Below, one piece after another: positions 1 through 64,000 of a stretch of DNA of 64,000 nucleotides; the first letter of the stretch is position 1, and each line of letters starts with the position of its first letter. Source of the DNA: Nitrospira sp. (lineage in GTDB: Bacteria; Nitrospirota; Nitrospiria; Nitrospirales; Nitrospiraceae); the NCBI GenBank assembly GCA_030123565.1, contig CP126122.1, positions 124,001 through 188,000 of the forward strand. Reading direction: 5' to 3'. Both the position numbers and the translations under genes were made by a program. The notes below the pieces were generated by a model. That model was given only the letters and a program-made list of their open reading frames with translations. It did not search any database and had not been told where the DNA came from.

Positions 1-1005
<1,005 letters not shown>

Positions 1006-1055
1006 CCCTTCAGCCGGGCTCTGCATGGTACCATCTAAAGAGAGCCTGGAGGTCT

Positions 1056-1706
1056 ATGGCTGATCGAGCCGCTGGAATACCGATCGTAAAGGAAGGGTGG
1101 CCGTTCGTCGGTGGTCTGGGAGGCGCGGCGCTGCTTTTTGGCTTGGTCGGCTGGACCATTCCGACGGCGCTGGCGGGAGGGTTCATGCTCTTCACCGCTT
1201 GGTTCTTCCGGAATCCCAGCCGGACCATCCCCCAGCAGCCCAACGTGGTGGTGTCGCCGGGCGACGGCAAAGTGATCGCCATCGAGGAAGAGTTCGAGCC
1301 GCGCTACCTGAAGGAGAAGAGCATCAGGGTCACGGTCTTCTTGAACGTGTTCGATGTACATGTGAATCGAATGCCCTGTGCCGGGACGGTGGAAGGCATC
1401 AGTTATCAACCGGGCCAGTTTCTCGTGGCCAGCAAGCCGGAGGCGACGCTCCATAACGAGCAAAATGCCGTCATGTTGAAGACGGCCTCAGGAGCGAAAG
1501 TGCTCTGTGTGCAGGTTGCGGGATTGATCGCCCGCCGAATCGTCTGTTGGGTCGGGCAGGGAGACCTGGTGCAGCGGGGTGAACGGTACGGATTGATCAG
1601 GTTCGGATCGCGGATGGATACCTTCGTGCCGCTTGGTTCCAAGATTTGCGTTGCGGTGGGTGATCGGGTCAAGGGGGGAGAAACCATCGTGGGGGAACTC
1701 CGATGA
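1056..1706 (+). CDS. psd: Phosphatidylserine decarboxylase proenzyme (short form)
   Basis: 216-residue member of the short, archaeal-like phosphatidylserine decarboxylase group. It converts phosphatidylserine to phosphatidylethanolamine and depends on a pyruvoyl group made by self-cleavage. The sequence shows one or two N-terminal hydrophobic segments (about residues 15-45), the FFRNPSRTIP stretch, NVFDVHVNRMP in the middle, and the self-cleavage site GS in IRFGSRMDTFVP near residue 187. The start ATG at 1056 has a purine-rich Shine-Dalgarno sequence around 1042-1052. The stop overlaps the pssA start by four bases (ATGA), so the two steps of phosphatidylethanolamine synthesis are translationally coupled. 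Confidence 0.95.
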   Translation: MADRAAGIPIVKEGWPFVGGLGGAALLFGLVGWTIPTALAGGFMLFTAWFFRNPSRTIPQQPNVVVSPGDGKVIAIEEEFEPRYLKEKSIRVTVFLNVFDVHVNRMPCAGTVEGISYQPGQFLVASKPEATLHNEQNAVMLKTASGAKVLCVQVAGLIARRIVCWVGQGDLVQRGERYGLIRFGSRMDTFVPLGSKICVAVGDRVKGGETIVGELR

Positions 1707-2503
1707 AATCACCGGCCATGCGGGCTCCGTTTGCCAAGGGCAATCGAAAACGACAGGCCATGTACTTGATTCCTAATCTGTGCACGACGGGGAATTTGTT
1801 TTGCGGCGTCTTTGCCATTTTGTCTGTGTTCAACGGTCACCATCTGACCGCGGCCATCGCGATCCTGGTCGGGATGATCTTCGATATGCTGGACGGCAAG
1901 TTGGCTCGGTTGACGAACAGCACCGGCCAGTTCGGCATCGAATACGATTCCCTGTCGGATGTCGTATCGTTCGGTGTCGCGCCTGGCGTGCTCATCTATT
2001 CCTACGCCTTGAGCGGGCAGGGGATGTTCGGGGTGGCGGTCATGTTCGCCTATGTCGCGATGGGGGCGGTCCGGTTGGCGCGGTTCAACGCCACGGTGAG
2101 CACGTCCGACAGCAAATACTTCACGGGGCTGGCCATTCCGGCGGCGGCCGGCGTCATCGCCTCGTTGGTGATCTTCGATCTCCACTTCACCCAGATGGGT
2201 GCCGAAGTGAAGCCGTTGCTGATCTTAGTGATCACGTTTGCCTTGGCGTTTCTCATGGTGAGCACGATCAAGTACCGCAGCTTCAAGGACCTGAAGTTCC
2301 GGCGAGGCGATCACTTTACCTACCTGGTGTGGGGCATTCTCGCCTTGATGTTGATTGCGGCCTGGCCGCAGGTTATGGTATTCGTCATCTTTGCCGGCTA
2401 TGCCCTGTCCGGTCCGATTGCACGGCTCTGGACGGTGGTGGCCAAGAGCGCAGGGAAGCAGGTTGCGAAGACCGATGCGCCGGTGTTGGATTCGAGAGAA
2501 TAG
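1703..2503 (+). CDS. pssA: CDP-diacylglycerol--serine O-phosphatidyltransferase
   Basis: 266-residue membrane enzyme that makes phosphatidylserine from CDP-diacylglycerol and serine, the substrate of the product of the preceding psd gene. The CDP-alcohol phosphatidyltransferase signature is intact: DG then AR, G, D and D in DMLDGKLARLTNSTGQFG followed by IEYDSLSD (about residues 66-90). The remainder is a series of hydrophobic helices. The start ATG overlaps the psd stop by four bases. The gene ends 14 bases before the first stem of the leucine T-box leader, so the promoter for the downstream leu transcript must lie in or very near the end of pssA; I could not pick one with confidence. Confidence 0.95.
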   Translation: MKSPAMRAPFAKGNRKRQAMYLIPNLCTTGNLFCGVFAILSVFNGHHLTAAIAILVGMIFDMLDGKLARLTNSTGQFGIEYDSLSDVVSFGVAPGVLIYSYALSGQGMFGVAVMFAYVAMGAVRLARFNATVSTSDSKYFTGLAIPAAAGVIASLVIFDLHFTQMGAEVKPLLILVITFALAFLMVSTIKYRSFKDLKFRRGDHFTYLVWGILALMLIAAWPQVMVFVIFAGYALSGPIARLWTVVAKSAGKQVAKTDAPVLDSRE

Positions 2504-2509
2504 GAATGG

Positions 2510-2770
2510 CTGTGATGAGGAGTAGTAGGCGGAACCGACCGAACTGAGAGAGCTGGTGGGTGGTGCGAACCAGCCGGTCATTTGCCGAACTCGCCTCTGA
2601 GCTGGACTCGTGAAGCCTCTGCGGTGGTAGTGAGTCCCGAGTCATCCACGTCACGGATCGAATCAAGGGCGGTAGGATGGGGAATCCTCTTCATCTACTG
2701 CTGAATCAGGGTGGTACCACGAAGTTCCGAAAGGCCTTCGTCCCTGTCCAGGGGCGAAGGCCTTTTCTTT
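2510..2770 (+). promoter_or_regulatory. Leucine-specific T-box leader upstream of leuA
   Basis: A tRNA-sensing T-box leader. Stem I: GAGG (2517-2520) pairs with CCTC (2594-2597), and GGC (2528-2530) with GCC (2584-2586). These flank an internal loop with AGTAGTA on the 5' side (the AGTA loop-E motif) and GAACTCG on the 3' side, placing the specifier CTC (Leu) at 2590-2592. The distal part holds GAGAGAGCTGGTGGGTGG and GCGAACCAGC. The T-box itself is AGGGTGGTACCACG at 2708-2721; its TGGT can pair with the ACCA end of tRNA-Leu. A perfect 11-bp terminator stem with a T-rich tail follows. Uncharged tRNA-Leu should favour the antiterminator and switch on leuA. Identification rests on motif order and spacing read by eye. 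Confidence 0.9.
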
Positions 2771-2771
2771 T
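2730..2771 (+). terminator. T-box-controlled intrinsic terminator
   Basis: Arms AAAGGCCTTCG (2730-2740) and CGAAGGCCTTT (2755-2765) are perfectly complementary. The loop contains a further CCCTG/CAGGG pairing, and TTCTTTT follows. It lies immediately 3' of the T-box sequence, the standard place for the terminator that competes with the antiterminator. Confidence 0.92.
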
Positions 2772-2895
2772 GAGGCTGGTGAAAATGGCTTTCTGCTGCG
2801 TTCTCGCGGCGCTCAACGACTCGACGTACCAGACGACGTACGCCTCGTCGTTTCGCTTGCTGCGGCCTTGCCGAAAGGCCATTTTGACCAGCCTC
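2772..2895. repeat. Long palindromic intergenic element between T-box and leuA
   Basis: The terminal arms are 18 bases each: GAGGCTGGTGAAAATGGC at 2772-2789 and GCCATTTTGACCAGCCTC at 2878-2895, complementary at 17 of 18 positions. The interior also has complementary pieces: TTTCTGCTGCG on the left against CGCTTGCTGCGGC and GAAAG on the right. It is about 124 bp, has no coding potential, and ends eight bases before the leuA Shine-Dalgarno sequence. I associate this kind of element with Nitrospira intergenic regions, but no second copy occurs in this window. Confidence 0.75.
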
Positions 2896-2916
2896 GAATA
2901 CTAAGGGAGGTGTGCC

Positions 2917-4464
2917 ATGACCAGGATGATCAGAATATTCGACACGACGTTGCGGGACGGCGAACAATCGCCTGGGGCGAGCATGAACGTCGAAGAGAAG
3001 CTCATGATCGCCAAGCAGCTGGCGCGCCTCGGCGTGGATATCATCGAAGCCGGCTTTGCCTATAGTTCGCCCGGTGATTTCGAGGCGGTGCGCCGGATCG
3101 CCCAGGAAGTCGAGGGGCCGGTGGTCTGCAGTCTCGCCAGGGCGAGGCCGGAGGACATTACGCGGGCCCATGAAGCCTTAAAGGGTGCGCCGAAGGTCCG
3201 CATCCATACCTTTCTTTCGGCGTCGGACATCCACCTCAAGCACCAGTTCCGCATGACGCGGGAAGAAGCGAAGCGGCGTGCCGTGGAGATGGTGCAATTG
3301 GCCCGCACCTATGTCGAGGATGTCGAGTTTTCGCCGATGGATGCGAGCCGAGCAGATCCGACCTACCTCTGTGAGGTCATCGAGGCGGTCATTGCGGCAG
3401 GGGCCGGGACGGTCAATATTCCCGACACGGTGGGGTATGCCAACCCTCAGGAGTTCGGTGGGTTGATTAAGAGGATCAAGGACAGCGTATCGACCAGCGG
3501 ACAGGCCGTGATCTCCGTCCATTGCCACAACGATTTGGGGTTGGCCGTGGCCAACAGCCTTGCCGCGGTGATGGCGGGAGCCGGGCAGGTCGAATGTACG
3601 ATCAACGGCATCGGCGAACGGGCGGGCAACACCTCGTTGGAAGAAGTCGTCATGGGTTTGCGGACGCGCAAAGACTGGTATGGGGCCGATACGAAGGTCG
3701 TCACCGAAGAGATTGCAAAGACCAGCCGTCTCGTGAGCAAGATCACCGGCATGGTCATCCAGCCGAACAAGGCCATCGTCGGCGCCAATGCCTTTGCCCA
3801 CACGTCCGGCATCCACCAGGATGGGTTGCTGAAGGATAAGACGACCTATGAGATCATGCGGCCGGAATCCATCGGGCTTGAGCAGAACAAGCTGGTGATG
3901 GGCAAGTTGTCCGGGCGCCATGCGTTCCGTCAGCGGCTGGAGGAGTTGGGCTACAAGCTGACGGAGGACGAGGTCAACCATGCGTTCGAACGGTTCAAAC
4001 GGTTGGCGGACCAGAAGAAAGAGATTTACGAGGAAGATATCGAAGTGATCGTGTCCGAAGAAGTCGCCAAGATGTCGGAGCGGGTGGTCTTGAAGGCGTT
4101 TCATGTCGAAAGCGGGACCAATATGGTGCCGAAGGCCACGGTTGAGCTGGAGATCGACGGGAAACCGGTGACCCACAGCGGGACCGGGGACGGGCCGGTC
4201 GACGCGGTCTACCGGACGATCGCTGCCATGACCAAGACGAAGAGCAAGTTGCTGATGTTCGGTGTCAACGCCATTACCGGCGGCACGGATGCGCAAGGGG
4301 AGGTGTCCGTGCGGCTTGAAGAAGCCGGACGGACGGTGTCCGGGCATGGAGCCGATACGGATATCATTACCGCCGCTGCACGGGCCTATCTGAACGCCCT
4401 CAATAAGCTGGCCTATTTCGCCGTCAAGCAGGAGGAAGGAATTCAGAAGGTCAGCTTGATTTGA
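2917..4464 (+). CDS. leuA: 2-isopropylmalate synthase
   Basis: 515-residue enzyme that condenses acetyl-CoA with 2-oxoisovalerate, the committed step of leucine synthesis. The N-terminal TIM barrel begins with IFDTTLRDGEQSPG (residues 6-19, with the catalytic Arg and metal-binding Asp), then VHCHNDLGLAVAN with the metal-binding His pair, NGIGERAGN, and HTSGIHQDG. The C-terminal part (from about residue 390) is the LeuA dimer domain used for leucine feedback. The length suits LeuA; citramalate synthase is the main alternative, but the leucine T-box upstream and leuB downstream favour LeuA. Start ATG 2917 has Shine-Dalgarno AAGGGAGGTG at 2903-2912. Confidence 0.95.
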   Translation: MTRMIRIFDTTLRDGEQSPGASMNVEEKLMIAKQLARLGVDIIEAGFAYSSPGDFEAVRRIAQEVEGPVVCSLARARPEDITRAHEALKGAPKVRIHTFLSASDIHLKHQFRMTREEAKRRAVEMVQLARTYVEDVEFSPMDASRADPTYLCEVIEAVIAAGAGTVNIPDTVGYANPQEFGGLIKRIKDSVSTSGQAVISVHCHNDLGLAVANSLAAVMAGAGQVECTINGIGERAGNTSLEEVVMGLRTRKDWYGADTKVVTEEIAKTSRLVSKITGMVIQPNKAIVGANAFAHTSGIHQDGLLKDKTTYEIMRPESIGLEQNKLVMGKLSGRHAFRQRLEELGYKLTEDEVNHAFERFKRLADQKKEIYEEDIEVIVSEEVAKMSERVVLKAFHVESGTNMVPKATVELEIDGKPVTHSGTGDGPVDAVYRTIAAMTKTKSKLLMFGVNAITGGTDAQGEVSVRLEEAGRTVSGHGADTDIITAAARAYLNALNKLAYFAVKQEEGIQKVSLI

Positions 4465-4562
4465 TCTGCAGCTGCACGGTAGATTTCTCGATCCCGGTCG
4501 GCGCCTGGGTGGAGGCTGGGCTCGAAAGGGTTTCTCTTGGTCACCATCGCGAGCATCGATGC

Positions 4563-4928
4563 ATGATGTGGAATACGCATCTTCGGCGTTGTCCTGAATT
4601 TTTAGCGGGAGACCATACCAGGCTGCGGGAGCTGCTTCACCCAGGGAAGGCGCCCCTCAAATTGGAATACAGCCTGGCGCACGGATTTTTGGACCCAGGC
4701 AGGCAGTCCCTCTGGCATCGATTGCAATCGTCGGAGGTCTATTACTTCATTGCCGGTCGCGGTGTGATGCTGGTCGAAGAAGAATCCTCGACGGTGGAGG
4801 CCGGTTCGGTGATTTATGTGCCGCCGGGGGCCAAACAGTCGCTGCTGAACAACGGGCAGGACCCGATTGAGTTTCTCTGCCTGGTCGATCCGGCCTGGAC
4901 GCCGGAATGTGAAGCGGTCGTCGAATAG
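4563..4928 (+). CDS. Small cupin-domain protein
   Basis: About 121 residues forming a single cupin barrel. The pattern is HRLQSSEVYYFIAGRG (motif 1, with His and Glu) and GSVIYVPPGAKQSLLN (motif 2). Motif 2 carries Lys-Gln where many metal cupins have a second His, so metal binding may differ. It is preceded by LEYSLAHGFLDPG, typical of the family. The frame is open back to 4461, but the similarity-like part begins at the ATG pair 4563/4566, so I take 4563; the Shine-Dalgarno sequence is weak. It sits between leuA and leuB, probably in the same transcript. Substrate unknown; a role linked to leucine metabolism is only implied by position. Confidence 0.8.
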   Translation: MMWNTHLRRCPEFLAGDHTRLRELLHPGKAPLKLEYSLAHGFLDPGRQSLWHRLQSSEVYYFIAGRGVMLVEEESSTVEAGSVIYVPPGAKQSLLNNGQDPIEFLCLVDPAWTPECEAVVE

Positions 4929-4946
4929 TCGAGAGGAGACGCACAG

Positions 4947-6023
4947 GTGAAAGCGAGAATCGCAGTCTTGGCCGGCGACGGAGTCGGCCGTGAAATCGTC
5001 CCGGAAGCGGTCAAGGTGTTGAAGTCCGTGGCAGAGCGGTACGGCCATAATTTTGAATTTGTCTCCGGTGATGTCGGCGGCCATGCCATCGATAAAGTCG
5101 GGGTGCCGTTGCCGCAGGAAACCCTGTCGATTGCGAAACAAAGCGATGCGGTGTTGCTCGGGGCGGTCGGCGGCCCGAAATGGGAAGGGCTGGAGTACAG
5201 CCTTCGTCCCGAGCGGGCGTTGCTCGGCTTGCGGGAACAACTCGGGCTCTATGCCAATTTGCGTCCGGCCAAGCTCTATCCCATGCTCGCCGACGCCTCC
5301 ACCTTACGGAGGGACGTCATCGAGGGGATCGACCTGCTGGTCATCCGCGAGCTGACCGGCGGCATTTATTTCGGCAAGCCGAAGGGCATCGAACCGTTGC
5401 CCGGCGGCGGAGAGCGCGGGTTCAACACGGAAGTCTATACGACCGATGAAATTCGCCGGATCGCCGTGGTGGCGTTCGAGACGGCTCGCAAACGCCGCAA
5501 GAAGGTCACCTCGGTGGACAAGGCCAACGTGCTGGAATCTTCGGAATTGTGGCGGCGGGTGGTGACGGACGTGCAGAAGGACTATGCAGACGTGGCCTTG
5601 AGCCACATCTACGTCGATAACTGTGCGATGCAGTTGGTGCGGAATCCACGGCAATTCGACGTGTTGCTCTGCAACAACATCTTCGGCGATATCCTCAGCG
5701 ATGAGGCGGCGATGCTGACCGGTTCGATCGGCATGTTGCCCTCCGCCAGCGTCGGGGCCAAGGTGGGCCTCTTCGAGCCGATCCACGGCAGCGCCCCGGA
5801 CATTGCGGGGAAAAACATCGCCAATCCGATCGCAACCATTGCCTCCGCGGCGATGATGTTGTCCTATGCCTTCCGGCTTGAGAAGGAGGCGGAGGCCATC
5901 GAGCAGGCGATCGTCAGGACCCTGGATCAGGGGTTCCGCACCAAGGACATTCATGCCGAGGGCATGAAGTCGGTCGGCACCACCGAGATGGGTGATGCCA
6001 TTGTGCGCAATCTCGCCTCGTGA
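4947..6023 (+). CDS. leuB: 3-isopropylmalate dehydrogenase
   Basis: 358-residue NAD-dependent oxidative decarboxylase that turns 3-isopropylmalate into 2-oxoisocaproate in leucine synthesis. Signatures: [12 protein letters not shown] at the N terminus, [10 protein letters not shown], the substrate-binding arginines in [32 protein letters not shown], the catalytic Lys in [46 protein letters not shown] and [18 protein letters not shown]. Start GTG at 4947 is preceded by GAGAGGAGA (4931-4939). The stop overlaps the GTG start of the NHL gene. leuCD are not in this window. Confidence 0.97.
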
Positions 6024-7237
6024 GCCACATGACCAGCGCTTCGAAAACCGGGATCATTGAGACCGTGGCAGGCAACGGTGAGCCGGGGTATGCAGGAGAC
6101 GGCGGGCCTGCTCAAGCGGCTTCATTGCACGAACCGAAAGGTCTCTGCCTCGATCGAGAGGGGAATCTCTATATCGCGGATTCTGAAAATCACGTCGTGC
6201 GCCGCGTCGACCGGGCGACGGGGATCATTACGACCGTCGCCGGGATCTGTCCTGGCGGTGCGACCGAACCGGCTTCAGGGCAAGCAGCACACCTGCCGAT
6301 CGACGGAGAAGAGGATCCCTTTGCCGACGCATCGGCGGATAAGGCCAATGCCTACAAGCAGGTCACCGATCTCCGCGGGACCGTGCGCTACGTCACCGGA
6401 GGGCGGCTCGCCGTCGAGCGCGATTTGGGAGACGGCGGCCCTGCCTGCCAGGCCAGGCTGAACTTTCCCAGCGCCGTGGCGGTCGATCGGTCGGGGAATC
6501 TGTACATCGCCGATACGATGAACCATCGCGTGAGGAAGGTCGATGGTGCGTCCGGTGTGATCACGACCCTGGCCGGGACGGGGCAGGCGAGGTTTTCCGG
6601 AGACGGCGGTCCGGCGGTTCTTGCCGCGCTTAATGAGCCGACCGGCGTGGCCGTCAACGACGATGCGCTCTATATAGCCGATCAGAACAACAATCGTGTG
6701 CGTATGGTGCAATTGGCCACCGGGGTGATCACGACGGTCGCCGGAGACGGCCAGGCTTCGTACAACGGCGATCAGGTTCCGGCCTTGCAAGCCGGCCTGG
6801 CGGGACCCAGCGGCGTGGCTCTAGGGGAAGAGGGTCTGTTGTATGTGGCCGATACGTTCAGCAGCCGAATACGGTCGGTCGATCCGGCAACAGGGCGGAT
6901 CGAGACGGCAGTGGGCGACGGCGGTACGTATCGTTACCAGGGGCCGGATGAGCCTCACTCACAGAGCCTTTCCAGGCCCGCCGGAATCGCCGTCGGCCCG
7001 AATGGGAATCTGTTCATCACGGATTCGGACAGTCACTTGATCCGGGTCTGGGATAGGCGGACGAAGACCATTACACGCCTTTCCGGGACAGGCATCGCGC
7101 AGTTCGGCGGCGACGGCGGCGATGCCCTGGCAGGAAGCCTCAGTTATCCATTCGGCGTGGCGGTCGATGCGATCGGGACCGTCTATATTGCGGATACGTT
7201 CAACCACCGCATCAGGGTTCTGACACCCGCCGCGTAA
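6020..7237 (+). CDS. NHL-repeat beta-propeller protein
   Basis: 405-residue protein built of repeated NHL units of the form [42 protein letters not shown]. About six repeats are visible, each ending in an AGDGGPA-like loop. It is predicted to fold as a beta-propeller that mediates protein or ligand contacts. No signal peptide is visible, so it is probably cytoplasmic. Start GTG 6020 overlaps the leuB stop by four bases; ATG 6029 is an alternative. The gene is packed between leuB and asd, which suggests co-transcription, but no enzymatic role in amino-acid synthesis can be read from it. Confidence 0.85.
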
Positions 7238-7247
7238 GGACAGCATC

Positions 7248-8267
7248 ATGTTGAAGAAGAAAAAAGCTTACACGGTCGCGATACTTGGCGCGACCGGGGC
7301 CGTCGGGAAGGAAAGTCTTGAGATCCTGGAAGAGCGCAAGTTCCCGATCGAGCAGCTGCGCCTCTTCTCATCGAAGCGGTCGGCCGGCGAAGTGTTGTCC
7401 TGCCAGGAGAAGGACTATAAGGTCGAGGAATTGACGGCGGCCTCTTCCTTCGCCGGTGTGGACATCGCCTTCGTGTCCGCCACGGATGCCATCAGCCGGG
7501 ACTACGGAGCGCGATTGGGGGCTGCGGGTGTCGTCGTCATCGACGACAGCGCGGTCTTTCGAATGGACCCTGATGTGCCGCTGGTGGTGCCGGAGGTCAA
7601 CGCCGTTGCGCTGCGAGTCATGCCCCGCGGGATCGTGGCGATTCCCAACTGTACGACCACTCCGCTCGTCATGGCGCTCAAGCCGCTTCGCGACGCCGCC
7701 GGGATCAAGCGGGTTGTGGTGACGACCTTTCAATCGGTGTCCGGGACCGGGGCTGCGGCCATGGACGAACTGGTCGACCAGACGAAGGCCTTGATCTCCT
7801 TTCAAGACGTGAAGGTACAGGTCTATCCCTATCAAATCGCCTTCAACCTCTTGCCGCAGGTCGGATCGTTCGGCGAAGGCGGCGACTGTTCGGAAGAGGT
7901 CAAGATCGTCCGCGAGACTAGGAAAATTCTCGAGATGCCCTCGCTGCGGGTCACGGCGACCACGGTGCGGGTGCCGGTCCTACGCTGCCACTCCGAGGCC
8001 ATCAACGTCGAGCTCGAACGGCCGCTGAAGGCGAATGAGGCGCGGGCGGCTCTCGCGGAAATGCCGGGCGTGATCGTCTATGACGATCCCCTGAAGAAAC
8101 TGTACCCGATGCCGTTCGATGTATCCGGCAAGGACGAAGTCTATATCGGGCGGGTCCGCGAAGACGAGTCGATCACCAACGGCTTGAACCTTTGGGTCGT
8201 GAGCGACAATCTCCGGAAGGGCGCCGCCCTCAATGCCGTTCAAATCGCCGAATGTCTGATACAATGA
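7248..8267 (+). CDS. asd: Aspartate-semialdehyde dehydrogenase
   Basis: 339 residues. It reduces aspartyl phosphate to aspartate semialdehyde with NADPH, the branch point to lysine, methionine, threonine and diaminopimelate. Signatures: nucleotide loop AILGATGAVGKESLEIL, FVSATDAISRDYG, the catalytic Cys in AIPNCTTTPLVMALKPL, TTFQSVSGTGAAAMDEL, and the His in RVPVLRCHSEAINVE. The start ATG at 7248 lies ten bases after the NHL stop. The following small membrane protein gene starts three bases after the stop, so the operon continues. Confidence 0.96.
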   Translation: MLKKKKAYTVAILGATGAVGKESLEILEERKFPIEQLRLFSSKRSAGEVLSCQEKDYKVEELTAASSFAGVDIAFVSATDAISRDYGARLGAAGVVVIDDSAVFRMDPDVPLVVPEVNAVALRVMPRGIVAIPNCTTTPLVMALKPLRDAAGIKRVVVTTFQSVSGTGAAAMDELVDQTKALISFQDVKVQVYPYQIAFNLLPQVGSFGEGGDCSEEVKIVRETRKILEMPSLRVTATTVRVPVLRCHSEAINVELERPLKANEARAALAEMPGVIVYDDPLKKLYPMPFDVSGKDEVYIGRVREDESITNGLNLWVVSDNLRKGAALNAVQIAECLIQ

Positions 8268-8270
8268 GCG

Positions 8271-8522
8271 ATGGCAGGGAACGGTATCGGCCGTTGGTTG
8301 ATTGTCGTGGGGTTGGCCCTTGCCGTCGTGGGAGTCCTGCTGATTCTGGCGGAAAAATGGCCCGGCTTCGGTTCCCTGTTCGGGTGGATCGGTAAATTAC
8401 CGGGGGACCTCTCGTTCAAGCGAGAGCAGTTCAGTGTCTATGTCCCGATCGCGACCAGTCTGGTGCTCAGCATTCTGCTGAGTGTGGTCCTCTACGTCCT
8501 CTCATGGCTCTTTCGCCGCTGA
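8271..8522 (+). CDS. DUF2905-type small membrane protein
   Basis: 83 residues with two membrane helices (about residues 8-27 and 57-80) joined by a short loop containing GKLPGDLSFKREQFSVYVPIATS. The GxLPGDL...F..PI.T layout is the pattern of the DUF2905 family, whose function is unknown. The start ATG at 8271 is close to the asd stop, and its 3' end overlaps the start of the SpoIID-like gene, indicating tight co-expression. Confidence 0.85.
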   Translation: MAGNGIGRWLIVVGLALAVVGVLLILAEKWPGFGSLFGWIGKLPGDLSFKREQFSVYVPIATSLVLSILLSVVLYVLSWLFRR

Positions 8523-9763
8523 CTCGAGGCATCCTGTGCAGTCTGGCCGCTGTGGGGGGCGCGTTGCTGTCATCCCTTGCCCATCCCCATCCCGCTTTTG
8601 CCGAATCCATTCGCGTGTTGTTGGCTCAAGAAGCTCCGTTCGTGGAGGTGCGCTCGGACGGAGACCTGACCCTGGCGACTGAGATGGGCGAAATGAAACT
8701 GCTGCGTTCCCCGATCCATATCGCATCACGGGGAGACGGGTTGCATGTCAACGGCCGGCGGATGGTGGGCGGGCAGGTGGTCATTCGGCCGCTCCGGAAT
8801 ACGCTCTCGCTGGTGTTAGGGAAAGACGGCGGGACCGTTGCGGGGAGTCGGCTTGGATCGACCGGGCAGAGTGCCGCCGGGGCGACCAGGGACGCCGAGT
8901 TGCCGGTCAGCGGGACCCTGTTGGTATTGCGGAAGGGGCGCACGCTCTTCGTCGTGAACCAGGTTGATTTGGAAGAATATGTAAAGGGTGTGGTGCCTTC
9001 GGAGGTCAGTTCCGCTTGGCATCCGGAAATGTTGAAGGTGCAGGCGGTGGCGGCGCGAACCTATGCGCTCTATAACAAGATGCTCAGTGCCGGGCGGGAC
9101 TATGATGTGGTGGCCACCACTCAAGACCAGGTCTATCGTGGCCGTTCCGGTGTCGACCATCGAGTGGAAGAGGCGGTGGAATCGACCAGGGGCATCGTCG
9201 TCACGCACCAACAGGCGCCCATTTATGCCGCCTTTTCCTCCACCGCGGCCGGCCCGACCGAGGATGCCGTCAATGTGTGGGCGAACAAAGACCTGCCCTA
9301 TCTCAAGGGGGTCGAATGTCCTTTTGATCTCGAATCGCCGTACTATCAATGGAAGGCCAGCGTAAAGATCGATCAGCTGGAGCAGAATTTGCGGCGCCAG
9401 GGATTTTCCGTCGGGACGATCGCCACCATCACTCCGATTGCCTATAGCCGTGCCGGACGGGTGGCGCGCCTGCGAATCTTGCACTCGGGCGGCGAGACGG
9501 TGCTGCGGGGTGAAGACCTGCGCAAGGCGGTGGGCTATACCGTCATCCCAAGCACCCAGTTCGAGGTCGAATCGATCGGCGCCGAGGTGCTGTTTGCCGG
9601 CTATGGAGCAGGCCATGCCGTGGGGCTCTGCCAATGGGGTGCGAAAGAACTAGCCGAACTCGGTTATTCGTACCGCAGCATTTTGCAATACTACTATCCG
9701 GGAACCGAGCTGCATGACGCGACCCTGTCGCGGTTGATGACGCCGACCCTGCCGACCCCCTGA
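8504..9763 (+). CDS. SpoIID/LytB-domain exported protein
   Basis: 419 residues with an N-terminal signal peptide (hydrophobic to about residue 30, HPAFAES). The SpoIID domain shows VDLEEYVKGVVPSEVSSAWHPEMLKVQAVAARTYAL and, near the end, GHAVGLCQWGAKELAELGYSYRSILQYYYPGTEL. In spore formers SpoIID is a lytic transglycosylase acting on peptidoglycan stripped of stem peptides; Gram-negative relatives are mostly uncharacterised. Here it is probably periplasmic and acts on peptidoglycan. The start ATG 8504 overlaps the preceding gene by 19 bases, and the stop shares one base with the queA start (TGATG). Confidence 0.88.
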   Translation: MALSPLTRGILCSLAAVGGALLSSLAHPHPAFAESIRVLLAQEAPFVEVRSDGDLTLATEMGEMKLLRSPIHIASRGDGLHVNGRRMVGGQVVIRPLRNTLSLVLGKDGGTVAGSRLGSTGQSAAGATRDAELPVSGTLLVLRKGRTLFVVNQVDLEEYVKGVVPSEVSSAWHPEMLKVQAVAARTYALYNKMLSAGRDYDVVATTQDQVYRGRSGVDHRVEEAVESTRGIVVTHQQAPIYAAFSSTAAGPTEDAVNVWANKDLPYLKGVECPFDLESPYYQWKASVKIDQLEQNLRRQGFSVGTIATITPIAYSRAGRVARLRILHSGGETVLRGEDLRKAVGYTVIPSTQFEVESIGAEVLFAGYGAGHAVGLCQWGAKELAELGYSYRSILQYYYPGTELHDATLSRLMTPTLPTP

Positions 9764-10803
9764 TGCTGCTCAGCGAGTTCGATTTCCCCTTCGATCCGGC
9801 GCTGGTGGCCGATCATCCGGTCACCCCCCGTCATCACGCGCGGTTGCTGGTGGTGGATCGTGTGAGCGGGATGCGAACGCATCGGCAGGTCGCCGACCTC
9901 CCCGTCCTTCTGCGACAGGGCGACTTGGTGGTGGTCAATGATACGAAGGTCATGCCGGCACGGGTGCCGGCGCAGGTTCGCTCGACGGGAAAACCGATCG
10001 ATCTGCTGTTTGTTCAGGATCTCGGGCAGGGTTTGTGGGAAGTGCTCCTCAAGGGACGGTTTCGACCAGGAGCCATGATCGCGTTTCCCGACGGGGGGTG
10101 CGGAGAGATCGTGGAACGCAGCCAGGCCCAAACCACATTGAAGGTTATGGGCGTCGCGAGCGTTTATGATCTCATGCAGGCGGCCGGCACGATGCCGCTT
10201 CCTCCCTACATCAAACGCCCTCCGACGCAGGATGATCGGCAGTGGTACCAGACCATGTTCGCGCAGCGCGAAGGGGCGATCGCCGCACCCACCGCCGGGC
10301 TGCATTTTACAGGCGAGTTGGTCCAGGCCTTGGCTGAGAAAGAAATTGAGTTGGCCCGGGTGACCTTGCACGTCGGTCCCGGCACATTCCGAAGCGTGAA
10401 GAGCGAGCAGGTCGAAGATCACCGGATGTCGGCTGAACGAGTGGAAGTTTCGCTTCACGCGGTGGAGCAGATTCGTCGGGCGAAGGAACGCGGAAATCGG
10501 GTGGTGGCGATCGGCACGACCGTGGTGCGGGCGCTGGAGACCGCTGCGCGAGAGGGGGCCGGCATCCAGCCGTTTCAAGGCGCTGCCGAGCTCTTCATCA
10601 CGCCTGGGTTCCGCTTCCAAGTCATCGATGCGCTGATGACCAATTTTCACCTACCCCGAACCACATTACTGATGCTGGTCTCGGCCTTTGTGGGGGTGGC
10701 GCCGCTTCGCGCAGCCTACGAAGAGGCGGTGGCGGAACGGTATCGGTTCTATAGTTACGGCGATGCGATGCTGATCGGGACGGGGTGGGCGGGAGCTACA
10801 TGA
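9763..10803 (+). CDS. queA: S-adenosylmethionine:tRNA ribosyltransferase-isomerase
   Basis: 346-residue enzyme of queuosine synthesis. It transfers and isomerises the ribose of S-adenosylmethionine onto 7-aminomethyl-7-deazaguanine in tRNA. Signatures: DFPFDPALVADHPVTPRHHARLLVVDR, LVVVNDTKVMPAR, GAIAAPTAGLHF, LHVGPGTFRSVKSE, DHRMSAERVEV, VVAIGTTVVRALET and LMTNFHLPRTTLLMLVSAFVG. Start ATG 9763 overlaps the previous stop by one base. The 3' end overlaps the convergent SurA-like gene by eight bases. Confidence 0.97.
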   Translation: MLLSEFDFPFDPALVADHPVTPRHHARLLVVDRVSGMRTHRQVADLPVLLRQGDLVVVNDTKVMPARVPAQVRSTGKPIDLLFVQDLGQGLWEVLLKGRFRPGAMIAFPDGGCGEIVERSQAQTTLKVMGVASVYDLMQAAGTMPLPPYIKRPPTQDDRQWYQTMFAQREGAIAAPTAGLHFTGELVQALAEKEIELARVTLHVGPGTFRSVKSEQVEDHRMSAERVEVSLHAVEQIRRAKERGNRVVAIGTTVVRALETAAREGAGIQPFQGAAELFITPGFRFQVIDALMTNFHLPRTTLLMLVSAFVGVAPLRAAYEEAVAERYRFYSYGDAMLIGTGWAGAT

Positions 10804-11494
10804 GCTCCTTGTGAACCTTGATGGGGATCCTGCTCTTCATCGATTCACTATAGGCCATGAGGGCCCGTTGCTGCTTCTGAAAGAGGAAGCTCTGGAAAAT
10901 CCGTTCCTTCGCGGCCTCAGCCTTGGCGGGATCCTTTTCCCCTTCGCGTGTGACGAGGGCCTGCGCCTCCGTATATTCGGACGGCGTGAGGGCGACCGCA
11001 TCCATGATGACCAATCGCGCCTTGTTGGTGAGGATATCCTTGGCTTCCATGGCTTCGAAGGACGCGGGCGTCAAACGATTCGCCGCGAGCAGCCGGCGAT
11101 AGGCCTCGGGGTCGAAACTGCCGTTCCGCTGAAACTCCGTTCGCTGCATGATCGCCTTCCGCAAGTCCTCGTCGGAGACGGTGAGCCCCATTTCCTTCGC
11201 GACGTGCAGCCACATGCGGTTGTCGATGAGTTGCTCCAGCACGAATTGCTTGAGGAATTCATCCTTGATGTCGTTCTGCCCCTTGTCCTTGTAGAAGCGA
11301 TACGTATTCTCGTAGGCGCGGCGAAACTCATCCAGCGGGATCGTCTGGTCGCCGACGGATGCGACGACGTTGCCGGTCTGCTCGCCGAATCCCCACCACC
11401 CCATGGTGATGATGAAGGCAAGGGCGAGCAGGCCCATGATGGTCTTGAGGAACCAGGGATAGTCGTGCGCTGCTTCGCGTAACAGTTTGATCAT
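10796..11494 (-). CDS. SurA-N-domain membrane-anchored chaperone-like protein
   Basis: 232 residues. There is an N-terminal membrane helix (about residues 16-35, FLKTIMGLLALAFIITMGWWGF), then a SurA/PpiD-type N-terminal domain (VASVGDQTIPLDEFRRAYENTYRFYKDK...EFLKQFVLEQLIDNRMWLHVAKEMGLTVSDEDLRKAI...FDPEAYRRLLAANRLTPASFEAMEAKDIL). The protein ends without a parvulin prolyl-isomerase domain, unlike full PpiD or SurA. It is probably an inner-membrane-anchored periplasmic chaperone. It is transcribed towards queA, with eight bases of overlap. Confidence 0.8.
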   Translation of the reverse strand: MIKLLREAAHDYPWFLKTIMGLLALAFIITMGWWGFGEQTGNVVASVGDQTIPLDEFRRAYENTYRFYKDKGQNDIKDEFLKQFVLEQLIDNRMWLHVAKEMGLTVSDEDLRKAIMQRTEFQRNGSFDPEAYRRLLAANRLTPASFEAMEAKDILTNKARLVIMDAVALTPSEYTEAQALVTREGEKDPAKAEAAKERIFQSFLFQKQQRALMAYSESMKSRIPIKVHKELM

Positions 11495-11603
11495 CGGCTT
11501 CGCCTCTTCTCGGCAGGGATTTCCCGAATTCTACTCAGGCGACGACGACAAAGGCAAGCGGAAGACGCGCCTCGCAGGACGTGCGGGAAGATTGCGACTT
11601 TGT

Positions 11604-11632
11604 TTGTGCAGGTCGGAGAGATTTGTTATAGT
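11604..11632 (+). promoter_or_regulatory. Promoter for the RDD gene
   Basis: The -10 is TATAGT at 11627-11632 and a weak -35 (TTGTGC) lies 17 bases upstream at 11604-11609. The expected start of transcription near 11639 fits a short leader with Shine-Dalgarno AGGAGA at 11645-11650. The 13-base string ATTTGTTATAGTG around this -10 also occurs at the topA promoter. Confidence 0.6.
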
Positions 11633-11656
11633 GTCGATGAATTGAGGAGATCTCCA

Positions 11657-12115
11657 TTGGCGGAGGGGGGAACCGGGCCAGGCCCGTTCGAACTGGGCGT
11701 CTATCCGAAAGCCCAGGTGCTGAACCGGTTCATTGCCAAGGTGATCGACCTCCTGATCGTGGCCGCGGCGAGTAGAGTGGTCCCTCCGGTCGGTGTCCTT
11801 GCCGGACTTGCCTACATATTGCTGGCCGATGGGTTCGGAGGCGGCCGAAGTGTCGGGAAGCGGCTGATCGGGCTGCAGACCATCGTGCCGCGCACGCGTG
11901 ACCCGGCTGGGTTCAGGGAGTCGATCATCCGTAATCTGCCTTGCGGTCTGGCTCAACTGGCGTTCGAGATCCCCTATGTGGGATGGATCGGGTGGGGGGC
12001 GGTGCTTTCCCTTGAAGCCCTCTTGGTGGTCGGGAATGAACAGGGCCGTCGGTTGGGCGACGAGATCGCCAAGACCCAAGTTATTGAGAGCGGGCAGCTG
12101 GATGTGCCGGACTGA
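11657..12115 (+). CDS. RDD-family membrane protein
   Basis: About 152 residues with RDD-type membrane helices: the family Arg and Asp are seen in LNRFIAKVIDLLIVAA, followed by GLAYILLADGFGGGRSVGKRLIGLQTI and further hydrophobic segments. RDD proteins are small membrane proteins, some linked to ion transport, with unknown role here. The frame is open upstream to a TTG at 11600, but that lies upstream of the visible promoter. TTG 11657 with AGGAGA seven bases upstream is the likelier start. It precedes mreB by 50 bases. Confidence 0.8.
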   Translation: MAEGGTGPGPFELGVYPKAQVLNRFIAKVIDLLIVAAASRVVPPVGVLAGLAYILLADGFGGGRSVGKRLIGLQTIVPRTRDPAGFRESIIRNLPCGLAQLAFEIPYVGWIGWGAVLSLEALLVVGNEQGRRLGDEIAKTQVIESGQLDVPD

Positions 12116-12135
12116 ACGGACCAGGTCTCTGCTGA

Positions 12136-13215
<1,080 letters not shown>

Positions 13216-13227
13216 GCTCCATCCTGA

Positions 13228-14115
13228 GTGTGGATGGCTATCTCGCGCTCAACATACGGCACCAGGCGTCTCGCCGTCATTCTGTTCGCCCTCTTGCTCG
13301 CGGCCCTCTTCCTTCTTCCTAGTCAAAGCCAGAGGCTGTTGCAGTACGTCGGTGGGCCGCTCGGACAGATCCTCAGCCTTCCGCTCGCCGCGTTCTCCTC
13401 TCTCGATCACGGCATTTCCGAAACCTGGGACGGCTACGTCGCCCTACAGGGGGTCCGTGAAGAAAACCGCCAGCTGCGCCGCGAGATCGAGCTGCTCAAA
13501 GGGCAGAACAATCAACTGCGCGAATCCGTTTCGGCGACGCAACGTTACGAGGCCTTGTTGAATTTCAAGGAGCAGGCATCTTTCCAAACCGTGGCGGCTC
13601 ACGTGATCGGGCGGGACGCCACGAATTGGTACCGAGGGGTGATCCTCAACAAAGGCGAGAGCGACGGGGTGCGCCCTGAAATGGGTGTGGTGACGCCTGC
13701 CGGTGTTGTGGGGCGAATCGTGAAGGCCAATTCCACCTCGTCGGTGGTCCTGTTGGTCACCGATCCGAACAATGCGGTTGCGGGCCTGGTGCAGCGCACC
13801 CGCGACGAAGGCATCGTCGAAGGGACCAGCCATGGGCGGGCGCGGCTCAAGTATATTCCGTTGTTGTCGCGGGTCCAGGCGGGCGACCACGTCGTAACCT
13901 CGGGATTGACGGGTGCCTTTCCGCGCGGTTTGGCGATCGGGCGGTTGACGCAGGTCGAAAAGTCCGAGGGGGATCTGTTTCAGTCGGCGGAAATCGAACC
14001 GGAGGTCGATCTGTCGAAGCTGGACGAAGTGTTGGTCATTACGGCGCCCTATGAGGATGCCGACGCCGCGCAGAAGCTGCTTCAGGAGATCCACGGAGAT
14101 CGAAAGAAGCCATGA
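13228..14115 (+). CDS. mreC: Rod-shape-determining protein MreC
   Basis: 295 residues with one N-terminal membrane helix (about residues 15-32), a coiled coil (REENRQLRREIELLKGQNNQLRE, about 72-100) and two beta-barrel domains typical of MreC (VIGRDATNWYRGVILNKGESDGVRPEMGVVTPAGVVGRIV...DHVVTSGLTGAFPRGLAIG). MreC links MreB to PBP2 and RodA on the periplasmic side. Start GTG 13228 (ATG 13234 is possible). Its end overlaps mreD by four bases. Confidence 0.95.
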   Translation: MWMAISRSTYGTRRLAVILFALLLAALFLLPSQSQRLLQYVGGPLGQILSLPLAAFSSLDHGISETWDGYVALQGVREENRQLRREIELLKGQNNQLRESVSATQRYEALLNFKEQASFQTVAAHVIGRDATNWYRGVILNKGESDGVRPEMGVVTPAGVVGRIVKANSTSSVVLLVTDPNNAVAGLVQRTRDEGIVEGTSHGRARLKYIPLLSRVQAGDHVVTSGLTGAFPRGLAIGRLTQVEKSEGDLFQSAEIEPEVDLSKLDEVLVITAPYEDADAAQKLLQEIHGDRKKP

Positions 14116-14612
14116 AGTTTCTGTTGTATGTCCTGCTGGCGCTTGTGGTGGTGCCCCTCCAAACGACGCTGTTGCACTACGTCGACATCTTCGGCGTCCG
14201 TCCCGATCTTGGCTTGGTGGCGGCGTGCCTCGTGGGGTTTCTCGGGGGAGAGCTCGATGGGCTCATCCTCGGGCTGCTGTTGGGCTATTCGCAAGATATG
14301 CTGTCCGCCGGGGATCTCTGGGTCAATGTGGTGACGAAGGGAGGGGCCGGGTTTCTCGCCGGTCTGGCCGGACGCCATATGGCCCATATCACTCCGGCCG
14401 TGCTGACCGTCGGCTTGGCGATCATCTCCTGCCTGTCGAGCGGAGTATTCCTCTATTCCATGAGTCCGGCAAGCCTTGAGGAGATTTGGATGGGGGTGCG
14501 CTCGACCGTCCTGCTGCAGGCTGCGTTCGATGCCGCCATCGGAGCCGGCCTGTACATGGTATTTCGCCGGCGGTGGTCGGATGATCGAATGGTGACGGAG
14601 GGAGCGCTCTAA
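14112..14612 (+). CDS. mreD: Rod-shape-determining protein MreD
   Basis: 166-residue polytopic inner-membrane protein with about five hydrophobic helices. It contains the MreD-type PLQTTLLHYVDIFGVRPDLGLVAACLVGFLGGELDGLILGLLLGYSQDMLSAG region. It belongs to the elongasome with MreC. The ATGA overlap with mreC and the 35-base gap to mrdA fit one operon. Confidence 0.93.
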   Translation: MKFLLYVLLALVVVPLQTTLLHYVDIFGVRPDLGLVAACLVGFLGGELDGLILGLLLGYSQDMLSAGDLWVNVVTKGGAGFLAGLAGRHMAHITPAVLTVGLAIISCLSSGVFLYSMSPASLEEIWMGVRSTVLLQAAFDAAIGAGLYMVFRRRWSDDRMVTEGAL

Positions 14613-14647
14613 CCCATGCGAATCCCACGACGAGACTCGGCGAAGGT

Positions 14648-16540
14648 GTGACGGGCATGGCATCCGCCGGATTCAACGATTCCGATCTCCTTGATCTCCA
14701 GCGGCGGCTGGTCATCCTGCGTGTGGGCCTCTTGCTGGTGGTGGCGTTGCTCGCCCTGCGACTGTGGCATCTGCAGATTCGAGAAGGACCGTACTATCGG
14801 GATCTCTCGGAAAACAACCGCACCCGCTCGGTGGTGCTCGAACCGGCCCGCGGCCTCATTTTCGACCGCAACGGCGTCTTGCTGGCGAACAACGTACCGA
14901 GTTTTACCCTGTACGTGACGCTGGAAGACGTGAAGGACCGCCAGGCACTGGTCGCGCAGTTGGCCTCCCTGCTCAATTTGGACCCGGATGTCATTCAGAA
15001 GAAATTGTCGATCGGAAAGGGGAGCAAGCTGCAGCCCCGCAAAATCAAGGACCGGCTGACGTTGCGGGAGGCGACCCTGATCGAGTCCCATCGGTTGGAT
15101 TTGCCCGGCGTGATGATTCAGGTGGAATCGCAACGGAACTATCCCGGCGGCGCGGTGGCCGCACACCTGTTGGGGTACGTCGGCGAAGTGTCGGCGGATC
15201 AGCTCGAGAAGGCGGAATTTGCGGATCTCCATCAAGGCAGCATCGTGGGGCAGTATGGGGTGGAAAAAACGTTCGACCGCCAGGTGCGGGGACGTGCGGG
15301 ACAGAAGAGCGTCGAAGTTGATGCGCTCGGCCACGAAAAACGCGCCGTGGTTGCGGAGAGGCCGGTGGCGGGCGACGATCTCTATCTCACCATCGACATC
15401 CGCCTGCAAAAGATCGCCGAGGATCTCTTGGGCGAGGAATCCGGCGCGATCGTGGCCTTGGATCCCACCACCGGCGATATTCTGGCGATGGCCAGCCGCC
15501 CGGGGTTCGATCCGAACGTCTTGTCGAAAGAATTGACCAACAAACAGTGGGTTGAAATCGTCCAGAACGAGGGGCGTCCGCTGAACAACCGCGCGATGCA
15601 AGGTCAGTATCCTCCGGGCTCGACCTTCAAAGTCGTCATGGCTGCTGCGGCCCTTGAATCCAACACGGTGACACCCTCGACGACGGTCCGGTGCAACGGC
15701 GGGTATCAATTCGGCAATCGTTTGTTCCGCGATTGGAAGGCGGGCGGACATGGATCGGTCGATATGAACGAGGCGTTGATCCACTCTTGCGACGTCTATT
15801 TTTATACGGTCGGCCAGCGGATGGGGATCGACACGATTGCAGAGTATGCGAAACAGTTCGGCCTCGGGCAGGAGACCGGGATCGAACTGCCGTCGGAGCG
15901 TGTCGGGATCGTGCCGTCCACAGCTTGGAAGCAGAAGGCCAGAAATCAGCCGTGGTATCCCGGCGAAACCATTTCGGCCGCGATCGGTCAAGGGTATGTC
16001 ACCGTGACGCCCTTGCAGATGGCGAGCGTGATCGGGACGGTGGCGAACGACGGAGTGGCGGTGCGGCCGCGCTTGGTGCAGGCCGTGATGAACCGCGCGG
16101 CCGGAGAGCGTGCCGAATTCCCCCCCACGATTCGCGGAAAAGTGGCGGTCAGGCCCGCGACGCTCGCCTTGATCAAATCGGCGCTGGCCGACGTGGTGAC
16201 GAAGGGCACTGCGACGAGGGCCAAATCGCCCTTGGTCACGATTGCGGGAAAAACCGGGACGGCTCAGACGGCGGCCCTGCGCACCGGTCCGGAGAAAGAT
16301 ATCCCGAAGAAGTTCCGGGACCATGCGTGGTTCGTCGCCTTTGCCCCGGTGGAGGCGCCGCGCATCGCGGTGGCCGTCTTGGCCGAGCACATGGGGCATG
16401 GGGGATCGGCTGCCGCGCCCTTGGCGAAGGACATCATCGAGGCCTATGTGAAAGCCTATCCCCAGGTGGTCGGCGGAGCGCCTGCCGGCAATCGAACGAA
16501 GGTGCCTGTCCCTGCAGTCGAGGCGCGGCCGAGGACATAA
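14648..16540 (+). CDS. mrdA: Penicillin-binding protein 2 (elongation transpeptidase)
   Basis: 630 residues. N-terminal membrane helix (about 25-42), PBP dimerisation domain (ARGLIFDRNGVLLANN), then a transpeptidase domain. The catalytic serine is in PGSTFKVV, the second motif reads SCD (HSCDVYFYTVGQRMG) and the third is GKTGTAQ. It cross-links peptidoglycan during side-wall growth. Start GTG 14648; ATG 14657 is an alternative. The stop shares one base with the rodA start. SCD in place of the more usual SxN or SSD is a small variation. Confidence 0.95.
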   Translation: MTGMASAGFNDSDLLDLQRRLVILRVGLLLVVALLALRLWHLQIREGPYYRDLSENNRTRSVVLEPARGLIFDRNGVLLANNVPSFTLYVTLEDVKDRQALVAQLASLLNLDPDVIQKKLSIGKGSKLQPRKIKDRLTLREATLIESHRLDLPGVMIQVESQRNYPGGAVAAHLLGYVGEVSADQLEKAEFADLHQGSIVGQYGVEKTFDRQVRGRAGQKSVEVDALGHEKRAVVAERPVAGDDLYLTIDIRLQKIAEDLLGEESGAIVALDPTTGDILAMASRPGFDPNVLSKELTNKQWVEIVQNEGRPLNNRAMQGQYPPGSTFKVVMAAAALESNTVTPSTTVRCNGGYQFGNRLFRDWKAGGHGSVDMNEALIHSCDVYFYTVGQRMGIDTIAEYAKQFGLGQETGIELPSERVGIVPSTAWKQKARNQPWYPGETISAAIGQGYVTVTPLQMASVIGTVANDGVAVRPRLVQAVMNRAAGERAEFPPTIRGKVAVRPATLALIKSALADVVTKGTATRAKSPLVTIAGKTGTAQTAALRTGPEKDIPKKFRDHAWFVAFAPVEAPRIAVAVLAEHMGHGGSAAAPLAKDIIEAYVKAYPQVVGGAPAGNRTKVPVPAVEARPRT

Positions 16541-17658
16541 TGATCGACCGCGTGATCGACAGCCGGGGGTTGGATAGTTTCGATCTCCGTTTCATCGGGT
16601 TGATCGCCGTCATCCTGTCGGTCGGGGTGCTGTCGATCTACAGTGTCACCCACTCTCAGGACACGGCCTTTCCCTTTTATCTCAAGCAGCTCGTCTGGAT
16701 TCTCTTGGGCACGGCGGCGTTCCTGGTGATGTACCTCTCGGACTATCACAAGATCGCCCGGCTGGCCTATCCGACCTATGCGGTGATCCTGATCCTGCTG
16801 GCGGTCGTCCTGGTCATGGGCAAGTCCAGTCGCGGGGCACAGCGATGGATCCCGATCGGGCCCTTTGCTTTCCAGCCTTCCGAATTTGCCAAGCTGGTGC
16901 TGGTGTTGGTGTTGGCGAATTATTATTCCAGGGTGCCCCGCGTGGGATGGCTGCAGCGGGTGGTGTTGCCGGGGCTGATCGTGCTGCCCGGATTGCTGCT
17001 CATCCTCAAACAACCGGACCTGGGCAGCGGGTTGAGTTTTCTGGCGGTCTACGCAGCCATGTTGCTCATGGTCGGCGTGCGGTCGAAGGCCTTGGGGATC
17101 ATCCTGCTGCTCTCCGTCATGCTGTTCCCGTTCGTGTGGGAGATGGTTTGGGCCTCGCTGCATGACTATCAACGGCAACGCGTCATGGCCTTCGTCGATC
17201 CGGACTACGATCCGGGTGGAAAGGGGTATCACGCGTTGCAATCCAAGATCGCCATCGGCTCGGGCGAGTTGTCCGGAAAGGGCCTCTATGGCGGCACGCA
17301 AAGCCAGCTGAAGTTTTTGCCGGAAGGCCACACCGACTTTGTGTTCGCCGTCTATGCCGAGGAGTGGGGATTTGTCGGGGTGCTGGTGTTGCTGGCCCTC
17401 TTTATTGCGTTGATATGGGTTTCACTGGAAATTGCCGCGCGTGCGAAAGATACGTTAGGCGCGTTGCTCGCGGCAGGCATTGTGGCAATGTTGTGTTTTT
17501 GCGTGGTGGTCAACATCGGGATGACCGCGGGGATGTTTCCCATCGTCGGAATCCCGCTTCCGTTAGTCAGTTACGGAGGCAGTGCGACCATCATGACCAT
17601 GGCTTCGTTAGGGCTGTTGTTGAACGTCAAGCGACGTCGGTTGACCCTGTTCTACTAA
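16540..17658 (+). CDS. rodA: Rod-shape-determining glycosyltransferase RodA
   Basis: 372-residue SEDS-family polymerase with about ten membrane helices that extends glycan strands together with PBP2. Signatures include KSSRGAQRWIPIGPFAFQPSEFAKL, LILKQPDLGSGLSF, RVMAFVDPDYDPGGKGYHALQSKIAIGSGELSGKGLYGGTQSQLKFLPEGHTDFVFAVYAEEWGF and GIPLPLVSYGGSATIMTM. The frame runs open far upstream within mrdA; the true start is ATG 16540, overlapping the mrdA stop (TAATG). This is the last gene of the shape operon. Confidence 0.95.
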   Translation: MIDRVIDSRGLDSFDLRFIGLIAVILSVGVLSIYSVTHSQDTAFPFYLKQLVWILLGTAAFLVMYLSDYHKIARLAYPTYAVILILLAVVLVMGKSSRGAQRWIPIGPFAFQPSEFAKLVLVLVLANYYSRVPRVGWLQRVVLPGLIVLPGLLLILKQPDLGSGLSFLAVYAAMLLMVGVRSKALGIILLLSVMLFPFVWEMVWASLHDYQRQRVMAFVDPDYDPGGKGYHALQSKIAIGSGELSGKGLYGGTQSQLKFLPEGHTDFVFAVYAEEWGFVGVLVLLALFIALIWVSLEIAARAKDTLGALLAAGIVAMLCFCVVVNIGMTAGMFPIVGIPLPLVSYGGSATIMTMASLGLLLNVKRRRLTLFY

Positions 17659-17803
17659 GCCATGCCTGGACAGGGGCCGACGTGATATGAAATAACCATG
17701 TGAATCAGATCGGCATCGAACCGACTGCGAGACGAGAAAGAACCCGGGCTGTGCGTCCGCGTTCGTCTGTCTGTCCGCCTGATCTGAGTGTAAAGGAGTC
17801 TGT

Positions 17804-19315
17804 ATGGGTGTGGAGATAGCGATCAGTATCGCGCGGGAAGAAACCCGCGTGGCGGTGCTCGATAATGGGGTCGTGACGGACCTCTATGGCGACCGCGCCA
17901 AGGATCAAGATTTTGTCGGGAACATTTACAAGGGGCGTGTGGCCAAGGTGCTGCCGGGCATGCAGGCCGCGTTCATCGATATCGGGCTGGAGAAGGCGGC
18001 ATTCATGCACGTGTCCGATCTCTCGATGGATGTGGAGCCCGGAGATACCCTCGTGGAGGGTGACGACGACGACAACAAAGACTCGGAGGTTCCTAAGCCC
18101 AAGCGGCAAAGCTCGAAACCGATTGAAGAGTTGCTGTCCGAAGGACAGGAAGTCATGGTGCAAATCTCCAAAGGCCCGATCGGCACCAAAGGATCGCGGG
18201 TGACCACCTATGTGTCATTGCCGGGTCGGTACTTGGTGTTCATGCCGACCGTCGAGCACATCGGTGTGTCCCGCCGTATCCCGCGGGATGAAGAGCGGGC
18301 CCGGTTGAAAGAGATCATGAAGCGGGCGCGCAGGCCTGGGTTCGGCTACATCGTCCGGACCGTCAGTGAAGGGGTGAAGGAAGAGGAACTGCGGTCCGAT
18401 GTCGAGTTTCTTCATGTCTTGTGGCAGGACGTACTGACGAAGCGGGATCAGCAGCCGGCGCCCAGCCTGTTGCACAGCGACCTGAGTCTGAGTTTCCGCG
18501 TGGTGCGGGACCTGTTCGGCCGACGGGTCGATCGACTCTGGATCGATAACCGCGAGGAGTACAACGCGATCAAGAATTTCGTCCAGCGGTTTTCGCCGGA
18601 GCAAACCTCCCGGATCCATTTTTACGACAAGGAGGAAAGTCTCTTCGACTACCTGGGCGTGGAGCAGGAAATCACCCGCGCTATGAGCCGGAAGGTCTGG
18701 CTCAAGTCCGGCGGGTATCTCGTGATCGATCACACCGAGGCGATGACGGTGATCGACGTCAATACGGGCCGCTTCGTCGGCAAGCGCGATCAGGAAGAGA
18801 CCATCTTACGGAACAATCTGGAAGCAGCGCGGGAGATCGCCTATCAGGTCAAGCTGCGGGGGATCGGCGGCATCATCATCGTGGACTTCATCGACATGGA
18901 GCGGGAGAAGAATCGCGATAAGGTCTATCACGCGTTGGTGGACGCCATGTCTTCTGATAAGGCCCGCACCAGGATTTCGAGGGTGTCGGATCTCGGCTTG
19001 ATCGAAATTTCCCGGGAGCGTGTGCGCGAGGACCTGTTACGGTCGCTGTCCGAGCCCTGCCACTATTGCGATGGACGCGGGTATACCAAATCCCCGATGA
19101 CGGTGGCCTATGAAATTTTCCGGGAAGTGCGGCGGCTCGGCCATGAAGTCGAACAACAGCGGGTTGTGGTGGGGGCGCATCCGGCCGTCGCGCAACTTCT
19201 TCAAGAGCAGGAGCAATCCGGAATCGATGAACTCGAGCGGCGGTACGGTGCCAAGATTCTGGTCACCTCGGACGATCGGTTACATCTGGAACAATTCGAT
19301 TTAGTGGTGATGTAG
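17804..19315 (+). CDS. rng: Ribonuclease G/E family endoribonuclease
   Basis: 503-residue endoribonuclease of the RNase G size class, lacking the long C-terminal scaffold of RNase E. It begins with an S1 domain (FVGNIYKGRVAKVLPGMQAAFIDIGLEKAAFMHVSDL), followed by an acidic insert of about 25 residues around position 85-105 (EGDDDDNKDSE then a lysine/arginine-rich stretch). Then come the 5' sensor and DNase-I-like domains, with catalytic Asp residues in MTVIDVNTGRFVG and IIIVDFIDM. The Zn-link is CHYC in EPCHYCDGRGYTKS. It acts in mRNA decay and rRNA 5' processing. A 145-base non-coding gap separates it from rodA. Confidence 0.94.
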   Translation: MGVEIAISIAREETRVAVLDNGVVTDLYGDRAKDQDFVGNIYKGRVAKVLPGMQAAFIDIGLEKAAFMHVSDLSMDVEPGDTLVEGDDDDNKDSEVPKPKRQSSKPIEELLSEGQEVMVQISKGPIGTKGSRVTTYVSLPGRYLVFMPTVEHIGVSRRIPRDEERARLKEIMKRARRPGFGYIVRTVSEGVKEEELRSDVEFLHVLWQDVLTKRDQQPAPSLLHSDLSLSFRVVRDLFGRRVDRLWIDNREEYNAIKNFVQRFSPEQTSRIHFYDKEESLFDYLGVEQEITRAMSRKVWLKSGGYLVIDHTEAMTVIDVNTGRFVGKRDQEETILRNNLEAAREIAYQVKLRGIGGIIIVDFIDMEREKNRDKVYHALVDAMSSDKARTRISRVSDLGLIEISRERVREDLLRSLSEPCHYCDGRGYTKSPMTVAYEIFREVRRLGHEVEQQRVVVGAHPAVAQLLQEQEQSGIDELERRYGAKILVTSDDRLHLEQFDLVVM

Positions 19316-19444
19316 CGTAGTGGTTAGGGCTTGCGGCGATTATTGAGTCGATCTGTCCCGAGTGGATGCCCGCGGTTGAGATCGGTCTTTCCCTGACACA
19401 ACGGTCGAAGTCGTCGCACCGACGACTGGTGATGAGCTGAGACG

Positions 19445-20584
19445 ATGGCCAACGATCGATCGCTCAGGCCCTGGTTCATGCTGCGCGCCATCTCCGGTGT
19501 GGGGGATGCCGTTCTGCTCAAACTCGTGCAGTCGTTCCGTACGCCGGACGCCGTGTTTGCTGCGACGCAGGCGGAATTGGAAGGAGTCGGATGTCGACCG
19601 CCCTTGGTCGAGGCCATTCGGCGCGGGCCTGATCCCGCTGCGATCCGGCAACTCGATGATGAATTGGCGCAATTGGAACGTCGGCAGGTGACGGTGTTGA
19701 CCTATTTCGACGAGCGATACCCTGCGATCCTGCGAACGATCCCCGATCCGCCTCCTCTCTTGTATCTGCAGGGCACGTTGCTGGAGACCGATCGCCACGC
19801 TGTGGCTGTCGTGGGCACCAGGAAAGTCAGTGCAGCGGGACGGATCTTTGCGGAGGAGTTGGCCCGCGACCTGGCGGCGATGGGATTCACGATCGTCAGC
19901 GGTTTGGCCCGCGGGGTCGATGCGGCGGCGCATCGCGGCGCACTCGCGGGGAACGGGCGGACGCTCGCGGTGATGGGGTGCGGGCTGGACCGCACCTATC
20001 CGTCGGATCATCGCCACCTTCGCAGCGCGATTGAACGGCAAGGGGCCGTGCTCTCCGAACTGCCGCTGGGTTCGGCACCGCACAGCTATCATTTCCCTCG
20101 ACGGAATCGCATCATCAGCGGATTGGCCTTGGGAGTCGTCGTCACGGAGGCCACCATCGAAAGCGGGTCACTCATCACGGCACGATTGGCGGCCGAGCAG
20201 GGGAGAGAGGTGTTCGCGGTGCCCGGATTCGTGAAGGCCGAATACAGTCGCGGACCGAACAGTTTGATCAAGGACGGCGCCAGACTGGTGGAATCCGCGC
20301 AGGATGTGCTCGACGAACTGTTCCCGCAACTCGACGCGGATTTCCGCGGGCGGCTTGCAACTCGATCGCACGCCGATGGGCAAGCAGGTGTTCATTTGGG
20401 AAAAGAGGAGAGGCTGGTGTATGATGCCCTCACCGACGTGCCGCGGCCGGTGGATGAGGTGATTCAATGCAGCGGGCTCGCGGCTTCTCATGTGGCGGCG
20501 ATTCTGCTCTCTCTGGAATTGAAGAATTGTATTCGTCAGTTGCCGGGCAATGAGTATGTGCGTCTCATGCGCGGGACGCATTGA
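19445..20584 (+). CDS. dprA: DNA-processing protein DprA
   Basis: 379 residues. N-terminal helix-hairpin-helix/SAM-like part (ISGVGDAVLLKLVQSF), a Rossmann-like DprA core (AVVGTRKVSAAGR, IVSGLARGVDAAAHRGAL, AVMGCGLDRTYPSDHRHL, PLGSAPHSYHFPRRNRIISGLALGVVVTEATIESGSLITARLAAEQGREVFAVPG) and a C-terminal winged-helix domain (about 310-379). DprA loads RecA on incoming single strands in natural transformation. It sits 129 bases after rng, just before topA, a common pairing. Confidence 0.95.
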   Translation: MANDRSLRPWFMLRAISGVGDAVLLKLVQSFRTPDAVFAATQAELEGVGCRPPLVEAIRRGPDPAAIRQLDDELAQLERRQVTVLTYFDERYPAILRTIPDPPPLLYLQGTLLETDRHAVAVVGTRKVSAAGRIFAEELARDLAAMGFTIVSGLARGVDAAAHRGALAGNGRTLAVMGCGLDRTYPSDHRHLRSAIERQGAVLSELPLGSAPHSYHFPRRNRIISGLALGVVVTEATIESGSLITARLAAEQGREVFAVPGFVKAEYSRGPNSLIKDGARLVESAQDVLDELFPQLDADFRGRLATRSHADGQAGVHLGKEERLVYDALTDVPRPVDEVIQCSGLAASHVAAILLSLELKNCIRQLPGNEYVRLMRGTH

Positions 20585-20594
20585 GAGATTCAAG

Positions 20595-20622
20595 CTGACA
20601 GGGTCTCGATATTTGTTATAGT
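20595..20622 (+). promoter_or_regulatory. Promoter for topA
   Basis: -35 CTGACA at 20595-20600, a 16-base spacer, and -10 TATAGT at 20617-20622. A start near 20629 would leave a leader of about 38 bases before the topA ATG. The -10 context ATTTGTTATAGTG is the same as at the RDD-gene promoter. Confidence 0.65.
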
Positions 20623-20666
20623 GGGTGTGGTAGTCTGGGTGTAGGTGCTCGTGAACATGGAGCCGC

Positions 20667-23003
20667 ATGGCTAAATCTCTCATCATCGTGGAGTCGCCGA
20701 CCAAGGCGCGGACGATCACCAAGTATCTTGGTCGCGGCTACTCCGTCATCGCGTCGGTCGGTCACGTCAAAGATCTGCCAACCAGCAAGTTGGGCGTCGA
20801 TCTCGATCACGATTTTGAGCCGCAGTACGTCACGATCAAGGGCAAATCCAAAGTCCTCGCGGACATCAAAAAGAAGGCTCAAGAAGTCGATAAAGTCTTC
20901 CTGGCCCCCGACCCTGATCGCGAAGGCGAGGCGATCGCCTGGCATATCGCACAGGAACTGCACGGCAAGGGAAAAAAGAAGGATGGCAGGATTTTTCGCG
21001 TGCTCTTCAACGAGATCACGGAATCGGCGATCAAGCGCGCGCTGCAGGCACCGGGCGAAATTGACATGAAGCTCGTGCAGGCCCAGCAAGCCAGGCGGGT
21101 GCTTGATCGCATCGTGGGGTACCAGGGCAGTCAGCTGCTCTGGAAAAAGGTGCGTCGCGGCCTCAGCATGGGCCGTGTCCAATCCGTTGCAGTGCGGTTG
21201 ATCTGTGACAGGGAAAAAGAACGGGAGGCGTTCCGGGCGGAAGAATACTGGTCCATCGTGGCCTTGTTGTCCGGAGACAATCCGCCGGCCTTCGAAGCCA
21301 AATTGCATTCCGTCAACGGGCAGGATGCCGAGATCGGAACGGGCGAACAGGCGCAGCAGATCCTCAACGCCGTAGAGGGGAAGACTTTCGTCGTCCAATC
21401 GATCGAGCGCAAGGAGAAGAAGCGAAATCCCGTCGCCCCGTTCATTACCAGTCGCCTCCAGCAGGAGGCCGCCAGAAAATTGCATTTTACTCCCAAGAAG
21501 ACCATGACCCTCGCGCAGCAGCTGTACGAAGGGATCGAGATCGGATCGGAAGGACCAACGGGGCTTATTACGTACATGAGAACCGACTCTCCCCGCATTT
21601 CGCAGGAGGCGATGGAGGATGCCAGGGTTGTGATCCGCGAGCGATTCGGGATGGAGTATCTGCCTGCTGCGCCCAATGTGTATAAGACGCAAAAGGCCGC
21701 ACAGGAAGCGCATGAAGCCATCCGGCCGACGTCGGCCGGCCGAGATCCCGAGTCCATCCGACAATATCTCGAACAGGACCAGTATCAGTTGTATAAGCTG
21801 ATCTGGAATCGATTCATCGCCTCGCAAATGGTGCCGGCGATCCTGGATGTCACGCGCGTGGATTCCACCTCGGTAGGAACGACCGATCGGTATGTGTTTC
21901 GTACGACAGGCACTGTGGTCAAATTTGCCGGGCATACGGCCGTGTACCTGGAGGGGACCGATAGAGAATTGCCTTCGCAGAAGCCGAAGAGTGATCAGGA
22001 GAGTGATGACGATGCGGAGCGGCGCCTCCCGTCGCTCGGCGAAGGCGACGCGTTGCGTCTCGTGAGTCAAGAAGGCCAGACTGTGCCCGGGTTTACCTCC
22101 AAACAGCATTTCACCCAGCCGCCTCCCCGCTACAACGAAGCCTTGCTCATTCGAGAATTGGAAGAAAAGGGTATCGGGCGTCCTTCCACCTATGCGTCGA
22201 TCATTTCGACGATTCAAGATCGTAAGTATGTCGAGAAGGTCGAGGGGCGATTCCTCCCGACGGAAACCGGGCGGACGGTCAACGAGTTTCTGCTGAAAGG
22301 GTTCCCCGATCTTCTGGATACGGAATTCACCTCGCACATGGAAGAGCAGCTGGACGAGGTCGAGGAGGGGACCAAGCCGTGGGTGGCGGCAGTCAGGGAA
22401 TTTTATGCTCCTTTTACCAAAGACATGGAATTGGCGCAGAGTATTCCCGGTCCGAAGGATGTCGTCGAGCCGCCTACGAACATTCTCTGTGAAAAATGCG
22501 GCCGCATGCTGGAAATCAAGTGGGGACGGAACGGAAAGTTTCTCGCCTGTCCGGGGTACAAAGACGACCCCCCCTGTAAGAATACGCAGAACTTTGAAAA
22601 GCTGCCGGACGGAACGATCAAGATCGTTCCAAAATTGGAAGAGACGACGGATGAGAAGTGTGAGAAGTGCTCGAGTCCCATGGTGGTTAAAACGGGCCGT
22701 TTCGGGAAGTTTCTCGCCTGTTCCGCCTATCCGGACTGCAAGACCACCAAAGCCATTGCCTTGGGGGTGAAGTGTCCGCAGCCTGGATGCGGAGGAGATC
22801 TGGTCCAGAAGCGCACTAAAAAGGGGCGGAACTTCTACTCCTGCAGTCGCTATCCTCAGTGCGAATATGCCCTTTGGGATCGACCCATCAATAAGTCCTG
22901 CCCCATGTGTCAGGCCCCGTTCCTGATCGAGAAGGTCAGCAAGCAGACCGGCCGTATCGTGCAATGCCGCAACGAAGAATGCGGCTATCGCGAAGCCGGT
23001 TGA
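20667..23003 (+). CDS. topA: DNA topoisomerase I
   Basis: 778-residue type IA topoisomerase that relaxes negative supercoils. Toprim domain: LIIVESPTKARTITKYLG and the acidic triad in APDPDREGEAIAW. The active-site Tyr is in GLITYMRTDSPRIS. The C terminus carries four zinc-ribbon units: CEKCGRMLEIKWGRNGKFLACPGYKDDPPC, then CEKCSSP...CSAYPDC, CPQPGCGGD...CSRYPQC, and CPMCQAP...CRNEEC. It has its own promoter upstream and is followed by a 321-base gap before bfr. Confidence 0.97.
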   Translation: MAKSLIIVESPTKARTITKYLGRGYSVIASVGHVKDLPTSKLGVDLDHDFEPQYVTIKGKSKVLADIKKKAQEVDKVFLAPDPDREGEAIAWHIAQELHGKGKKKDGRIFRVLFNEITESAIKRALQAPGEIDMKLVQAQQARRVLDRIVGYQGSQLLWKKVRRGLSMGRVQSVAVRLICDREKEREAFRAEEYWSIVALLSGDNPPAFEAKLHSVNGQDAEIGTGEQAQQILNAVEGKTFVVQSIERKEKKRNPVAPFITSRLQQEAARKLHFTPKKTMTLAQQLYEGIEIGSEGPTGLITYMRTDSPRISQEAMEDARVVIRERFGMEYLPAAPNVYKTQKAAQEAHEAIRPTSAGRDPESIRQYLEQDQYQLYKLIWNRFIASQMVPAILDVTRVDSTSVGTTDRYVFRTTGTVVKFAGHTAVYLEGTDRELPSQKPKSDQESDDDAERRLPSLGEGDALRLVSQEGQTVPGFTSKQHFTQPPPRYNEALLIRELEEKGIGRPSTYASIISTIQDRKYVEKVEGRFLPTETGRTVNEFLLKGFPDLLDTEFTSHMEEQLDEVEEGTKPWVAAVREFYAPFTKDMELAQSIPGPKDVVEPPTNILCEKCGRMLEIKWGRNGKFLACPGYKDDPPCKNTQNFEKLPDGTIKIVPKLEETTDEKCEKCSSPMVVKTGRFGKFLACSAYPDCKTTKAIALGVKCPQPGCGGDLVQKRTKKGRNFYSCSRYPQCEYALWDRPINKSCPMCQAPFLIEKVSKQTGRIVQCRNEECGYREAG

Positions 23004-23324
23004 TCCCTTTCCGCAGGATCGATTCTTCCATTTCTCATACATTCGCCGTTGGGCGTACCGTCCCGCTTCTGCACACCCATGACGAACCGCCGCTGTTGAT
23101 CGGCATTTCAGCAGACCGGACCGTGGTGTGATGATCGACAATGAGATCCGTTTTCAGCGAAGTTGAGAATGGTAGTCAAATATACGTAAATTAGGCCTTG
23201 ACAACGACCATCGAATCTTCATACATCTATATCAGATCGAACGCACGACGAGTTCGTCGAGTGAGGCCGGTCGACCGAAGAGGTTGATCGCGAGCGATAA
23301 CTTTCCGGTCGGAAGGAGGGAAAG
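23004..23324. other. Regulatory gap between topA and bfr
   Basis: 321 bases with no credible gene. It holds a Fur-box-like site (23163-23179) and a consensus -35 (TTGACA, 23198-23203); the rest shows no feature I can name. No clear terminator for topA was found. Confidence 0.6.
23163..23203 (+). promoter_or_regulatory. Fur-like box and -35 element upstream of bfr pair
   Basis: TTGAGAATGGTAGTCAA at 23163-23179 matches the 7-1-7 Fur pattern TGATAAT-n-ATTATCA at about 10 of 14 positions. A consensus -35 TTGACA follows at 23198-23203. The -10 is not clear (TACATC or CATACA near 23220-23227). The site resembles those at 29746 and 37252. Since it lies upstream of the -35, activation rather than simple repression is possible. 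Confidence 0.5.
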
Positions 23325-23801
23325 ATGAAAGCGAAGCAGGGTGTGATCGAGCTTCTGAATAAAATTCTCACGGCGGATCTGACCGCAATTAATCAATATT
23401 TCGTCCATGCAAAAATGTGCGAGAACTGGGGGTATGACCGGTTACATCATCATATCAGACAGCGGTCATTCGATGAAATGAAGGATGCCGAGGAATTGAT
23501 CGAGCATATCCTCTATCTGGAAGGTGTGCCGAACGTGCAGCGTATGAATACGGTACATGTGGGGGAAACCGTTCCCGAGCAGTTCAAGGCGGACCTGAAG
23601 GCCGAACAGGAAATGCTGAGTCTCCTGAGTGAGGGGGTGGTGCATTGCACGAAAGCCGGCGACTTCACGACCCGCCATATGCTCGAAGATATGGTCAAAG
23701 ACGTGGACGAACACATTGATTGGATCGAGACGCAGATGGAGACGATCAAACAGGTGGGGTTGGAAAATTATCTGGCCGAACAGATCAAGAAAGACAGTTA
23801 G
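23325..23801 (+). CDS. bfr: Bacterioferritin subunit, haem-type
   Basis: 158 residues, four-helix bacterioferritin, with the typical C-terminal HIDWIETQMETIKQVGLENYLAEQI. By hand alignment to E. coli Bfr the haem-ligand Met52 is kept (FDEMKDAEE). Several ferroxidase-centre residues are changed: Glu18 to Asp (TADLTAINQYF), His54 to Asp, and Glu127 to Val (KDVDEHIDW). Glu51, Glu94 and His130 remain. This subunit should bind haem at the dimer interface but is probably poor at iron oxidation. It is followed after 43 bases by a second subunit with the opposite pattern, which suggests a heteropolymeric store. Start ATG 23325 has GGAAGGAGGG upstream. Confidence 0.92.
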   Translation: MKAKQGVIELLNKILTADLTAINQYFVHAKMCENWGYDRLHHHIRQRSFDEMKDAEELIEHILYLEGVPNVQRMNTVHVGETVPEQFKADLKAEQEMLSLLSEGVVHCTKAGDFTTRHMLEDMVKDVDEHIDWIETQMETIKQVGLENYLAEQIKKDS

Positions 23802-23844
23802 TCGAATCTGAGCCGGGTGCGTTTGTTGATTCAACGGAGATGTT

Positions 23845-24324
23845 ATGAAAGCCAAAGAGGGAGTACTCGGATATCTGGGGAAAGTCCTTACTGCTGAATT
23901 GACGGCGGTTCACCAGTATTTGTTGCATGCGGCACTGTGCAAGAATTGGGGCTATCATCGTCTGCACGAACATTTCAGCCATTTGGCGGAGGAGGAGGTC
24001 GGGCATTCCTCGGGTTTGATCGATCACATTCTCTATCTGGACGGAACGCCGCAGGTTGACCGCGTGGATGCGGTCGCCGGAGGTCAGTCGGTTGCGGAGT
24101 TGTTGGCGGCGGACCTTCGCTTCGAACTCGAGGATGCGGAGCTGTTGCGTGAAGCGATTGCACACTGTTCGAAGGTGAGTGATTTTACGACCCGGCATTT
24201 GCTGGAACACATGATCATCGACACCGAAGAGCATATCGATTGGTTTGAGACGCAGTTGCGCACGATCAAACAAGTCGGGTTGCCGATGTACCTGGCGGAG
24301 CAGATTCAAGAAGGGAAGTCGTAG
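23845..24324 (+). CDS. bfr: Bacterioferritin subunit, ferroxidase-type
   Basis: 159-residue paralogue of the preceding gene. Hand alignment to E. coli Bfr gives Glu18 (TAELTAVHQY), Glu51 and His54 (AEEEVGHSSG), Glu94 and His130 present. The haem Met52 is replaced by Val, and position 127 is Thr (IDTEEHIDW), so one bridging carboxylate is either moved or lost. It is the likely catalytic partner of the haem-type subunit. The genes are 43 bases apart and surely co-transcribed. A strong hairpin follows at 24343-24378. Confidence 0.92.
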   Translation: MKAKEGVLGYLGKVLTAELTAVHQYLLHAALCKNWGYHRLHEHFSHLAEEEVGHSSGLIDHILYLDGTPQVDRVDAVAGGQSVAELLAADLRFELEDAELLREAIAHCSKVSDFTTRHLLEHMIIDTEEHIDWFETQLRTIKQVGLPMYLAEQIQEGKS

Positions 24325-24342
24325 CCGACTGATCCGTACGAG

Positions 24343-24378
24343 GCCAGCCGGTATACTCGTCACGAGCGGCCGGCTGGC
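24343..24378 (+). terminator. Hairpin after the bacterioferritin pair
   Basis: GCCAGCCGG (24343-24351) and CCGGCTGGC (24370-24378) are perfectly complementary, with an inner CTCGT/ACGAG stem. There is no strong T-run after it, so it could be a weak intrinsic terminator or an mRNA-stabilising 3' end. Confidence 0.55.
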
Positions 24379-24600
24379 ACCTGTTCTTATGAGGTTCGGC
24401 GTTTCTACCACCGTGATCGCGGTAGGTGAACAGCCCACCCAGCAGTTCGTTGAAACCTCGCTTCATCCTTTTTCTTCGCTCCTCTCCCGGCGATCACTCA
24501 CTTCATTGTTGCTGCCCACCGGCGGCAGGGATGAAGAAAATATTCGGGGCCGCAAGGGATGGTCCTAACCATGCAGTTACTTCGGTGGAATAATGAGGGG

Positions 24601-25128
24601 TTATCGTTGGAGTCGGCGGCTCTGCCGGATTCGGAATTCCATGGGAGAATGTCCGGTGGCACGTTTGAAAAAATGGCTGAAGGCAACTTGATTGCTGAAC
24701 CCCACCGTCGTCGCGATGTCAGCCAGTTTCTTATCGGTCGTCGCCAACAATGAGCTGGCTCGTTCGACTCTGCACCGCTTGATGTAGCTGGAAAACGATT
24801 CTCCCATGAGGTTCTGAAACAGATCGGAGTAATATTTTTCCGAGTAACCGAAGAAGTTTGCCAACACTTTGAGTGTGAGGCCTCGATGGAGATTGCCGTT
24901 GATATGGAGCTTGATTCGCGCTGACAGCGGTTCTGCCTTGAACGGGGCGCGTTTCTCGGATGGTATCCAATGCGAGAGGTTGAAGAGCCGGCATGCGAAG
25001 TCGCGCAAGTCCTGTTCTGTTTTCACCTGCGCCAGGCGATCGGCCAATTGCGGCGCATGTGAGCGGAGTTCGGACGAGATGAGTTGTAATCGATCGGAAG
25101 GAATGGCTGAAGCTGGTAGTTTGCTCAT
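24601..25128 (-). CDS. AraC-family transcriptional regulator
   Basis: 175 residues. The C-terminal AraC/XylS DNA-binding domain has two helix-turn-helix units: LTLKVLANFFGYSEKYYSDLFQNLMGESFSSYIKRCRVERASSLL, then LADIATTVGFSNQVAFSHFFKRATGHSPMEFR. The N-terminal 75 residues (helical, LADRLAQVKTEQDLRDFACRLFNLSHW) match no effector domain I recognise. Its start overlaps the HD-GYP stop by one base (TAATG), so the two are translationally coupled. The target is unknown; iron genes lie on both sides. The 276 bases between this gene's stop and bfr contain only the hairpin. Confidence 0.88.
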   Translation of the reverse strand: MSKLPASAIPSDRLQLISSELRSHAPQLADRLAQVKTEQDLRDFACRLFNLSHWIPSEKRAPFKAEPLSARIKLHINGNLHRGLTLKVLANFFGYSEKYYSDLFQNLMGESFSSYIKRCRVERASSLLATTDKKLADIATTVGFSNQVAFSHFFKRATGHSPMEFRIRQSRRLQR

Positions 25129-26063
25129 TATCGCGTATCCAATTTGAGATCTCGGCTATTCGGTGGGTGTGTGGGACAATGGCCGATTCGGCTCGGCGAT
25201 GAAGATGAAATGGGTAACGGGATGGCCAGGCATTGAGAGAAATGGCTTTCGATGTGCTGCTGCAACCCGTCTGCTCCGGTGATCGATGGTTCCTTGCTGC
25301 GGCGAGGCCCTGCTTCTGCGGAATGGGTGGGCACTTCCCGTCCCGGCACAGTCGGTCGGTCCTGCTCGGTGAAATCTCGACAGTCGACGTGGAGGTGCCT
25401 TCCTCGGAAGTCCTTCCGACCGTAAACCGACTCGCAAAACGTGCGGACGAGAGCCGGGTCAAGTTGTGAGCCTGCCGAGGCGCGAAGGGTTCGCAGGGCC
25501 GAATGAAGCGAGTTCGATCGAGTGGTTAATGCGTCGAATACGTCCGCGATGGCGAGAATTCTGGCGGCCAAGGGGATATAGTCACCGCGGAGGCCGTAAG
25601 GATAGCCGGCTCCATCCCAGCGTTCATGATGATGGGCGATCAGGCGTGCCGGCTCGGAAAGGAATCGATAGGCACTCAGTAGTGCCGCTCCCGCTCGAGG
25701 ATGGCTCTGGACCAACGCATATTCGTCCAATGTCAGGGGGGCGGCATCGCCGAGGAGTCTGCCGGGAAGAGTCAGGAGTCCGATATCGTGCAGCAGCGCT
25801 GCATAGTGCAAATCGATCAGCTGTTCTTCGGTGAATCCGAGGGCCTGGGCCAGCGGCAGTGCATAATGCGCCGTGCGCTCACCGTGTCCCCAGTGCTTCG
25901 GGAGCGATGCTTCGATTCGTCGCCCCAGTCGTCGGAGTTGAATCAGACGGATGACTTGCAACGACCTTTCCGGGAGTTGCAGCGAATCCAGTGTGGCAAG
26001 TTGCCGAGCGACTTCTGGGATGAGCTGCGTCAGGCCGTCGATCGATTTCATCGATGGATGCAT
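25128..26063 (-). CDS. HD-GYP domain protein (c-di-GMP phosphodiesterase-like)
   Basis: About 311 residues. Residues about 50-215 form an HD-GYP domain with HD in ALLHDIGLLTLPGRLL, the signature HHERWDGAGYPYGLRG, then IPLAARILAIADVFDAL and LDPALVRTF. These residues fit an active cyclic-di-GMP phosphodiesterase. The last 95 residues are Pro/Ser-rich and unrecognised. There is no receiver domain. I place the start at ATG 26063 with AAGGAGAG seven bases upstream. An upstream start at 26099 would place a terminator hairpin inside the gene and is rejected. Confidence 0.85.
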   Translation of the reverse strand: MHPSMKSIDGLTQLIPEVARQLATLDSLQLPERSLQVIRLIQLRRLGRRIEASLPKHWGHGERTAHYALPLAQALGFTEEQLIDLHYAALLHDIGLLTLPGRLLGDAAPLTLDEYALVQSHPRAGAALLSAYRFLSEPARLIAHHHERWDGAGYPYGLRGDYIPLAARILAIADVFDALTTRSNSLHSALRTLRASAGSQLDPALVRTFCESVYGRKDFRGRHLHVDCRDFTEQDRPTVPGREVPTHSAEAGPRRSKEPSITGADGLQQHIESHFSQCLAIPLPISSSSPSRIGHCPTHPPNSRDLKLDTR

Positions 26064-26081
26064 GGAGTTTCTCTCCTTCGC

Positions 26082-26124
26082 AAAAAAAACCGAGCCCAAG
26101 TCCGTGCGGTACGGTCTTGGGCTC
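26082..26124 (-). terminator. Strong intrinsic terminator just upstream of the HD-GYP start
   Basis: Read on the minus strand: GAGCCCAAG (26124 to 26116), an inner ACCGT/ACGGA stem, CTTGGGCTC (26100 to 26092), then GG and eight T (26089 to 26082). It should terminate the flavin/porin operon arriving from the right. Only about 18 bases separate the T-run from the HD-GYP ATG. Confidence 0.85.
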
Positions 26125-26176
26125 TGGGTTCGATACCTCTGGCCGCAATGTGGAGTGAAAATCGATAGGGACTAGC

Positions 26177-26695
26177 TCATCCGTGCTCTCCGCGTTTTCC
26201 CGCCATCAGCGGTTGTTTCAACACCCACATCTCATAGAGCGGAATCGCCATCATGATGAGGAAGCCCACCGTCATGAAGGTGTCACCTGTGAGCATGGTC
26301 AAGACGAAAATGGGAGAGACATAGCTGATCAACCATGGCGACAGCAAGTCAAGAATAACCCCGCCGAACGAGATCCAGGTTGTGGCCACCTTCAGTCGGT
26401 TGCTCACATTGGTGAGATAGAGCACATGCACCAGGATGATGAACACAACGGGCATCGTAAACAGGTGGAAGTGGGTGATCTCGGCGAGTTCGCGGAAGGA
26501 CATCGGCTCCCCGAATGTCGCATTGGAACCTCGGTAGTGATCGGCGATTCCTTGCGGGGACAGGCCTGTCATGCTGTGAGCCCAAAAGAAGGAGAAGGTA
26601 AAGCCCGCCAGCATCAAAAAGAGAAAAAACGTGTAGACCAACCGGATATGGCGATCCGAGTCGCGGAGGCGAAAGCGAGTATTGAAGTTGCGCAT
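26177..26695 (-). CDS. Four-helix membrane protein beside the FMN-binding protein
   Basis: 172 residues with four membrane helices (about 20-40, 76-94, 105-125 and 130-152). Histidines lie at or near helix ends: His40 in FFWAHS, His75 and His77 in THFHLFTMP, and His90 in ILVHVLYL. The spacing of His77 and His90 within the second helix could allow haem or quinone-site chemistry, but no family signature is certain. It begins 12 bases after the FMN-binding gene, so I infer it is the membrane partner that feeds electrons to, or receives them from, the flavin protein. Function otherwise unknown. Confidence 0.75.
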   Translation of the reverse strand: MRNFNTRFRLRDSDRHIRLVYTFFLFLMLAGFTFSFFWAHSMTGLSPQGIADHYRGSNATFGEPMSFRELAEITHFHLFTMPVVFIILVHVLYLTNVSNRLKVATTWISFGGVILDLLSPWLISYVSPIFVLTMLTGDTFMTVGFLIMMAIPLYEMWVLKQPLMAGKRGEHG

Positions 26696-26707
26696 GTCCG
26701 GCGGGAC

Positions 26708-27397
26708 TCAGTTCCCGAAAATCGAGCTGAAGAACCCCTTCTCTGATTTGCGGGCGGCCGCACTGTCGCTGCCGAGTCCGATCGGCTTCAAATAGAATTC
26801 ATCGACGAGCACCAAGACCCGTTTAATTCCGGCGGTCATGGAACGGACCGACATCGTGGCGCCGCTGATGTTGATGATGTCCTTATTGATGCGCACTGGA
26901 TCCAAGACGGATTTGCCTTCATATTGGACGTTGAATCGTTTGGTCCGCACCTCGCTGCCGCGCGCTTCTCGAAAGACGAGGAGTTCGACATTTGAGACGA
27001 ACCCCTGAGCATCCACGCCGACCATGTAAGTCATGGGTTTGTGTTTGCCGATGGTATTCTGTATGAAGGCGTAGCCATCGACCTGCGAAGCGGTTTCTCC
27101 GATATAGACTTCAAAGGAGTCCTCGGGAAATTTCCAGCCGATGCGGCTCTCGACGACGGCCTTTTTGTCCATGGGGACTCGAAGAAGTTCCTTCCTGATA
27201 CGCTCGGATTTCGGGAACATCAGTTTGACCGCTTCTTCCTCGGTCAGAAAGACCTCGGCCATCGTCATTTCTTGCTCCGTCAGATAGCGTTTGAGTTCAC
27301 TATCCCATATACGTTCGGCCCAGGCCGTGACCGGGGATATGGTGAAGGCGAACAGCAGCAGCAGAAGAGGCGATCGAGGGATCATGTCGGTAAGCAT
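26708..27397 (-). CDS. Exported FMN-binding domain protein with flavinylation motif
   Basis: 229 residues. Signal peptide to about residue 27 (LLLLLFAFTISPVTAWAE). The C-terminal FMN-binding domain (about 95-215) carries DIINISGATMSVRSMTAG, where SGAT (178-181) is the motif on which ApbE attaches FMN to Thr181 through a phosphoester bond. An ApbE gene lies 3 kb away at 30493. It is therefore predicted to be a periplasmic, covalently flavinylated electron carrier. Start ATG 27397 has AAGGA six bases upstream and overlaps the lipoprotein stop; ATG 27385 is also possible. Confidence 0.87.
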   Translation of the reverse strand: MLTDMIPRSPLLLLLFAFTISPVTAWAERIWDSELKRYLTEQEMTMAEVFLTEEEAVKLMFPKSERIRKELLRVPMDKKAVVESRIGWKFPEDSFEVYIGETASQVDGYAFIQNTIGKHKPMTYMVGVDAQGFVSNVELLVFREARGSEVRTKRFNVQYEGKSVLDPVRINKDIINISGATMSVRSMTAGIKRVLVLVDEFYLKPIGLGSDSAAARKSEKGFFSSIFGN

Positions 27398-27855
27398 CCT
27401 TGTTCCTTTAACCTTGCATTGATGCGATCAACAACCTCATTAGTCGTGTCTTGCGATGGTTCTGCAGGCCACCATTTGGTGGCCTGTGTTGTTACGCCAC
27501 CGCGCGCATGCCATCGTTGCCTGGTCTCCAATACGCTCACCGTCGCCACATCGTTCATTCGTTTGACGGCAACGCTCATGCGCGCGCGTTCTCGATTCCC
27601 GAAGCCTTCGCGCGCGAAGATTCCGAAGGATCGTTCCGTGAGAGGTGCGACATCCATCCAGCCTGTCTCGATCAGGCCCGCCCCTTTGTCGGAGGCAGTG
27701 ATGGATTGTCCTTTCATGGTATCGAGTGCGGCATTCCAGACGGTGTCATAGGGACAAACATAATATTGCTCCCGGCTGCCGCTCAGGGAGGCGCACCCTG
27801 CCGTGGAGAGGAGGATGAGCGCTGCCATTGTTGTACGTGAGATCAACACGATCAA
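27382..27855 (-). CDS. Lipoprotein of unknown function
   Basis: 157 residues with a lipoprotein signal (MAALILLSTAGCASLSGS, lipobox Cys about residue 21). The mature part YYVCPYDTVWNAALDTMKGQSITASDKGAGLIETGWMDV resembles small periplasmic or outer-membrane lipoproteins with a Bet-v-like fold, but I do not recognise a named family. It overlaps the FMN-binding gene by 16 bases. It is co-transcribed with the porin, so it may help the envelope assembly of the flavin module. Confidence 0.75.
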   Translation of the reverse strand: MIVLISRTTMAALILLSTAGCASLSGSREQYYVCPYDTVWNAALDTMKGQSITASDKGAGLIETGWMDVAPLTERSFGIFAREGFGNRERARMSVAVKRMNDVATVSVLETRQRWHARGGVTTQATKWWPAEPSQDTTNEVVDRINARLKEQGCLPT

Positions 27856-27914
27856 AACCGCCCCTTCTAGTTCACGGCGATCCCTCTCGGAGAGAAGGAT
27901 CGCCTCTGTTCAGG

Positions 27915-29396
27915 TTAGAAATATGTGGCAGCTGACAGCACAAGAGCACCGTCGTGAATCCGCTCCCCGGTGTTCGGGTTGAAGGCCTTCGGCAGGTACT
28001 GGTAGCTGATCTTGAAGACAGCGTCCTCGACCGGACGATAGTTCAGGCCGAAGGAAATTTGCTCCATGTCGCCGAATCCTCCAGTTTTGTTATCTCGGTT
28101 CGTGTCAACCCTGTCATAACGAATGACAGCGGTAAAGGTCGAACCTTCGCCGAACCGTTTCGGCGAGAGTTTGGTCAGGAATGCCGGCATGAAATGATAG
28201 TTGGCCTGGATATAGTAGCCATTCATGCGTTGAGGGGGAATCCCTAAGCCGCCGTTTCCCGAAATTCCAGTCAATAAAGATCCGGGAGTAAGGCCCAGAG
28301 TATTGGTTTGAATCGCTCGCGAGTTTCCTCTTGCATAGGCCCAGGCGGCTTCTCCGATCAGCTCGAACGGACCACGTTGGAACGTCCAGTCTATAGCGGA
28401 GATACTGAGGGAGTTGTAATTACCATTGGGAGCAGAATTGCCATAGTAGCTTGATCCGGCTACTTCCATTCCGAGCATCGGGCTGAAGGCCACGCGACCT
28501 ATCACTGCTTTCCCGTTATTAATGTCTAACCCGTCATCGGATGCGCATTTCCGTTGGCGGGTGTTCCGTGTGCCGTTTTCTTCGCTGATCCGTGGGGAGC
28601 CGTCCGAATTGTATCCACAAGGACCGGTCGTCACGTAAAATTCATAATCCAGTTTGCTCGTACGGCCTGGATAGAGAGTGCCATAAAACCCCGCCCCGGT
28701 CTCAGCCATCGTCGAAGGGATGATCAACTGGCTGACAAGCGGCCGGTCGGTCAAGTCGTTCAACGGCGAATCGTGCAGCAAGTTGAATTTGCCTAGGGGC
28801 ATGAGTATGATTCCTGCCCTGATGTTGAACGGTTCGTTCACGAGATAGTCGATAGTCGCGAACTCCAGGCTGATCTCGTTGTCGCTGGTTTCTCGGATTC
28901 CATGCTCGATCTCGATCTCAGAAGCAAACTTCACATGCTCGGTAATGTCCGCGTAAATGAAAGGGACGAATCGCTGCTGGTCGAACCCGTTGGTGCCTCC
29001 GCCGTACCCGTTCTCAATGCTGGCCTGCCGTTGCGCGCGATATTGGATGTCCATATAACCGCCGACGATGGCCTTCGGAGCCGCAACAAATGGTTTGGCG
29101 TAAACCAGTCGTCCTGATCCTGTGGCGCCGAAGGATAAAGGAATTTTTTCTTCACCGGGCCGCTCGACACGGATATCCGTCATCGCCCCAGTGGCTGTAG
29201 GATACTGAACGCCTGGGGATGGCGCTTCTTCCCTTCGTTCGGCACCTCCTTCATGTCGTTCGCGTTCCTGCAATCGCTTCTCCACCGCTTCGTCGACCAA
29301 CTTCTTGATATCCTCCGGGGTCATGTTTTCCGCCAACGCCGGCATGGCCGGTAGGCTGGCTAGGACCAGTGCCCCGAGGAGTGCCCGCATCTTCAT
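27915..29396 (-). CDS. Outer-membrane porin
   Basis: About 493 residues with a signal peptide (MKMRALLGALVLASLPAMPALAE). A short charged coiled-coil segment follows (EDIKKLVDEAVEKRLQERERHE), of the kind found in outer-membrane channels that contact peptidoglycan. The rest is a beta-barrel of alternating aromatic strands ending in LVLSAATYF with the C-terminal Phe used by the barrel assembly machinery. It resembles phosphate-selective or general porins; the substrate is unknown. Start ATG 29396 has GGAGG upstream. It lies in the minus-strand operon with the FMN-binding protein, under a Fur-like box. Confidence 0.85.
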   Translation of the reverse strand: MKMRALLGALVLASLPAMPALAENMTPEDIKKLVDEAVEKRLQERERHEGGAERREEAPSPGVQYPTATGAMTDIRVERPGEEKIPLSFGATGSGRLVYAKPFVAAPKAIVGGYMDIQYRAQRQASIENGYGGGTNGFDQQRFVPFIYADITEHVKFASEIEIEHGIRETSDNEISLEFATIDYLVNEPFNIRAGIILMPLGKFNLLHDSPLNDLTDRPLVSQLIIPSTMAETGAGFYGTLYPGRTSKLDYEFYVTTGPCGYNSDGSPRISEENGTRNTRQRKCASDDGLDINNGKAVIGRVAFSPMLGMEVAGSSYYGNSAPNGNYNSLSISAIDWTFQRGPFELIGEAAWAYARGNSRAIQTNTLGLTPGSLLTGISGNGGLGIPPQRMNGYYIQANYHFMPAFLTKLSPKRFGEGSTFTAVIRYDRVDTNRDNKTGGFGDMEQISFGLNYRPVEDAVFKISYQYLPKAFNPNTGERIHDGALVLSAATYF

Positions 29397-29530
29397 GGGT
29401 ATCCTCCATCCACGAGTAAGGTTAAGGTTTGACTCGGGACTCAAGGGTCTCTGGTCTGTAGAAAACGTACGTATGGGAAATCAAAACCCTGGATTGTTGC
29501 CGGCGACGAGGCCTCCTTTCACAAAAAGAA

Positions 29531-29710
29531 TCATGTCGTGACGGTGCCCCAGCCCTCGATTGACGTGAAGGGGATCACGACGATGCGTTTGCACCGTTTG
29601 CATTTCAGCTCAAGGCCTTGTCCTCGGACCTTGGCAATGAGTTGCCCGCATTCGCAGCGAGTCTCACTACTCTGGCAAGAAGGGGACAGCGGAGTCTTGC
29701 TGGCGATCAT
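29531..29710 (-). CDS. Small Com-like zinc-ribbon protein
   Basis: 59 residues, ATG at 29708-29710 on the minus strand and TGA at 29531-29533. It contains RCECGQLIAKVRGQGLELKC then KRCKRIVVI, a CxC...CxxC zinc ribbon resembling the Com translational regulator of Mu-like phages and short stand-alone relatives. It is the first gene of the minus-strand porin/flavin operon, 37 bases downstream of a Fur-like box. The Shine-Dalgarno sequence is weak. It may be an RNA- or metal-binding regulator of the operon; that is inference. Confidence 0.65.
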   Translation of the reverse strand: MIASKTPLSPSCQSSETRCECGQLIAKVRGQGLELKCKRCKRIVVIPFTSIEGWGTVTT

Positions 29711-29745
29711 AATGGCCGGATAGAAACGGATATAGTTTGATGAAA

Positions 29746-29762
29746 TTGAGAACGATTATTAG
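29746..29762. promoter_or_regulatory. Fur-like box between porin operon and lipoprotein-apbE operon
   Basis: TTGAGAACGATTATTAG. The 7-1-7 reading TGAGAAC-G-ATTATTA (29747-29761) matches the Fur consensus TGATAAT-n-ATTATCA at 11 of 14 positions. The site lies in the divergent intergenic region and could control both directions. Confidence 0.65.
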
Positions 29763-29846
29763 TATCTCGGTAGCAGTCGGAATGTCAAGTCTGATGTTGG
29801 CCAAAATTTCAGCCGCTACTGAGATGCATTCCCGCCCCCGCTTCCC

Positions 29847-29852
29847 TATAAT
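29847..29852 (+). promoter_or_regulatory. Perfect -10 immediately upstream of the lipoprotein start
   Basis: TATAAT at 29847-29852 with only a weak -35 near 29823. The expected transcription start, about 29859, is the A of the ATG, which predicts a leaderless or nearly leaderless mRNA. Confidence 0.5.
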
Positions 29853-29858
29853 TTGTTC

Positions 29859-30482
29859 ATGGTGCGACGTTTTCCGCGGCCGCTCTGTCTCTTGGGGATG
29901 GCATTGACGTTGTGCATTGGTTTGTCGGGATGCCTCACGGAAGCGCCGACGGTCGTTCAACCGGAAGACGGCCGGATGGTTCTCGTCGCCGGCCGTGCGA
30001 TTGCCGTGATCACCGGGGAGCGGGCTCGGAAATATGGGCCTGAGGTTCGTCGGGTGGAATTGCTGCAAAGTCAGACAGGCGTCCGATACAGTGTGATGAT
30101 CGGTGGAGACAATCAGACGTTTGCGTTTTTTCTTCCCGTCGGAGAGTACGAAGTCACGCGGGTGCAAATTAATGAAGGGCCGTTTCTGTCGATCGCCCAA
30201 CTGGCGTCTTCGTTTTCGATCGGAGGTGAATCCATTGCCTATCTGGGAACGTGGCGATTCGGGGTCGATTCGCCGCGTTATGGGCGTATGGTACTCGTCT
30301 CGATGGTTGCCGATGATGAATTGCGGCCGCTGATCGAAGAGACGATCAGAGCACAGTATCCTGCGTTTGCGTCGGAAGCCCTGACGACGGTCGTTCCGCT
30401 CCCGGCAGAAACCATGACTCGGCTCTATGAAGTCCTGCCGTATCCTCGATACCCAAAGTATTTTCAGCGCCATGTCTGGTAG
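29859..30482 (+). CDS. Lipoprotein upstream of apbE
   Basis: 207 residues with a lipoprotein signal (PLCLLGMALTLCIGLSGC, Cys about residue 25). The mature domain is mostly beta strand (RMVLVAGRAIAVITGERARKYGP...GVRYSVMIGGDNQTFAFFLPVGEYEVTRVQINEG), resembling carboxypeptidase-regulatory-like or DUF2846-type beta-sandwich lipoproteins. No named function. It is directly followed by apbE, so it belongs to the flavin module. TTG 29853 is an alternative start; I prefer ATG 29859 because the -10 ends at 29852. Confidence 0.75.
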   Translation: MVRRFPRPLCLLGMALTLCIGLSGCLTEAPTVVQPEDGRMVLVAGRAIAVITGERARKYGPEVRRVELLQSQTGVRYSVMIGGDNQTFAFFLPVGEYEVTRVQINEGPFLSIAQLASSFSIGGESIAYLGTWRFGVDSPRYGRMVLVSMVADDELRPLIEETIRAQYPAFASEALTTVVPLPAETMTRLYEVLPYPRYPKYFQRHVW

Positions 30483-30492
30483 AGGTCGTCTC

Positions 30493-31527
30493 ATGGGGAT
30501 GCGGTATCGAGCTGCCATCCTAGGATGGTTCTTCATCATTCTGCTGTTTGGGGTGGGTTGTGCGGGGGGAGGTTCTCAGCTTATTCCCGTCGCTGTAAAG
30601 CGGACGCAGATGCAGATGGGGACGCTGGTGACCATCACGTCCGTTGCGCCGGATCGAAAGGTGGCCCAAGCAGCGGCCTCAGCGGGATTTCAAGAAATCA
30701 ATCGTTTGGAAAAATTGCTCAGCACGTGGATCGCATCCAGCGAACTCTCACTCGTCAATGCAGCGGCCGGCAGGGAAGCCGTCGCCATCAGCCCCGATAC
30801 GATGGGCGTCTTGGAGGCCTCGATCGAGGTGGCCGGGCTGACGGAGGGAGGCTTCAATATCCTCGTGGGGCCGGCGGTCGAGGCCTGGAGCGTCTTGGAC
30901 CGGCAACAAATCCCGTCGGACGGGGACTTGCAGGCGGCTCGTTCCTTGACGGACCTGACGGCGCTCCACCTGAATAAATCGCAGGGAACGGCCTATTTGG
31001 CCAAGCGGGGCATGCGGGTGGATGTCGGCGGCATCGGCAAGGGGTTTGCCGCGGACAAGGCCGTAGAGGCGATGCAACGGGCCGGGGCAACCGCAGGGGT
31101 CGTGGCCCTATCGGGAGACATAAGGACGTTCGGTCAATTGCCGGGCGGTACGAAATTTCCCTTCGGTATCCGGCATCCACGGCGAGAGGAAGCGGTGCTG
31201 GCCTATGTCGATCTTCAGGATGAGGCGATTTCGACCGCGGGAGATTATGAACGGTATTTCGAGCGCGACGGAGTGCGATACCACCACATCCTTGACCCCT
31301 TGACGTTGCAGCCGGCGCGTGACTGCCAAAGTGTCACGGTGGTGGCTCGCGATGGGGTGACTGCCGATGGATTGGATACCGGGATCTTCGTGATGGGCCG
31401 AGAGCGAGGACTGGCGTTGATCGAACGGTTGCCGGGGGTAGGAGCCGTCATCGTGGATCGTGACGGCAAGGTCTGGATTTCCTCCTCTCTCAAGGGGAGG
31501 GTCCGGATAAACGACGGCAATGAATAA
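30493..31527 (+). CDS. apbE: FAD:protein FMN transferase ApbE (lipoprotein)
   Basis: 344 residues with a lipoprotein signal (WFFIILLFGVGCAGG). The ApbE core shows MQMGTLVTITSVAP, EINRLEKLLSTWIASSELSLVN, FNILVGPAVEAW, VDVGGIGKGFAADKAVEAM, GVVALSGDIRTFG, AISTAGDYERYF, HHILDPLTLQPAR and ADGLDTGIFVMG. It transfers FMN from FAD to a Thr in exported proteins; the obvious local substrate is the SGAT protein at 26708-27397. The frame extends upstream into the preceding gene, but AGAGG six bases before ATG 30493 sets the start. Its end lies 27 bases from the convergent tonB. Confidence 0.95.
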   Translation: MGMRYRAAILGWFFIILLFGVGCAGGGSQLIPVAVKRTQMQMGTLVTITSVAPDRKVAQAAASAGFQEINRLEKLLSTWIASSELSLVNAAAGREAVAISPDTMGVLEASIEVAGLTEGGFNILVGPAVEAWSVLDRQQIPSDGDLQAARSLTDLTALHLNKSQGTAYLAKRGMRVDVGGIGKGFAADKAVEAMQRAGATAGVVALSGDIRTFGQLPGGTKFPFGIRHPRREEAVLAYVDLQDEAISTAGDYERYFERDGVRYHHILDPLTLQPARDCQSVTVVARDGVTADGLDTGIFVMGRERGLALIERLPGVGAVIVDRDGKVWISSSLKGRVRINDGNE

Positions 31528-31554
31528 TTCCGCGTCAGGGGAAGCCTCTTGGCC

Positions 31555-32502
31555 TTATCGAGCCAGTCGATAGCTGATGGGAATCTGAATCGTCATCGAG
31601 GATTTCTCGAGCGGTTGCGACAGTGCGAGCGGTGAAGCCTGTTGGAGGGTTGTCAGCGCCGCCTGGTCCAGTACGTCATGGCCGGAACTTTTGGCGACCG
31701 CGAGGGAGGTAATGTGTCCGTCTTCTTCGATCACGATCCGCACGACGACACGCCCTTCCAGACGATCCAGCCTGGCCGCAGCGGGATATTGTTTCAGTGC
31801 TTCAATCCTGCGTAGCAGGCTGTCTGCGAGCCACCCATAGTCCGGTTTCCCGGCAACCGGAGGCGCGGTGGTCGAGGGAGTGAGCGATGCCGTTTGGGCC
31901 GGAACCATTGCGCTCTGAGGCGTTTCCTGTGGGGCGAGTGAAGGGGGCGGTGTCTCGGACGCGGGAAGCGCCTCAGCCAAGGAGGAAACCGGCGTCGGCA
32001 GTGGAGGATGAGATTCGGCGGGCGTTTCCACAGGCGACGAGGTCCTTTGGTGTTGGAGGATTTGTTCGCCGGTCGATTCCGGCGATGGGGGGACAGGAAC
32101 AGTACGAAGGTGCTCAAGATCAGGCTTGGCCTCTTGGGTGTGCGAGGTAAAGACTGAGTCGGCAATCTGGTGCGGAGTCGTTATGGGGGACGCGTCCGCA
32201 GGCGGTGCCTGGAGACGAGGGCTGTGTGTCGAGCTGGCCGGAACGCTGCGCTGAGCAGGTCTTGCGATTTTCGAAGGTCCGATCGACGTATTGGGGAGTG
32301 CCGGCCGTATCGGCGAAGGATTGTCAGGGCCGACGACCGTCACATCCCAATGAAAGGGGTATGTCGAGGGTGCCAGGCCGATCTTGGCCGCGAAGAGTCC
32401 GGCCAGGAAGAGGGCGCCGGCGTGCAGACAGAGCGAGACGATCCATCCGCTTGTACGTAGGCGGAGAAATTCGCCGGGCAGGCCAACAGGGCGGGCGGTC
32501 AC
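31555..32502 (-). CDS. tonB: TonB-type energy-transducing protein
   Basis: 315 residues. One N-terminal membrane helix (about 19-40, IVSLCLHAGALFLAGLFAA), a long Pro/Ser/Thr-rich periplasmic spacer (about 60-225) and a C-terminal TonB domain (YPAAARLDRLEGRVVVRIVIEEDGHITSLAVAKSSGHDVLDQAAL). With ExbB and ExbD it would transmit the proton gradient to outer-membrane receptors. TolA-like use is less likely, since the C-terminal domain is of the TonB family. It overlaps exbD by four bases. No TonB-dependent receptor is in the window. Confidence 0.88.
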   Translation of the reverse strand: MTARPVGLPGEFLRLRTSGWIVSLCLHAGALFLAGLFAAKIGLAPSTYPFHWDVTVVGPDNPSPIRPALPNTSIGPSKIARPAQRSVPASSTHSPRLQAPPADASPITTPHQIADSVFTSHTQEAKPDLEHLRTVPVPPSPESTGEQILQHQRTSSPVETPAESHPPLPTPVSSLAEALPASETPPPSLAPQETPQSAMVPAQTASLTPSTTAPPVAGKPDYGWLADSLLRRIEALKQYPAAARLDRLEGRVVVRIVIEEDGHITSLAVAKSSGHDVLDQAALTTLQQASPLALSQPLEKSSMTIQIPISYRLAR

Positions 32503-32873
32503 AGCCGTACGACCTCCAGGCTGACGGACTGAAATCCCAAGCCGCGGATTTCATCCACGACTGAGACGAACCGTTCCAGCAAGGTGACTTTGTCGGCGCG
32601 CACGACGACTAATGATTCGCGCGGGTGCGCCAGCAGGACGGTCTTGAGTCCGTCCGCCGGAACGGGCTTATCATTCAGGAACAGGTCGCCGTTTGCCGTC
32701 AGGGTGACGACCACCGGCACGTCTTTACGATCCCCGGCCTCCTTCGCCTTCGCGAGATTCACCGGTATCTGGCCGGTGCTGATGAACGTCGCGGTGGTGA
32801 GGACGATGACCAGCAGCACCAGCATCACGTCCACCAACGGAATCACATTGATCTGATTGACTTCACGTTCCAT
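32499..32873 (-). CDS. exbD: ExbD/TolR-family protein
   Basis: 124 residues with one membrane helix. The conserved membrane aspartate is in NVIPLVDVMLVLLVIVLTTATF (Asp about residue 14). Periplasmic part: KDVPVVVTLTANGDLFLNDKPVPADGL...VVRADKVTLLERFVSVVDEIRGLGFQSVSLEV. It partners ExbB in a proton-driven motor. It overlaps exbB by 11 bases and tonB by four. Confidence 0.93.
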   Translation of the reverse strand: MEREVNQINVIPLVDVMLVLLVIVLTTATFISTGQIPVNLAKAKEAGDRKDVPVVVTLTANGDLFLNDKPVPADGLKTVLLAHPRESLVVVRADKVTLLERFVSVVDEIRGLGFQSVSLEVVRL

Positions 32874-33288
32874 GTTGGGTCCTGTACGTGGTCAGGAGTT
32901 CCGCCACGCGGCGGCGTAACACGTTGTTCATGACGACGCAGGGAATGGCGACGAGCAAACCGACGGCGGTCGCCTTCAACGCCAAGCTCAAGCCGATCAT
33001 GATGGTATTGACGGCCATGGTGCCGGAGGTTCCCATCGTGTGGAAGGTCATCATGATCCCCAGGACGGTGCCCAGGAGGCCGATATAGGGCGCATTGGCT
33101 GCGACCGTGCCGATGATGACCAGTCGTTTCGTCAAGGCCATTTCAAAGGTTTGCGCGTCGGTGAATTGCGAGAGATCCACACGCCGATAGTAGAGCCACC
33201 GTTCGACCGCGACCGCCACCGACCACACGCTCAATGCGACCAGCAAGCCGATGATTCCATATTCAACCGCATTTTTCAGCGCGTCCAT
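32863..33288 (-). CDS. exbB: ExbB/TolQ-family proton channel (short)
   Basis: About 141 residues, shorter than E. coli ExbB. Three membrane helices; the MotA/TolQ/ExbB signature GTVAANAPYIGLLGTVLGIMMTFHTMG and ALKATAVGLLVAIPCVVMNNVL are present. Start ATG 33288 has GGAGG about nine bases upstream; the frame is open to a GTG at 33303. It is the first gene of exbB-exbD-tonB. The 130-base gap to fbpC shows no obvious Fur box. Confidence 0.92.
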   Translation of the reverse strand: MDALKNAVEYGIIGLLVALSVWSVAVAVERWLYYRRVDLSQFTDAQTFEMALTKRLVIIGTVAANAPYIGLLGTVLGIMMTFHTMGTSGTMAVNTIMIGLSLALKATAVGLLVAIPCVVMNNVLRRRVAELLTTYRTQHGT

Positions 33289-33418
33289 TCGTCGATCCTC
33301 CACCTTTCACTGTTGGTTCCTTGCGCGAAGCAACTGCATTGATCTCGTCTTGCCGTCGAGGTCTGCGCCGCACGGTCATGGGGCCTGAGCACCTCCACGG
33401 GCCGCCTCTGTACCCCGT

Positions 33419-34555
33419 TCATGGCCATGGTTGTTGAGGGAACAACACCGTATGGGTCGCCACCACTCGCAGGGCAATCGCCGTTCCCACCTGATAGATG
33501 CTTGAGGACGATTCGCTGCTGTGCAGGATTTGTCCGGAGGGGAGTTGGATCGTATAGACATTCTCGGACCCTTTAAATTGCCTGCCTAGAATGTGGGCAG
33601 CGGCCCCCTTGGCCGGTGTGATGTGGATGTCGTCGGGGCGAATCATCACGACCACCTTCGTGCCGGAGGGAAGATGTTGCAGATTCGGGAATTCACCGAT
33701 TTCGGTGACGACGAGGTCGTTCGTCACGACGCCGGAGATGAAGTCCGCCTGCCCGACGAAATCGGCGACGAAGGGCGTGGTCGGCAGGTGGTAGATGGCT
33801 TCGGGCGTATCGAATTGTTCGAGCCTGCCGTGGTTCAAGACCGCGACACGGTCCGCCATGGCGAAGGCTTCATCGTGGTCATGGGTGACGAGAATCGCCG
33901 TCGTTTTGGTTTGCCGGAGCAGCTCATGGAGATCTTGCCGCATACGGCAAGCCATGTCGGGATCGAGGTTGCTGAAGGGTTCATCGAGCAACAGCAGCAC
34001 CGGACGCGGGGCAAGCGCCCGAGCAAGCGCCACACGTTGCTGTTGGCCGCCGGACAACTCGTGGGGGTACCGCTGTTCCAAACCACGTAACCCGGTGAGC
34101 GTGAGGAGATCATCGATGACGGCCTTCTGTTGAGTCCGTGGCAGATGGCTGAGGCCGAAGGCGATGTTTTTCTCGACCCGCAAATGCGGAAACAAGGCGT
34201 ATTCCTGAAAGACCATACCGATGTGCCGCTGTTCCGTCGGGATCGTCGTGTCCCTCGAAGAGACGAGTTGTCCGGAGAGCGCGATGCTGCCGGCAATGAC
34301 CCGCTCGAATCCTGCGATCGCTCGAAGGATGGTGGTCTTGCCGCATCCGGACGGGCCAAGGAGGCAGAGGATTTCCCCCTGCTGGACCGTGAACGTGATC
34401 TGTTCGACGGCCGGCTTATTCGGTTCGTAGGCACAGGAGACCTCGCGCAGTTCGAGGACGGGCGATCGCGCAGCGGCGAGATCGACGGTGTCGGGCGTCG
34501 TGGAGGCAGTCTGGGACTGCTGTTCGTCGGTTTTCACTCGATTCACGGAATTCAC
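33419..34555 (-). CDS. fbpC: Ferric iron ABC transporter ATPase
   Basis: 378 residues. ABC domain with Walker A LLGPSGCGKTTIL, Q-loop MVFQEYALFPHL, signature LSGGQQQRVALARAL, Walker B VLLLLDEPFSNLD and H-loop LVTHDHDEAFAM. A C-terminal TOBE-like regulatory domain follows (VVMIRPDDIHITPAKG). This is the layout of FbpC/PotA-type importers, and the fused permease and binding protein upstream fix it as the ferric type. Start GTG 34555 overlaps the permease stop and has AGGAGG upstream. Confidence 0.9.
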   Translation of the reverse strand: MNSVNRVKTDEQQSQTASTTPDTVDLAAARSPVLELREVSCAYEPNKPAVEQITFTVQQGEILCLLGPSGCGKTTILRAIAGFERVIAGSIALSGQLVSSRDTTIPTEQRHIGMVFQEYALFPHLRVEKNIAFGLSHLPRTQQKAVIDDLLTLTGLRGLEQRYPHELSGGQQQRVALARALAPRPVLLLLDEPFSNLDPDMACRMRQDLHELLRQTKTTAILVTHDHDEAFAMADRVAVLNHGRLEQFDTPEAIYHLPTTPFVADFVGQADFISGVVTNDLVVTEIGEFPNLQHLPSGTKVVVMIRPDDIHITPAKGAAAHILGRQFKGSENVYTIQLPSGQILHSSESSSSIYQVGTAIALRVVATHTVLFPQQPWP

Positions 34556-36156
34556 GTGACGACCTCCTGATGACGCCCTCGCCAATCCTTCGACACCAGC
34601 AGCATCAGTGCCGGAAGACTCAGTAAGACGATCAGCAGGGCGGAAGGCGCCGCCAACTGGTAATACTCCTCACTGGCCTCCAGCCAGACGCGAATCGCCA
34701 GTGTATCAAATCCCACGGGCCGCAACAGCAAGGTGGCTGGAAGTTCCTTCATGATCTGGAGAAACATCAAGACCCATGCGGCAATGAAGCCGTTTTGAAT
34801 GAGCGGGAGGGTCACCCGCCGGAGCATGCGCCGCGTCGTACAGCCCAAGGTTCGCGCCACCTCCTCTACATTGGGGGTGACCTGCTGCAGGGCCGGCTCC
34901 ATGGATTGCAGTCCCACCGGGAGGAAATGCAGGACATAGGCGACGAGCAACACGACTATTGAGCCGTACAAGACAGGCGCGAAATGGGTGAAGAGCACAA
35001 GGACCGCGAGGGCGGCGACCGGACCGGGCAGGGCGTAGCCGGCATAGGCGGCTTGGAGACAGGCGATGTTGAGGCGCGAGGGGCGGCGGCTGGCGAGGTA
35101 GGCCAGCGGCAGGCCGATCAGGACGGCACCGCCGGCCGCCAGTGCGGAGAGAAAACTGCTGTTCCAGACGAAGCCGAAAAAACGCGCATCCAGCGCTCCT
35201 TGGGAAATGGCTGCGACGCTCCAATAGATCAACATGGCGGCCGGAATACCGAAGGCGGCGCCGAAGATCAGTACGACGTAGGTCATGATGAGCGCAGTTT
35301 TCAGGGCTCCTCCGCGATGCCTCGTCGATGTCCGGTATCGGCCGGAGGTTTGATAGAAGCGACTCCGCCGGCGGAACCACCGTTCCGTTACGAGAAAGAC
35401 GATCGCCATCACGACCAGCAGCAAGCTCAGAATGCCGGCGGCCGTCTGGTCGTAACGGCCGGTCATTTGCTGATAGACCGCATAGGTGAGGGTTTGGTAG
35501 CGCAGCAGGGACACGGCGCCGAAATCAGAGATGACATAGAGAATCACGAGCGCGAGCCCTGCGGCAATTGCGGGACGAATGAGCGGCAGGGTGATTCGCC
35601 GGAGTGTGATCCAGGGAGACATGCCGCAGGCACGGGCCACTTCTTCAAAGGAAACATTGAGATTCAGCAACGCGCTCCGCGCGAGCAGGTAGACGAAGGG
35701 AAAGGTGTCCAGGGCCATGACCATCGTCACGCCGGTGAAACTTTGGGGAGAGACCAACCGCGCTTCCGGACCCATGAGGGCCTGCCACCATTGCTCTGCT
35801 GGGCCACCCATGCCGAAAAGGTGGGCATAGACGTAGGCCAGCACGTACGTCGGCATGGCGAGGGGGAAGACCAGTGCCCATTCCCAGATTCGACGGCCGG
35901 GAAAGTCATAACGAACCATGATCCAAGCCAAGGACAGGCCGAGGATGAACGTGATCAAGGCCACGCTTGTGGCGAGTGAAAGGGTGTTCCACAGCAGCTC
36001 CGGGATGCGGGTGGACCAGAGGCGGCTCCATGAGGCCGGCGTAGCGGTGAGGGCCACATAGATGATGTAGCAGGTGGGCAACAACAGGAACACAGCGGTG
36101 ATCACGCTGACCCACTGCAACGGAGAAGGCGCGTTGAACCTCGTGGCTGTGACCAT
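34552..36156 (-). CDS. fbpB: Ferric iron ABC transporter permease (fused FbpB)
   Basis: 534 residues with about twelve membrane helices in two homologous halves. Each half has an ABC-permease EAA loop: EEVARACGMSPWITLRRITLPLIRPAIAAG in the first and EEVARTLGCTTRRMLRRVTLPLIQNGFIAA in the second. Such duplication is characteristic of ferric (FbpB/SfuB) permeases. It starts 15 bases after the binding-protein gene. Confidence 0.93.
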   Translation of the reverse strand: MVTATRFNAPSPLQWVSVITAVFLLLPTCYIIYVALTATPASWSRLWSTRIPELLWNTLSLATSVALITFILGLSLAWIMVRYDFPGRRIWEWALVFPLAMPTYVLAYVYAHLFGMGGPAEQWWQALMGPEARLVSPQSFTGVTMVMALDTFPFVYLLARSALLNLNVSFEEVARACGMSPWITLRRITLPLIRPAIAAGLALVILYVISDFGAVSLLRYQTLTYAVYQQMTGRYDQTAAGILSLLLVVMAIVFLVTERWFRRRSRFYQTSGRYRTSTRHRGGALKTALIMTYVVLIFGAAFGIPAAMLIYWSVAAISQGALDARFFGFVWNSSFLSALAAGGAVLIGLPLAYLASRRPSRLNIACLQAAYAGYALPGPVAALAVLVLFTHFAPVLYGSIVVLLVAYVLHFLPVGLQSMEPALQQVTPNVEEVARTLGCTTRRMLRRVTLPLIQNGFIAAWVLMFLQIMKELPATLLLRPVGFDTLAIRVWLEASEEYYQLAAPSALLIVLLSLPALMLLVSKDWRGRHQEVVT

Positions 36157-36170
36157 AGGTGCTGAAGAAT

Positions 36171-37202
36171 TTAACGCAGGCCGACTTGTTCGATGAGAGT
36201 CAGAGTCGGCTCGCGCAATTCGGCGAGTCGGGCCAACGGCACAAGCGCAGCGCGGAAGCTATGCCGGTCGATGAGCGCCGGATCGGCCTTCACGTCCGGA
36301 TGCAGCGGATACTCCTTATCAAGGTCGGCAAATAATTTCTGGCCGGCTTGAGCCACCAGGAATTCGATAAGGAGTTTCGCGCTCTCCACATGTTTGGAGG
36401 CACGGGTGACACCGATCCCCGCCACGTTCATGATCGCACCCATACCGCCTTCCTGTTGATCGGTCATGAGGGCCGCGATGGGCGCCGACGGCTGTGCTGC
36501 GAGATGCCGATAGATGTAGTAGTGGTTCACGAGTCCCACCGCGACCTGTCCCTTGGCCACGGCTTCCACGATCTGGGAGCTTTTCTGATACACCTGCGTG
36601 CCTGCGTTGGTCTTGAGGCCCTGGAGAAATTGTTTCGTGCGCTCGTCCCCGAACGTCGCCTTGATGACCGACACGCCAGCCTGCAGATACTCGCTGCCGG
36701 AGTTGGGAATGGCGAGTTTGTCCTTCCATTGGGGCTGGGCCAGGTCGAGCAGCGAGGTGATTTGATCGGGCTTCACCAGCTTCGTGTTGTAGACGACAAT
36801 CCAGAACCGGCCGGAGAGGCCGATCCAGCTGTTGTCGGGTGCGCGGAATTGCGGTGGAATGGCCCGTTCGACCTCCCGCATGTTCATGGGCCTGAGCAGC
36901 TTGAGTTCTCGTGCATGTTCAAGGCTGCCGGCATCGTTCGTCAGGAACACGTCGGCGGGCGTGTGGTCGCCTTCGGCCTTTAATCGGTTGACCAACTCGG
37001 TTGTTCCGGAAGACAGGAGCTCGATCTGAATACCGCTTTTCGATTGGAATTCGTCCAGCACCGGTTTGATGAGCCGCTCCGCGCGGCCGGAATATACAAT
37101 CAGCTTGTCGGCGGCGATTGCGGGAGTCGTAATGACGTACCAAAGGGCCAGTGTTCCGAGGACAAGAGTCAAAGCCAAAATTGCGCGAGGGGATGAAGCC
37201 AT
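36171..37202 (-). CDS. fbpA: Ferric iron-binding periplasmic protein
   Basis: About 343 residues. Signal peptide (ILALTLVLGTLALWYVITTPAIAAD) and an FbpA-type type II binding protein: LIVYSGRAERLIKPVLDEFQSKSGIQIELLSSGTTELVNRL, PADVFLTNDAGSLEHA, SGRFWIVVYNTKLV. The paired Tyr iron ligands are in GLVNHYYIYRHL. It delivers Fe(III) to FbpBC. Start ATG 37202 has GGAGG upstream; GTG 37217 is less likely. A Fur-like box lies 50 bases upstream. Confidence 0.93.
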   Translation of the reverse strand: MASSPRAILALTLVLGTLALWYVITTPAIAADKLIVYSGRAERLIKPVLDEFQSKSGIQIELLSSGTTELVNRLKAEGDHTPADVFLTNDAGSLEHARELKLLRPMNMREVERAIPPQFRAPDNSWIGLSGRFWIVVYNTKLVKPDQITSLLDLAQPQWKDKLAIPNSGSEYLQAGVSVIKATFGDERTKQFLQGLKTNAGTQVYQKSSQIVEAVAKGQVAVGLVNHYYIYRHLAAQPSAPIAALMTDQQEGGMGAIMNVAGIGVTRASKHVESAKLLIEFLVAQAGQKLFADLDKEYPLHPDVKADPALIDRHSFRAALVPLARLAELREPTLTLIEQVGLR

Positions 37203-37251
37203 GCGGCGTGCCTCCACGTCTTAGGACAGCCGACGGGCGTCCTAGTTGAAA

Positions 37252-37268
37252 TTGATAAGCTGTCTCAA
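37252..37268 (-). promoter_or_regulatory. Fur-like box upstream of fbpA
   Basis: On the minus strand (direction of fbpA) the site reads TTGAGACAGCTTATCAA, with palindromic ends and about 10 of 14 matches to TGATAAT-n-ATTATCA. It sits in the 93-base gap between fur and fbpA and shares the TTGAGA start with the sites at 23163 and 29746. Confidence 0.55.
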
Positions 37269-37295
37269 CAAAATACTGGAGAAAGAAGCGGTTCG

Positions 37296-37727
37296 TCAAT
37301 GACGGCAACGGGAACAGAGGCCGTACAGCTCAAGTCGGTGGGTTTGGATCACAAAGCCGTTCTTGGTCGCCACCTCCTCTTGCAACCGTTCGATCTCGCA
37401 ATTCTCGAACTCCACGATCGTTCCGCAGCCGGTACAGATGAGGTGATCGTGATGGCCCTTGTGAGACACGTTGTCATATTGAGTCTGGGAGCCGAAGTGC
37501 CGGGCTTGGGCGATGCCCGCTTCGCAAAATAGGTTTAACGTGCGGTAAATGGTGGCCAATCCCAGGTGTGGATCCTTCTTGGCGAGTTGGTGGTACATGG
37601 CCTCGGCCGTGACATGTTCCTGCCGTAAGAAGGCCGTCAGAATCAGTTCCCGCTGGCGGGTCAACTTGAGTTGATGCTTCGCCAGATGCTCGCGAAGCAC
37701 ATCCATTTCTTTGAGAGCTTTACTCAT
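37296..37727 (-). CDS. fur: Fur-family ferric uptake regulator
   Basis: About 143 residues. Winged-helix part LKLTRQRELILTAFLRQEHVTAEAMYHQLAKKDPHLGLATIYRTLNLFCEAGIA, then the dimerisation and metal domain with HHDHLICTGCGTIVEFE and CSRC, so both CxxC zinc pairs are present. The gene directly precedes fbpABC and there are Fur-like boxes nearby, so Fur (iron) rather than Zur or PerR is the best reading. The frame is open to 37757; I take the ATG at 37727 (MSKALKEMDVL). Confidence 0.92.
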   Translation of the reverse strand: MSKALKEMDVLREHLAKHQLKLTRQRELILTAFLRQEHVTAEAMYHQLAKKDPHLGLATIYRTLNLFCEAGIAQARHFGSQTQYDNVSHKGHHDHLICTGCGTIVEFENCEIERLQEEVATKNGFVIQTHRLELYGLCSRCRH

Positions 37728-37883
37728 GGCGCATGGATCGGCGTGAAAGAGGCTCATTAAAGACGAAAGTCCCTCGATGGGTCAAGGGGTGCGAAGAAAA
37801 AGCGGACGACCGTCGATTGACGAAGAGAAATCCCCCCGTCTATAGTCCTACCCGGCTGCAGAATATCGAAGGAGAGGCGGTGC

Positions 37884-38447
37884 GTGCGGAAACCACACGA
37901 AATGACGGTCGATCGGGCATTGCTCCTGTATGTGTTGTCGCTGGCCGAGCCGTACGGGCTGCTGAGCGACGTCAAGCTCCAACAGCTCTGTTTTCTTTGT
38001 GAACTTCAAATGTTCGGGAAGGGCTTCAAGGGGTTTCACTTCGAGTTTTTCCGTTTTGCCTACGGAGCATTCAGCAAGGATCTCGACAACGACTTGACCT
38101 CTCTGCGGCGCAAGGAACGGATCGAAAACTTCAGCCTTTCCGATCAGGCTCGTGACGAGGTCATTCCGCTTCTGATGAAAGCGATCGAAGGGAACGACAC
38201 GAACGAGAAGGTGCGCGACCTCATGCAGGCGGTGATCGCCACCTACGGGCCGCAGGATGTCACCGCCATCACCCAGTCCGTCGAGTCGGTCGAGCTGAGT
38301 ACGCCGCAGCAGCCGGAATACAAGATTCCGATCCGCGACATCGTGTTTCATACGACCTTACTGGTTCCCACCCGCATCGAAGTAGCGGCCGAATTCACCT
38401 TGTCCGCAAGCCTTTCGACGAAATTGAATACCGCGATGGGATACTGA
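37884..38447 (+). CDS. Panacea/SocA-like domain protein (hypothetical)
   Basis: 187 residues. The segment LLYVLSLAEPYGLLSDVKLQQLCFLCELQMFGKGFKGFHFEFFRFAYGAFSKDLDNDLTSL has the KLQKLxFL...F.F..YGPFSK layout of the Panacea (DUF4065, SocA-like) domain, used in some toxin-antitoxin antitoxins and phage proteins. The C-terminal 90 residues are unrecognised. No toxin-like partner is next to it: fur lies divergently upstream and the pseudo-receiver gene converges downstream. GTG 37884 with GGAGAGG upstream is the likely start. The domain call is a pattern impression. Confidence 0.6.
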   Translation: MRKPHEMTVDRALLLYVLSLAEPYGLLSDVKLQQLCFLCELQMFGKGFKGFHFEFFRFAYGAFSKDLDNDLTSLRRKERIENFSLSDQARDEVIPLLMKAIEGNDTNEKVRDLMQAVIATYGPQDVTAITQSVESVELSTPQQPEYKIPIRDIVFHTTLLVPTRIEVAAEFTLSASLSTKLNTAMGY

Positions 38448-38496
38448 CGCCTGCCGGGACGATCGGCTCTCAAGTAAGCCGCCCGGCAAGGGCGTC
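38446..38496. terminator. Bidirectional terminator between convergent genes
   Basis: GACGCCTGCCGGG (38446-38458) faces CCCGGCAAGGGCGTC (38482-38496), complementary apart from a small bulge. It lies exactly between the Panacea-like gene and the convergent pseudo-receiver gene. There is no strong T-run. Confidence 0.55.
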
Positions 38497-38505
38497 TGAA
38501 AGAGG

Positions 38506-38892
38506 TCATGAGCGTCTTGGGAGGGCCAGCGCCGCCTGGATGGCCTGTACGACCGCACCGGTTTCAAGGGGTTCGATCAAACAGTACTCGATGTGCAGTT
38601 CACGCACGACGCGCTGAAATTTTTCTCCTTCCAGGACGGGATCGTGGAGCGCCGCGGTGACGATCACACGAGCGGTCGGAAAGGTCTGCCGGAGTTCCAC
38701 CAGATCCTCCGGTCCCTGATCGTCGTCCGCCACGAGACGGGCGATGACCAGGTCGAGCAGAGACGACAGGGGCTCGACGTGGGCTGTCTTCAAACTGGTA
38801 CTGTGCCGTACGAAGTGTTCCATCCCCGGCAATGCCAATTTGATGAGTCGTTTCAGATTGGGGTCCGCATTGACGACGAGTACGTTGGCCAT
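38506..38892 (-). CDS. Degenerate response-regulator receiver protein
   Basis: About 128 residues with a CheY-like layout: NVLVVNADPNLKRLIKLAL at the start, VIVTAALHD for the fourth strand, and EYCLIEPLETGAVVQAIQAAL at the end. The phosphoacceptor position reads VIARL where VILDL is expected, the N-terminal acidic pair is NAD, and the conserved Lys-Pro is Glu-Pro. It is therefore a pseudo-receiver that probably cannot be phosphorylated. GGGAGG before ATG 38892 sets the start. It lies downstream of the NarL regulator in the same direction, with a 92-base gap. Confidence 0.75.
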   Translation of the reverse strand: MANVLVVNADPNLKRLIKLALPGMEHFVRHSTSLKTAHVEPLSSLLDLVIARLVADDDQGPEDLVELRQTFPTARVIVTAALHDPVLEGEKFQRVVRELHIEYCLIEPLETGAVVQAIQAALALPRRS

Positions 38893-38984
38893 AATCCTCC
38901 CGAGCAAGGCTCGCGACTATTGATAATGTTGATGATGAACAGCGGCTGTGCGACGGTAATGGGACGGATCGATCACGATCAACG

Positions 38985-39677
38985 TCAGACCAGTTGCTGA
39001 TCCAGCGCATATCGAATCAACTCCGCGGTGGTCCTCATGCCCAACTTGGTGAGCAGCCTGGTGCGGTAGGTGCTGACGGTTTTGATGCTCAAGTTCAGAT
39101 GCTCGGCAATGTGGGTCAGGCGCCGGCCCTGCGCAATCCACTGGAGGACCTCCATTTCCCGGTCCGACAGCGCGGCCGGGAGGGTGGTGGCGCACAGGGG
39201 GGTTCTGCTCAACCCTCCATCGTCCAAACATTCGGCCGGTTCGTTGATCGGGCGGCTTCTCTGTAAGATCCGTGCGACTGTCGCACGAAGTTGTTCCGGC
39301 CCGCTCTTCTTCGTCAGATAGCCGAGGGCGCCGGCCCGCAGCGCGCGGGCGGCATAGTGTTCTTCGGCATAGATGCTCAAGACCAGCACGGCCAGGGTCG
39401 GTCGCAGGGATTTCAGGGTGCGTAGGATTTCGAATCCCGGCATGTCCGGCAGGTTCAGATCAAGGATGACCAGATCCCAAGCGGCGGCCCGGACCTGTGC
39501 GATGGCTTCCTCAGCCGAGCTGGTTTCCACGACGGAGGGGAACGATCCCCCTTCCCCCAGGAACTCGTGCAGGAACTCTCGCAGGCCGCGCCGGAGAAAG
39601 GCATGGTCGTCGGCGATTAGGATTCTGAGTTCGGATTGAAAACGGCCCCCATCCCGGCACGAATGGACGCTCAACAT
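38985..39677 (-). CDS. NarL/FixJ-family response regulator
   Basis: 230 residues. Receiver domain RILIADDHAFLRRGLREFL with phosphoacceptor Asp in DLVILDLNLPDMPGFEILRTL and Lys in GYLTKKSGPEQL. LuxR-type HTH: LSDREMEVLQWIAQGRRLTHIAEHLNLSIKTVSTYRTRLLTKLGM. No histidine kinase is adjacent, so this is an orphan regulator unless it works with the hybrid kinase at 50 kb. Confidence 0.92.
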   Translation of the reverse strand: MLSVHSCRDGGRFQSELRILIADDHAFLRRGLREFLHEFLGEGGSFPSVVETSSAEEAIAQVRAAAWDLVILDLNLPDMPGFEILRTLKSLRPTLAVLVLSIYAEEHYAARALRAGALGYLTKKSGPEQLRATVARILQRSRPINEPAECLDDGGLSRTPLCATTLPAALSDREMEVLQWIAQGRRLTHIAEHLNLSIKTVSTYRTRLLTKLGMRTTAELIRYALDQQLV

Positions 39678-39984
39678 CTTCCTCCCTGCACCGCGCAGCC
39701 GGCCTCACGGCCCCTCGTCCCCGGCTTCTTTTCAGGCCAAGAGGCGTCGGCGAACCTTGCCCCTGCCCGGTGATCCGGGACGGTCGTCTGCCGACGTTGT
39801 TATCAGGTGAGACACCTACGAGATCATTCGTGCCTTATAGCAGATGTGGGAAGGAAAAGAATAGGGCTGATCGGCTCTGGTATGACCAGGTGATTTTCCT
39901 AGGCGTGACACGTAATGGCTGCTGGTAAGACGAGACGTGGACTCCCTGCCGACGGCGAGGAGAGGAGCAGAAACGTCGGCAGGA
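39678..39984. other. Intergenic gap upstream of the NarL regulator
   Basis: 307 bases between the regulator and the carboxypeptidase gene. I see no gene, clear promoter or repeat in it; it should hold the promoter for the minus-strand regulator. Confidence 0.4.
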
Positions 39985-41517
39985 TCAGAGTCGGTAGAGT
40001 GCTCCATATTTCTGTTCAAGGTATCGGAAAAACGGCTCCGGGTTCACTCCGGTCCCGGTCACGCGTCGGGCCAGGTGATCGGGGGTGAACATGCGCCCCC
40101 AGCGGTGGATTTTCTGTTCAAGCCATCGCCGGAGCGGCAGGAGGTGTCCTGTCGCCAGGTCCTCGTCCAATTGCGGAAGTTCCTGTTTCGCCTGTTCGAA
40201 GAATTGCACGGAATAGAGATTGCCCAAGGTATAGGTCGGAAAGTACCCGAAGGCCCCCATCGACCAATGCACGTCCTGCAGCACGCCTTCGGCGTCCCGT
40301 TCCGGCACGATGCCCAGGTAGGAACGCATCCTTTCGTTCCACAGACCGGGCAAATCGTCGGCCTGGGCGCGCCCCTCGATGAGGGCCTGTTCGATTTCGA
40401 CGCGCAGCATGATGTGGAGATTGTAGGTCAGCTCGTCCGCTTCGACGCGGATCAGCGAGGGGGTGGCCTTGTTGATGGCGGCGTAGAACCGATCGAGGGG
40501 CACCTCCGCCAGTTGCTGGGGAAAGGTCTGTTGCAACATCGGATAGAAGCAACGCCAGAAGGCGAAGGACCGGCCCACGCAATTCTCCCACAGCCGTGAC
40601 TGGCTTTCGTGGAAGCCGAGTGAAACGGACTCGCCGAGGGGAGTGCCGTAGTAGCGTGGGTCCAGCCCTTGATCGTACAGCCCGTGGCCCCCTTCGTGGA
40701 TGCAACTGAAGAGGCAGGACGGCAGGTCCTTTTCGAAGACTCGTGTCGTCACGCGGACATCGGTGGGGTGAAACGAGGTCGTGAACGGATGGGCCGACTG
40801 GTCGAGCCGGCCCCGCTCGAAATCATAGCCCATGGCCACCAGGACGAGCCGTCCGAATTCGAGTTGCCGGGCCTGGTCGAAGCTCTGGCGCAGGCAACTG
40901 TCGTCGATGGTGACCGTACTCCCCTGGACGCGTTGCAACAACGGAACGAGGCGTTCCCGCAACCGGGCGAACAACGGTATGAGTTGGGCCACGGTGGTTC
41001 CCGGCTCGTAGATATCCAGCAGCGCGTCGTAGGGCGAGTCCCTGTATCCCAAATACTGCGCTTCGTCGCGTTTGAGGCCGAGCACCGTCTTGAGGTGTGG
41101 CAGGAACGTCGAGAAACGGTTCTCTTCGCGTGCGGTCACCCAGGCCTGCTGAGCCAAGGAACATTCACGGCTCAGACGGATCACGAAGTCCGACGGAAGC
41201 TTCTTGGCGCGGCTGAAGTCGCGCCAGGTTTCCCGCAAGAGTGCGCGCGACGGTTCATCCCAACCCTCGCTCGCCGTCTCGGCGGCCGACCCGGTTGCGG
41301 GATCGATCCAACCGGTAAGCAGGGTTTCGACCTCGGCGGAGACGAACTTCTGATGCGCGAGGCCTTCGAGGACGGCGATTTGTTCGGCGCGGGCCGCACC
41401 GCCGCCCGCGGGCATGTAGGTTTCCTGGTCCCACGACAGCACCGACGCGGCGCTGTTGATACGCCGGATTTCCAACAGTCTGGTCGTCAGCGGTTCCAAT
41501 GTCGCCAATGTCTTCAC
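39985..41517 (-). CDS. M32-family carboxypeptidase (Taq-type)
   Basis: 510 residues. The M32 zinc motif is HEGGH in SCIHEGGHGLYDQG, the further Glu ligand is in FHESQSRLWEN, and VSLGFHESQSRLWENCVGRS and VEADELTYNLHIMLR are typical of carboxypeptidase Taq. It is a cytoplasmic metallo-exopeptidase with wide C-terminal specificity. It is divergent from the O-methyltransferase gene; their starts are 86 bases apart. Confidence 0.94.
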   Translation of the reverse strand: MKTLATLEPLTTRLLEIRRINSAASVLSWDQETYMPAGGGAARAEQIAVLEGLAHQKFVSAEVETLLTGWIDPATGSAAETASEGWDEPSRALLRETWRDFSRAKKLPSDFVIRLSRECSLAQQAWVTAREENRFSTFLPHLKTVLGLKRDEAQYLGYRDSPYDALLDIYEPGTTVAQLIPLFARLRERLVPLLQRVQGSTVTIDDSCLRQSFDQARQLEFGRLVLVAMGYDFERGRLDQSAHPFTTSFHPTDVRVTTRVFEKDLPSCLFSCIHEGGHGLYDQGLDPRYYGTPLGESVSLGFHESQSRLWENCVGRSFAFWRCFYPMLQQTFPQQLAEVPLDRFYAAINKATPSLIRVEADELTYNLHIMLRVEIEQALIEGRAQADDLPGLWNERMRSYLGIVPERDAEGVLQDVHWSMGAFGYFPTYTLGNLYSVQFFEQAKQELPQLDEDLATGHLLPLRRWLEQKIHRWGRMFTPDHLARRVTGTGVNPEPFFRYLEQKYGALYRL

Positions 41518-41603
41518 CTTCGCGCTCCTTCTCCGGTTGCGTCCGTGTTATGATCCCGCGGCCGGTGCGGATTGTCGCATACCTTTCTTACGGAGTGAAA
41601 CCG

Positions 41604-42266
41604 ATGGCCGATCTGATTCTGCCGCAGATTGATGCCTATGCTGCCGCCCATTCCCTGCCGGAATCCCCCGTTCGCCGGGCGCTGCGTGAGGAAACGGAAC
41701 GGACGATGGAGTTCGCCCGCATGCTCGTCGGTCCTCTGGAAGGAGCATTCCTGCATACGATGACCCGCCTGGTGCAGGCCACGCGGGTGTTGGAGATCGG
41801 CATGTTCACGGGATACAGCGCCCTCTGTTTTGCCGAGGCGCTGCCCGAACAGGGCCGCGTGGTGACCTGCGAAGTGGACGAAGAGTCTGCGGCAGTCGCC
41901 CGGCGATTCTTCGCGCAGTCCCCGCACGGCCGCAAGGTCGAGATCCGCATGGGGGCCGCCTTGGAGACGATGGCCGGGTTGAAGGGGCCCTTCGACCTGA
42001 TCTTTATCGATGCCGACAAACAGAACTACGTGAATTATTATCGCCGTGCGATGGAGTTATTGTCCCCGCGCGGCGTGATTCTCATCGACAACGTCTTATG
42101 GGACGGAGAGGTGCTGCACGATCCGCCGCCGGACGACCGTACCGCGGCGATTCAGAATCTCAATCGAGTCGTGGCGGGCGATCCTCGCGTGACCGCCGTG
42201 TTGACGACGATTCGAGACGGTATTTGGGTGGTCACGCCGAGGCCGTCGTTGCAGGCAACGTCGTGA
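41604..42266 (+). CDS. SAM-dependent O-methyltransferase (class I, COMT-like)
   Basis: 220 residues of the methyltransferase 3 family: RVLEIGMFTGYSALCFAEALPEQGRVVTCEVDEESAAVARRFF forms the SAM site. FDLIFIDADKQNYVNYYRRAMELLSPRGVILIDNVLWDGEV has the metal-binding Asp and Asn of the catechol-methyltransferase type. The substrate is unknown. The frame is open to 41499, but ATG 41604 with GGAG eight bases upstream gives the family start. Confidence 0.92.
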   Translation: MADLILPQIDAYAAAHSLPESPVRRALREETERTMEFARMLVGPLEGAFLHTMTRLVQATRVLEIGMFTGYSALCFAEALPEQGRVVTCEVDEESAAVARRFFAQSPHGRKVEIRMGAALETMAGLKGPFDLIFIDADKQNYVNYYRRAMELLSPRGVILIDNVLWDGEVLHDPPPDDRTAAIQNLNRVVAGDPRVTAVLTTIRDGIWVVTPRPSLQATS

Positions 42267-42314
42267 GCGGCCTGCTGACGGGGGAGTGGTACGTTCGATC
42301 GAGGGTGTGAATCG

Positions 42315-43226
42315 ATGGAAAAGCCGACGGCGTTCGCAGCCTATGCGGCCCTCACCACGTCGGCGCTGGTGTGGGGCGGTTCCATCGTGGGGCAGAAGCT
42401 GGCGCTCGGAGCCTTCTCAGCCGTAGAGACGTCGATCCTGCGCGGAGTCGGGGCACTCGCGATCTTGATTCCCCTCTGGTGGTGGACCGAAGGCGCCCGC
42501 GCGACGTTGACCATGCGCGATCTGAAGTTCCTGTTGCTCCTCGGTCTTGGGGTGTTGGGTAACCATCTCCTGACCCTGTTCGGCCTCCGCTACATCGGTG
42601 CTTCTACCGCCGGGGTCATTATCGGCGCCAGTCCTGCCATTACGGCGCTGCTGTCATCCCTGCTGGTACGGGACGTTCCCTTCAGGACGGTGGCGGGCGG
42701 CTGCGCCCTGTCTTTCGCCGGGGTCGCCCTTGTGTCCGGCGTGGGAGGGGATGCACCGAGCGGGGAGAGTCCCTGGCTGGGCGGCCTCTTGGTTCTTTTG
42801 GGGCTCATCAGTTGGGCCCTGTACTCCATCGGCGGCCGGGAGGTCATGGAGCGCCTGTCTCCGCTGACCGTCAATTGGACGACCTTGCTGATTTCGCTCC
42901 TCCTGCAGATTCCGCTGCTCTGGACCGACCGAAAACTGCTGGTCACCGGAGTCGGCGTGGTGCCGGTTTCCGGCTGGCTGGCCCTGTTGTACCTCATTGT
43001 GTTCGCCACCGCCTTGGGACAGCAGGCCTGGTTGTATGGGGTCAAGGGGGTGGGGCCTTCCCGGGCAGGGGTGTTCGTCAACCTCATTCCCGTGTCGGCA
43101 TTGCTGTTGTCCGCCGTAATTTTGGGCGAGGCCATCGGGATGCGGGAGATCGCCGGCATTGTCCTGATCCTCGCCGGTGTCTGGTTGGTCGGATGGCAGT
43201 CGGCCCGTCTCAAACAGGCGGAGTGA
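42315..43226 (+). CDS. EamA/DMT-superfamily transporter
   Basis: 303 residues with ten membrane helices in two EamA repeats (FAAYAALTTSALVWGGSIVGQKLAL and LVLLGLISWALYSIGGREVMERL). The family exports or imports small metabolites; the substrate cannot be read. It follows the methyltransferase by 48 bases and may share its transcript. Confidence 0.88.
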   Translation: MEKPTAFAAYAALTTSALVWGGSIVGQKLALGAFSAVETSILRGVGALAILIPLWWWTEGARATLTMRDLKFLLLLGLGVLGNHLLTLFGLRYIGASTAGVIIGASPAITALLSSLLVRDVPFRTVAGGCALSFAGVALVSGVGGDAPSGESPWLGGLLVLLGLISWALYSIGGREVMERLSPLTVNWTTLLISLLLQIPLLWTDRKLLVTGVGVVPVSGWLALLYLIVFATALGQQAWLYGVKGVGPSRAGVFVNLIPVSALLLSAVILGEAIGMREIAGIVLILAGVWLVGWQSARLKQAE

Positions 43227-43453
43227 CCGCCCCGCAGACCCGAGCCGGTTCGATCTGAAACCGCTGCCGGTTTACTTAATGAAAAGACTGCTTCCCACCG
43301 AACATCAGGCTCAAGCTTCTCCCGATGTTCAGGTATAATTAATATGTTTCGGAGGGCTTTTATTATCACCTTCGGGTCCGGTTTCCCAGCCCGTGATCCT
43401 TTTCGAACGGACTCGTGCGTCCGGTCATCCACATTCATTCAGTTGGGTTCCGC
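43227..43453. promoter_or_regulatory. Gap with likely promoter for the glycan cluster
   Basis: 227 bases. A perfect TATAAT lies at 43334-43339 with no good -35. A small GAACATC/GATGTTC inverted repeat (43300-43306 and 43324-43330) immediately precedes it and could be an operator. Confidence 0.5.
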
Positions 43454-44569
43454 ATGAAAAAGTTACGATTTGGTGTGATCGGGGCAGGGGCCTTCGCTGA
43501 AACCTGTCATGTGCCTGGTTTGCAATCCCATCCACAAGCAGAAGTCGTTGTGCTCTGCGGAAGAGACTCTGACCGCACAAGCGCGATGGCCCGGCGGTTG
43601 GAGGTGCCCGAGATTTCCGTCGATTATCAAGAATTGTGTGCTCGGAAAGACATCGATGCGGTGACCATTGCGACCCCGAACGTGTTTCACGCCGTCCAGG
43701 CGCAGGTTGCCTTGGCTGCCGGCAAACATGTCTTCTGCGAAAAGCCGTTGGGGATGAATGTGGGTGAGGCCGTCGACATGCTCCGGGCTGCGGAACGGAG
43801 TCGCAAGATCCATCAGGTCGCCTTCACCTATCGATATTTGTACGGCGTTCAAGAATTGAAGCGCCGACTCCGAAGTGGTGACATCGGCGACCCCTATCTG
43901 GTGCGTATACGATATGAGTCTTGGGACGGACTTCGCTCGGATTCCACGGTTGGGTTCCGCGAGAAAATGAATCTGGCCGGCGGCGGTGTACTCTATGATG
44001 TCGGCTCCCACCTGTTCGATCTCGTCGGGTACGTGATTGGGCCGATCCAGGCCGTGACCGGCTTCACGATGTTGATACCGCGTGAACGTGTCGATACCGG
44101 TACCGGAGAATTTGCACGGGTTGAAACCGATGATATCGCTTCGGCCTGGTTCGTCTGCGGAAATGGAGTTCGCGGGCAATTGTTTGCGAGCCGTGCGACG
44201 CCTTGCTCAGGCGACAAAGCGTATATCGAAGTGGTTGGGTCGAATGGTGCATTGAAAGCGTCATTGAGTAGAGGTTCTGTGGATGTGTTGAAGGTGTCAC
44301 ACCCCGCTCGGCAGTCCTGGGAGATCGTCCCGGTGCCGGAACAGGCTTCAGACGGCAAGGCCCACTGCCTTCCCATCATGATGCGGAGTTTTGTCGATGC
44401 CTGTTTCCGAGGCAAACTGGACGGACAGGTCGACGCGTCTTTCCATGACGGACTGGCCGTGCAGCGGGCCCTTGCCGCCGTGGAGGAAGCCTCGTGCCGA
44501 TGCCAGTGGATTCCTTTGAAGACCGGCGAACAGTGGGAAGAGGATGCAGGGATGCGGGCGGAGCCTTGA
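43454..44569 (+). CDS. Gfo/Idh/MocA-family oxidoreductase
   Basis: 371 residues. Rossmann N terminus LRFGVIGAGAFAETCHVPGL, AVTIATPNVFHAVQAQVALAAGKHVFCEKPLGMNVGEAV with the catalytic EKP, and the C-terminal alpha/beta domain GGGVLYDVGSHLFDLVGYVIGPIQAVTGF. It is an NAD(P)-dependent sugar-type dehydrogenase; the glycan genes downstream suggest a nucleotide-sugar or sugar substrate. GTG 43415 is an alternative start; ATG 43454 matches the family start. Confidence 0.88.
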   Translation: MKKLRFGVIGAGAFAETCHVPGLQSHPQAEVVVLCGRDSDRTSAMARRLEVPEISVDYQELCARKDIDAVTIATPNVFHAVQAQVALAAGKHVFCEKPLGMNVGEAVDMLRAAERSRKIHQVAFTYRYLYGVQELKRRLRSGDIGDPYLVRIRYESWDGLRSDSTVGFREKMNLAGGGVLYDVGSHLFDLVGYVIGPIQAVTGFTMLIPRERVDTGTGEFARVETDDIASAWFVCGNGVRGQLFASRATPCSGDKAYIEVVGSNGALKASLSRGSVDVLKVSHPARQSWEIVPVPEQASDGKAHCLPIMMRSFVDACFRGKLDGQVDASFHDGLAVQRALAAVEEASCRCQWIPLKTGEQWEEDAGMRAEP

Positions 44570-44854
44570 GATCGAAACCTTCGGATGCCATGCTCCGTCC
44601 GGTCGTCCCGCTCTCGCTGTTCGGTACCGCCGGTTCCTGCCGATGACTCGACGATCACATTGCCTTTGCGAGACGGCAAACAGGATCTAAAGGAGCGAGG
44701 TGAAGGTGAATCCATACATGATTCCTGCTAAGCTAGTCGCGAGAGCCTCATCCGAAACAGTCGTTCAATCGATGCTGCGATCATGTGCTAGTCACACCAT
44801 TCAGTTCCGGATATTGTCGGGGGTGCTGCCGCAGGACAGGAGGGTGTCGTCTGT
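44570..44854. other. Gap before first glycosyltransferase, with possible small ORF
   Basis: 285 bases. An open frame of 52 codons (GTG 44700, TGA 44856-44858) has AGGAG four bases upstream and overlaps the glycosyltransferase ATG as ATGA. Its product has no recognisable features. It may be a translationally coupled leader or chance. Confidence 0.3.
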
Positions 44855-46135
44855 ATGAGCCAGGATGTTTCACAAACCCAGCAAGGCAAGGAGTTGGAAG
44901 AAGGAGGGAATCGGCCTGCTTCCCGTCCACTCGTGAGCGTGGTGATTCCCACCTACAAGCGCGCACAGCTCCTCCGGAAGGCCATTCTCTCCGCCTTGGC
45001 CCAAGAACGTGCCGGGGACCTCTTCGACATGGAGATCATCGTGGTGGACGACTGTTCACCGGATGAAACCCCTCAGGTGGCCGCCGAATTTCGGAACATT
45101 CAGTACGTCAGATTGCCTGAAAACCGTGGTGCATCCGGGGCGCGCAATGCCGGCATCAAACGCGCGAAGGGCAAGTATGTGGCGCTGCTCGATGACGACG
45201 ACGAGTTCCTGACGCACAAGCTGATGGTGCAGGTGCCTCTCTTGGAATCTCACCCCGAGATCGGTGTCCTGTACGGGCAGAGTGTGGTGACCGGCGGGGA
45301 GGTTCCCCTGTTGTTGTGGCCGGAATGGGGGCCTTCGGGGAATGTCTTCGAGGAGTTTGTGACGAGAACCGAGGACTTCCTCCATCCGCCCACATGGCTG
45401 GTGCGGCGAGAGCTGTTCGAGAGCGCAGGATTTTTCGACGAGAGTAAGGCGGGGATGGAACATTACGATATGGCGCTCCGAATCGCCGCTCGCACCCCAT
45501 GGATGTTCCTTTCCGGGGGGCCGGTCGCTCGGGGCCGCTTCTCTCAGCAGGGGCTCTGGTACAGTACGATCGCCGACGGGACCAATGAGAAGCAACTGCC
45601 GGGGATTGTCGAGTCGGCCCTTGCAGGGCTTCCGGCGACGGCCGAGGCCGACCGTGTGCGGCGAAAAGCCAGAGCCGCCGTCTGTGCGAGCATTGCGCAC
45701 CAGCGCTGGTGGGCAGGCGGCGGTATGGAGCCGACTCGGCAACATCTCCTGACTTCATTGCATCGCGCCCCCTGGCTCCTGCGGGAGGTTGCCGTAGTTG
45801 AATGGGTGAAACGGGTCGCCGGTGCCCTCGCAGCCTCCTCGAACCGGCCGGTTCAGGCAGTGAAGGTGTTCTGGACTGAGATCAAGCGCGCAACGGCTGG
45901 TGCGCCTGCAGGAGAGGCTCCGCCGATGCGCCGTTTGTTGGGGGAGATGCTGGAGGGGGCGGCCATCACCATGAAACGCGGTTCTCCGAGAATGGCGTGG
46001 CTCGTGGCCGTCAGTGCCGCCCTCAATGATCCCGGTTACTGGATGCAACCCGGTCGCCTGTTCCGGTTGTGTCGCCTGTTGGCCGAGCGCCCGGCTTCTA
46101 CGGAAGGAAACACGAGCGAGTCCCGGCATCCTTAG
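44855..46135 (+). CDS. Family 2 glycosyltransferase
   Basis: 426 residues. GT-A fold: LVSVVIPTYKRAQLLRKAI, IIVVDDCSPDETPQ, LPENRGASGARNAGIKRAKGKYVALLDDDDEF (DxD metal site), and GFFDESKAGMEHYDMALRIA. The C-terminal 150 residues are helical and not part of the catalytic core. It is a cytoplasmic transferase for a surface polysaccharide. It starts the run of GT2, GT2, deacetylase and Wzm/Wzt genes. Confidence 0.92.
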   Translation: MSQDVSQTQQGKELEEGGNRPASRPLVSVVIPTYKRAQLLRKAILSALAQERAGDLFDMEIIVVDDCSPDETPQVAAEFRNIQYVRLPENRGASGARNAGIKRAKGKYVALLDDDDEFLTHKLMVQVPLLESHPEIGVLYGQSVVTGGEVPLLLWPEWGPSGNVFEEFVTRTEDFLHPPTWLVRRELFESAGFFDESKAGMEHYDMALRIAARTPWMFLSGGPVARGRFSQQGLWYSTIADGTNEKQLPGIVESALAGLPATAEADRVRRKARAAVCASIAHQRWWAGGGMEPTRQHLLTSLHRAPWLLREVAVVEWVKRVAGALAASSNRPVQAVKVFWTEIKRATAGAPAGEAPPMRRLLGEMLEGAAITMKRGSPRMAWLVAVSAALNDPGYWMQPGRLFRLCRLLAERPASTEGNTSESRHP

Positions 46136-46168
46136 CGCCGCGAGTGCCGTGCGGAATAGGCCGTTTCC

Positions 46169-47059
46169 ATGTCGGATGCTTCCATGAAACTCAGCATCGT
46201 CGTTCCTTGCCGTAACGCAGCGCACACCATCGGACAAACCCTCCACGCCCTTGCGGAACAGTCCTGGCCGACTGAATGGGAAGTGATCGTGGCGGACAAT
46301 GGCTCGACCGACAAATTGGCCCAGGTTGTCGACCGGCACAGGGCGCAGATCCCCGCCGTTCGCATCATAACTGCACATGCGCGACGCGGCGCCTCCCACG
46401 CCAGGAATGTGGGCGTTAAAGCGGCCGCCGGCGAAGCGATTCTGTTTTGTGATGCGGACGATATTCCCGCTCCCGGTTGGGCCGTCGCGATGGAAGCAGC
46501 GCTGAGACGACATGACTTTGTGGCTTCTCGCCTGGAGTTTGAGAAATTGAATCCGCCGTCGATTCGCGCGGCACGCGACCACACACAGGTTGACGGCTTG
46601 CAGCGGTTTACATTTTTACCCTTTGCGCATGCCGGCTCCGGGACTCTTGGCATCAAACGAGCCCTCCATGACGCGGTCGGCGGATTTGACGAAACCATTC
46701 CCATCTGTGAAGACATCGATTATTGTATGCGGGTGCAGCAGCAGGGGGCGAAATTGGAATTCGTACCGGGCGCCATACTCCACTGTCGGCTTCGAGAAAC
46801 TGCGAAGGGAGTTTACTTGCAGGCTTCGCGGTATGCGGAATACGAAGTCTACTTGTACAAACAATACGGGGGGCGGTCCTCCTGGGAGTTGTGGCGGTGG
46901 CGCAAGTACCTGCAGTCGTGGCGGCTGTTGTTGGGGCGGGTGCCTGAACTGATCCGCACTCCCGAAGGCAAGACCATGCTGATGTGGCGACTCGGCCGGC
47001 ACATGGGACTTCTCAAAGGAAGTCTTCGGTTCGGCGCCCCTCCGGTGATGACCGAATAA
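46169..47059 (+). CDS. Family 2 glycosyltransferase
   Basis: 296 residues. MKLSIVVPCRNAAHTIGQTLHALAEQSWPTEWEVIVADNGSTDKLAQ, ARRGASHARNVGVKAAAGEAILFCDADDIPAPGW (DAD metal site), GGFDETIPICEDIDYCMRVQQQGAKLEFVPGAILHCRLRET. The sequence is typical of glycan-elongating GT2 enzymes. It lies 33 bases after the first glycosyltransferase. Confidence 0.92.
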   Translation: MSDASMKLSIVVPCRNAAHTIGQTLHALAEQSWPTEWEVIVADNGSTDKLAQVVDRHRAQIPAVRIITAHARRGASHARNVGVKAAAGEAILFCDADDIPAPGWAVAMEAALRRHDFVASRLEFEKLNPPSIRAARDHTQVDGLQRFTFLPFAHAGSGTLGIKRALHDAVGGFDETIPICEDIDYCMRVQQQGAKLEFVPGAILHCRLRETAKGVYLQASRYAEYEVYLYKQYGGRSSWELWRWRKYLQSWRLLLGRVPELIRTPEGKTMLMWRLGRHMGLLKGSLRFGAPPVMTE

Positions 47060-47071
47060 GGACGGGCCGGC

Positions 47072-47806
47072 TTGATGAATCCTAAAACCCTGTTGTCGAC
47101 ATCGGTGAGGAAAGTATTGGGAAGTCTGACCCATGTCGTCACGAGCGAACCTGTGACGGCCTTGACGTTCGACGACGGGCCGGACTCTGAGATGACGCCG
47201 CAGGTGTTGGACCTCTTGGAGAAATATCAGGCGCGAGGCACATTCTTTTTGGTGGGGCAGGCGGCGGCCGTTCAACCGGACCTGGTGAAACGAATCGCCG
47301 CGGGAGGGCATGCGATCGGTATCCATTCGTGGGACCATCGAGCGTTTCCAGGACTGTCGAGCAGAGAGCGGCGTCGACAAATCCGGACGTGCGAACAGAT
47401 TCTCGGGTCCTATGCGACCAGTCTCTTTCGTCCTCCGTATGGTGAGCAAACGGTGGCGTCCCGCCTGGAAGCATTCCTGATGGGATACGAAGTCGTGGGG
47501 TGGAATGTGAACAGCGGAGACTGGTATGAATCGGATCCCGTGGCGCTGAGTGAGTACCTCTTGGGCACGGTCGAGCCGGGGGCCATCGTGCTCTTGCATG
47601 ACAGGTTGTTCGATCAGGGGAAGCCGGCCCATGGGATCGACCAGGGACACACTTCGTGGCCGGATCGGCAGGCCATGTTACGGGCGCTGGAGATCGTGCT
47701 TGAACGATTGACCGGGCGGTACCGGTTCGTCACCGTGCCGCAGTTGCTTTCCTATGGACGGCCACGACGCTCTTTCTGGTTCAAGAAGTCGTTGGCGATG
47801 TCCTGA
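47072..47806 (+). CDS. Polysaccharide deacetylase (NodB domain)
   Basis: 244 residues. NodB motifs: TALTFDDGPDS (catalytic Asp and metal Asp), HSWDHR (metal histidines), RPPYGEQ, and VGWNVNSGDWYES, then VLLHD at the end. No signal peptide is visible, so it may act on a cytoplasmic or inner-leaflet intermediate. TTG 47072 or ATG 47075 is the start. It fits removal of N-acetyl groups from the glycan made by the neighbours. Confidence 0.92.
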   Translation: MMNPKTLLSTSVRKVLGSLTHVVTSEPVTALTFDDGPDSEMTPQVLDLLEKYQARGTFFLVGQAAAVQPDLVKRIAAGGHAIGIHSWDHRAFPGLSSRERRRQIRTCEQILGSYATSLFRPPYGEQTVASRLEAFLMGYEVVGWNVNSGDWYESDPVALSEYLLGTVEPGAIVLLHDRLFDQGKPAHGIDQGHTSWPDRQAMLRALEIVLERLTGRYRFVTVPQLLSYGRPRRSFWFKKSLAMS

Positions 47807-47878
47807 ACGGTTCAACGGTGTGAAGCGGCAACTTAAAAAAACCACTCCTTTTCAAGTCCCAAGCGAGCGTCGACGACT

Positions 47879-48763
47879 ATGAAAGAACCGGAAAGTATGA
47901 CTTTCTCTCCGGAGCAGGTGGCCAACCAAGGGAGGCCCGACCGAAGGTCTGCGATTCACATTCGCCCCAGTCGAGGGTTGTTTCACCTCGACTTGCAGGC
48001 CCTGTGGCAATACCGCGAGCTGCTCGCATTCTTGGTTTGGCGGGACACCAAGGTGCGCTATAAGCAGGCCGTCATCGGGGCAGGGTGGGCGGTCTTCCAA
48101 CCGCTCATTTCCATGCTCCTGTTCACGGCGATCTTCAGTTATCTGGCCAAGCTGCCGTCGGACGGCGTGCCCTATCCCCTGTTCGCCTATGCCGGCCTGC
48201 TCCCGTGGAATTTCATCGCCCAAGCGACCAGCAGGAGTGGAACCAGTCTGGTGGGGGAGTCGCATTTGATCAGTAAGGTGTACTTCCCGCGATTGATCAT
48301 CCCGCTGGCGGCTGCCTCGGCCCCAGCCGTCGATTTGGTCTGCGCGTTAGTGATGATGATCCCGCTCATGTTATGGTTCGGCGTCACTCCCGGGTGGCAG
48401 ATCCTGCTGTTTCCCGTTTTCGTCGTGATCGCGTTACTCGCGGCGCTGGCGGTCAGCCTCTGGTTTTCGGCCCTGCATGTGAAGTTTCGCGACGTGGGAC
48501 ATATCATTCCGTTTTTTGTACAGTTTTGGATGTTCGCCTCTCCGGTCGTCTATCCTACGAGTCTAATTCCTGAACGATGGCGGACCCTGTATTGCCTCAA
48601 TCCGGTGGTGGGGGTCGTGGAAGGGTTCCGTTGGACCTTGCTGGGCCAACGAGCGCCGGCGTTGGAAACAATCCTGCCCGGTATCTGCATCGTGCTGCTG
48701 CTCTTTACGAGCGGAGTGGTCTATTTCAAGCGTATGGAACGAACCTTTGCGGATGTCATCTGA
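47879..48763 (+). CDS. wzm: ABC-2 polysaccharide export permease (copy 1)
   Basis: 294 residues with about six membrane helices. DTKVRYKQAVIGAGWAVFQPLISMLLFTAIFSYLAKLPSDGVPYPLFAYAGLLPWNF is the characteristic N-terminal part of O-antigen/teichoic-acid type exporters, and it ends in RMERTFADVI. The ATPase gene begins on the last base of its stop (TGATG). A clear paralogue lies at 61585. Confidence 0.93.
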   Translation: MKEPESMTFSPEQVANQGRPDRRSAIHIRPSRGLFHLDLQALWQYRELLAFLVWRDTKVRYKQAVIGAGWAVFQPLISMLLFTAIFSYLAKLPSDGVPYPLFAYAGLLPWNFIAQATSRSGTSLVGESHLISKVYFPRLIIPLAAASAPAVDLVCALVMMIPLMLWFGVTPGWQILLFPVFVVIALLAALAVSLWFSALHVKFRDVGHIIPFFVQFWMFASPVVYPTSLIPERWRTLYCLNPVVGVVEGFRWTLLGQRAPALETILPGICIVLLLFTSGVVYFKRMERTFADVI

Positions 48764-50022
48764 TGGGCGAAATTGCGGTCTCCGTGCGGAATGTGAGCAA
48801 AGAGTATGTCATTGCGGCGGTGAACCATACCACCCTGCGGGACCACCTCGTCCACGCCTGGCGGTCTCTGTCGAGTCGGAGCGCCGAACCTCATGCCGTG
48901 ACGCGCGCCTTTCGGGCCTTGAATGAGGTGTCCTTCGATGTGACGGAAGGCGAGGTGTTGGGGATTATTGGGCACAATGGGGCCGGGAAAAGCACGCTCC
49001 TGAAGATTTTGTCCCGTATTACGGAACCGAGTGCCGGTGAAGTGGACCTCTACGGGCGTGTGACGTCGTTGCTGGAGGTGGGGACGGGGTTCCATGCGGA
49101 ACTCACGGGGCGTGAGAACGTGTATTTGAACGCGGCGATGCTGGGCATGCGTAAAACCGATATCAACCGCCGGTTCGACGAGATCGTCGATTTTTCCGGT
49201 ACCGCCCGATTCATCGATACGCCGGTGAAGCGATACTCCAGCGGCATGTATGTGCGATTGGCCTTTTCGGTGGCGGCCCACCTGGACCCTGAGATTTTGA
49301 TCGTCGATGAAGTCCTGTCGGTCGGCGACGGAGCCTTTCAAAAGAAGTGTCTGGGAAAGATGGACGAGGTTCGGCGAGATGGGCGCACCGTCATTCTCGT
49401 CAGTCACGATTTGCCGGTCGTGGCCGGGCTGTGCCAGCGGGCCATTCTCCTGCGGCAGGGAACTGTGGTGGGAGACGGTCGACCCCAGCAGATCATCGAA
49501 CAGTATATGAGCGAGGCCTACAGTGGAAGCGGAGCGTCGTTAGCCGACCGGAAGGACCGTTATACGCAGGGTGAATTGATGGTTCAATCCATCACGTTTC
49601 ACAATGAAAAACTGGAGACGGTTCAGCCGGCCCTCTCGGGGCAACATCTCGTCATCCGTGTGCACTATGCCTCCCATGTCCGGAAGGTATTCAAGGAGAT
49701 GCGGGTGATGGTGGTTTTGAACCGGGATGAACGCACCGTGTGCATCCTCTCGACTGATCTTGTCGATCGTACGCCGCTGCATCTCGAAGGCAACGGCTAC
49801 GTCGATTTTCACCTGCCCCATCTGCCTCTGTGTGGAGGCCGATATTTTCTGCACGTCGCCATTGAGAACAATACGGTGACGCAAGATTGGGTCCAGTACG
49901 CGGCCGAATTGCAGGTGCTCGACGGCGATTATTATGGAACGGGAAAAATGTACCCGCACGACGGGTGGCGGGGCAAAGGGATGTTCGTAGACCATAGCTG
50001 GAGCATGACGAGACTGTCCTAA
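48763..50022 (+). CDS. wzt: Polysaccharide export ABC ATPase with Wzt C-terminal domain (copy 1)
   Basis: 419 residues. ABC domain: Walker A GIIGHNGAGKSTLLKIL, signature YSSGMYVRLAFSVAAHL, Walker B ILIVDEVLSVGD, H-loop VILVSHDLPVVAGL. A C-terminal domain of about 150 residues follows (from about residue 270, TQGELMVQSITFHNEKLETVQPALSGQHLVIRVHY). It matches Wzt carbohydrate-binding domains that recognise the capped glycan end. The frame is open upstream to 48577, but ATG 48763 is the start. Confidence 0.93.
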   Translation: MGEIAVSVRNVSKEYVIAAVNHTTLRDHLVHAWRSLSSRSAEPHAVTRAFRALNEVSFDVTEGEVLGIIGHNGAGKSTLLKILSRITEPSAGEVDLYGRVTSLLEVGTGFHAELTGRENVYLNAAMLGMRKTDINRRFDEIVDFSGTARFIDTPVKRYSSGMYVRLAFSVAAHLDPEILIVDEVLSVGDGAFQKKCLGKMDEVRRDGRTVILVSHDLPVVAGLCQRAILLRQGTVVGDGRPQQIIEQYMSEAYSGSGASLADRKDRYTQGELMVQSITFHNEKLETVQPALSGQHLVIRVHYASHVRKVFKEMRVMVVLNRDERTVCILSTDLVDRTPLHLEGNGYVDFHLPHLPLCGGRYFLHVAIENNTVTQDWVQYAAELQVLDGDYYGTGKMYPHDGWRGKGMFVDHSWSMTRLS

Positions 50023-50355
50023 GCGTCGGTGGTGCATTCGGCCCTCTGGCGTCTTCGCGATTGCAAGGCTCGACCCTGCAGCAGCCTGGGAGTTGTTTTT
50101 CGACTTTTCTACACCGAGAGATTCTATCCGCGCCGACACCCTCCCTTGTGAGGACGAGACCGGTGCCGACCGTCCGATTCTCACGTCGTACAGCTAAAAA
50201 TCCAGAACATCATTTGCTGGTTGCCGAAGACCCGGCTCCAATGGCATGTTCCAACCTCGCCCGTCCCCGGACCGGTCCTTCTCCTTACTAGGGCCGTTTT
50301 AGGGCCAATCGTCAGGGTTTACCTTGGACGACAGGGGGCGTATGGTGGAGGGCGA
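50023..50355. other. Gap between glycan cluster and hybrid kinase
   Basis: 333 bases without a convincing gene. Two direct copies of TAGGGCC (50289-50295 and 50300-50306) start 11 bases apart, one helical turn, shortly before the kinase gene and could be a tandem operator. No clear promoter hexamers were identified. Confidence 0.4.
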
Positions 50356-53300
50356 ATGGCCCGAAAGCCTCATATCTTCTACCCTTATGACGGAACCTCA
50401 GGAGATGATCAGATGATGCTCGCCGCCATCATCCTCTCGACGGGAGGGATCTTCGCCTTCGATGTGGTGATGTCTCTCGGCCATGCCGTCTGGCTCCTGT
50501 ACCTGTTGCCCCTGTGGCTGAGTTCGCTCCTGGTGTTTCCCGCTGCGCCTTTTCGCTATGCGGGGGTCTGTACGATCTTGATCGGCGCGGGGTTCTGGCT
50601 CTCTCCTCCCGGCGCCGATCTCCTGACGGTGATTTTCAACCGCACGCTCGGCGCGGGCATTATCTGGGGCGCAGCATACTTGTTGTTTCAGCGGCAGACG
50701 GCCGAGACAGCGCTGCGTTCAGCCAACAGCCGGTTGGAAGTGCGGGTGGGGGAACAGACACAGAATCTGGTGGCCGCCAACGAGCGGTTGACCATGCAAT
50801 TGGCCGAACGACGGCAGGTGGAAGCGGCTCTGCGTGAGAGTCGCGAACGCTTCGAACTGGCGGCGGAGGGTGCGGATGTGGGGGTCTGGGAGTGGGATTT
50901 GAGAACGAAGTCGGCCTATTACTCCCCGCGCTGGAAACGCCAACTCGGCTGCACCGAGGCGGATATCGGATCGACGATCGACGACTGGGAATCGCGCCTC
51001 CATCCCGATGATCGTGCGCGGGCCCTGGCGACAGTGACGCTGTTCCGAGAAGGCTATACCAAACAATACCGTCTCGACCATCGTCTCCGGCATCGGGATG
51101 GCTCCTATCGTTGGATTGCAGCCTTGGGGGCCGGGCTGTGCGACGAGCAGGGACGGATGGTCCGGATGAGCGGCATCCACCTGGATGTGACGGCAAGGAA
51201 ACATGCCGAGGAAGCCGTGACACGAGCGGAGGAACGGTACCGCACCATCGTGGAAAACGCCGTGGCCGGCATCTACCAGACGTCGGCGGGCGGACGCTAC
51301 GTCTCGGTGAATCCCGCGCTGGCGCGGATGTACGGCTATGCATCCCCGGAGGAGATGATCGGCCTGGTGAGCGATATTGCGGAGCAGGTCTATGTCGAGG
51401 CGGAACGGCGCAAGGAATTCATTCGGCTCATGCAGGCGCACAACCAGGTGACGGCCTTCGAGTCGCAAATCTACCGAAAGGATCGAAGCGTGATCTGGAT
51501 TTCGGAGAGCGGCCGGGCCGTACGTGACGCGGCAGGGGCGTTGCTCGCCTACGAGGGGATCGTCGAGGACATTTCCGCGCGCAAACAGGCCGAGGAGGCA
51601 TTGCGCGTGAGCGAAGAGCGGTACCGCGAACTGGTCGAACAGGCCGGCGATATCATCTATCGGACCGACGCCGGCGGGAGGTTTACCTACTGCAATCCCA
51701 CCTCGCGTCGTGTTCTGGGTTATGCCCCGGAGGAATTGATCGGGCGCCACTACCTGGAGATCGTTCAGCCGCAGGCCCGTCCACAAGCCGAGCGGTTTTA
51801 CGGCCGGCAGTTCATCCGAAAAAAGGCGCGCACGGTCTACGAGTTACCGGTCGCCGCCAAAGACGGCCGCGAGGTGTGGTTGGGACAACATACACAGCTG
51901 TTGCTGGAGGACGGCAAGGTCAGTGGATTTCAAGTGGTGGCCCGCGACATTACCGAGCGGAAGCGGGTGGAACAGGCCCTGCGAGAAAGCGAAGAACGAT
52001 TTTTCAAGGCCTTTCAGAGCAATCCGGCCGGCATGGCCATCAGCCGACTGGAAGACGGCCGGGTCCTTGACGTCAACGACGCGTTCGTGCGGGTCTTCGG
52101 GTTTTCCCGCGATGAGCTCATCGGCATGTCCTCACTCGATATCGGCATCTGGATCAATCCCGAGGATCGGCAGGGGTTGGCCGATCGGCTGCGGCGTGAC
52201 GGGTTTCTGCGGAATCTGGAGAAAGAATTTCGGACGAAGTCGGGCGAGGTGCGGCATGGGCTGTTCAATGTCGAGTCGGTTTCCATCGGCCGGGAAGACT
52301 GTCTGCTCACGTTGGTGTTGGACATCACCAGGCGCAAAGAAGCGGAGGCGGCCCTGCGTCGCAGCCAGTCCGTCCTTCAAGCCCACCAGGGCGCCTTGAT
52401 GCGGCTGACGAAGAGCGAACATATCGGATCCGGTGCATGGCAGGCCGCGCTCGAAGAATTGATGCAGACCTCGGCGATGGTGCTGAATGTCGATCGAGCC
52501 AGTGTGTGGCTCCTGGATCGGAGCGGGGCGACAATGGAATGTGCGGACTTGTATGAGCGGGCTGAGACGCGACATTCCCGCGGGCAGCGGCTCGATGTGG
52601 CCCAGTACCCTCGCTACTTTGCCGAGCTGATGCAGGAACAGGTGGTCGATGCGCATGACGTTGCAAGGGACCTTCGCACCAGCGAACTGATGGAGTCCTA
52701 TCTGCAGGAGCTGAATATCGCCTCATTGTTGGACGTGCCGATTTTCTTCGGCGGCCGATTGGCCGGAGTGGTGTGCCATGAACGGGTCGGAGAGGTCCGG
52801 GAGTGGAGTGCAGAGGAGACGCAATTCGCCGCGTCGATCGGCAATCTGGTGACGTTGGCCTATGAAGCGAAACAGCGGCAGGAGGCGGAGGCGGCTCTGT
52901 TGCAGGCCAAGGAGGTTGCAGAATCCGCCAACCGGGCGAAGAGCGATTTCCTGGCCACTATGAGCCACGAGATCAGGACCCCGATGAATGCGATCGTCGG
53001 CATGGCGGATTTGTTGTCGGAAACGCCGCTCAACGAGGACCAGCGGGAGTACGTGCAGATTTTTCGCGACGCCGGCAGCAACTTGCTGAGCCTGATCAAC
53101 GATGTCCTCGACCTGTCGAAGATTGAAGCCGGACATTTGGATCTGGACGTCGTCGATTTCGATCTCAATGATCTGGTGCAGCGGGCGGCCGAACTGGTGG
53201 CGGTCCGCGCCGGCGAGAAAAATCTAGAGTTGGCCTACCAGATCCAGCCGGACGTGCCGACCTCTCTCGTGGGTGATCCGAATCGCCTCCGGCAGGTCCT

Positions 53301-54822
53301 GCTCAATCTGTTGGGCAACGCCATCAAATTCACCGACGAGGGCGAAGTCGTGCTGCGGGTGGAGCGGGATACGCATGCGCGCGGACCGGGGAACATTCTG
53401 TTCACCATTCGGGATACCGGCATCGGGATTCCCGAAGAAAAATTGACCGCCATCTTCGAACGGTTTACCCAGGCGGATTCCTCGATCACCCGACAGTACA
53501 GCGGCACGGGCCTCGGTCTCACGATCTCTCGGCGGCTGGTCGAGCGGATGGGCGGCAAGATCTGGGTCGAGAGCGAGGTGGGAAAGGGCAGTACATTCAG
53601 TTTCACCGCAAAGTTTGCGGTGCACGTTCAGCCGATTCCGCCGGTCGCTCCGGCGCAGTGGGAGCAGTTGGCGGGATTGCGGACCTTGATCGTGGATGAC
53701 AATGCGACCAATCGCCTGATCGTGCGGGAAACCCTGACCGGCTGGGGCATTCCCGCGGCGGAGGCCTCCGGTGGTGAGGAGGCGATGGTGGAGTTGTTGC
53801 GAGCCTTGAAGGCGGGCGTGCCCTATCGCCTGGTGATTTTAGACGTGCGCATGCCGAAACTGAGCGGATGGCAGGTCGCCGACCAGATCGCTCGCACGCC
53901 GGGCCTGGCGGGATTGTCCGTCATCATGCTGACTTCGGAACGGCGCGCCGGCGACCAGGCCAGGGCTCGTGAATGCGGGGTGGTGCGGTATCTGACGAAA
54001 CCCTTCCGCCGGTCGGATCTGTTCAACGGCATGATGGCCGTCATCGGCAAGGCCCCCCAGGCAGGCATGGAGGGGGCGCTTCCCAAGACGAACGAACTCG
54101 CGAACGGCGCGCCCGGTCTGAACATTTTGCTGGCCGAAGATTTTGTCGACAACCGCCGCATGATAGAGTTCTATTTCAAACCGACGCCCCATCGAGTGGA
54201 GACGGCGGTGAACGGCCAGGTGGCCGTCGACATGTTCATGCGGGGATCATATGACCTGGTTCTGATGGATATTCAAATGCCGATCATGGACGGCTATTCC
54301 GCGACGAAGGCGATCAGGGCCTGGGAGCAGGCACAGGGACGGGCGCCGGTGCCGATCTTGGCCTTGACGGCCAATGCGTTGCAGGGAGAAGTGCAGCGGA
54401 GCCTGGCGGCCGGCTGCACGGCGCATTTGACGAAACCGATTCGCAAGGCTCGGTTGTTGGAAGCCATTCAACTCTATCGCCGACCGTCGGCTCCGGCGGA
54501 CAGACCCTTGCCAGAATTTTCCGCCGAGCGAGTCGTGTTGCAGATCAGTGCGGAGTTTGAGGGCCTCATGCCGGGGTTCTTGGAGCACCGGCGCCAGGAT
54601 GTCGTACAGCTCACGGATGCGTTGGCCCGAGCTGATTTTGAGCTGATCCGAGGGATCGGCCACGGCATCAAGGGGGCCGGGGGAACCTACGGCCTCGATG
54701 TGATCAGTGCGTACGGACAGGCATTGGAAGAGGCGGCCTTGCAGAACAATGCCGCCGAAGTCCGTACGACAATCGAGGCGCTGAGCGGCTTTCTGGATCG
54801 CCTTCAATTGGTGTATGTCTGA
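50356..54822 (+). CDS. Hybrid sensor histidine kinase (PAS/GAF, two receivers, HPt)
   Basis: 1,488 residues. Two or three N-terminal membrane helices, a coiled coil, four PAS domains (from about residue 175, each ending with a PAC-type DITERK-like string), a GAF domain (about 690-840), then HisKA with the phosphorylated His871 in FLATMSHEIRTPMNAIVG. An HATPase follows (LLNLLGNAIKFTDEGEV, DTGIGIPEEKL, GTGLGLTISRRLVERMGG). Next come receiver 1 with Asp1163 (LVILDVRMPKLSG), receiver 2 with Asp1305 (LVLMDIQMPIMDGYSA), and HPt with His1436 (GIGHGIKGAGGTYG). This is a full internal phosphorelay; its likely output is the sigma-54 regulator that follows. Start ATG 50356 (GGAGGG close upstream); ATG 50413 is possible. 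Confidence 0.93.
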   Translation: MARKPHIFYPYDGTSGDDQMMLAAIILSTGGIFAFDVVMSLGHAVWLLYLLPLWLSSLLVFPAAPFRYAGVCTILIGAGFWLSPPGADLLTVIFNRTLGAGIIWGAAYLLFQRQTAETALRSANSRLEVRVGEQTQNLVAANERLTMQLAERRQVEAALRESRERFELAAEGADVGVWEWDLRTKSAYYSPRWKRQLGCTEADIGSTIDDWESRLHPDDRARALATVTLFREGYTKQYRLDHRLRHRDGSYRWIAALGAGLCDEQGRMVRMSGIHLDVTARKHAEEAVTRAEERYRTIVENAVAGIYQTSAGGRYVSVNPALARMYGYASPEEMIGLVSDIAEQVYVEAERRKEFIRLMQAHNQVTAFESQIYRKDRSVIWISESGRAVRDAAGALLAYEGIVEDISARKQAEEALRVSEERYRELVEQAGDIIYRTDAGGRFTYCNPTSRRVLGYAPEELIGRHYLEIVQPQARPQAERFYGRQFIRKKARTVYELPVAAKDGREVWLGQHTQLLLEDGKVSGFQVVARDITERKRVEQALRESEERFFKAFQSNPAGMAISRLEDGRVLDVNDAFVRVFGFSRDELIGMSSLDIGIWINPEDRQGLADRLRRDGFLRNLEKEFRTKSGEVRHGLFNVESVSIGREDCLLTLVLDITRRKEAEAALRRSQSVLQAHQGALMRLTKSEHIGSGAWQAALEELMQTSAMVLNVDRASVWLLDRSGATMECADLYERAETRHSRGQRLDVAQYPRYFAELMQEQVVDAHDVARDLRTSELMESYLQELNIASLLDVPIFFGGRLAGVVCHERVGEVREWSAEETQFAASIGNLVTLAYEAKQRQEAEAALLQAKEVAESANRAKSDFLATMSHEIRTPMNAIVGMADLLSETPLNEDQREYVQIFRDAGSNLLSLINDVLDLSKIEAGHLDLDVVDFDLNDLVQRAAELVAVRAGEKNLELAYQIQPDVPTSLVGDPNRLRQVLLNLLGNAIKFTDEGEVVLRVERDTHARGPGNILFTIRDTGIGIPEEKLTAIFERFTQADSSITRQYSGTGLGLTISRRLVERMGGKIWVESEVGKGSTFSFTAKFAVHVQPIPPVAPAQWEQLAGLRTLIVDDNATNRLIVRETLTGWGIPAAEASGGEEAMVELLRALKAGVPYRLVILDVRMPKLSGWQVADQIARTPGLAGLSVIMLTSERRAGDQARARECGVVRYLTKPFRRSDLFNGMMAVIGKAPQAGMEGALPKTNELANGAPGLNILLAEDFVDNRRMIEFYFKPTPHRVETAVNGQVAVDMFMRGSYDLVLMDIQMPIMDGYSATKAIRAWEQAQGRAPVPILALTANALQGEVQRSLAAGCTAHLTKPIRKARLLEAIQLYRRPSAPADRPLPEFSAERVVLQISAEFEGLMPGFLEHRRQDVVQLTDALARADFELIRGIGHGIKGAGGTYGLDVISAYGQALEEAALQNNAAEVRTTIEALSGFLDRLQLVYV

Positions 54823-54962
54823 GTCCGTAGAGCGGTCGTTCGTCTCTTGTTGCAGAACCGCTGCGGCAGGTTCGCGAGATATGCGTTACGATTCACGCTT
54901 CACTGGTGTCGAGAGCACTGCGGACGGGCTTTTTCAACCTCCTGCCGAGAGCCGAAAAAGAT

Positions 54963-56357
54963 ATGCGCGTGTTGCTCGTCGAAGATCACATTGATATCCG
55001 CCGCCTGTTCGAGCAGGTCATTCAGGCGCGGGGGCATGAGGTCACGGCCTGTGCGGACGGGGAGTCGGCGTGGGAAGCTTACCGCCGGGGGCCCTACGAA
55101 CTCATTCTGCTCGATTGGGAACTGCAAGGGAGCGGCATCGATGGATTGCAGCTGTGCCGGACGATTCGATCGAGCCGGGAGGGGGATCGCTGTGTCATCG
55201 TCATGATCACGGCGCATGATTCGCCGGGAGGCTTGCGAACGGCGCTCCATGCCGGTGTCAACGACTATCTGGTCAAGCCGGTCGGAATTGAGTTTTTGAA
55301 ATTGCGCCTGACCATTGCCGAACAATGGGTGGAGAACGTCCGGCGGCGCTTCGAGGCGGAAGTCCAGGCCCAGACGCTGCAATCGCAGTTGGCGGATCAT
55401 GGGAAGTTCCATGATCTGATCGGCCGGAGCCCATCGATGAGGGCGCTCTACGAGGACATACGGAAGGTTGCCGCGGTCGATGCGACCGTGCTGATCGAGG
55501 GAGAAACCGGAACGGGGAAAGAACTGGTGGCGCGTGCGATTCATCTGTCCAGCCGACGCGCCTCCCAGCCGTTTTTGGCCGTCAATTGCGCAGGGTTCAC
55601 GGAATCGATTCTCGGCAGCCAGCTCTTCGGCCATAAGAAGGGGGCCTTTACCGGTGCCGTCGACAATCAACAGGGGCTGTTTGAGGCAGCCCACGGAGGT
55701 ACGATTTTCCTGGACGAGATCGGTGATATTTCTCCCGCAGTTCAGACGAATCTCTTGCGCGTCTTGCAGGAGCGGGAGGTGACGAGGCTGGGGGAGTCCA
55801 AACCCCGCAAGGTCGATGTGCGGGTGGTGGCGGCGACGCATCACAACCTGGCGGTCGATGTGGAAAAGGGAACGTTTCGGAAGGATCTATTATATCGCAT
55901 CAAGGTGGCGCGCCTGCCGCTTCCTCCGCTCCGTGAACGGCAAGACGATATTCCGTTGCTGGTACATGCGTTCCTCGGGCAGTTTCGTTCCGTGATGGAA
56001 AAGCCGGTTCATCAGGTGAGTCCTGATGCCATGCAGGTGTTGGTCGACTATGCGTGGCCCGGCAACGTACGGGAACTCAAGAGCGCGGTGGAATCGGCCA
56101 TGATCCATTGCAAGGGCGCCATCGTGCAGATCGAAGACCTGCCGCCGGAAATTCTCCATTCGGAGGCGGGGGCTGTCTATGTTCCGTTCCAGCGCCAGGA
56201 CGAGCGGACCCGGATGGCGGGGGCGCTCCAGCAAACGGGCGGCAACCGTTCGGAGGCGGCACGGCTGTTGGGGATGAGCCGCCGAACCTTCTACCGCCGT
56301 CTCGCTGAATATGATGTGTCCGTCCCACCGAATCCGGTCGATGATCAACCACTGTGA
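54963..56357 (+). CDS. Sigma-54-dependent response regulator (NtrC family)
   Basis: 464 residues. Receiver MRVLLVEDHIDIRRLFEQVI with phosphoacceptor Asp51 in LILLDWELQG. AAA+ sigma-54 activator domain with Walker A GETGTGKELVARAIH, the sigma-54 contact loop KKGAFTGAVD, Walker B GGTIFLDEIGDI and R-finger region. C-terminal Fis-type HTH: ALQQTGGNRSEAARLLGMSRRTFYRRLAEY. The frame is open upstream to 54906; ATG 54963 matches the receiver start. It pairs with the hybrid kinase and lies 345 bases before a candidate sigma-54 promoter. Confidence 0.94.
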   Translation: MRVLLVEDHIDIRRLFEQVIQARGHEVTACADGESAWEAYRRGPYELILLDWELQGSGIDGLQLCRTIRSSREGDRCVIVMITAHDSPGGLRTALHAGVNDYLVKPVGIEFLKLRLTIAEQWVENVRRRFEAEVQAQTLQSQLADHGKFHDLIGRSPSMRALYEDIRKVAAVDATVLIEGETGTGKELVARAIHLSSRRASQPFLAVNCAGFTESILGSQLFGHKKGAFTGAVDNQQGLFEAAHGGTIFLDEIGDISPAVQTNLLRVLQEREVTRLGESKPRKVDVRVVAATHHNLAVDVEKGTFRKDLLYRIKVARLPLPPLRERQDDIPLLVHAFLGQFRSVMEKPVHQVSPDAMQVLVDYAWPGNVRELKSAVESAMIHCKGAIVQIEDLPPEILHSEAGAVYVPFQRQDERTRMAGALQQTGGNRSEAARLLGMSRRTFYRRLAEYDVSVPPNPVDDQPL

Positions 56358-56786
56358 ATCGATCGCTCAAGGCGATCAGGTGCAGGTTGCCATCCTTCGT
56401 TCCTCTGCGGATTATCCTCGATCCTCTCCGTTCAGGCTCCGGCTGGTGAGGAACTGCGGTTTAGCCTGAAGCCCACATAACGATTTGCTCAGCGAAGCAC
56501 AGGCACCACGCTGCTGAACCCTGTCACTTCTGCGGCCGATTTCCCCGCCTCTCTCAACTCTGCAACATAAGGAACCTGTGTATCGCTGGCACAACTGTGA
56601 CACAACGCGATGTGTCATGAGGTTGACGCCAGGTTGGATCCGACGCGATGCCGGTTGCGTAAGTCCCTCGTTTACAACGAGGCGCCCTTGCCGTCCTGCA
56701 TGGCACGATCTTTGATCATGTGGTTGTGTGAATGGAGTTACTGCAGTGATGTCGCGATCCCAACGAGAGGGATGAGGTGAAGTTCC
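56358..56786. other. Gap containing a candidate sigma-54 promoter
   Basis: 429 bases without a gene I can support. The only named feature is the sigma-54-like site at 56701-56716; the upstream part could carry enhancer sites for the NtrC-type regulator. Confidence 0.45.
56701..56716 (+). promoter_or_regulatory. Candidate sigma-54 promoter
   Basis: TGGCACGATCTTTGAT. The -24 half TGGCACG is consensus; the -12 half reads TTGAT instead of TTGCA/T. The spacing of ten bases between the GG and the -12 dinucleotide is right. It lies 71 bases upstream of the small unknown gene and just downstream of the sigma-54 activator gene. Confidence 0.5.
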
Positions 56787-57032
56787 ATGGATGTCAAAGG
56801 ATTTTTACTCTCAAACGGCACGGATCGCGAATTCCTGCTGACGATCCAACCATCGACCGTCGGTCCCTTCGAGCGGTTGGTCGTCAAGGAGAAAGTCGAT
56901 GGGTATTGGGTGGACCTCGCCGGATTGTCGCAGGGGACGTGGTTGGAGCGGACCCGTGCGATCGCTGCGGTGCTGAGTTACCTCCATGCCTTGTGGAAGA
57001 TGTCGGCGGTGCTCCCGAATCCGGAACGTTGA
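56787..57032 (+). CDS. Small protein of unknown function
   Basis: 81 residues, MDVKGFLLSNGTDREFLLTIQP... then VVKEKVDGYWVDLAGLSQGTWLERTRAIAAVLSYLHALWKM. It is soluble, with a beta-rich first half and a helical second half; no family recognised. GAGGTGAAG lies before ATG 56787. It sits between a candidate sigma-54 promoter and a LuxR-type gene, so it is probably an output of the local phosphorelay. Confidence 0.65.
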   Translation: MDVKGFLLSNGTDREFLLTIQPSTVGPFERLVVKEKVDGYWVDLAGLSQGTWLERTRAIAAVLSYLHALWKMSAVLPNPER

Positions 57033-57072
57033 TCGATACATGTACGTGATGATGAATCAAGGAGAGGCCATC

Positions 57073-57393
57073 ATGTGGAACGAGAACCAGGACCTATTTC
57101 ATAGCATCCGTGAAGAGAGGGCACAGGGACCGTCTTTGAGCATCGGGCAGGTACCGGTCGGCACGACCGTGCTCAAACGGCGGCCGGAAGACTTGACCCC
57201 GCGCGAACAAGAGATCTTGCAGTTGGTCTGGTCCGGCCTGACGAACCGGATGATTGCAGAGCGGCTGCACATCAGCATCAAGACCGCTGAGGCTCATCGT
57301 GCCAACATGATGAAAAAACTCCGTGTCTCCAACATCGCACAACTGTTGAAGACGGCACTGGAAGAGGGGCTGCTTGCCACCCAGGCGAGCTGA
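57073..57393 (+). CDS. Small LuxR-type HTH regulator
   Basis: 106 residues; after about 40 unstructured residues there is one GerE/LuxR HTH: LTPREQEILQLVWSGLTNRMIAERLHISIKTAEAHRANMMKKLRV. It has no receiver or ligand domain, so it is either constitutive or controlled by abundance or partner. AAGGAGAGG before ATG 57073 sets the start; the frame is open to 56986. The three-tier hairpin at 57396-57465 follows the stop. Confidence 0.88.
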   Translation: MWNENQDLFHSIREERAQGPSLSIGQVPVGTTVLKRRPEDLTPREQEILQLVWSGLTNRMIAERLHISIKTAEAHRANMMKKLRVSNIAQLLKTALEEGLLATQAS

Positions 57394-57395
57394 TG

Positions 57396-57465
57396 GGATC
57401 CACGGCGACCTGCCCCGCCGTCGGGAGCATCCACTCCCGACGTGCGGGCAGCTCCCCGTGGATCC
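57396..57465. terminator. Three-tier hairpin after the LuxR-type gene
   Basis: Nested arms: GGATCCACGG (57396-57405) with CCGTGGATCC (57456-57465), CTGCCC (57410-57415) with GGGCAG (57446-57451), and GTCGGGAG (57420-57427) with CTCCCGAC (57434-57441). It starts three bases after the stop codon. No T-run follows, so it may act as a transcript-end stabiliser rather than a classical terminator. Confidence 0.6.
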
Positions 57466-57543
57466 ACCCCTGTCGAAGGATAAATGAGGCTCGCGCCGGC
57501 GACGGTGTTTGCAGTACAATGCCCACCGTCGCAGGGGCCGGTC

Positions 57544-57936
57544 GTGATCGAACAACGTATCGAAGAAATTACGCGCGCCAATCTTGCTTTCTATGCCGCC
57601 TTTGAAAGTCTGGACATGCTCCGGATGGACAAGGTGTGGGCCCACCTCGAGTATGTCACGTGCATCCATCCCGGTTGGAGCCTCCGTAGCGACTGGCCGG
57701 CGGTGCGGGACTCCTGGGTGTTGATCTTCAACAACACCTTTTCCATGAAATTCGAACTCACCGACGTTCAGGTCCAGGTCGCAGGCGATCTAGGCTGGGT
57801 CATCTGCACCGAAAACCTCACCAGCCGCCAGGATGACCAGTCGGTCGAAACCCGTGTCCTCGCCACCAATCTGTTCGAACGTATCGGCGACGAGTGGTTG
57901 ATGATCCATCACCACGGCAGCCCGGTGATGGGATAG
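57544..57936 (+). CDS. SnoaL-like (NTF2-fold) protein
   Basis: 130 residues: IEEITRANLAFYAAFESLDMLRMDKVWAHLEYVTCIHPGWSLRSDWPAVRDSWVLIFNNT...LGWVICTENLTSR...LATNLFERIGDEWLMIHHHGSPV. This is the SnoaL_3-type NTF2 fold, a small alpha/beta cone used as enzyme or binding pocket. The substrate is unknown. Start GTG 57544 (AGGGG upstream); the frame is open to 57484. Confidence 0.85.
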   Translation: MIEQRIEEITRANLAFYAAFESLDMLRMDKVWAHLEYVTCIHPGWSLRSDWPAVRDSWVLIFNNTFSMKFELTDVQVQVAGDLGWVICTENLTSRQDDQSVETRVLATNLFERIGDEWLMIHHHGSPVMG

Positions 57937-58103
57937 GCAAGCCAAACCTTCCGCCGTCCACGTCACTCACCGGCGAGAGTTGTTACAGAGTTCCCCCAAC
58001 GGCCTGTCTCAGTGCATTTTTCTATGTCCAGCGTTCCTGGACATATGCTAAGTTGCATTGGGTAGCTATCGGTACTCACCAGGTTTGCCTCGACCTGTAA
58101 AGA

Positions 58104-58859
58104 ATGCATGGCGAAGAATTTCAACGACGAAATGATGCCGGTGGATCCGAAGACTTTGAATTCCTTGATCCGATGCGCACGGATGAGCGACGAGACCCTC
58201 TTAATATGAATGTTCGATCGAAGCTCGTTCACGTGACCGAGATGCCCTTGCTGGGAACACTGAAAAGACTCTATGCAGGTATAAAGGGTCTGATGGATCA
58301 GATCCATGAGGATTGGTTCGTGAACGGTCAAGACTGGACCATGCCTGGTTTTCGAGCCATTGCCGTGCATCGCTTCGGTACCTGGCTTTCCGGGAAGCGC
58401 GGAGGTGTGCTCAAGTCTTGCCTGTTCGTGCTCTACCATGCCCTTTATCGTTATGTGCGGAATCACTATGGGGTTGAGATCCCGTTGACGACCATTATCG
58501 GACGCAGGCTGTGGCTTGTTCACCAGAGCGGCATCGTATTTCATTGGAAGGCCGAGATCGGAGACGACTGTCTGATCCGTCACAATGCCACGATAGGTGC
58601 CGCGTACGGGGGACATAAAATGTTGCATAAGGGGCCCAAGCTCGGACATCGAGTGGAAGTCGGTCCCGGCGCCGTGATCTTTGCGGGCGTCAGGATCGGC
58701 GATGAGGCGGTCATCGGCCCCAATGCGGTGGTCATGTCCGACGTTCCGGCCGGTGCCAGGGTGTTTGTGGAAGCTCCTCGGGTCATACGTTTGCCGAACC
58801 TGCAACGCGACGACAATCGGGGACAAGGAGAAGCGGCACGGCAGGTCGTGAAAAGATGA
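58104..58859 (+). CDS. Serine-acetyltransferase-like hexapeptide protein
   Basis: 251 residues. The C-terminal left-handed beta-helix is of the CysE type: GVEIPLTTIIGRRLWLVHQSGIVFHWKAEIGDDCLIRHNATIGAAYGG..., then PKLGHRVEVGPGAVIFAGVRIGDEAVIGPNAVVMSDVPAGARVFVEAPRVI. It keeps a CysE-like His (LVHQSG) but has an unusual 90-residue N terminus. In glycan clusters such proteins acetylate sugars or amino acids on the polymer, so a role in O- or N-acetylation of the exported glycan is likely. It overlaps the FkbH gene by four bases. Confidence 0.82.
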   Translation: MHGEEFQRRNDAGGSEDFEFLDPMRTDERRDPLNMNVRSKLVHVTEMPLLGTLKRLYAGIKGLMDQIHEDWFVNGQDWTMPGFRAIAVHRFGTWLSGKRGGVLKSCLFVLYHALYRYVRNHYGVEIPLTTIIGRRLWLVHQSGIVFHWKAEIGDDCLIRHNATIGAAYGGHKMLHKGPKLGHRVEVGPGAVIFAGVRIGDEAVIGPNAVVMSDVPAGARVFVEAPRVIRLPNLQRDDNRGQGEAARQVVKR

Positions 58860-60868
58860 AATCATTTCAGATAGACGGTGCCGCAACACAAAACACAAAT
58901 TCACCGGTCTCGTCCGAGATCATGGGCGACACCTTCCGCAAGGCCGGACTATTTGCTCAAGCAATCCAAGCCTACCTGGAGAGTGCGACCCATCCACCGT
59001 CTGCCGCCCTGTGCCTCAAGCTGGCGCGAAGCTATGAACGAGTTGAGAATTATGCAGCGGCCTGTCGGTGGGCCCTGTCCGTCGTAGATTCTGGCGATGA
59101 CTTTACTGCGTGGCAAACCGGCTGGGGATTGTACCAACGCTGTGCCCTGAAGGTTGAACGATCAACGGCTCGATCAGCCAAAATCGCGCTCCTCGGCAGC
59201 TATACCACAACGCAGTTGGGCTCGATGCTGTGCCTTGCGGCGAGCCGGCTCGGCATCGGCGTCGAACTCTATGAAGGCCATTTTGGACAATACCAGCAAG
59301 ACATCATCGACCTCAAGAGCGGGTTATACGCTTTTGGCCCGGACATCGTCGTCCTTGCGGTTCATGAAGGAGATCTCAGGCTTCCTGAATACAGTGCGTG
59401 TTCCGATGAAGAGATCCGAAGGGAAGTCAACCGCTGGACTGGGTTGTGGAAAGTTGTTGCGGAACGCTCCTGCGCACGGATCGTCCAACACAACTTCGCC
59501 CTGCCCTGTGAAGTACCGATCGGCCATCTGGCATCCAGGCTTCCTGGGTCTCGGTACATGATGGCACAGGCCGTCAATGCTCGATTGGGTGAAGCGGCCG
59601 GGAATGAGGTTTCACTGGTTGATTGCGAACGGCTCTCCTCGCTTATGGGGAAACAGCGATGGCGCGACCCACGATATTGGAACCTTTCCAAGCAAGCCGT
59701 GACGCTCGAGGCATTGCCCTTGCTCGCAAGACACACTGCCGCGGTCATTGCCGCGGATCTTGGTTTGAGCCGGAAATGTCTTGTCCTGGATCTGGACAAT
59801 ACGTTGTGGGGCGGTGTCATCGCGGAAGACGGATTGGCAGGGATTAAACTGGGACAGGGAGTGGAGGGCGAGGCGTTCGTGGCGTTTCAGGAATACATTC
59901 TTCAGCTCAAGAACAAGGGCGTCATCCTGGCGGTCTGCTCGAAGAATAACTATGCCGATGCCATCCAGCCGTTCGAAAAGCATCAGGAGATGCGGCTGAA
60001 ACTTGACGACATCGCCCTCTTCATCGCCAATTGGGAATCGAAACCCGACAACATCCGAAGGATAGCCAAGACGCTGCAGATCGGCTTGGATTCCTTGGTG
60101 TTTGTGGATGATAACCCTGTGGAGCGTGAGGTAGTTCATCGGTTCCTTCCTGAGGTCGATGTGATACCCCTCCCGGAGGATCCCTCCTATTATCCGCGAG
60201 CCCTGTCACAATATCTCTTGTTTGAGACCAGCTCGTTCACTCCCGAAGATAGTCGACGGACCGACCAATATCGTGCCCGCGCGAAGGTATTGGAACTGGA
60301 GACGGCAGCCGAGTCCATCGAAGATTTTTACCGCAGCCTCCAGATGCAAGCCATCGTGGCGCCCTTTGAGGAGTCGCAGTTGCCGAGGATCGCGCAGCTG
60401 ATCGGGAAGACGAATCAATTCAACCTCACCACCAGACGGCATGGAATGTCGCAATTGGAGGCATTCCTGCAGGATGAGAGCTATGTGCATCTGGCTCTAC
60501 GGTTGCGTGATCGTTACGCAAAGCATGGGCTGGTCAGTGTGATTATCGCTCGGCATCAAGACAATGTGCTGGATATCGATACCTGGCTGATGAGCTGCCG
60601 AGTCATCGGCCGGACGGTCGAGACGACGATGCTGGAGCACCTCTGTCGCCGAGCCGCAGAGCTCGGCTGCACCTCGCTTCGGGGTACCTATATTCTCACT
60701 GAGAAAAATGCGATGGCTGCAGATGCGTATGCCAAGTGCGGCTTCGAGTTAATCGGTCGCGGTGAAGGACAGGAAGTCTGGACGTATGACTTGCTTGCCA
60801 AAGGTCTGATCACCAATACGTTTATCAAGCCAGGCGAATCCTGGGAGCTTGCTGGTAGGGATGCCTGA
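58856..60868 (+). CDS. FkbH-type HAD-IIIC glyceryl-ACP-forming protein
   Basis: 670 residues. N-terminal part with an SGNH-like LLGSYTTTQLGSMLCLAASRLGIGVELYEGHFGQY. Central HAD-IIIC domain: CLVLDLDNTLWGGVIAEDGLAGIKLGQGVEGEAF, ILAVCSKNNYADAIQPFEKH, LVFVDDNPVEREVVHRFLPEV. C-terminal GNAT-like domain (QMQAIVAPFEESQLPRIAQLIGKTNQFNLTTRR). FkbH enzymes take 1,3-bisphosphoglycerate and load a glyceryl unit onto an acyl carrier protein. A matching ACP gene lies 435 bases downstream. Overlaps the acetyltransferase gene by four bases. Confidence 0.9.
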   Translation: MKSFQIDGAATQNTNSPVSSEIMGDTFRKAGLFAQAIQAYLESATHPPSAALCLKLARSYERVENYAAACRWALSVVDSGDDFTAWQTGWGLYQRCALKVERSTARSAKIALLGSYTTTQLGSMLCLAASRLGIGVELYEGHFGQYQQDIIDLKSGLYAFGPDIVVLAVHEGDLRLPEYSACSDEEIRREVNRWTGLWKVVAERSCARIVQHNFALPCEVPIGHLASRLPGSRYMMAQAVNARLGEAAGNEVSLVDCERLSSLMGKQRWRDPRYWNLSKQAVTLEALPLLARHTAAVIAADLGLSRKCLVLDLDNTLWGGVIAEDGLAGIKLGQGVEGEAFVAFQEYILQLKNKGVILAVCSKNNYADAIQPFEKHQEMRLKLDDIALFIANWESKPDNIRRIAKTLQIGLDSLVFVDDNPVEREVVHRFLPEVDVIPLPEDPSYYPRALSQYLLFETSSFTPEDSRRTDQYRARAKVLELETAAESIEDFYRSLQMQAIVAPFEESQLPRIAQLIGKTNQFNLTTRRHGMSQLEAFLQDESYVHLALRLRDRYAKHGLVSVIIARHQDNVLDIDTWLMSCRVIGRTVETTMLEHLCRRAAELGCTSLRGTYILTEKNAMAADAYAKCGFELIGRGEGQEVWTYDLLAKGLITNTFIKPGESWELAGRDA

Positions 60869-60877
60869 ATCGCAATC

Positions 60878-60902
60878 CGGGGTTCGATCCTCCGTGCCGA
60901 CC
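60878..60902 (+). other. tRNA-like 3' fragment
   Basis: CGGGG-TTCGATC-CTCCG folds as a five-pair T-stem (one G-U) with the invariant TTCGA loop, followed by TGCCGAC and C as acceptor and discriminator positions. No matching 5' half (GTCGGCA) precedes it, so it is not a complete tRNA. It may be a remnant of an integration site or chance. Confidence 0.35.
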
Positions 60903-61000
60903 GGGGGGTTGGCGCATTGGGCTACTGTTCACCGCCTCTATCGGGAGGCATCTCTGTAGCCACTGGTCTCTGAATGCGGCTCACATATTGGAAACGTTTT

Positions 61001-61193
61001 AGCCCGCATTATTCATGACGGTTCGTCGCGAAATTGCGGAGTCGCGACGCGAGACGGGCGCGTGGAGCCGTGAGGAAGGGAGGCATCCTTGAACAGGATG
61101 TCGACCGACCGAGCGGCGAGCCCGCCCGCCGACAGGCTGGTCGCAGCCGGGAATCCGCAATTGCAGCAGAAGTGCTCATGAATAATGCGGGTT
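61001..61193. mobile_element. MITE-like element with terminal inverted repeats
   Basis: Terminal repeats AGCCCGCATTATTCATGA (61001-61018) and TCATGAATAATGCGGGTT (61176-61193) are complementary at 17 of 18 positions. Subterminal AAATTGCGGA and TCCGCAATT also face each other. At 193 bp, it has no transposase frame. The ATTATTCATG end resembles insertion-sequence ends. A similar sequence is familiar to me from Nitrospira genomes, but there is no second copy here. Confidence 0.65.
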
Positions 61194-61303
61194 AGATCGT
61201 AGACGGGCGTCATCGCGACAAGCAGGTGTTGTGTGAAGACGATATTCGGGCGAAGGTTTCCCCATCCACACAGGAATGCACTGCGAAACTCTGGGGGAGT
61301 GAA

Positions 61304-61540
61304 ATGGAATTGCATGAACGATTGGAAGAGGTGTTTCGGCAGGTGTTCGACGACGAGAATCTCAAACTGACCGAGGAGATGACGGCGCACGATATCGGAG
61401 GTTGGGATTCTGTGGTGCATATCAATTTGATGTTCAGCATCGAGCAGGCTTTCGGCGTTCGCTTCAACGGCAACGAGCTTGTAGAAATGAAGAATATCGG
61501 TGAACTCAAACAATTCCTGGCGAAGAAGGGCGTGCAGTAA
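61304..61540 (+). CDS. Stand-alone acyl carrier protein
   Basis: 78 residues: MELHERLEEVFRQVFDDENLKLTEEMTAHDIGGWDSVVHINLMFSIEQAFGVRFNGNELVEMKNIGELKQFL. The phosphopantetheine Ser is in GWDSVVHINLM, where canonical ACPs have DSL. The form is typical of dedicated ACPs that partner FkbH proteins. ATG 61304 with GGGGGAG upstream sets the start; the frame is open to 61226. It lies 45 bases before the second Wzm gene. Confidence 0.9.
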   Translation: MELHERLEEVFRQVFDDENLKLTEEMTAHDIGGWDSVVHINLMFSIEQAFGVRFNGNELVEMKNIGELKQFLAKKGVQ

Positions 61541-61584
61541 CGATCACCGGGCAGTTTCGGCCGTCCGATCCGAAGGTATCCGAG

Positions 61585-62430
61585 ATGGAAGCATCAATGG
61601 TGCAAGATCACTCATCGGTCCTCGTCATTGAACCGAGCCAGGGGTATGTTCGGGTCGGGTGGGGAGAGCTGTGGGCGGCGCGGGAGTTGTTCTATTTTCT
61701 GGCCTGGCGGGACCTGAAAACGCGGTATGCCCAGACGGCCATCGGGGCGGGGTGGGCCCTCCTGCAGCCGCTGCTCAGTACCATGATCTTCACGGTGGTC
61801 TTCAGTTATGTGGTCAAAGTGCCCTCGGACGGCGTGCCCTATCCCCTGTTCGTGTTCGCGGCGATACTGCCCTGGGCGCTGTTTGCGCGCAGCCTCGAAC
61901 GGAGCACCCTGAGTGTGGTGACGGAGGGCGGCCTGATCAAGAAGGTCTATTTTCCGCGGCTGATCATTCCGATCGCCGCCACCTTCATCAACCTGGTGGA
62001 TTTTGCCGTCGGGCTGCTCCTCCTGCTCGGGATGATGCTGTGGTACCAGATCGTGCCGCCCTGGACGCTGGTGTGCCTGCCCCTGTTCGTGGGGGGGGCG
62101 GTGGTCACCGCGCTGTCCGTGAGCCTGTGGCTGTCGGCGCTCAATGTCAAATACCGGGATGTGGCGTCGATCGTGCCCTTGATGACGCAATTGTGGATGT
62201 TTGCCTCCCCGGTCCTGTACCCCGCGTCCCTGGTGCCGGAGCCCGTTCGTGTGTACTATGGATTGAATCCCATGGCGGGGGTCATTGAGGGGGTTCGCTG
62301 GGCGCTCTTGGGCAAGGCGGCCCCGGATTGGGGGATGGTAGCGGTGAGTCTGGGGGTGGTCACGATCTTGTTGGGAGGCGGCGTGATGTTTTTTCGGAGG
62401 GTGGAGCGAACCTTCGCCGATGTGATCTGA
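61585..62430 (+). CDS. wzm: ABC-2 polysaccharide export permease (copy 2)
   Basis: 281 residues with six membrane helices: WRDLKTRYAQTAIGAGWALLQPLLSTMIFTVVFSYVVKVPSDGVPYPLFVFAAILPW, and it ends in RRVERTFADVI. It is clearly paralogous to the permease at 47879, with long shared strings (SDGVPYPLF, KVYFPRLIIP, WMFASPV, RTFADVI). The ATPase gene starts right after its stop. Confidence 0.93.
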   Translation: MEASMVQDHSSVLVIEPSQGYVRVGWGELWAARELFYFLAWRDLKTRYAQTAIGAGWALLQPLLSTMIFTVVFSYVVKVPSDGVPYPLFVFAAILPWALFARSLERSTLSVVTEGGLIKKVYFPRLIIPIAATFINLVDFAVGLLLLLGMMLWYQIVPPWTLVCLPLFVGGAVVTALSVSLWLSALNVKYRDVASIVPLMTQLWMFASPVLYPASLVPEPVRVYYGLNPMAGVIEGVRWALLGKAAPDWGMVAVSLGVVTILLGGGVMFFRRVERTFADVI

Positions 62431-63702
62431 ATGGGAGACACCGCGGTACGAGTCGAGCAGTTGTCGAAGCGGTATCGCCTGGGGGCGACCCATGCCTCGG
62501 AGACCTCCCTGGCCGGCGCCCTGGCGCGAGGGCTGAGCCGGCTCTGGCGGCCGCAGCCGGCCGTCCCCCGGGCTGCGGCGAGCCTCTGGGCGCTGCGCGA
62601 CGTGTCGTTTGAGATCAAACAGGGGGAAGTGTTCGGGGTGATCGGCACCAATGGGTCGGGCAAGAGCACCCTCCTGAAGATCCTCTCGCGGGTGACCGAA
62701 CCCACGCGGGGCCGGGTAGTCCTCACGGGGCGCTTCTGCGGCTTGCTGGAAGTGGGAACCGGCTTCCATCCGGAACTGACCGGGCGGGACAACGTCTACA
62801 TGAGCGGGGCCATTCTGGGCATGACCCGCCAGGAAATTGCCCGGAAGTTCGACGAGATCGTGGCCTTCGCCGAAGTGGAGGCCTTTATCGACACGCCGGT
62901 GAAACATTACTCCAGCGGGATGTATGTCCGGTTGGGGTTCTCGGTGTTGGCCCACATGGACCCGGACATTCTGATCGTGGACGAGGTGCTGGCGGTGGGG
63001 GACGTGCGGTTCCAGAAGAAGTGCATGGGGAAGATGGAGGCTGTGGGGCAGCACGGGCGGACGGTGATCCTGGTGTCGCACGACATGCAGGCCATTACCC
63101 GGTTATGCAAACGGGCGATGCTGTTGCACAAGGGCGAGGTGGTGCACGAGGGCACGGCCCACGACGTGGTGAATCAGTACCTGCACGCCGGCCATATTCA
63201 GGCCTGTGCGGCATGGCCGGACCCGGCACAGGCGCCCGGCAACGAGGTCGTGCGCCTGCGGGCCGTGCGCATTCAGACTGAATCCGGCGTCGTCACGGAT
63301 AGATTCGACATTCGCCGACCGATCAACATGGAGATTGAATTCGATATTATCAAACCGGGCCATATCCTCGTGCCGGTGTTCAACCTACACAATGACGAGG
63401 ATGTGGTAATTTGCACGGTCCATGATCGTGATCCGGCCTGGCGGCGAAAGCCTCGCCCCATGGGGGGATATATCTGTACGGCCCGGATTCCCGGCAACCT
63501 GCTGACTGAAGGAGTGATTACCGTGGCAGTGGTCGTGATGACCGAGGATCCCTTTCGTCTGCATGCCTATGTCCCTCAGGTGGTTGGTTTTCGGGTCGAT
63601 GAAAGCGCAGAGGGAGACGGCGCGCGGGGCGACTTCAGTGGCCGATGGGTTGGTGTCATACGACCGCTTTTGGAGTGGAGAACTCAATACAAGCCGCAGT
63701 AA
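62431..63702 (+). CDS. wzt: Polysaccharide export ABC ATPase with Wzt C-terminal domain (copy 2)
   Basis: 423 residues. Walker A GVIGTNGSGKSTLLKIL, signature YSSGMYVRLGFSVLAHM, Walker B ILIVDEVLAVGDVRFQKKCMGKM, H-loop VILVSHDMQAITRL. The C-terminal Wzt-like domain from about residue 265 (VVRLRAVRIQTESGVVTDRFDIRRPINMEIEFDII) is only distantly like that of copy 1, implying recognition of a different glycan end. Its last quarter is visibly less GC-rich than the ABC domain. Confidence 0.93.
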   Translation: MGDTAVRVEQLSKRYRLGATHASETSLAGALARGLSRLWRPQPAVPRAAASLWALRDVSFEIKQGEVFGVIGTNGSGKSTLLKILSRVTEPTRGRVVLTGRFCGLLEVGTGFHPELTGRDNVYMSGAILGMTRQEIARKFDEIVAFAEVEAFIDTPVKHYSSGMYVRLGFSVLAHMDPDILIVDEVLAVGDVRFQKKCMGKMEAVGQHGRTVILVSHDMQAITRLCKRAMLLHKGEVVHEGTAHDVVNQYLHAGHIQACAAWPDPAQAPGNEVVRLRAVRIQTESGVVTDRFDIRRPINMEIEFDIIKPGHILVPVFNLHNDEDVVICTVHDRDPAWRRKPRPMGGYICTARIPGNLLTEGVITVAVVVMTEDPFRLHAYVPQVVGFRVDESAEGDGARGDFSGRWVGVIRPLLEWRTQYKPQ

Positions 63703-63876
63703 AGACAAGCAGCGCATTGCGGTGTCGGTTACCTTGGATGGAAGGGGGTCCTGTCAACGCAGGAAAGGAAAACCTTCGCGGGCGCAACACTGAGCCTGTC
63801 GGTTGTTTGCGAGAAGCCCGGTCTGGAATGTGTTCAGGAGGGAGGAATCCGGCAAGGGTGGGGGGGAGAGAAGCAC

Positions 63877-64000
63877 GTGAATGTTTTGATTGCACCCCTT
63901 TCGGTACTGATCGGAATGGGGCTATTTCTCGGTCTTGGGGGCATTGCGGCGCAGGCCCAACTCAGTGCCTGTACCGGTCTCTCATACACCCATACGAGGT
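63877..64000 (+). CDS. Exported protein, 3' end cut by window edge
   Basis: GTG 63877, with GGGGGGAGAG as Shine-Dalgarno sequence, opens a frame that is still open at base 64000. The first 41 residues are a signal peptide (VNVLIAPLSVLIGMGLFLGLGGIAAQAQ) followed by LSACTGLSYTHTR. The cleavage site is probably after AQAQ or AAQA. Too little remains to name a family. The 174 bases between wzt and this gene show nothing else. Confidence 0.65.
   Translation, partial: MNVLIAPLSVLIGMGLFLGLGGIAAQAQLSACTGLSYTHTR

Follow-up and report, generated by a model that had tools for sequence, protein, structure and literature searches.

A T-box leader upstream of leuA in a Nitrospira genome and its structural variants across the phylum Nitrospirota

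T-box leaders are known directly upstream of leuA in Geobacter and Pelobacter, where, in the available portions of PMC2700814 and PMC2494555, the Geobacter leader was predicted to recognize tRNA-Leu with the anticodon GAG, i.e., the codon CUC. The ilv-leu T-box of Bacillus subtilis is leucine-specific as well, as described in the accessible text of PMC12452182 and PMC5794164, and CUC was reported as the specifier of 74% of Leu T-boxes in the part of PMC7778990 available. Here, we confirm a T-box leader upstream of leuA in a Nitrospira genome, within the window (the whole stretch of 64,000 nucleotides analyzed). It shares its specificity with the B. subtilis leader, the position directly upstream of leuA with those of Geobacter and Pelobacter (leuA precedents from delta-proteobacteria had been mentioned in the original prediction, and these are the ones in print), which belong to a different phylum (delta-proteobacteria / Desulfuromonadota), and the codon CUC with the prediction for Geobacter. 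T-boxes of this kind are well known, but the kind appears to be undescribed in Nitrospira or Nitrospirota, as nothing naming a T-box together with either of them was found in the open-access literature.

The Rfam T-box model RF00230 matched positions 2503-2748 of the plus strand with 100.6 bits (cmscan; gathering score 93, E 5.3e-21), and the alignment takes in the full model (1-219). RF00230 was the sole Rfam 15 family to exceed its gathering score in the whole window, and this T-box was the single RF00230 match in its own genome (one contig of 4,616,681 bases; E up to 0.1). The original prediction had started the element at 2510 and proposed such a search as its check; the element is real and above the curated cut-off, while its match begins a few nucleotides earlier. 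All T-box elements named at that time were located at 2503-2770 (Table 1), except that the terminator, formerly called perfect, is near-perfect, with arms 2730-2746 and 2749-2765 being 94% complementary and followed by CTTTTCTTTT. The leader thus possesses a Stem I with a codon matching the pathway, an AG-bulge plus distal loop, a UGGN bulge, and a mutually exclusive antiterminator and intrinsic terminator as in class I T-boxes, and it lies upstream of a biosynthesis gene of the same specificity. The reading phase of this codon was taken from the RF00230 alignment and T-box convention, and the AG-bulge and distal loop (2546-2568) are predicted to constitute the tRNA-elbow-binding module. A chance resemblance is ruled out by the RF00230 match, the phylum-wide conservation, and the covariation taken together.

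Table 1. Features of the leuA leader and its surroundings, in positions of the window.
Feature	Position	Strand	Basis
pssA, directly upstream	1703..2503	+	TIGR00473 above cut-off
T-box leader, aptamer and expression platform	2503..2765	+	RF00230 to 2748, terminator to 2765
Stem I	2508..2603	+	covariation on 44 sequences
AGUA of loop E / S-turn, 5' side of specifier loop	2524..2527	+	invariant in Stem I alignment
AG-bulge GAGAGA	2546-2551	+	RF00230 consensus alignment; AGAGA near invariant
Distal loop	2558-2568	+	RF00230 consensus alignment; GGUG near invariant
GAACTCG facing AGTA	2587-2593	+	sequence
Specifier codon CUC (Leu)	2590..2592	+	reading of 125 leaders
Stem II, GGACUC...GAGUCC with S-turn-like motif	2604..2637	+	RF00230 alignment, sequence
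Stem IIA/B region, boundaries approximate	2638..2663	+	RF00230 alignment
Stem III	2669..2701	+	RF00230 alignment
T-box sequence AGGGTGGTACCACG (RNA form AGGGUGGUACCACG)	2708..2721	+	sequence; UGGU in all leaders read
T-box bulge UGGU (TGGT), complementary to tRNA ACCA end	2712-2715	+	all leaders read
Antiterminator helix, 2707-2711/2742-2746 and 2719-2724/2736-2741	2707..2746	+	pairing over 40 sequences; folding energy
Intrinsic terminator, hairpin 2730-2765 and U-tract	2730..2770	+	inverted repeat; pairing over 40 sequences; folding energy
Imperfect palindromic repeat, ~125 nt, between terminator and leuA, outside T-box	2773..2897	+	genome-wide family
leuA, 2-isopropylmalate synthase, putative regulated gene	2917..4464	+	TIGR00973, NF002086 above cut-off
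leuB, downstream of leuA	4947-6023		NCBIfam model above cut-off

We put the probability at about 95% that leuA is controlled by a class I, transcription-attenuating, tRNA-Leu-sensing T-box riboswitch. By analogy with characterized T-boxes, RNA polymerase would transcribe the leader, the CUC specifier in Stem I would read the anticodon GAG of tRNA-Leu, and the distal module of Stem I would grip the tRNA elbow. If this tRNA is uncharged, its ACCA end would pair with the UGGU bulge and stabilize the antiterminator, and the polymerase would enter leuA, while in the case of leucine-charged tRNA the more stable terminator would form and leave leuA untranscribed.

Stem I, the antiterminator, and the terminator each covary across relatives. 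In the Stem I alignment, which consists of the window and 43 script-chosen sequences with <90% identity (44 sequences, all of canonical Stem I length), 91.2% of cells are paired vs. 81.1% in shuffled data, changes on both sides are present in 18 of 23 pairs, and none of 500 shuffles reached the observed value on any of five covariation measures. When the pairing was slid out of register, 28-48% of cells were paired, all below the true register, and an unguided RNAalifold run produced largely the same Stem I helices, plus three pairs through the specifier loop. For the switch region, the window was aligned with 39 leaders hand-picked from a set of 84, and 98.2% of cells are paired in the antiterminator and 93.1% in the terminator over these 40 sequences. 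Two measures for the antiterminator did not beat the shuffles, namely the number of pairs with changes in both partners, which 43 of 500 shuffles equaled or exceeded, and that of further pair types, for which 205 of 500 did so, because this helix hardly varies. The folding energy is -28.6 kcal/mol for the terminator (2730-2765) vs. -13.4 kcal/mol for the antiterminator (2707-2746); since the two helices share one strand and the terminator is far more stable, the default fold would be OFF.

To survey the phylum, 395 Nitrospirota genomes drawn evenly were searched with RF00230 at E up to 0.001, and 125 of them gave matches, 58 over the Rfam cut-off, as did five of 14 control genomes, including B. 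subtilis. In family f1, the Nitrospiraceae to which the window belongs, 108 of the 110 sampled genomes carry the T-box, and the two misses are explained by a leuA that is missing (G336) or cut by the contig end (G388); no listed genome of the sister family f2 matched. Leaders were read in all 125 matching genomes (126 loci), leaving out locus L199, which is one half of a T-box split over two contig ends and gave no T-box motif. The T-box is followed by leuA in 122 of the 125 loci, the other three having too little sequence, and is preceded by pssA in 121, the rest being three contig ends and one true exception (L197). Among named Nitrospira leuA loci, 78 of 80 have a strict T-box motif together with GAACTC upstream; of the remaining two, L042 starts inside leuA and L060 carries a one-base motif variant with the specifier CUC. 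The leader is likewise present in N. moscoviensis (L043).

The specifier codon was left free in the regular expression used for reading the leaders, and it was nevertheless a leucine codon throughout (one leader per matching genome), with CUC in 122, CUG in three (L016, L021, and L267), and a non-Leu codon in none. The base 3' of the specifier is G in 118 leaders and A in seven. The T-box bulge is UGGU in 125/125, although conservation of the T-box in these leaders is partly by construction, since a T-box model found them in related genomes. The comparison of related leuA leaders therefore bears out the CTC specifier and the TGGT that the original prediction had read in the window. Among ten long-armed tRNA genes fetched from the same genome, five are tRNA-Leu genes, including a tRNA-Leu(GAG) gene ending in GCACCA, whose discriminator A and ACCA end match UGGU, just as had been expected of a tRNA-Leu. 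Because all five tRNA-Leu end in ACCA, the bulge cannot separate the isoacceptors, and the specifier does so.

Upstream of pssA are ilvC and psd, both named by NCBIfam models above their cut-offs, and, by visual judgment, two ORFs that precede ilvC (-2527 to -635 and -593 to -75 in window coordinates) resemble ilvB and ilvN. The psd-pssA-leuA neighborhood is presumably present in Geobacter and Pelobacter as well. The nearest named leuA loci are those of Nitrospira (92-95% identical; Candidatus Nitrospira defluvii 94%), which agrees with the assignment to Nitrospirota that had been made from the letters. Stem I begins 4-5 nt 3' of the pssA stop codon (2501-2503), and the corresponding gap has a median of 8 nt and is ≤25 nt in 71 of 119 loci. 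A consensus scan of 2300-2950 revealed no sigma-70-like promoter, and the best promoter-like score of f1 leaders (mean 5.6) did not exceed that of shuffled sequence (mean 5.9). Since Stem I hugs the pssA stop and the scan of 2300-2950 is empty, transcription of the window leader probably comes, at least in part, from further upstream and runs through ilvC-psd-pssA. Elsewhere, a strong promoter-like site lies just upstream in all six f9 leaders, with 15-19 nt between TTGACA and a hexamer resembling TATAAT, and TTGACA-N17-TAAGAT occurs in four of the five f16 leaders.

The repeat between the terminator and leuA belongs to a family with 30 matches in the same genome. Its orthology across genomes was considered on the basis of sequence and rejected, as cross-genome likeness (means 0.78 and 0.80) is the same as that to own-genome copies (0.79); position alone is conserved, the sequence being no closer than other copies. 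Of 125 T-box loci, 72 have a member of the family in the spacer 3' of the terminator, in most cases right after the U-tract. Many of the own-genome copies start straight after TAGC, as if abutting the stop codons of preceding genes. The T-box lies ~1.2 kb from leuA in L248 and L071, with several repeat copies in between in L248.

Could the leader be a T-box by descent only, whose regulation was lost and whose leuA is served by a promoter behind the terminator, e.g., within or after 2773-2897? The ~125-nt repeat that separates the terminator from leuA would fit such a relic, and family f2 shows that the locus can be without a T-box. However, the functional parts are intact over 125 genomes, with compensatory changes, the rare specifier changes remain leucine codons, and no promoter-like site was found in 2300-2950, making this explanation very improbable, although it is the best of those rivaling a working T-box.

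Family f2, in which the T-box is absent, was sampled by searching 48 genomes, 43 of which have leuA, and 41 leaders were read, as two leuA genes are cut at the 5' end. The gap is ≤70 nt, without any leader, in 15 of the 41 and >100 nt in 26, for some of which the pssA stop was unmapped and 400 nt were taken. A terminator was recognized by motif in 23 of the 26 long leaders, and by eye in one (L173), and its position between pssA and leuA is that of the f1 T-box terminator. A Leu-rich ORF (12-45 codons, start ≤25 nt from the pssA stop, ≥19% Leu codons, the 19% line having been set after seeing the peptides) is present in 14 of the 38 f2 loci in which this stop was mapped vs. 0 of 121 T-box loci. 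The 12 f2 ORFs of exactly 31 codons have on average 7.3 Leu codons vs. 2.5 when shuffled, while one of them, L303 with 4 Leu, shows no enrichment (shuffle P 0.20), and some short f2 ORFs, such as those of L288 and L316, are not Leu-rich. The f2 loci with both a Leu-rich ORF and a terminator fall within L172-L179 and L288-L320. For 12 equal-length ORFs of 15 similar ones, pN/pS is 0.61 in frame vs. 0.76 and 1.07 in the other frames, pointing weakly to purifying selection on the peptide; the Leu excess speaks for the peptide more strongly.

In eight f2 loci, no T-box remnant was found by the covariance model, even at E up to 5. The 12-mer AGCCTTCGTCCC occurs 1-3 times per genome in six f2 genomes, which were chosen because their leaders show it, and, by coordinates, once in each leuA leader, while g16/g17 terminators carry AGCCTTCACCTC in its place. 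Judging from the shared position and this 12-mer, the f2 terminator may be derived from that of the T-box. The Leu-rich ORFs, together with the terminator kept at this position in most long leaders, suggest that leader-peptide attenuation replaced the T-box in f2. In a leuA tree built on 51 hand-picked rows, f1 is grouped with f2 (support 99/94), and at least six changes between T-box and no T-box are required, four of which are forced by well-supported branches; loss of the T-box is favored in f2, while gain or transfer may have occurred elsewhere in the tree.

The same ribosome-mediated attenuation by a Leu-rich peptide, as proposed for f2, might be imagined for the window with the T-box being idle, given that f2 combines a terminator at the same position with a Leu-rich ORF, but a 12-45-codon ORF near the pssA stop is present in just 26 of 121 T-box loci, none of which reaches 19% Leu, and the aptamer in the window is complete, so this possibility is negligible. 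Hardly any weight can be given either to a translational T-box, in which the leader would gate ribosome access to leuA instead of termination, as known from Actinobacteria in the available text of PMC1262725 and PMC7583486, for here the leuA start lies ~150 nt beyond the expression platform, which consists of a hairpin plus U-tract and does not overlap the leuA ribosome-binding site.

Besides the canonical transcription-attenuating form of the window, several structural variants of the T-box were identified in relatives. All six f9 T-boxes (L194-L197 from the phylum survey, and L331 and L332, located afterwards) have an ultrashort Stem I, in which a 12-22-nt hairpin (4-7 bp), without AG-bulge or distal loop, caps the specifier loop, whereas Stem II with its S-turn-like motif is retained. 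According to the accessible part of PMC7583486, the elbow-binding module is generally needed by T-boxes that act on transcription. The folding energy of the f9 terminator is -32 to -38 kcal/mol in three loci, and in the other three a hairpin and T-run are visible by eye, the T-run being interrupted in L197; in another f9 genome (G262, L329), the gap is 23 nt and the T-box is absent. In two f16 genomes (L192 and L193), 57-58 nt separate the specifier from the T-box and Stem II is not evident. Loss of Stem II has so far been explained for glycine T-boxes. The distance from the Stem I anchor to the specifier, usually 67-71 nt, is 86-93 nt in 23 leaders and 129-197 nt in 13. A copy of the genome-wide repeat described above is lodged within Stem I in nine of 125 leaders, all among the long ones (L211, L271, L277, L280-L283, L285, and L287), with specifier and T-box intact; these copies, being 94-98% alike, seem to go back to one insertion. 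Three f1 leaders (L201-L203) have an additional hairpin within the apical loop of Stem I.

On balance, we favor the view that the pssA-leuA junction of Nitrospirota holds an evolutionary series of one leucine attenuator. Such a series would comprise (1) the canonical T-box of f1, including the window; (2) the terminator-bearing f9 T-boxes without the elbow-binding half, which run against the generalization on the elbow module; (3) the Leu T-boxes without evident Stem II in the two f16 genomes; (4) the T-boxes with a repeat lodged inside Stem I, specifier and T-box being kept; and (5) the f2 leaders, in which a peptide would have replaced the tRNA sensor ahead of a T-box-derived terminator. If the last stage is true, two different sensors of the same signal have worked through a single expression platform. 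The relatives offer natural deletions, in a single orthologous T-box of the same specificity, of both the elbow module and Stem II, and in f2 sensing has likely been switched from tRNA to the ribosome, so that the minimal requirements of a T-box become directly testable. Leucine-specific T-box control would also be extended to nearly all sampled Nitrospiraceae, the family of the nitrite oxidizers, while the wider interest lies in a phylum-wide series of variants at one locus.

Compared with known systems, the B. subtilis T-box heads the whole ilvBNC-leuABCD operon, whereas that of the window lies inside the cluster, after ilvC-psd-pssA, and would therefore set leuA apart from the ilv genes, predicting separate leuA control within a branched-chain amino-acid gene cluster. 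The f9 leaders resemble the ultrashort Stem I ileS T-boxes of Actinobacteria, in which the distal elbow-binding part is also absent and Stem II is kept, but they have a terminator-like platform, while the available text of PMC7583486 ties loss of the elbow module to translational T-boxes; the window T-box, unlike both, has a long Stem I. In Staphylococcus aureus, ilv-leu is preceded by a Leu-rich attenuator peptide where B. subtilis uses a T-box, as stated in the accessible portion of PMC5794164. Family f2 looks parallel to this case; unlike in S. aureus, however, its terminator is located at the site of the T-box terminator of a sister family and, in some genera, shares sequence with it.

Follow-up and report, generated by a model that had tools for sequence, protein, structure and literature searches.

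A conserved Fur-box gene cluster encoding a predicted flavinylated electron carrier beside the ferric importer of Nitrospira

That flavinylation is connected in general with the assimilation of iron was already published in 2021 (PMC8238504). The PepSY-like and MsrQ-like iron reductase clusters described in that survey combine ApbE with an exported flavinylated protein and a small membrane protein, they are linked to iron transport, and some of the PepSY clusters are repressed by Fur. The locus of Nitrospira sp. analyzed here shares this combination and the iron transport link; however, its membrane protein, here called M4TM, has no sequence match to PepSY, MsrQ (PF01794) or any Pfam family, and an OprO/P porin, a zinc ribbon and the ferric importer FbpABC are present, whereas the PepSY/MsrQ clusters contain the ferrous transporter VIT1. 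The P19-FTR1 uptake system (PMC8238504) likewise combines FMN_bind with iron-uptake genes while no membrane electron donor is known for it, but it uses FTR1, while the importer here is FbpABC and FTR1 is absent from the genome. The b-type cytochromes DUF4405/FezC (PMC11334425) are also small membrane proteins of several helices that carry conserved histidines, and they are encoded beside ApbE or iron-storage genes; they possess four central histidines, whereas M4TM has an HxH motif plus one histidine and no DUF4405 match, FezC being compared by its description only.

Periplasmic reductive release of iron has precedents in FpvG (PMC6954188) and HiuB (PMC13001220). FpvG/FpvH and FoxB/HiuB-HiuC represent inner-membrane reductases for periplasmic iron release that are accompanied by a TonB receptor or an ABC importer, and hiuABC is Fur-regulated, similar to the Fur-box control predicted here; unlike the present locus, a flavinylated carrier, ApbE or a porin is not described for these clusters in the consulted portions of these two sources. 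The same layout as in Nitrospira is found in proteobacterial plasmid clusters comprising a barrel, FMN_bind (32-42% identical to the protein here), ApbE and a four-helix protein. The latter has four invariant histidines, unlike M4TM, and no homology between the two was detected by profile comparison. Neither a Fur box nor FbpABC was seen in the plasmid clusters, and searches of plasmids for M4TM and its c-heme relative found none. A full-text literature search returned nothing joining flavinylation and Nitrospira. The first-pass annotation had called the locus a candidate new system, which is too strong in view of the link published in 2021, and its reading of a ferric-reduction or flavin-shuttle route is supported in part; the M4TM family, the porin/Fur/Fbp architecture and a Tat-linked ApbE-FMN_bind fusion in deep relatives look new relative to PMC8238504.

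All genes of the two proposed operons were located at 26177-31527 of the window, i.e. the complete analyzed stretch of 64,000 nucleotides (contig CP126122.1). The operon is read from the reverse strand and starts with a 59-aa zinc-ribbon protein (ZnR, 29531-29710, CxC/CxxC in the translation), which is kept in 43 of the 45 Nitrospira loci that have longer flanking sequence. It is followed by an OprO/P-type outer-membrane porin (27915-29444; Porin_O_P, PF07396, 24.5 bits against a cut-off of 20.9), lipoprotein A (27382-27855, with weak, sub-threshold DUF3576/BamC-like Pfam matches), the exported FMN_bind protein (26708-27397; PF04205, scoring 30.6 bits with the cut-off at 22) and the 172-aa four-helix inner-membrane protein M4TM (26177-26695). 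The identities of porin and lipoprotein A correlate (rho 0.79), i.e. the two diverge in step. The divergent pair consists of lipoprotein B (29853-30482) and the open reading frame for ApbE, the FAD:protein FMN transferase (30427-31527), both on the forward strand. A beta-sandwich is predicted for lipoprotein B (AlphaFold pLDDT 81.7), for which a fold search gave modest matches (best Z 6.7), none of them informative. The porin and both lipoproteins may contribute to an iron module. The claimed proximity to iron transport genes was also found, with TonB, ExbD and ExbB assigned by Pfam (31555-33303), the ferric ABC importer FbpC-FbpB-FbpA assigned by FbpA matches in the PDB and by synteny (33419-37217), and a Fur-family regulator (37296-37757), all on the reverse strand; the latter reached 102 bits with the NCBIfam Fur model, which is below the model cut-off of 146.

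The shared Fur-like box that had been claimed for the two operons overlaps a conserved promoter. The box GATACTAATAATCGTTCTC (29748-29766, reverse strand) agrees with the Fur consensus at 15 of 19 positions, represents the top Fur-like site on both strands of the 64-kb window, and overlaps the -10 element of the operon promoter TTGACA-16-GATACT identified by promoter scan (29761-29788, reverse strand). Near-identical boxes occur in 63 of 64 aligned upstream regions, and all but one of 65 Nitrospira loci retain the promoter TTGACA-16-GATAYT with its -10 inside the box; the -35 shows at least five of six matches in 64 of 65 loci, and the 16-bp spacing is kept in 64. Among deep relatives, a Fur-like box precedes the core operon in 19 of 21 loci, while 0.34 were expected. 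The conserved box overlapping the promoter supports the predicted control of the operon by Fur, and this check on sequence level did not bear out regulation unrelated to iron, which had been named as a possible refutation. A second Fur-like site in the genome (G000:C1:2606408) is situated downstream of an exported flavodoxin-like gene near an nxrB-like copy; it is not clearly part of a promoter and was left out of the evidence.

The distribution survey covered Nitrospirota plus plasmids and revealed the conserved order Fur-FbpABC-ExbBD-TonB-(ApbE, LipB)-ZnR-Porin-LipA-FMN_bind-M4TM. In the 45 long-flank Nitrospira loci FMN_bind is always present, porin and ApbE are each found in 44, ZnR in 43 and FbpC in 41. 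The gene order is common across the order Nitrospirales, another family of which also has the core, and the core is retained in remote families within the class and the phylum, where Fur is usually and FbpBC often found next to it. All 65 of the 79 sampled family genomes that carry M4TM also encode FMN_bind of about 230 aa; ten of the 14 genomes lacking M4TM have no FMN_bind, and the sole FMN_bind ORF of the other four is a different one, about 277 aa long. The gene set thus co-occurs, contrary to the other refutation that had been envisaged, and the locus is not due to chance, because conservation of the box and of the gene set reaches well outside the genus. On the other hand, some Nitrospira genomes do not contain the module, and the adjacency of TonB-ExbBD and FbpABC is not constant in deep relatives, which both count against an iron module.

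The exported FMN_bind protein is predicted to bind FMN covalently at Thr181, based on its SGAT motif at residues 178-181 (Thr181 codon at 26855-26857). The [ST]GAT motif occurs in all 75 Nitrospira orthologues, and deep relatives show SGAT or TGAT, with SGAS in one. The protein does not belong to Rnf/Nqr, since its similarity to RnfG was 22.4 bits against a curated cut-off of 205 and no Rnf/Nqr genes were found beside its gene, the only one for FMN_bind in this genome. ApbE (PF02424, 261 bits) has the conserved motifs DVGGIGKG and HILDP; with its probable start at ATG 30493 or 30499 it carries a lipobox (VGC), hence a predicted lipoprotein signal. The assumed pairing of both proteins appears dedicated, because each is encoded once in the genome and they are fused in deep relatives. 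Such fusions adjoin M4TM in seven class-level loci, and in several deep families a Tat signal sits between the two domains.

M4TM is proposed as the electron donor of the FMN protein. Neither M4TM nor any of 17 relatives gave a significant Pfam match, including the membrane electron-transfer families PepSY, MsrQ and DUF4405, and searches of NCBIfam and PDB sequences gave none for M4TM. In alignments Y54, H75 and H77 are invariant throughout the superfamily, E72 and H90 within its FMN-linked branch, while H40 varies in deep relatives. The AlphaFold model (pLDDT 75.8) places helices at 15-43, 67-92, 99-122 and 128-158; a fold search with it retrieved generic helix bundles alone (best Z 8.3, vinculin tails) and Foldseek found nothing under E 0.5. 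The presence of a heme is uncertain, because the four histidines typical of known flavinylation-linked cytochromes are missing from M4TM and because of the variation at H40. Relatives forming a c-heme branch contain a CxxCH heme site, which fits a redox role for M4TM. It might act as a quinol-oxidising electron carrier, via heme b or another centre. A function as FAD exporter is disfavored, because M4TM persists where ApbE is predicted to be cytoplasmic.

The comparative genomics provides good support for a link of this module to iron. The best PDB matches of FbpA are ferric-binding proteins (7li0, E 2.7e-51), and the Tyr-Tyr pair at 233-234 agrees with membership in this family. The genome encodes nine TonB receptors while FeoB, Nramp and FTR1 were sought in it and not found, hence FbpABC is the main recognized iron importer. 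We consider it rather probable that the locus represents a periplasmic electron-transfer module under Fur repression which serves to acquire iron, reducing ferric chelates and feeding FbpABC. Its basis in the sequence comprises the gene identities, the SGAT and ApbE motifs, the conserved Fur-box promoter and the conserved linkage. Under iron shortage, Fur would leave the shared regulatory region, permitting expression of the operon from zinc ribbon to M4TM and probably of the divergent lipoprotein-ApbE operon. ApbE would attach FMN to Thr181, and M4TM would draw electrons from the membrane quinol pool onto this FMN. The reduced protein could then reduce periplasmic ferric chelates, its proposed electron acceptor, that enter via TonB-dependent receptors and/or the porin, and the loosened iron would be carried into the cell by FbpABC. 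However, FbpA binds Fe(III), so that a prior reduction step is not strictly needed, and the family of the porin is better known for phosphate and anions; both points count against this model.

Alternatively, the flavin protein could substitute for iron-rich periplasmic cytochromes at low iron without reducing any iron. The Fur box and the iron-free flavin protein would fit, and the 2021 survey suggests that flavinylated carriers suit iron-poor settings (PMC8238504); but the stable linkage to FbpABC, TonB and the porin points to uptake and the cluster has no partner respiratory enzyme, which makes such a replacement unlikely. We regard it as quite unlikely that the module, although Fur-regulated, has a substrate other than iron, such as copper, manganese or an anionic chelate entering through the porin. 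The homology of the porin to Porin_O_P would fit, neither the flavin protein nor the membrane protein showed an identified iron ligand site, and the proteobacterial analogues lack Fur boxes, one of them adjoining multicopper oxidases; against this, Fur and/or FbpBC accompany the module across the phylum. A respiratory conduit in which porin and FMN protein move electrons through the outer membrane is very improbable: an outer-membrane barrel adjoins FMN_bind here as on the proteobacterial plasmids with their ApbE and different four-helix protein, but the control by a Fur box and the linkage to FbpABC fit assimilation, the porin belongs to an ordinary family, and the FMN_bind protein, with its single flavin site, is predicted to be periplasmic and shows no outer-membrane anchor. 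That functionally unrelated genes became neighbors by accident is hardly credible given their conserved order, joint presence or absence, domain fusion and conserved Fur-box promoter.

Ferric reduction for uptake remains our preferred reading. More tentatively, and with more doubt than confidence, it might be possible that M4TM represents a new family of electron carriers in the membrane with FMN-linked and c-heme branches, powering a Fur-controlled periplasmic ferric reductase throughout the phylum, and that the fused ApbE of deep relatives flavinylates its own target in the cytoplasm before Tat export from the internal signal. Nitrospira are widespread, major nitrite oxidisers whose enzymes need much iron, and they are hard to grow and manipulate. 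In this regard the locus offers a concrete and testable route of iron uptake in Nitrospira, and M4TM is a candidate for a new membrane electron-transfer family absent from Pfam. If true, flavinylation would no longer take place in the periplasm where ApbE, Tat signal and target form such a natural fusion.

Gene calls and domain searches in the window bore out the gene positions of the first-pass annotation. The minus-strand operon runs from a zinc ribbon (29531-29710) through the porin (27915-29444), lipoprotein A (27382-27855) and the exported FMN_bind protein (26708-27397) to the four-helix membrane protein M4TM (26177-26695), while the divergent plus-strand operon encodes lipoprotein B (29853-30482) and ApbE (ORF 30427-31527, probable start 30493 or 30499). 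The FMN_bind protein and ApbE both lie above the Pfam cut-off and are obvious partners, because the genome, a single contig of 4.62 Mb, encodes no other member of either family. Beyond ApbE follow TonB-ExbD-ExbB, then FbpC-B-A and a Fur-family gene.

The gene order of the module recurs among 80 Nitrospira loci collected with M4TM as query. At the 45 loci with long flanks, FMN_bind (45/45), porin (44/45), ApbE (44/45), zinc ribbon (43/45) and FbpC (41/45) were found, the lower counts for outlying genes being partly due to stretch ends. Porin and lipoprotein A occur as two divergent types changing together across Nitrospira loci (e.g. L046, L061, L088, L090), occasionally duplicated or in swapped order, with FMN_bind and M4TM constant. 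The core is also retained in one further family within the order (loci L129-L136), where TonB-ExbBD is sometimes missing from that site. In deep class- or phylum-level families (loci L109-L119) M4TM identity is only 22-36%, and in each of the 11 loci M4TM adjoins FMN_bind, as a rule together with porin, zinc ribbon and Fur gene, and in several also with FbpB-FbpC. Among 79 sampled genomes of the family, which are kindred and thus not independent events, M4TM is present in 65, all 65 with FMN_bind; of the 14 others, 10 lack FMN_bind and four have only another, longer one (~277 aa).

The top Fur-like site in the window is the box at 29748-29766, which agrees with the 19-bp Fur consensus in 15 positions. 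The same 19 bases upstream of the zinc ribbon are nearly invariant in 63/64 Nitrospira loci, with a mean match of 14.8/19 vs 10.7 in shuffles. A promoter scan placed the -10 element of a sigma-70-type promoter (TTGACA-16-GATACT) within the box; a -35 element with at least 5/6 matches precedes 64/65 box copies, and its spacing is exactly 16 bases in 64 of 65, the spacer sequence being variable. The operon head could be read in 21 deeper loci, and in 19 of these the locus-best Fur-like site lies at the head (expected 0.34; best match 18/19, L119), the heads having been assigned after gene maps and matches had been seen, with fbpA taken as head in L116. At another locus (L153:4257-4871, genome ~2606756-2607370), a signal-peptide flavodoxin-like protein is encoded close to a gene resembling nxrB and to another Fur-like site, the second one.

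FbpA groups squarely with solved ferric-binding proteins and has the tyrosine pair. The genome encodes nine TonB-dependent receptors and two FecCD-type permeases, of which one lies close to a receptor and may serve cobalamin, and searches for FeoB, Nramp and FTR1 found none; from this inventory, FbpABC looks like the chief importer of iron. For a reductase in the periplasm next to FbpABC there is precedent by analogy in FpvG, where reduction is described as freeing iron from pyoverdine ahead of an ABC importer (PMC6954188), and in HiuB/HiuC of Caulobacter, described as doing a similar job from a Fur-regulated operon (PMC13001220).

Regarding flavinylation, the S/T-G-A-T threonine is kept in 75/75 Nitrospira FMN_bind orthologues, with ApbE likewise retaining its motifs. 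A single open frame of ~500-600 aa encodes ApbE together with FMN_bind at seven class-level loci; the same join appears at an eighth, which a contig end interrupts (L109-L116; e.g. L112:8443-9966, L116:10229-11755). Between the ApbE and FMN_bind domains, each of the eight fusions has a twin-arginine motif as well as a hydrophobic stretch, e.g. SRRRFLKAASIAGLGLMMPG, and in most the ApbE domain starts directly, without signal peptide. The fusion is strong evidence that ApbE of this kind modifies FMN_bind of this type, and its layout suggests that FMN is attached in the cytoplasm and that Tat export comes afterwards. Alternatively, translation may re-initiate internally within the single frame. 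Klebsiella is known to have a cytosolic ApbE, and the trypanosomatid fumarate reductase is a known case of ApbE fused to its target; Tat goes unmentioned in the 2025 review of ApbE.

A Pfam search assigned M4TM to no family. Its relatives form two main branches of ~165-200 aa and ~240 aa, the latter carrying a heme-c motif (CxxCH) between helices 1 and 2. This longer branch (L094-L100, L120-L126) occurs in varied redox neighbourhoods, and in L120 adjoins hydrogenase-like genes, as judged from ORF sequences only. A third M4TM-like form of ~190-205 aa lies beside FMN_bind-like proteins (L122:3928-5110, L127:9474-10705), that of L122 having lost the S/T-G-A-T motif. In the superfamily alignment Tyr54, His75 and His77 are conserved in 27/27 and Trp121 in 26/27 sequences; Glu72 and His90 are additionally kept throughout the FMN-linked branch. 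By the positive-inside rule, Tyr54 and the HxH motif would face the periplasm, near a possible docking place of the FMN protein. The pattern differs from the four-histidine heme site of DUF4405/PepSY proteins, yet fits a redox or metal-binding membrane protein. Fold searches with the M4TM model brought back no more than generic helix bundles. We infer that M4TM is an electron carrier; heme in it is uncertain.

A 2021 survey already linked flavinylation to iron assimilation via clusters with PepSY, MsrQ or P19, and pointed out clusters that lack a known membrane electron donor (PMC8238504), and a 2024 paper added DUF4405 and FezC (PMC11334425). The main texts of both name neither Nitrospira nor porins, and a full-text literature search found no paper joining flavinylation with Nitrospira. 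Proteobacterial plasmids (L145, L147, L148, L149) carry an analogous cluster, without a Fur box, in which FMN_bind, ApbE and a four-helix protein accompany an outer-membrane barrel or a hypothetical protein. This four-helix protein, annotated as hypothetical, has 140-155 aa and four invariant histidines, and is unrelated to M4TM by profile comparison. Hence, the cluster layout recurs with the donor slot filled by different membrane proteins. Collectively, strong comparative evidence supports a predicted Fur-box-controlled flavin module in iron acquisition, with moderate support for ferric reduction, and the M4TM family and the ApbE-Tat-FMN_bind fusion are the features deserving bench work.
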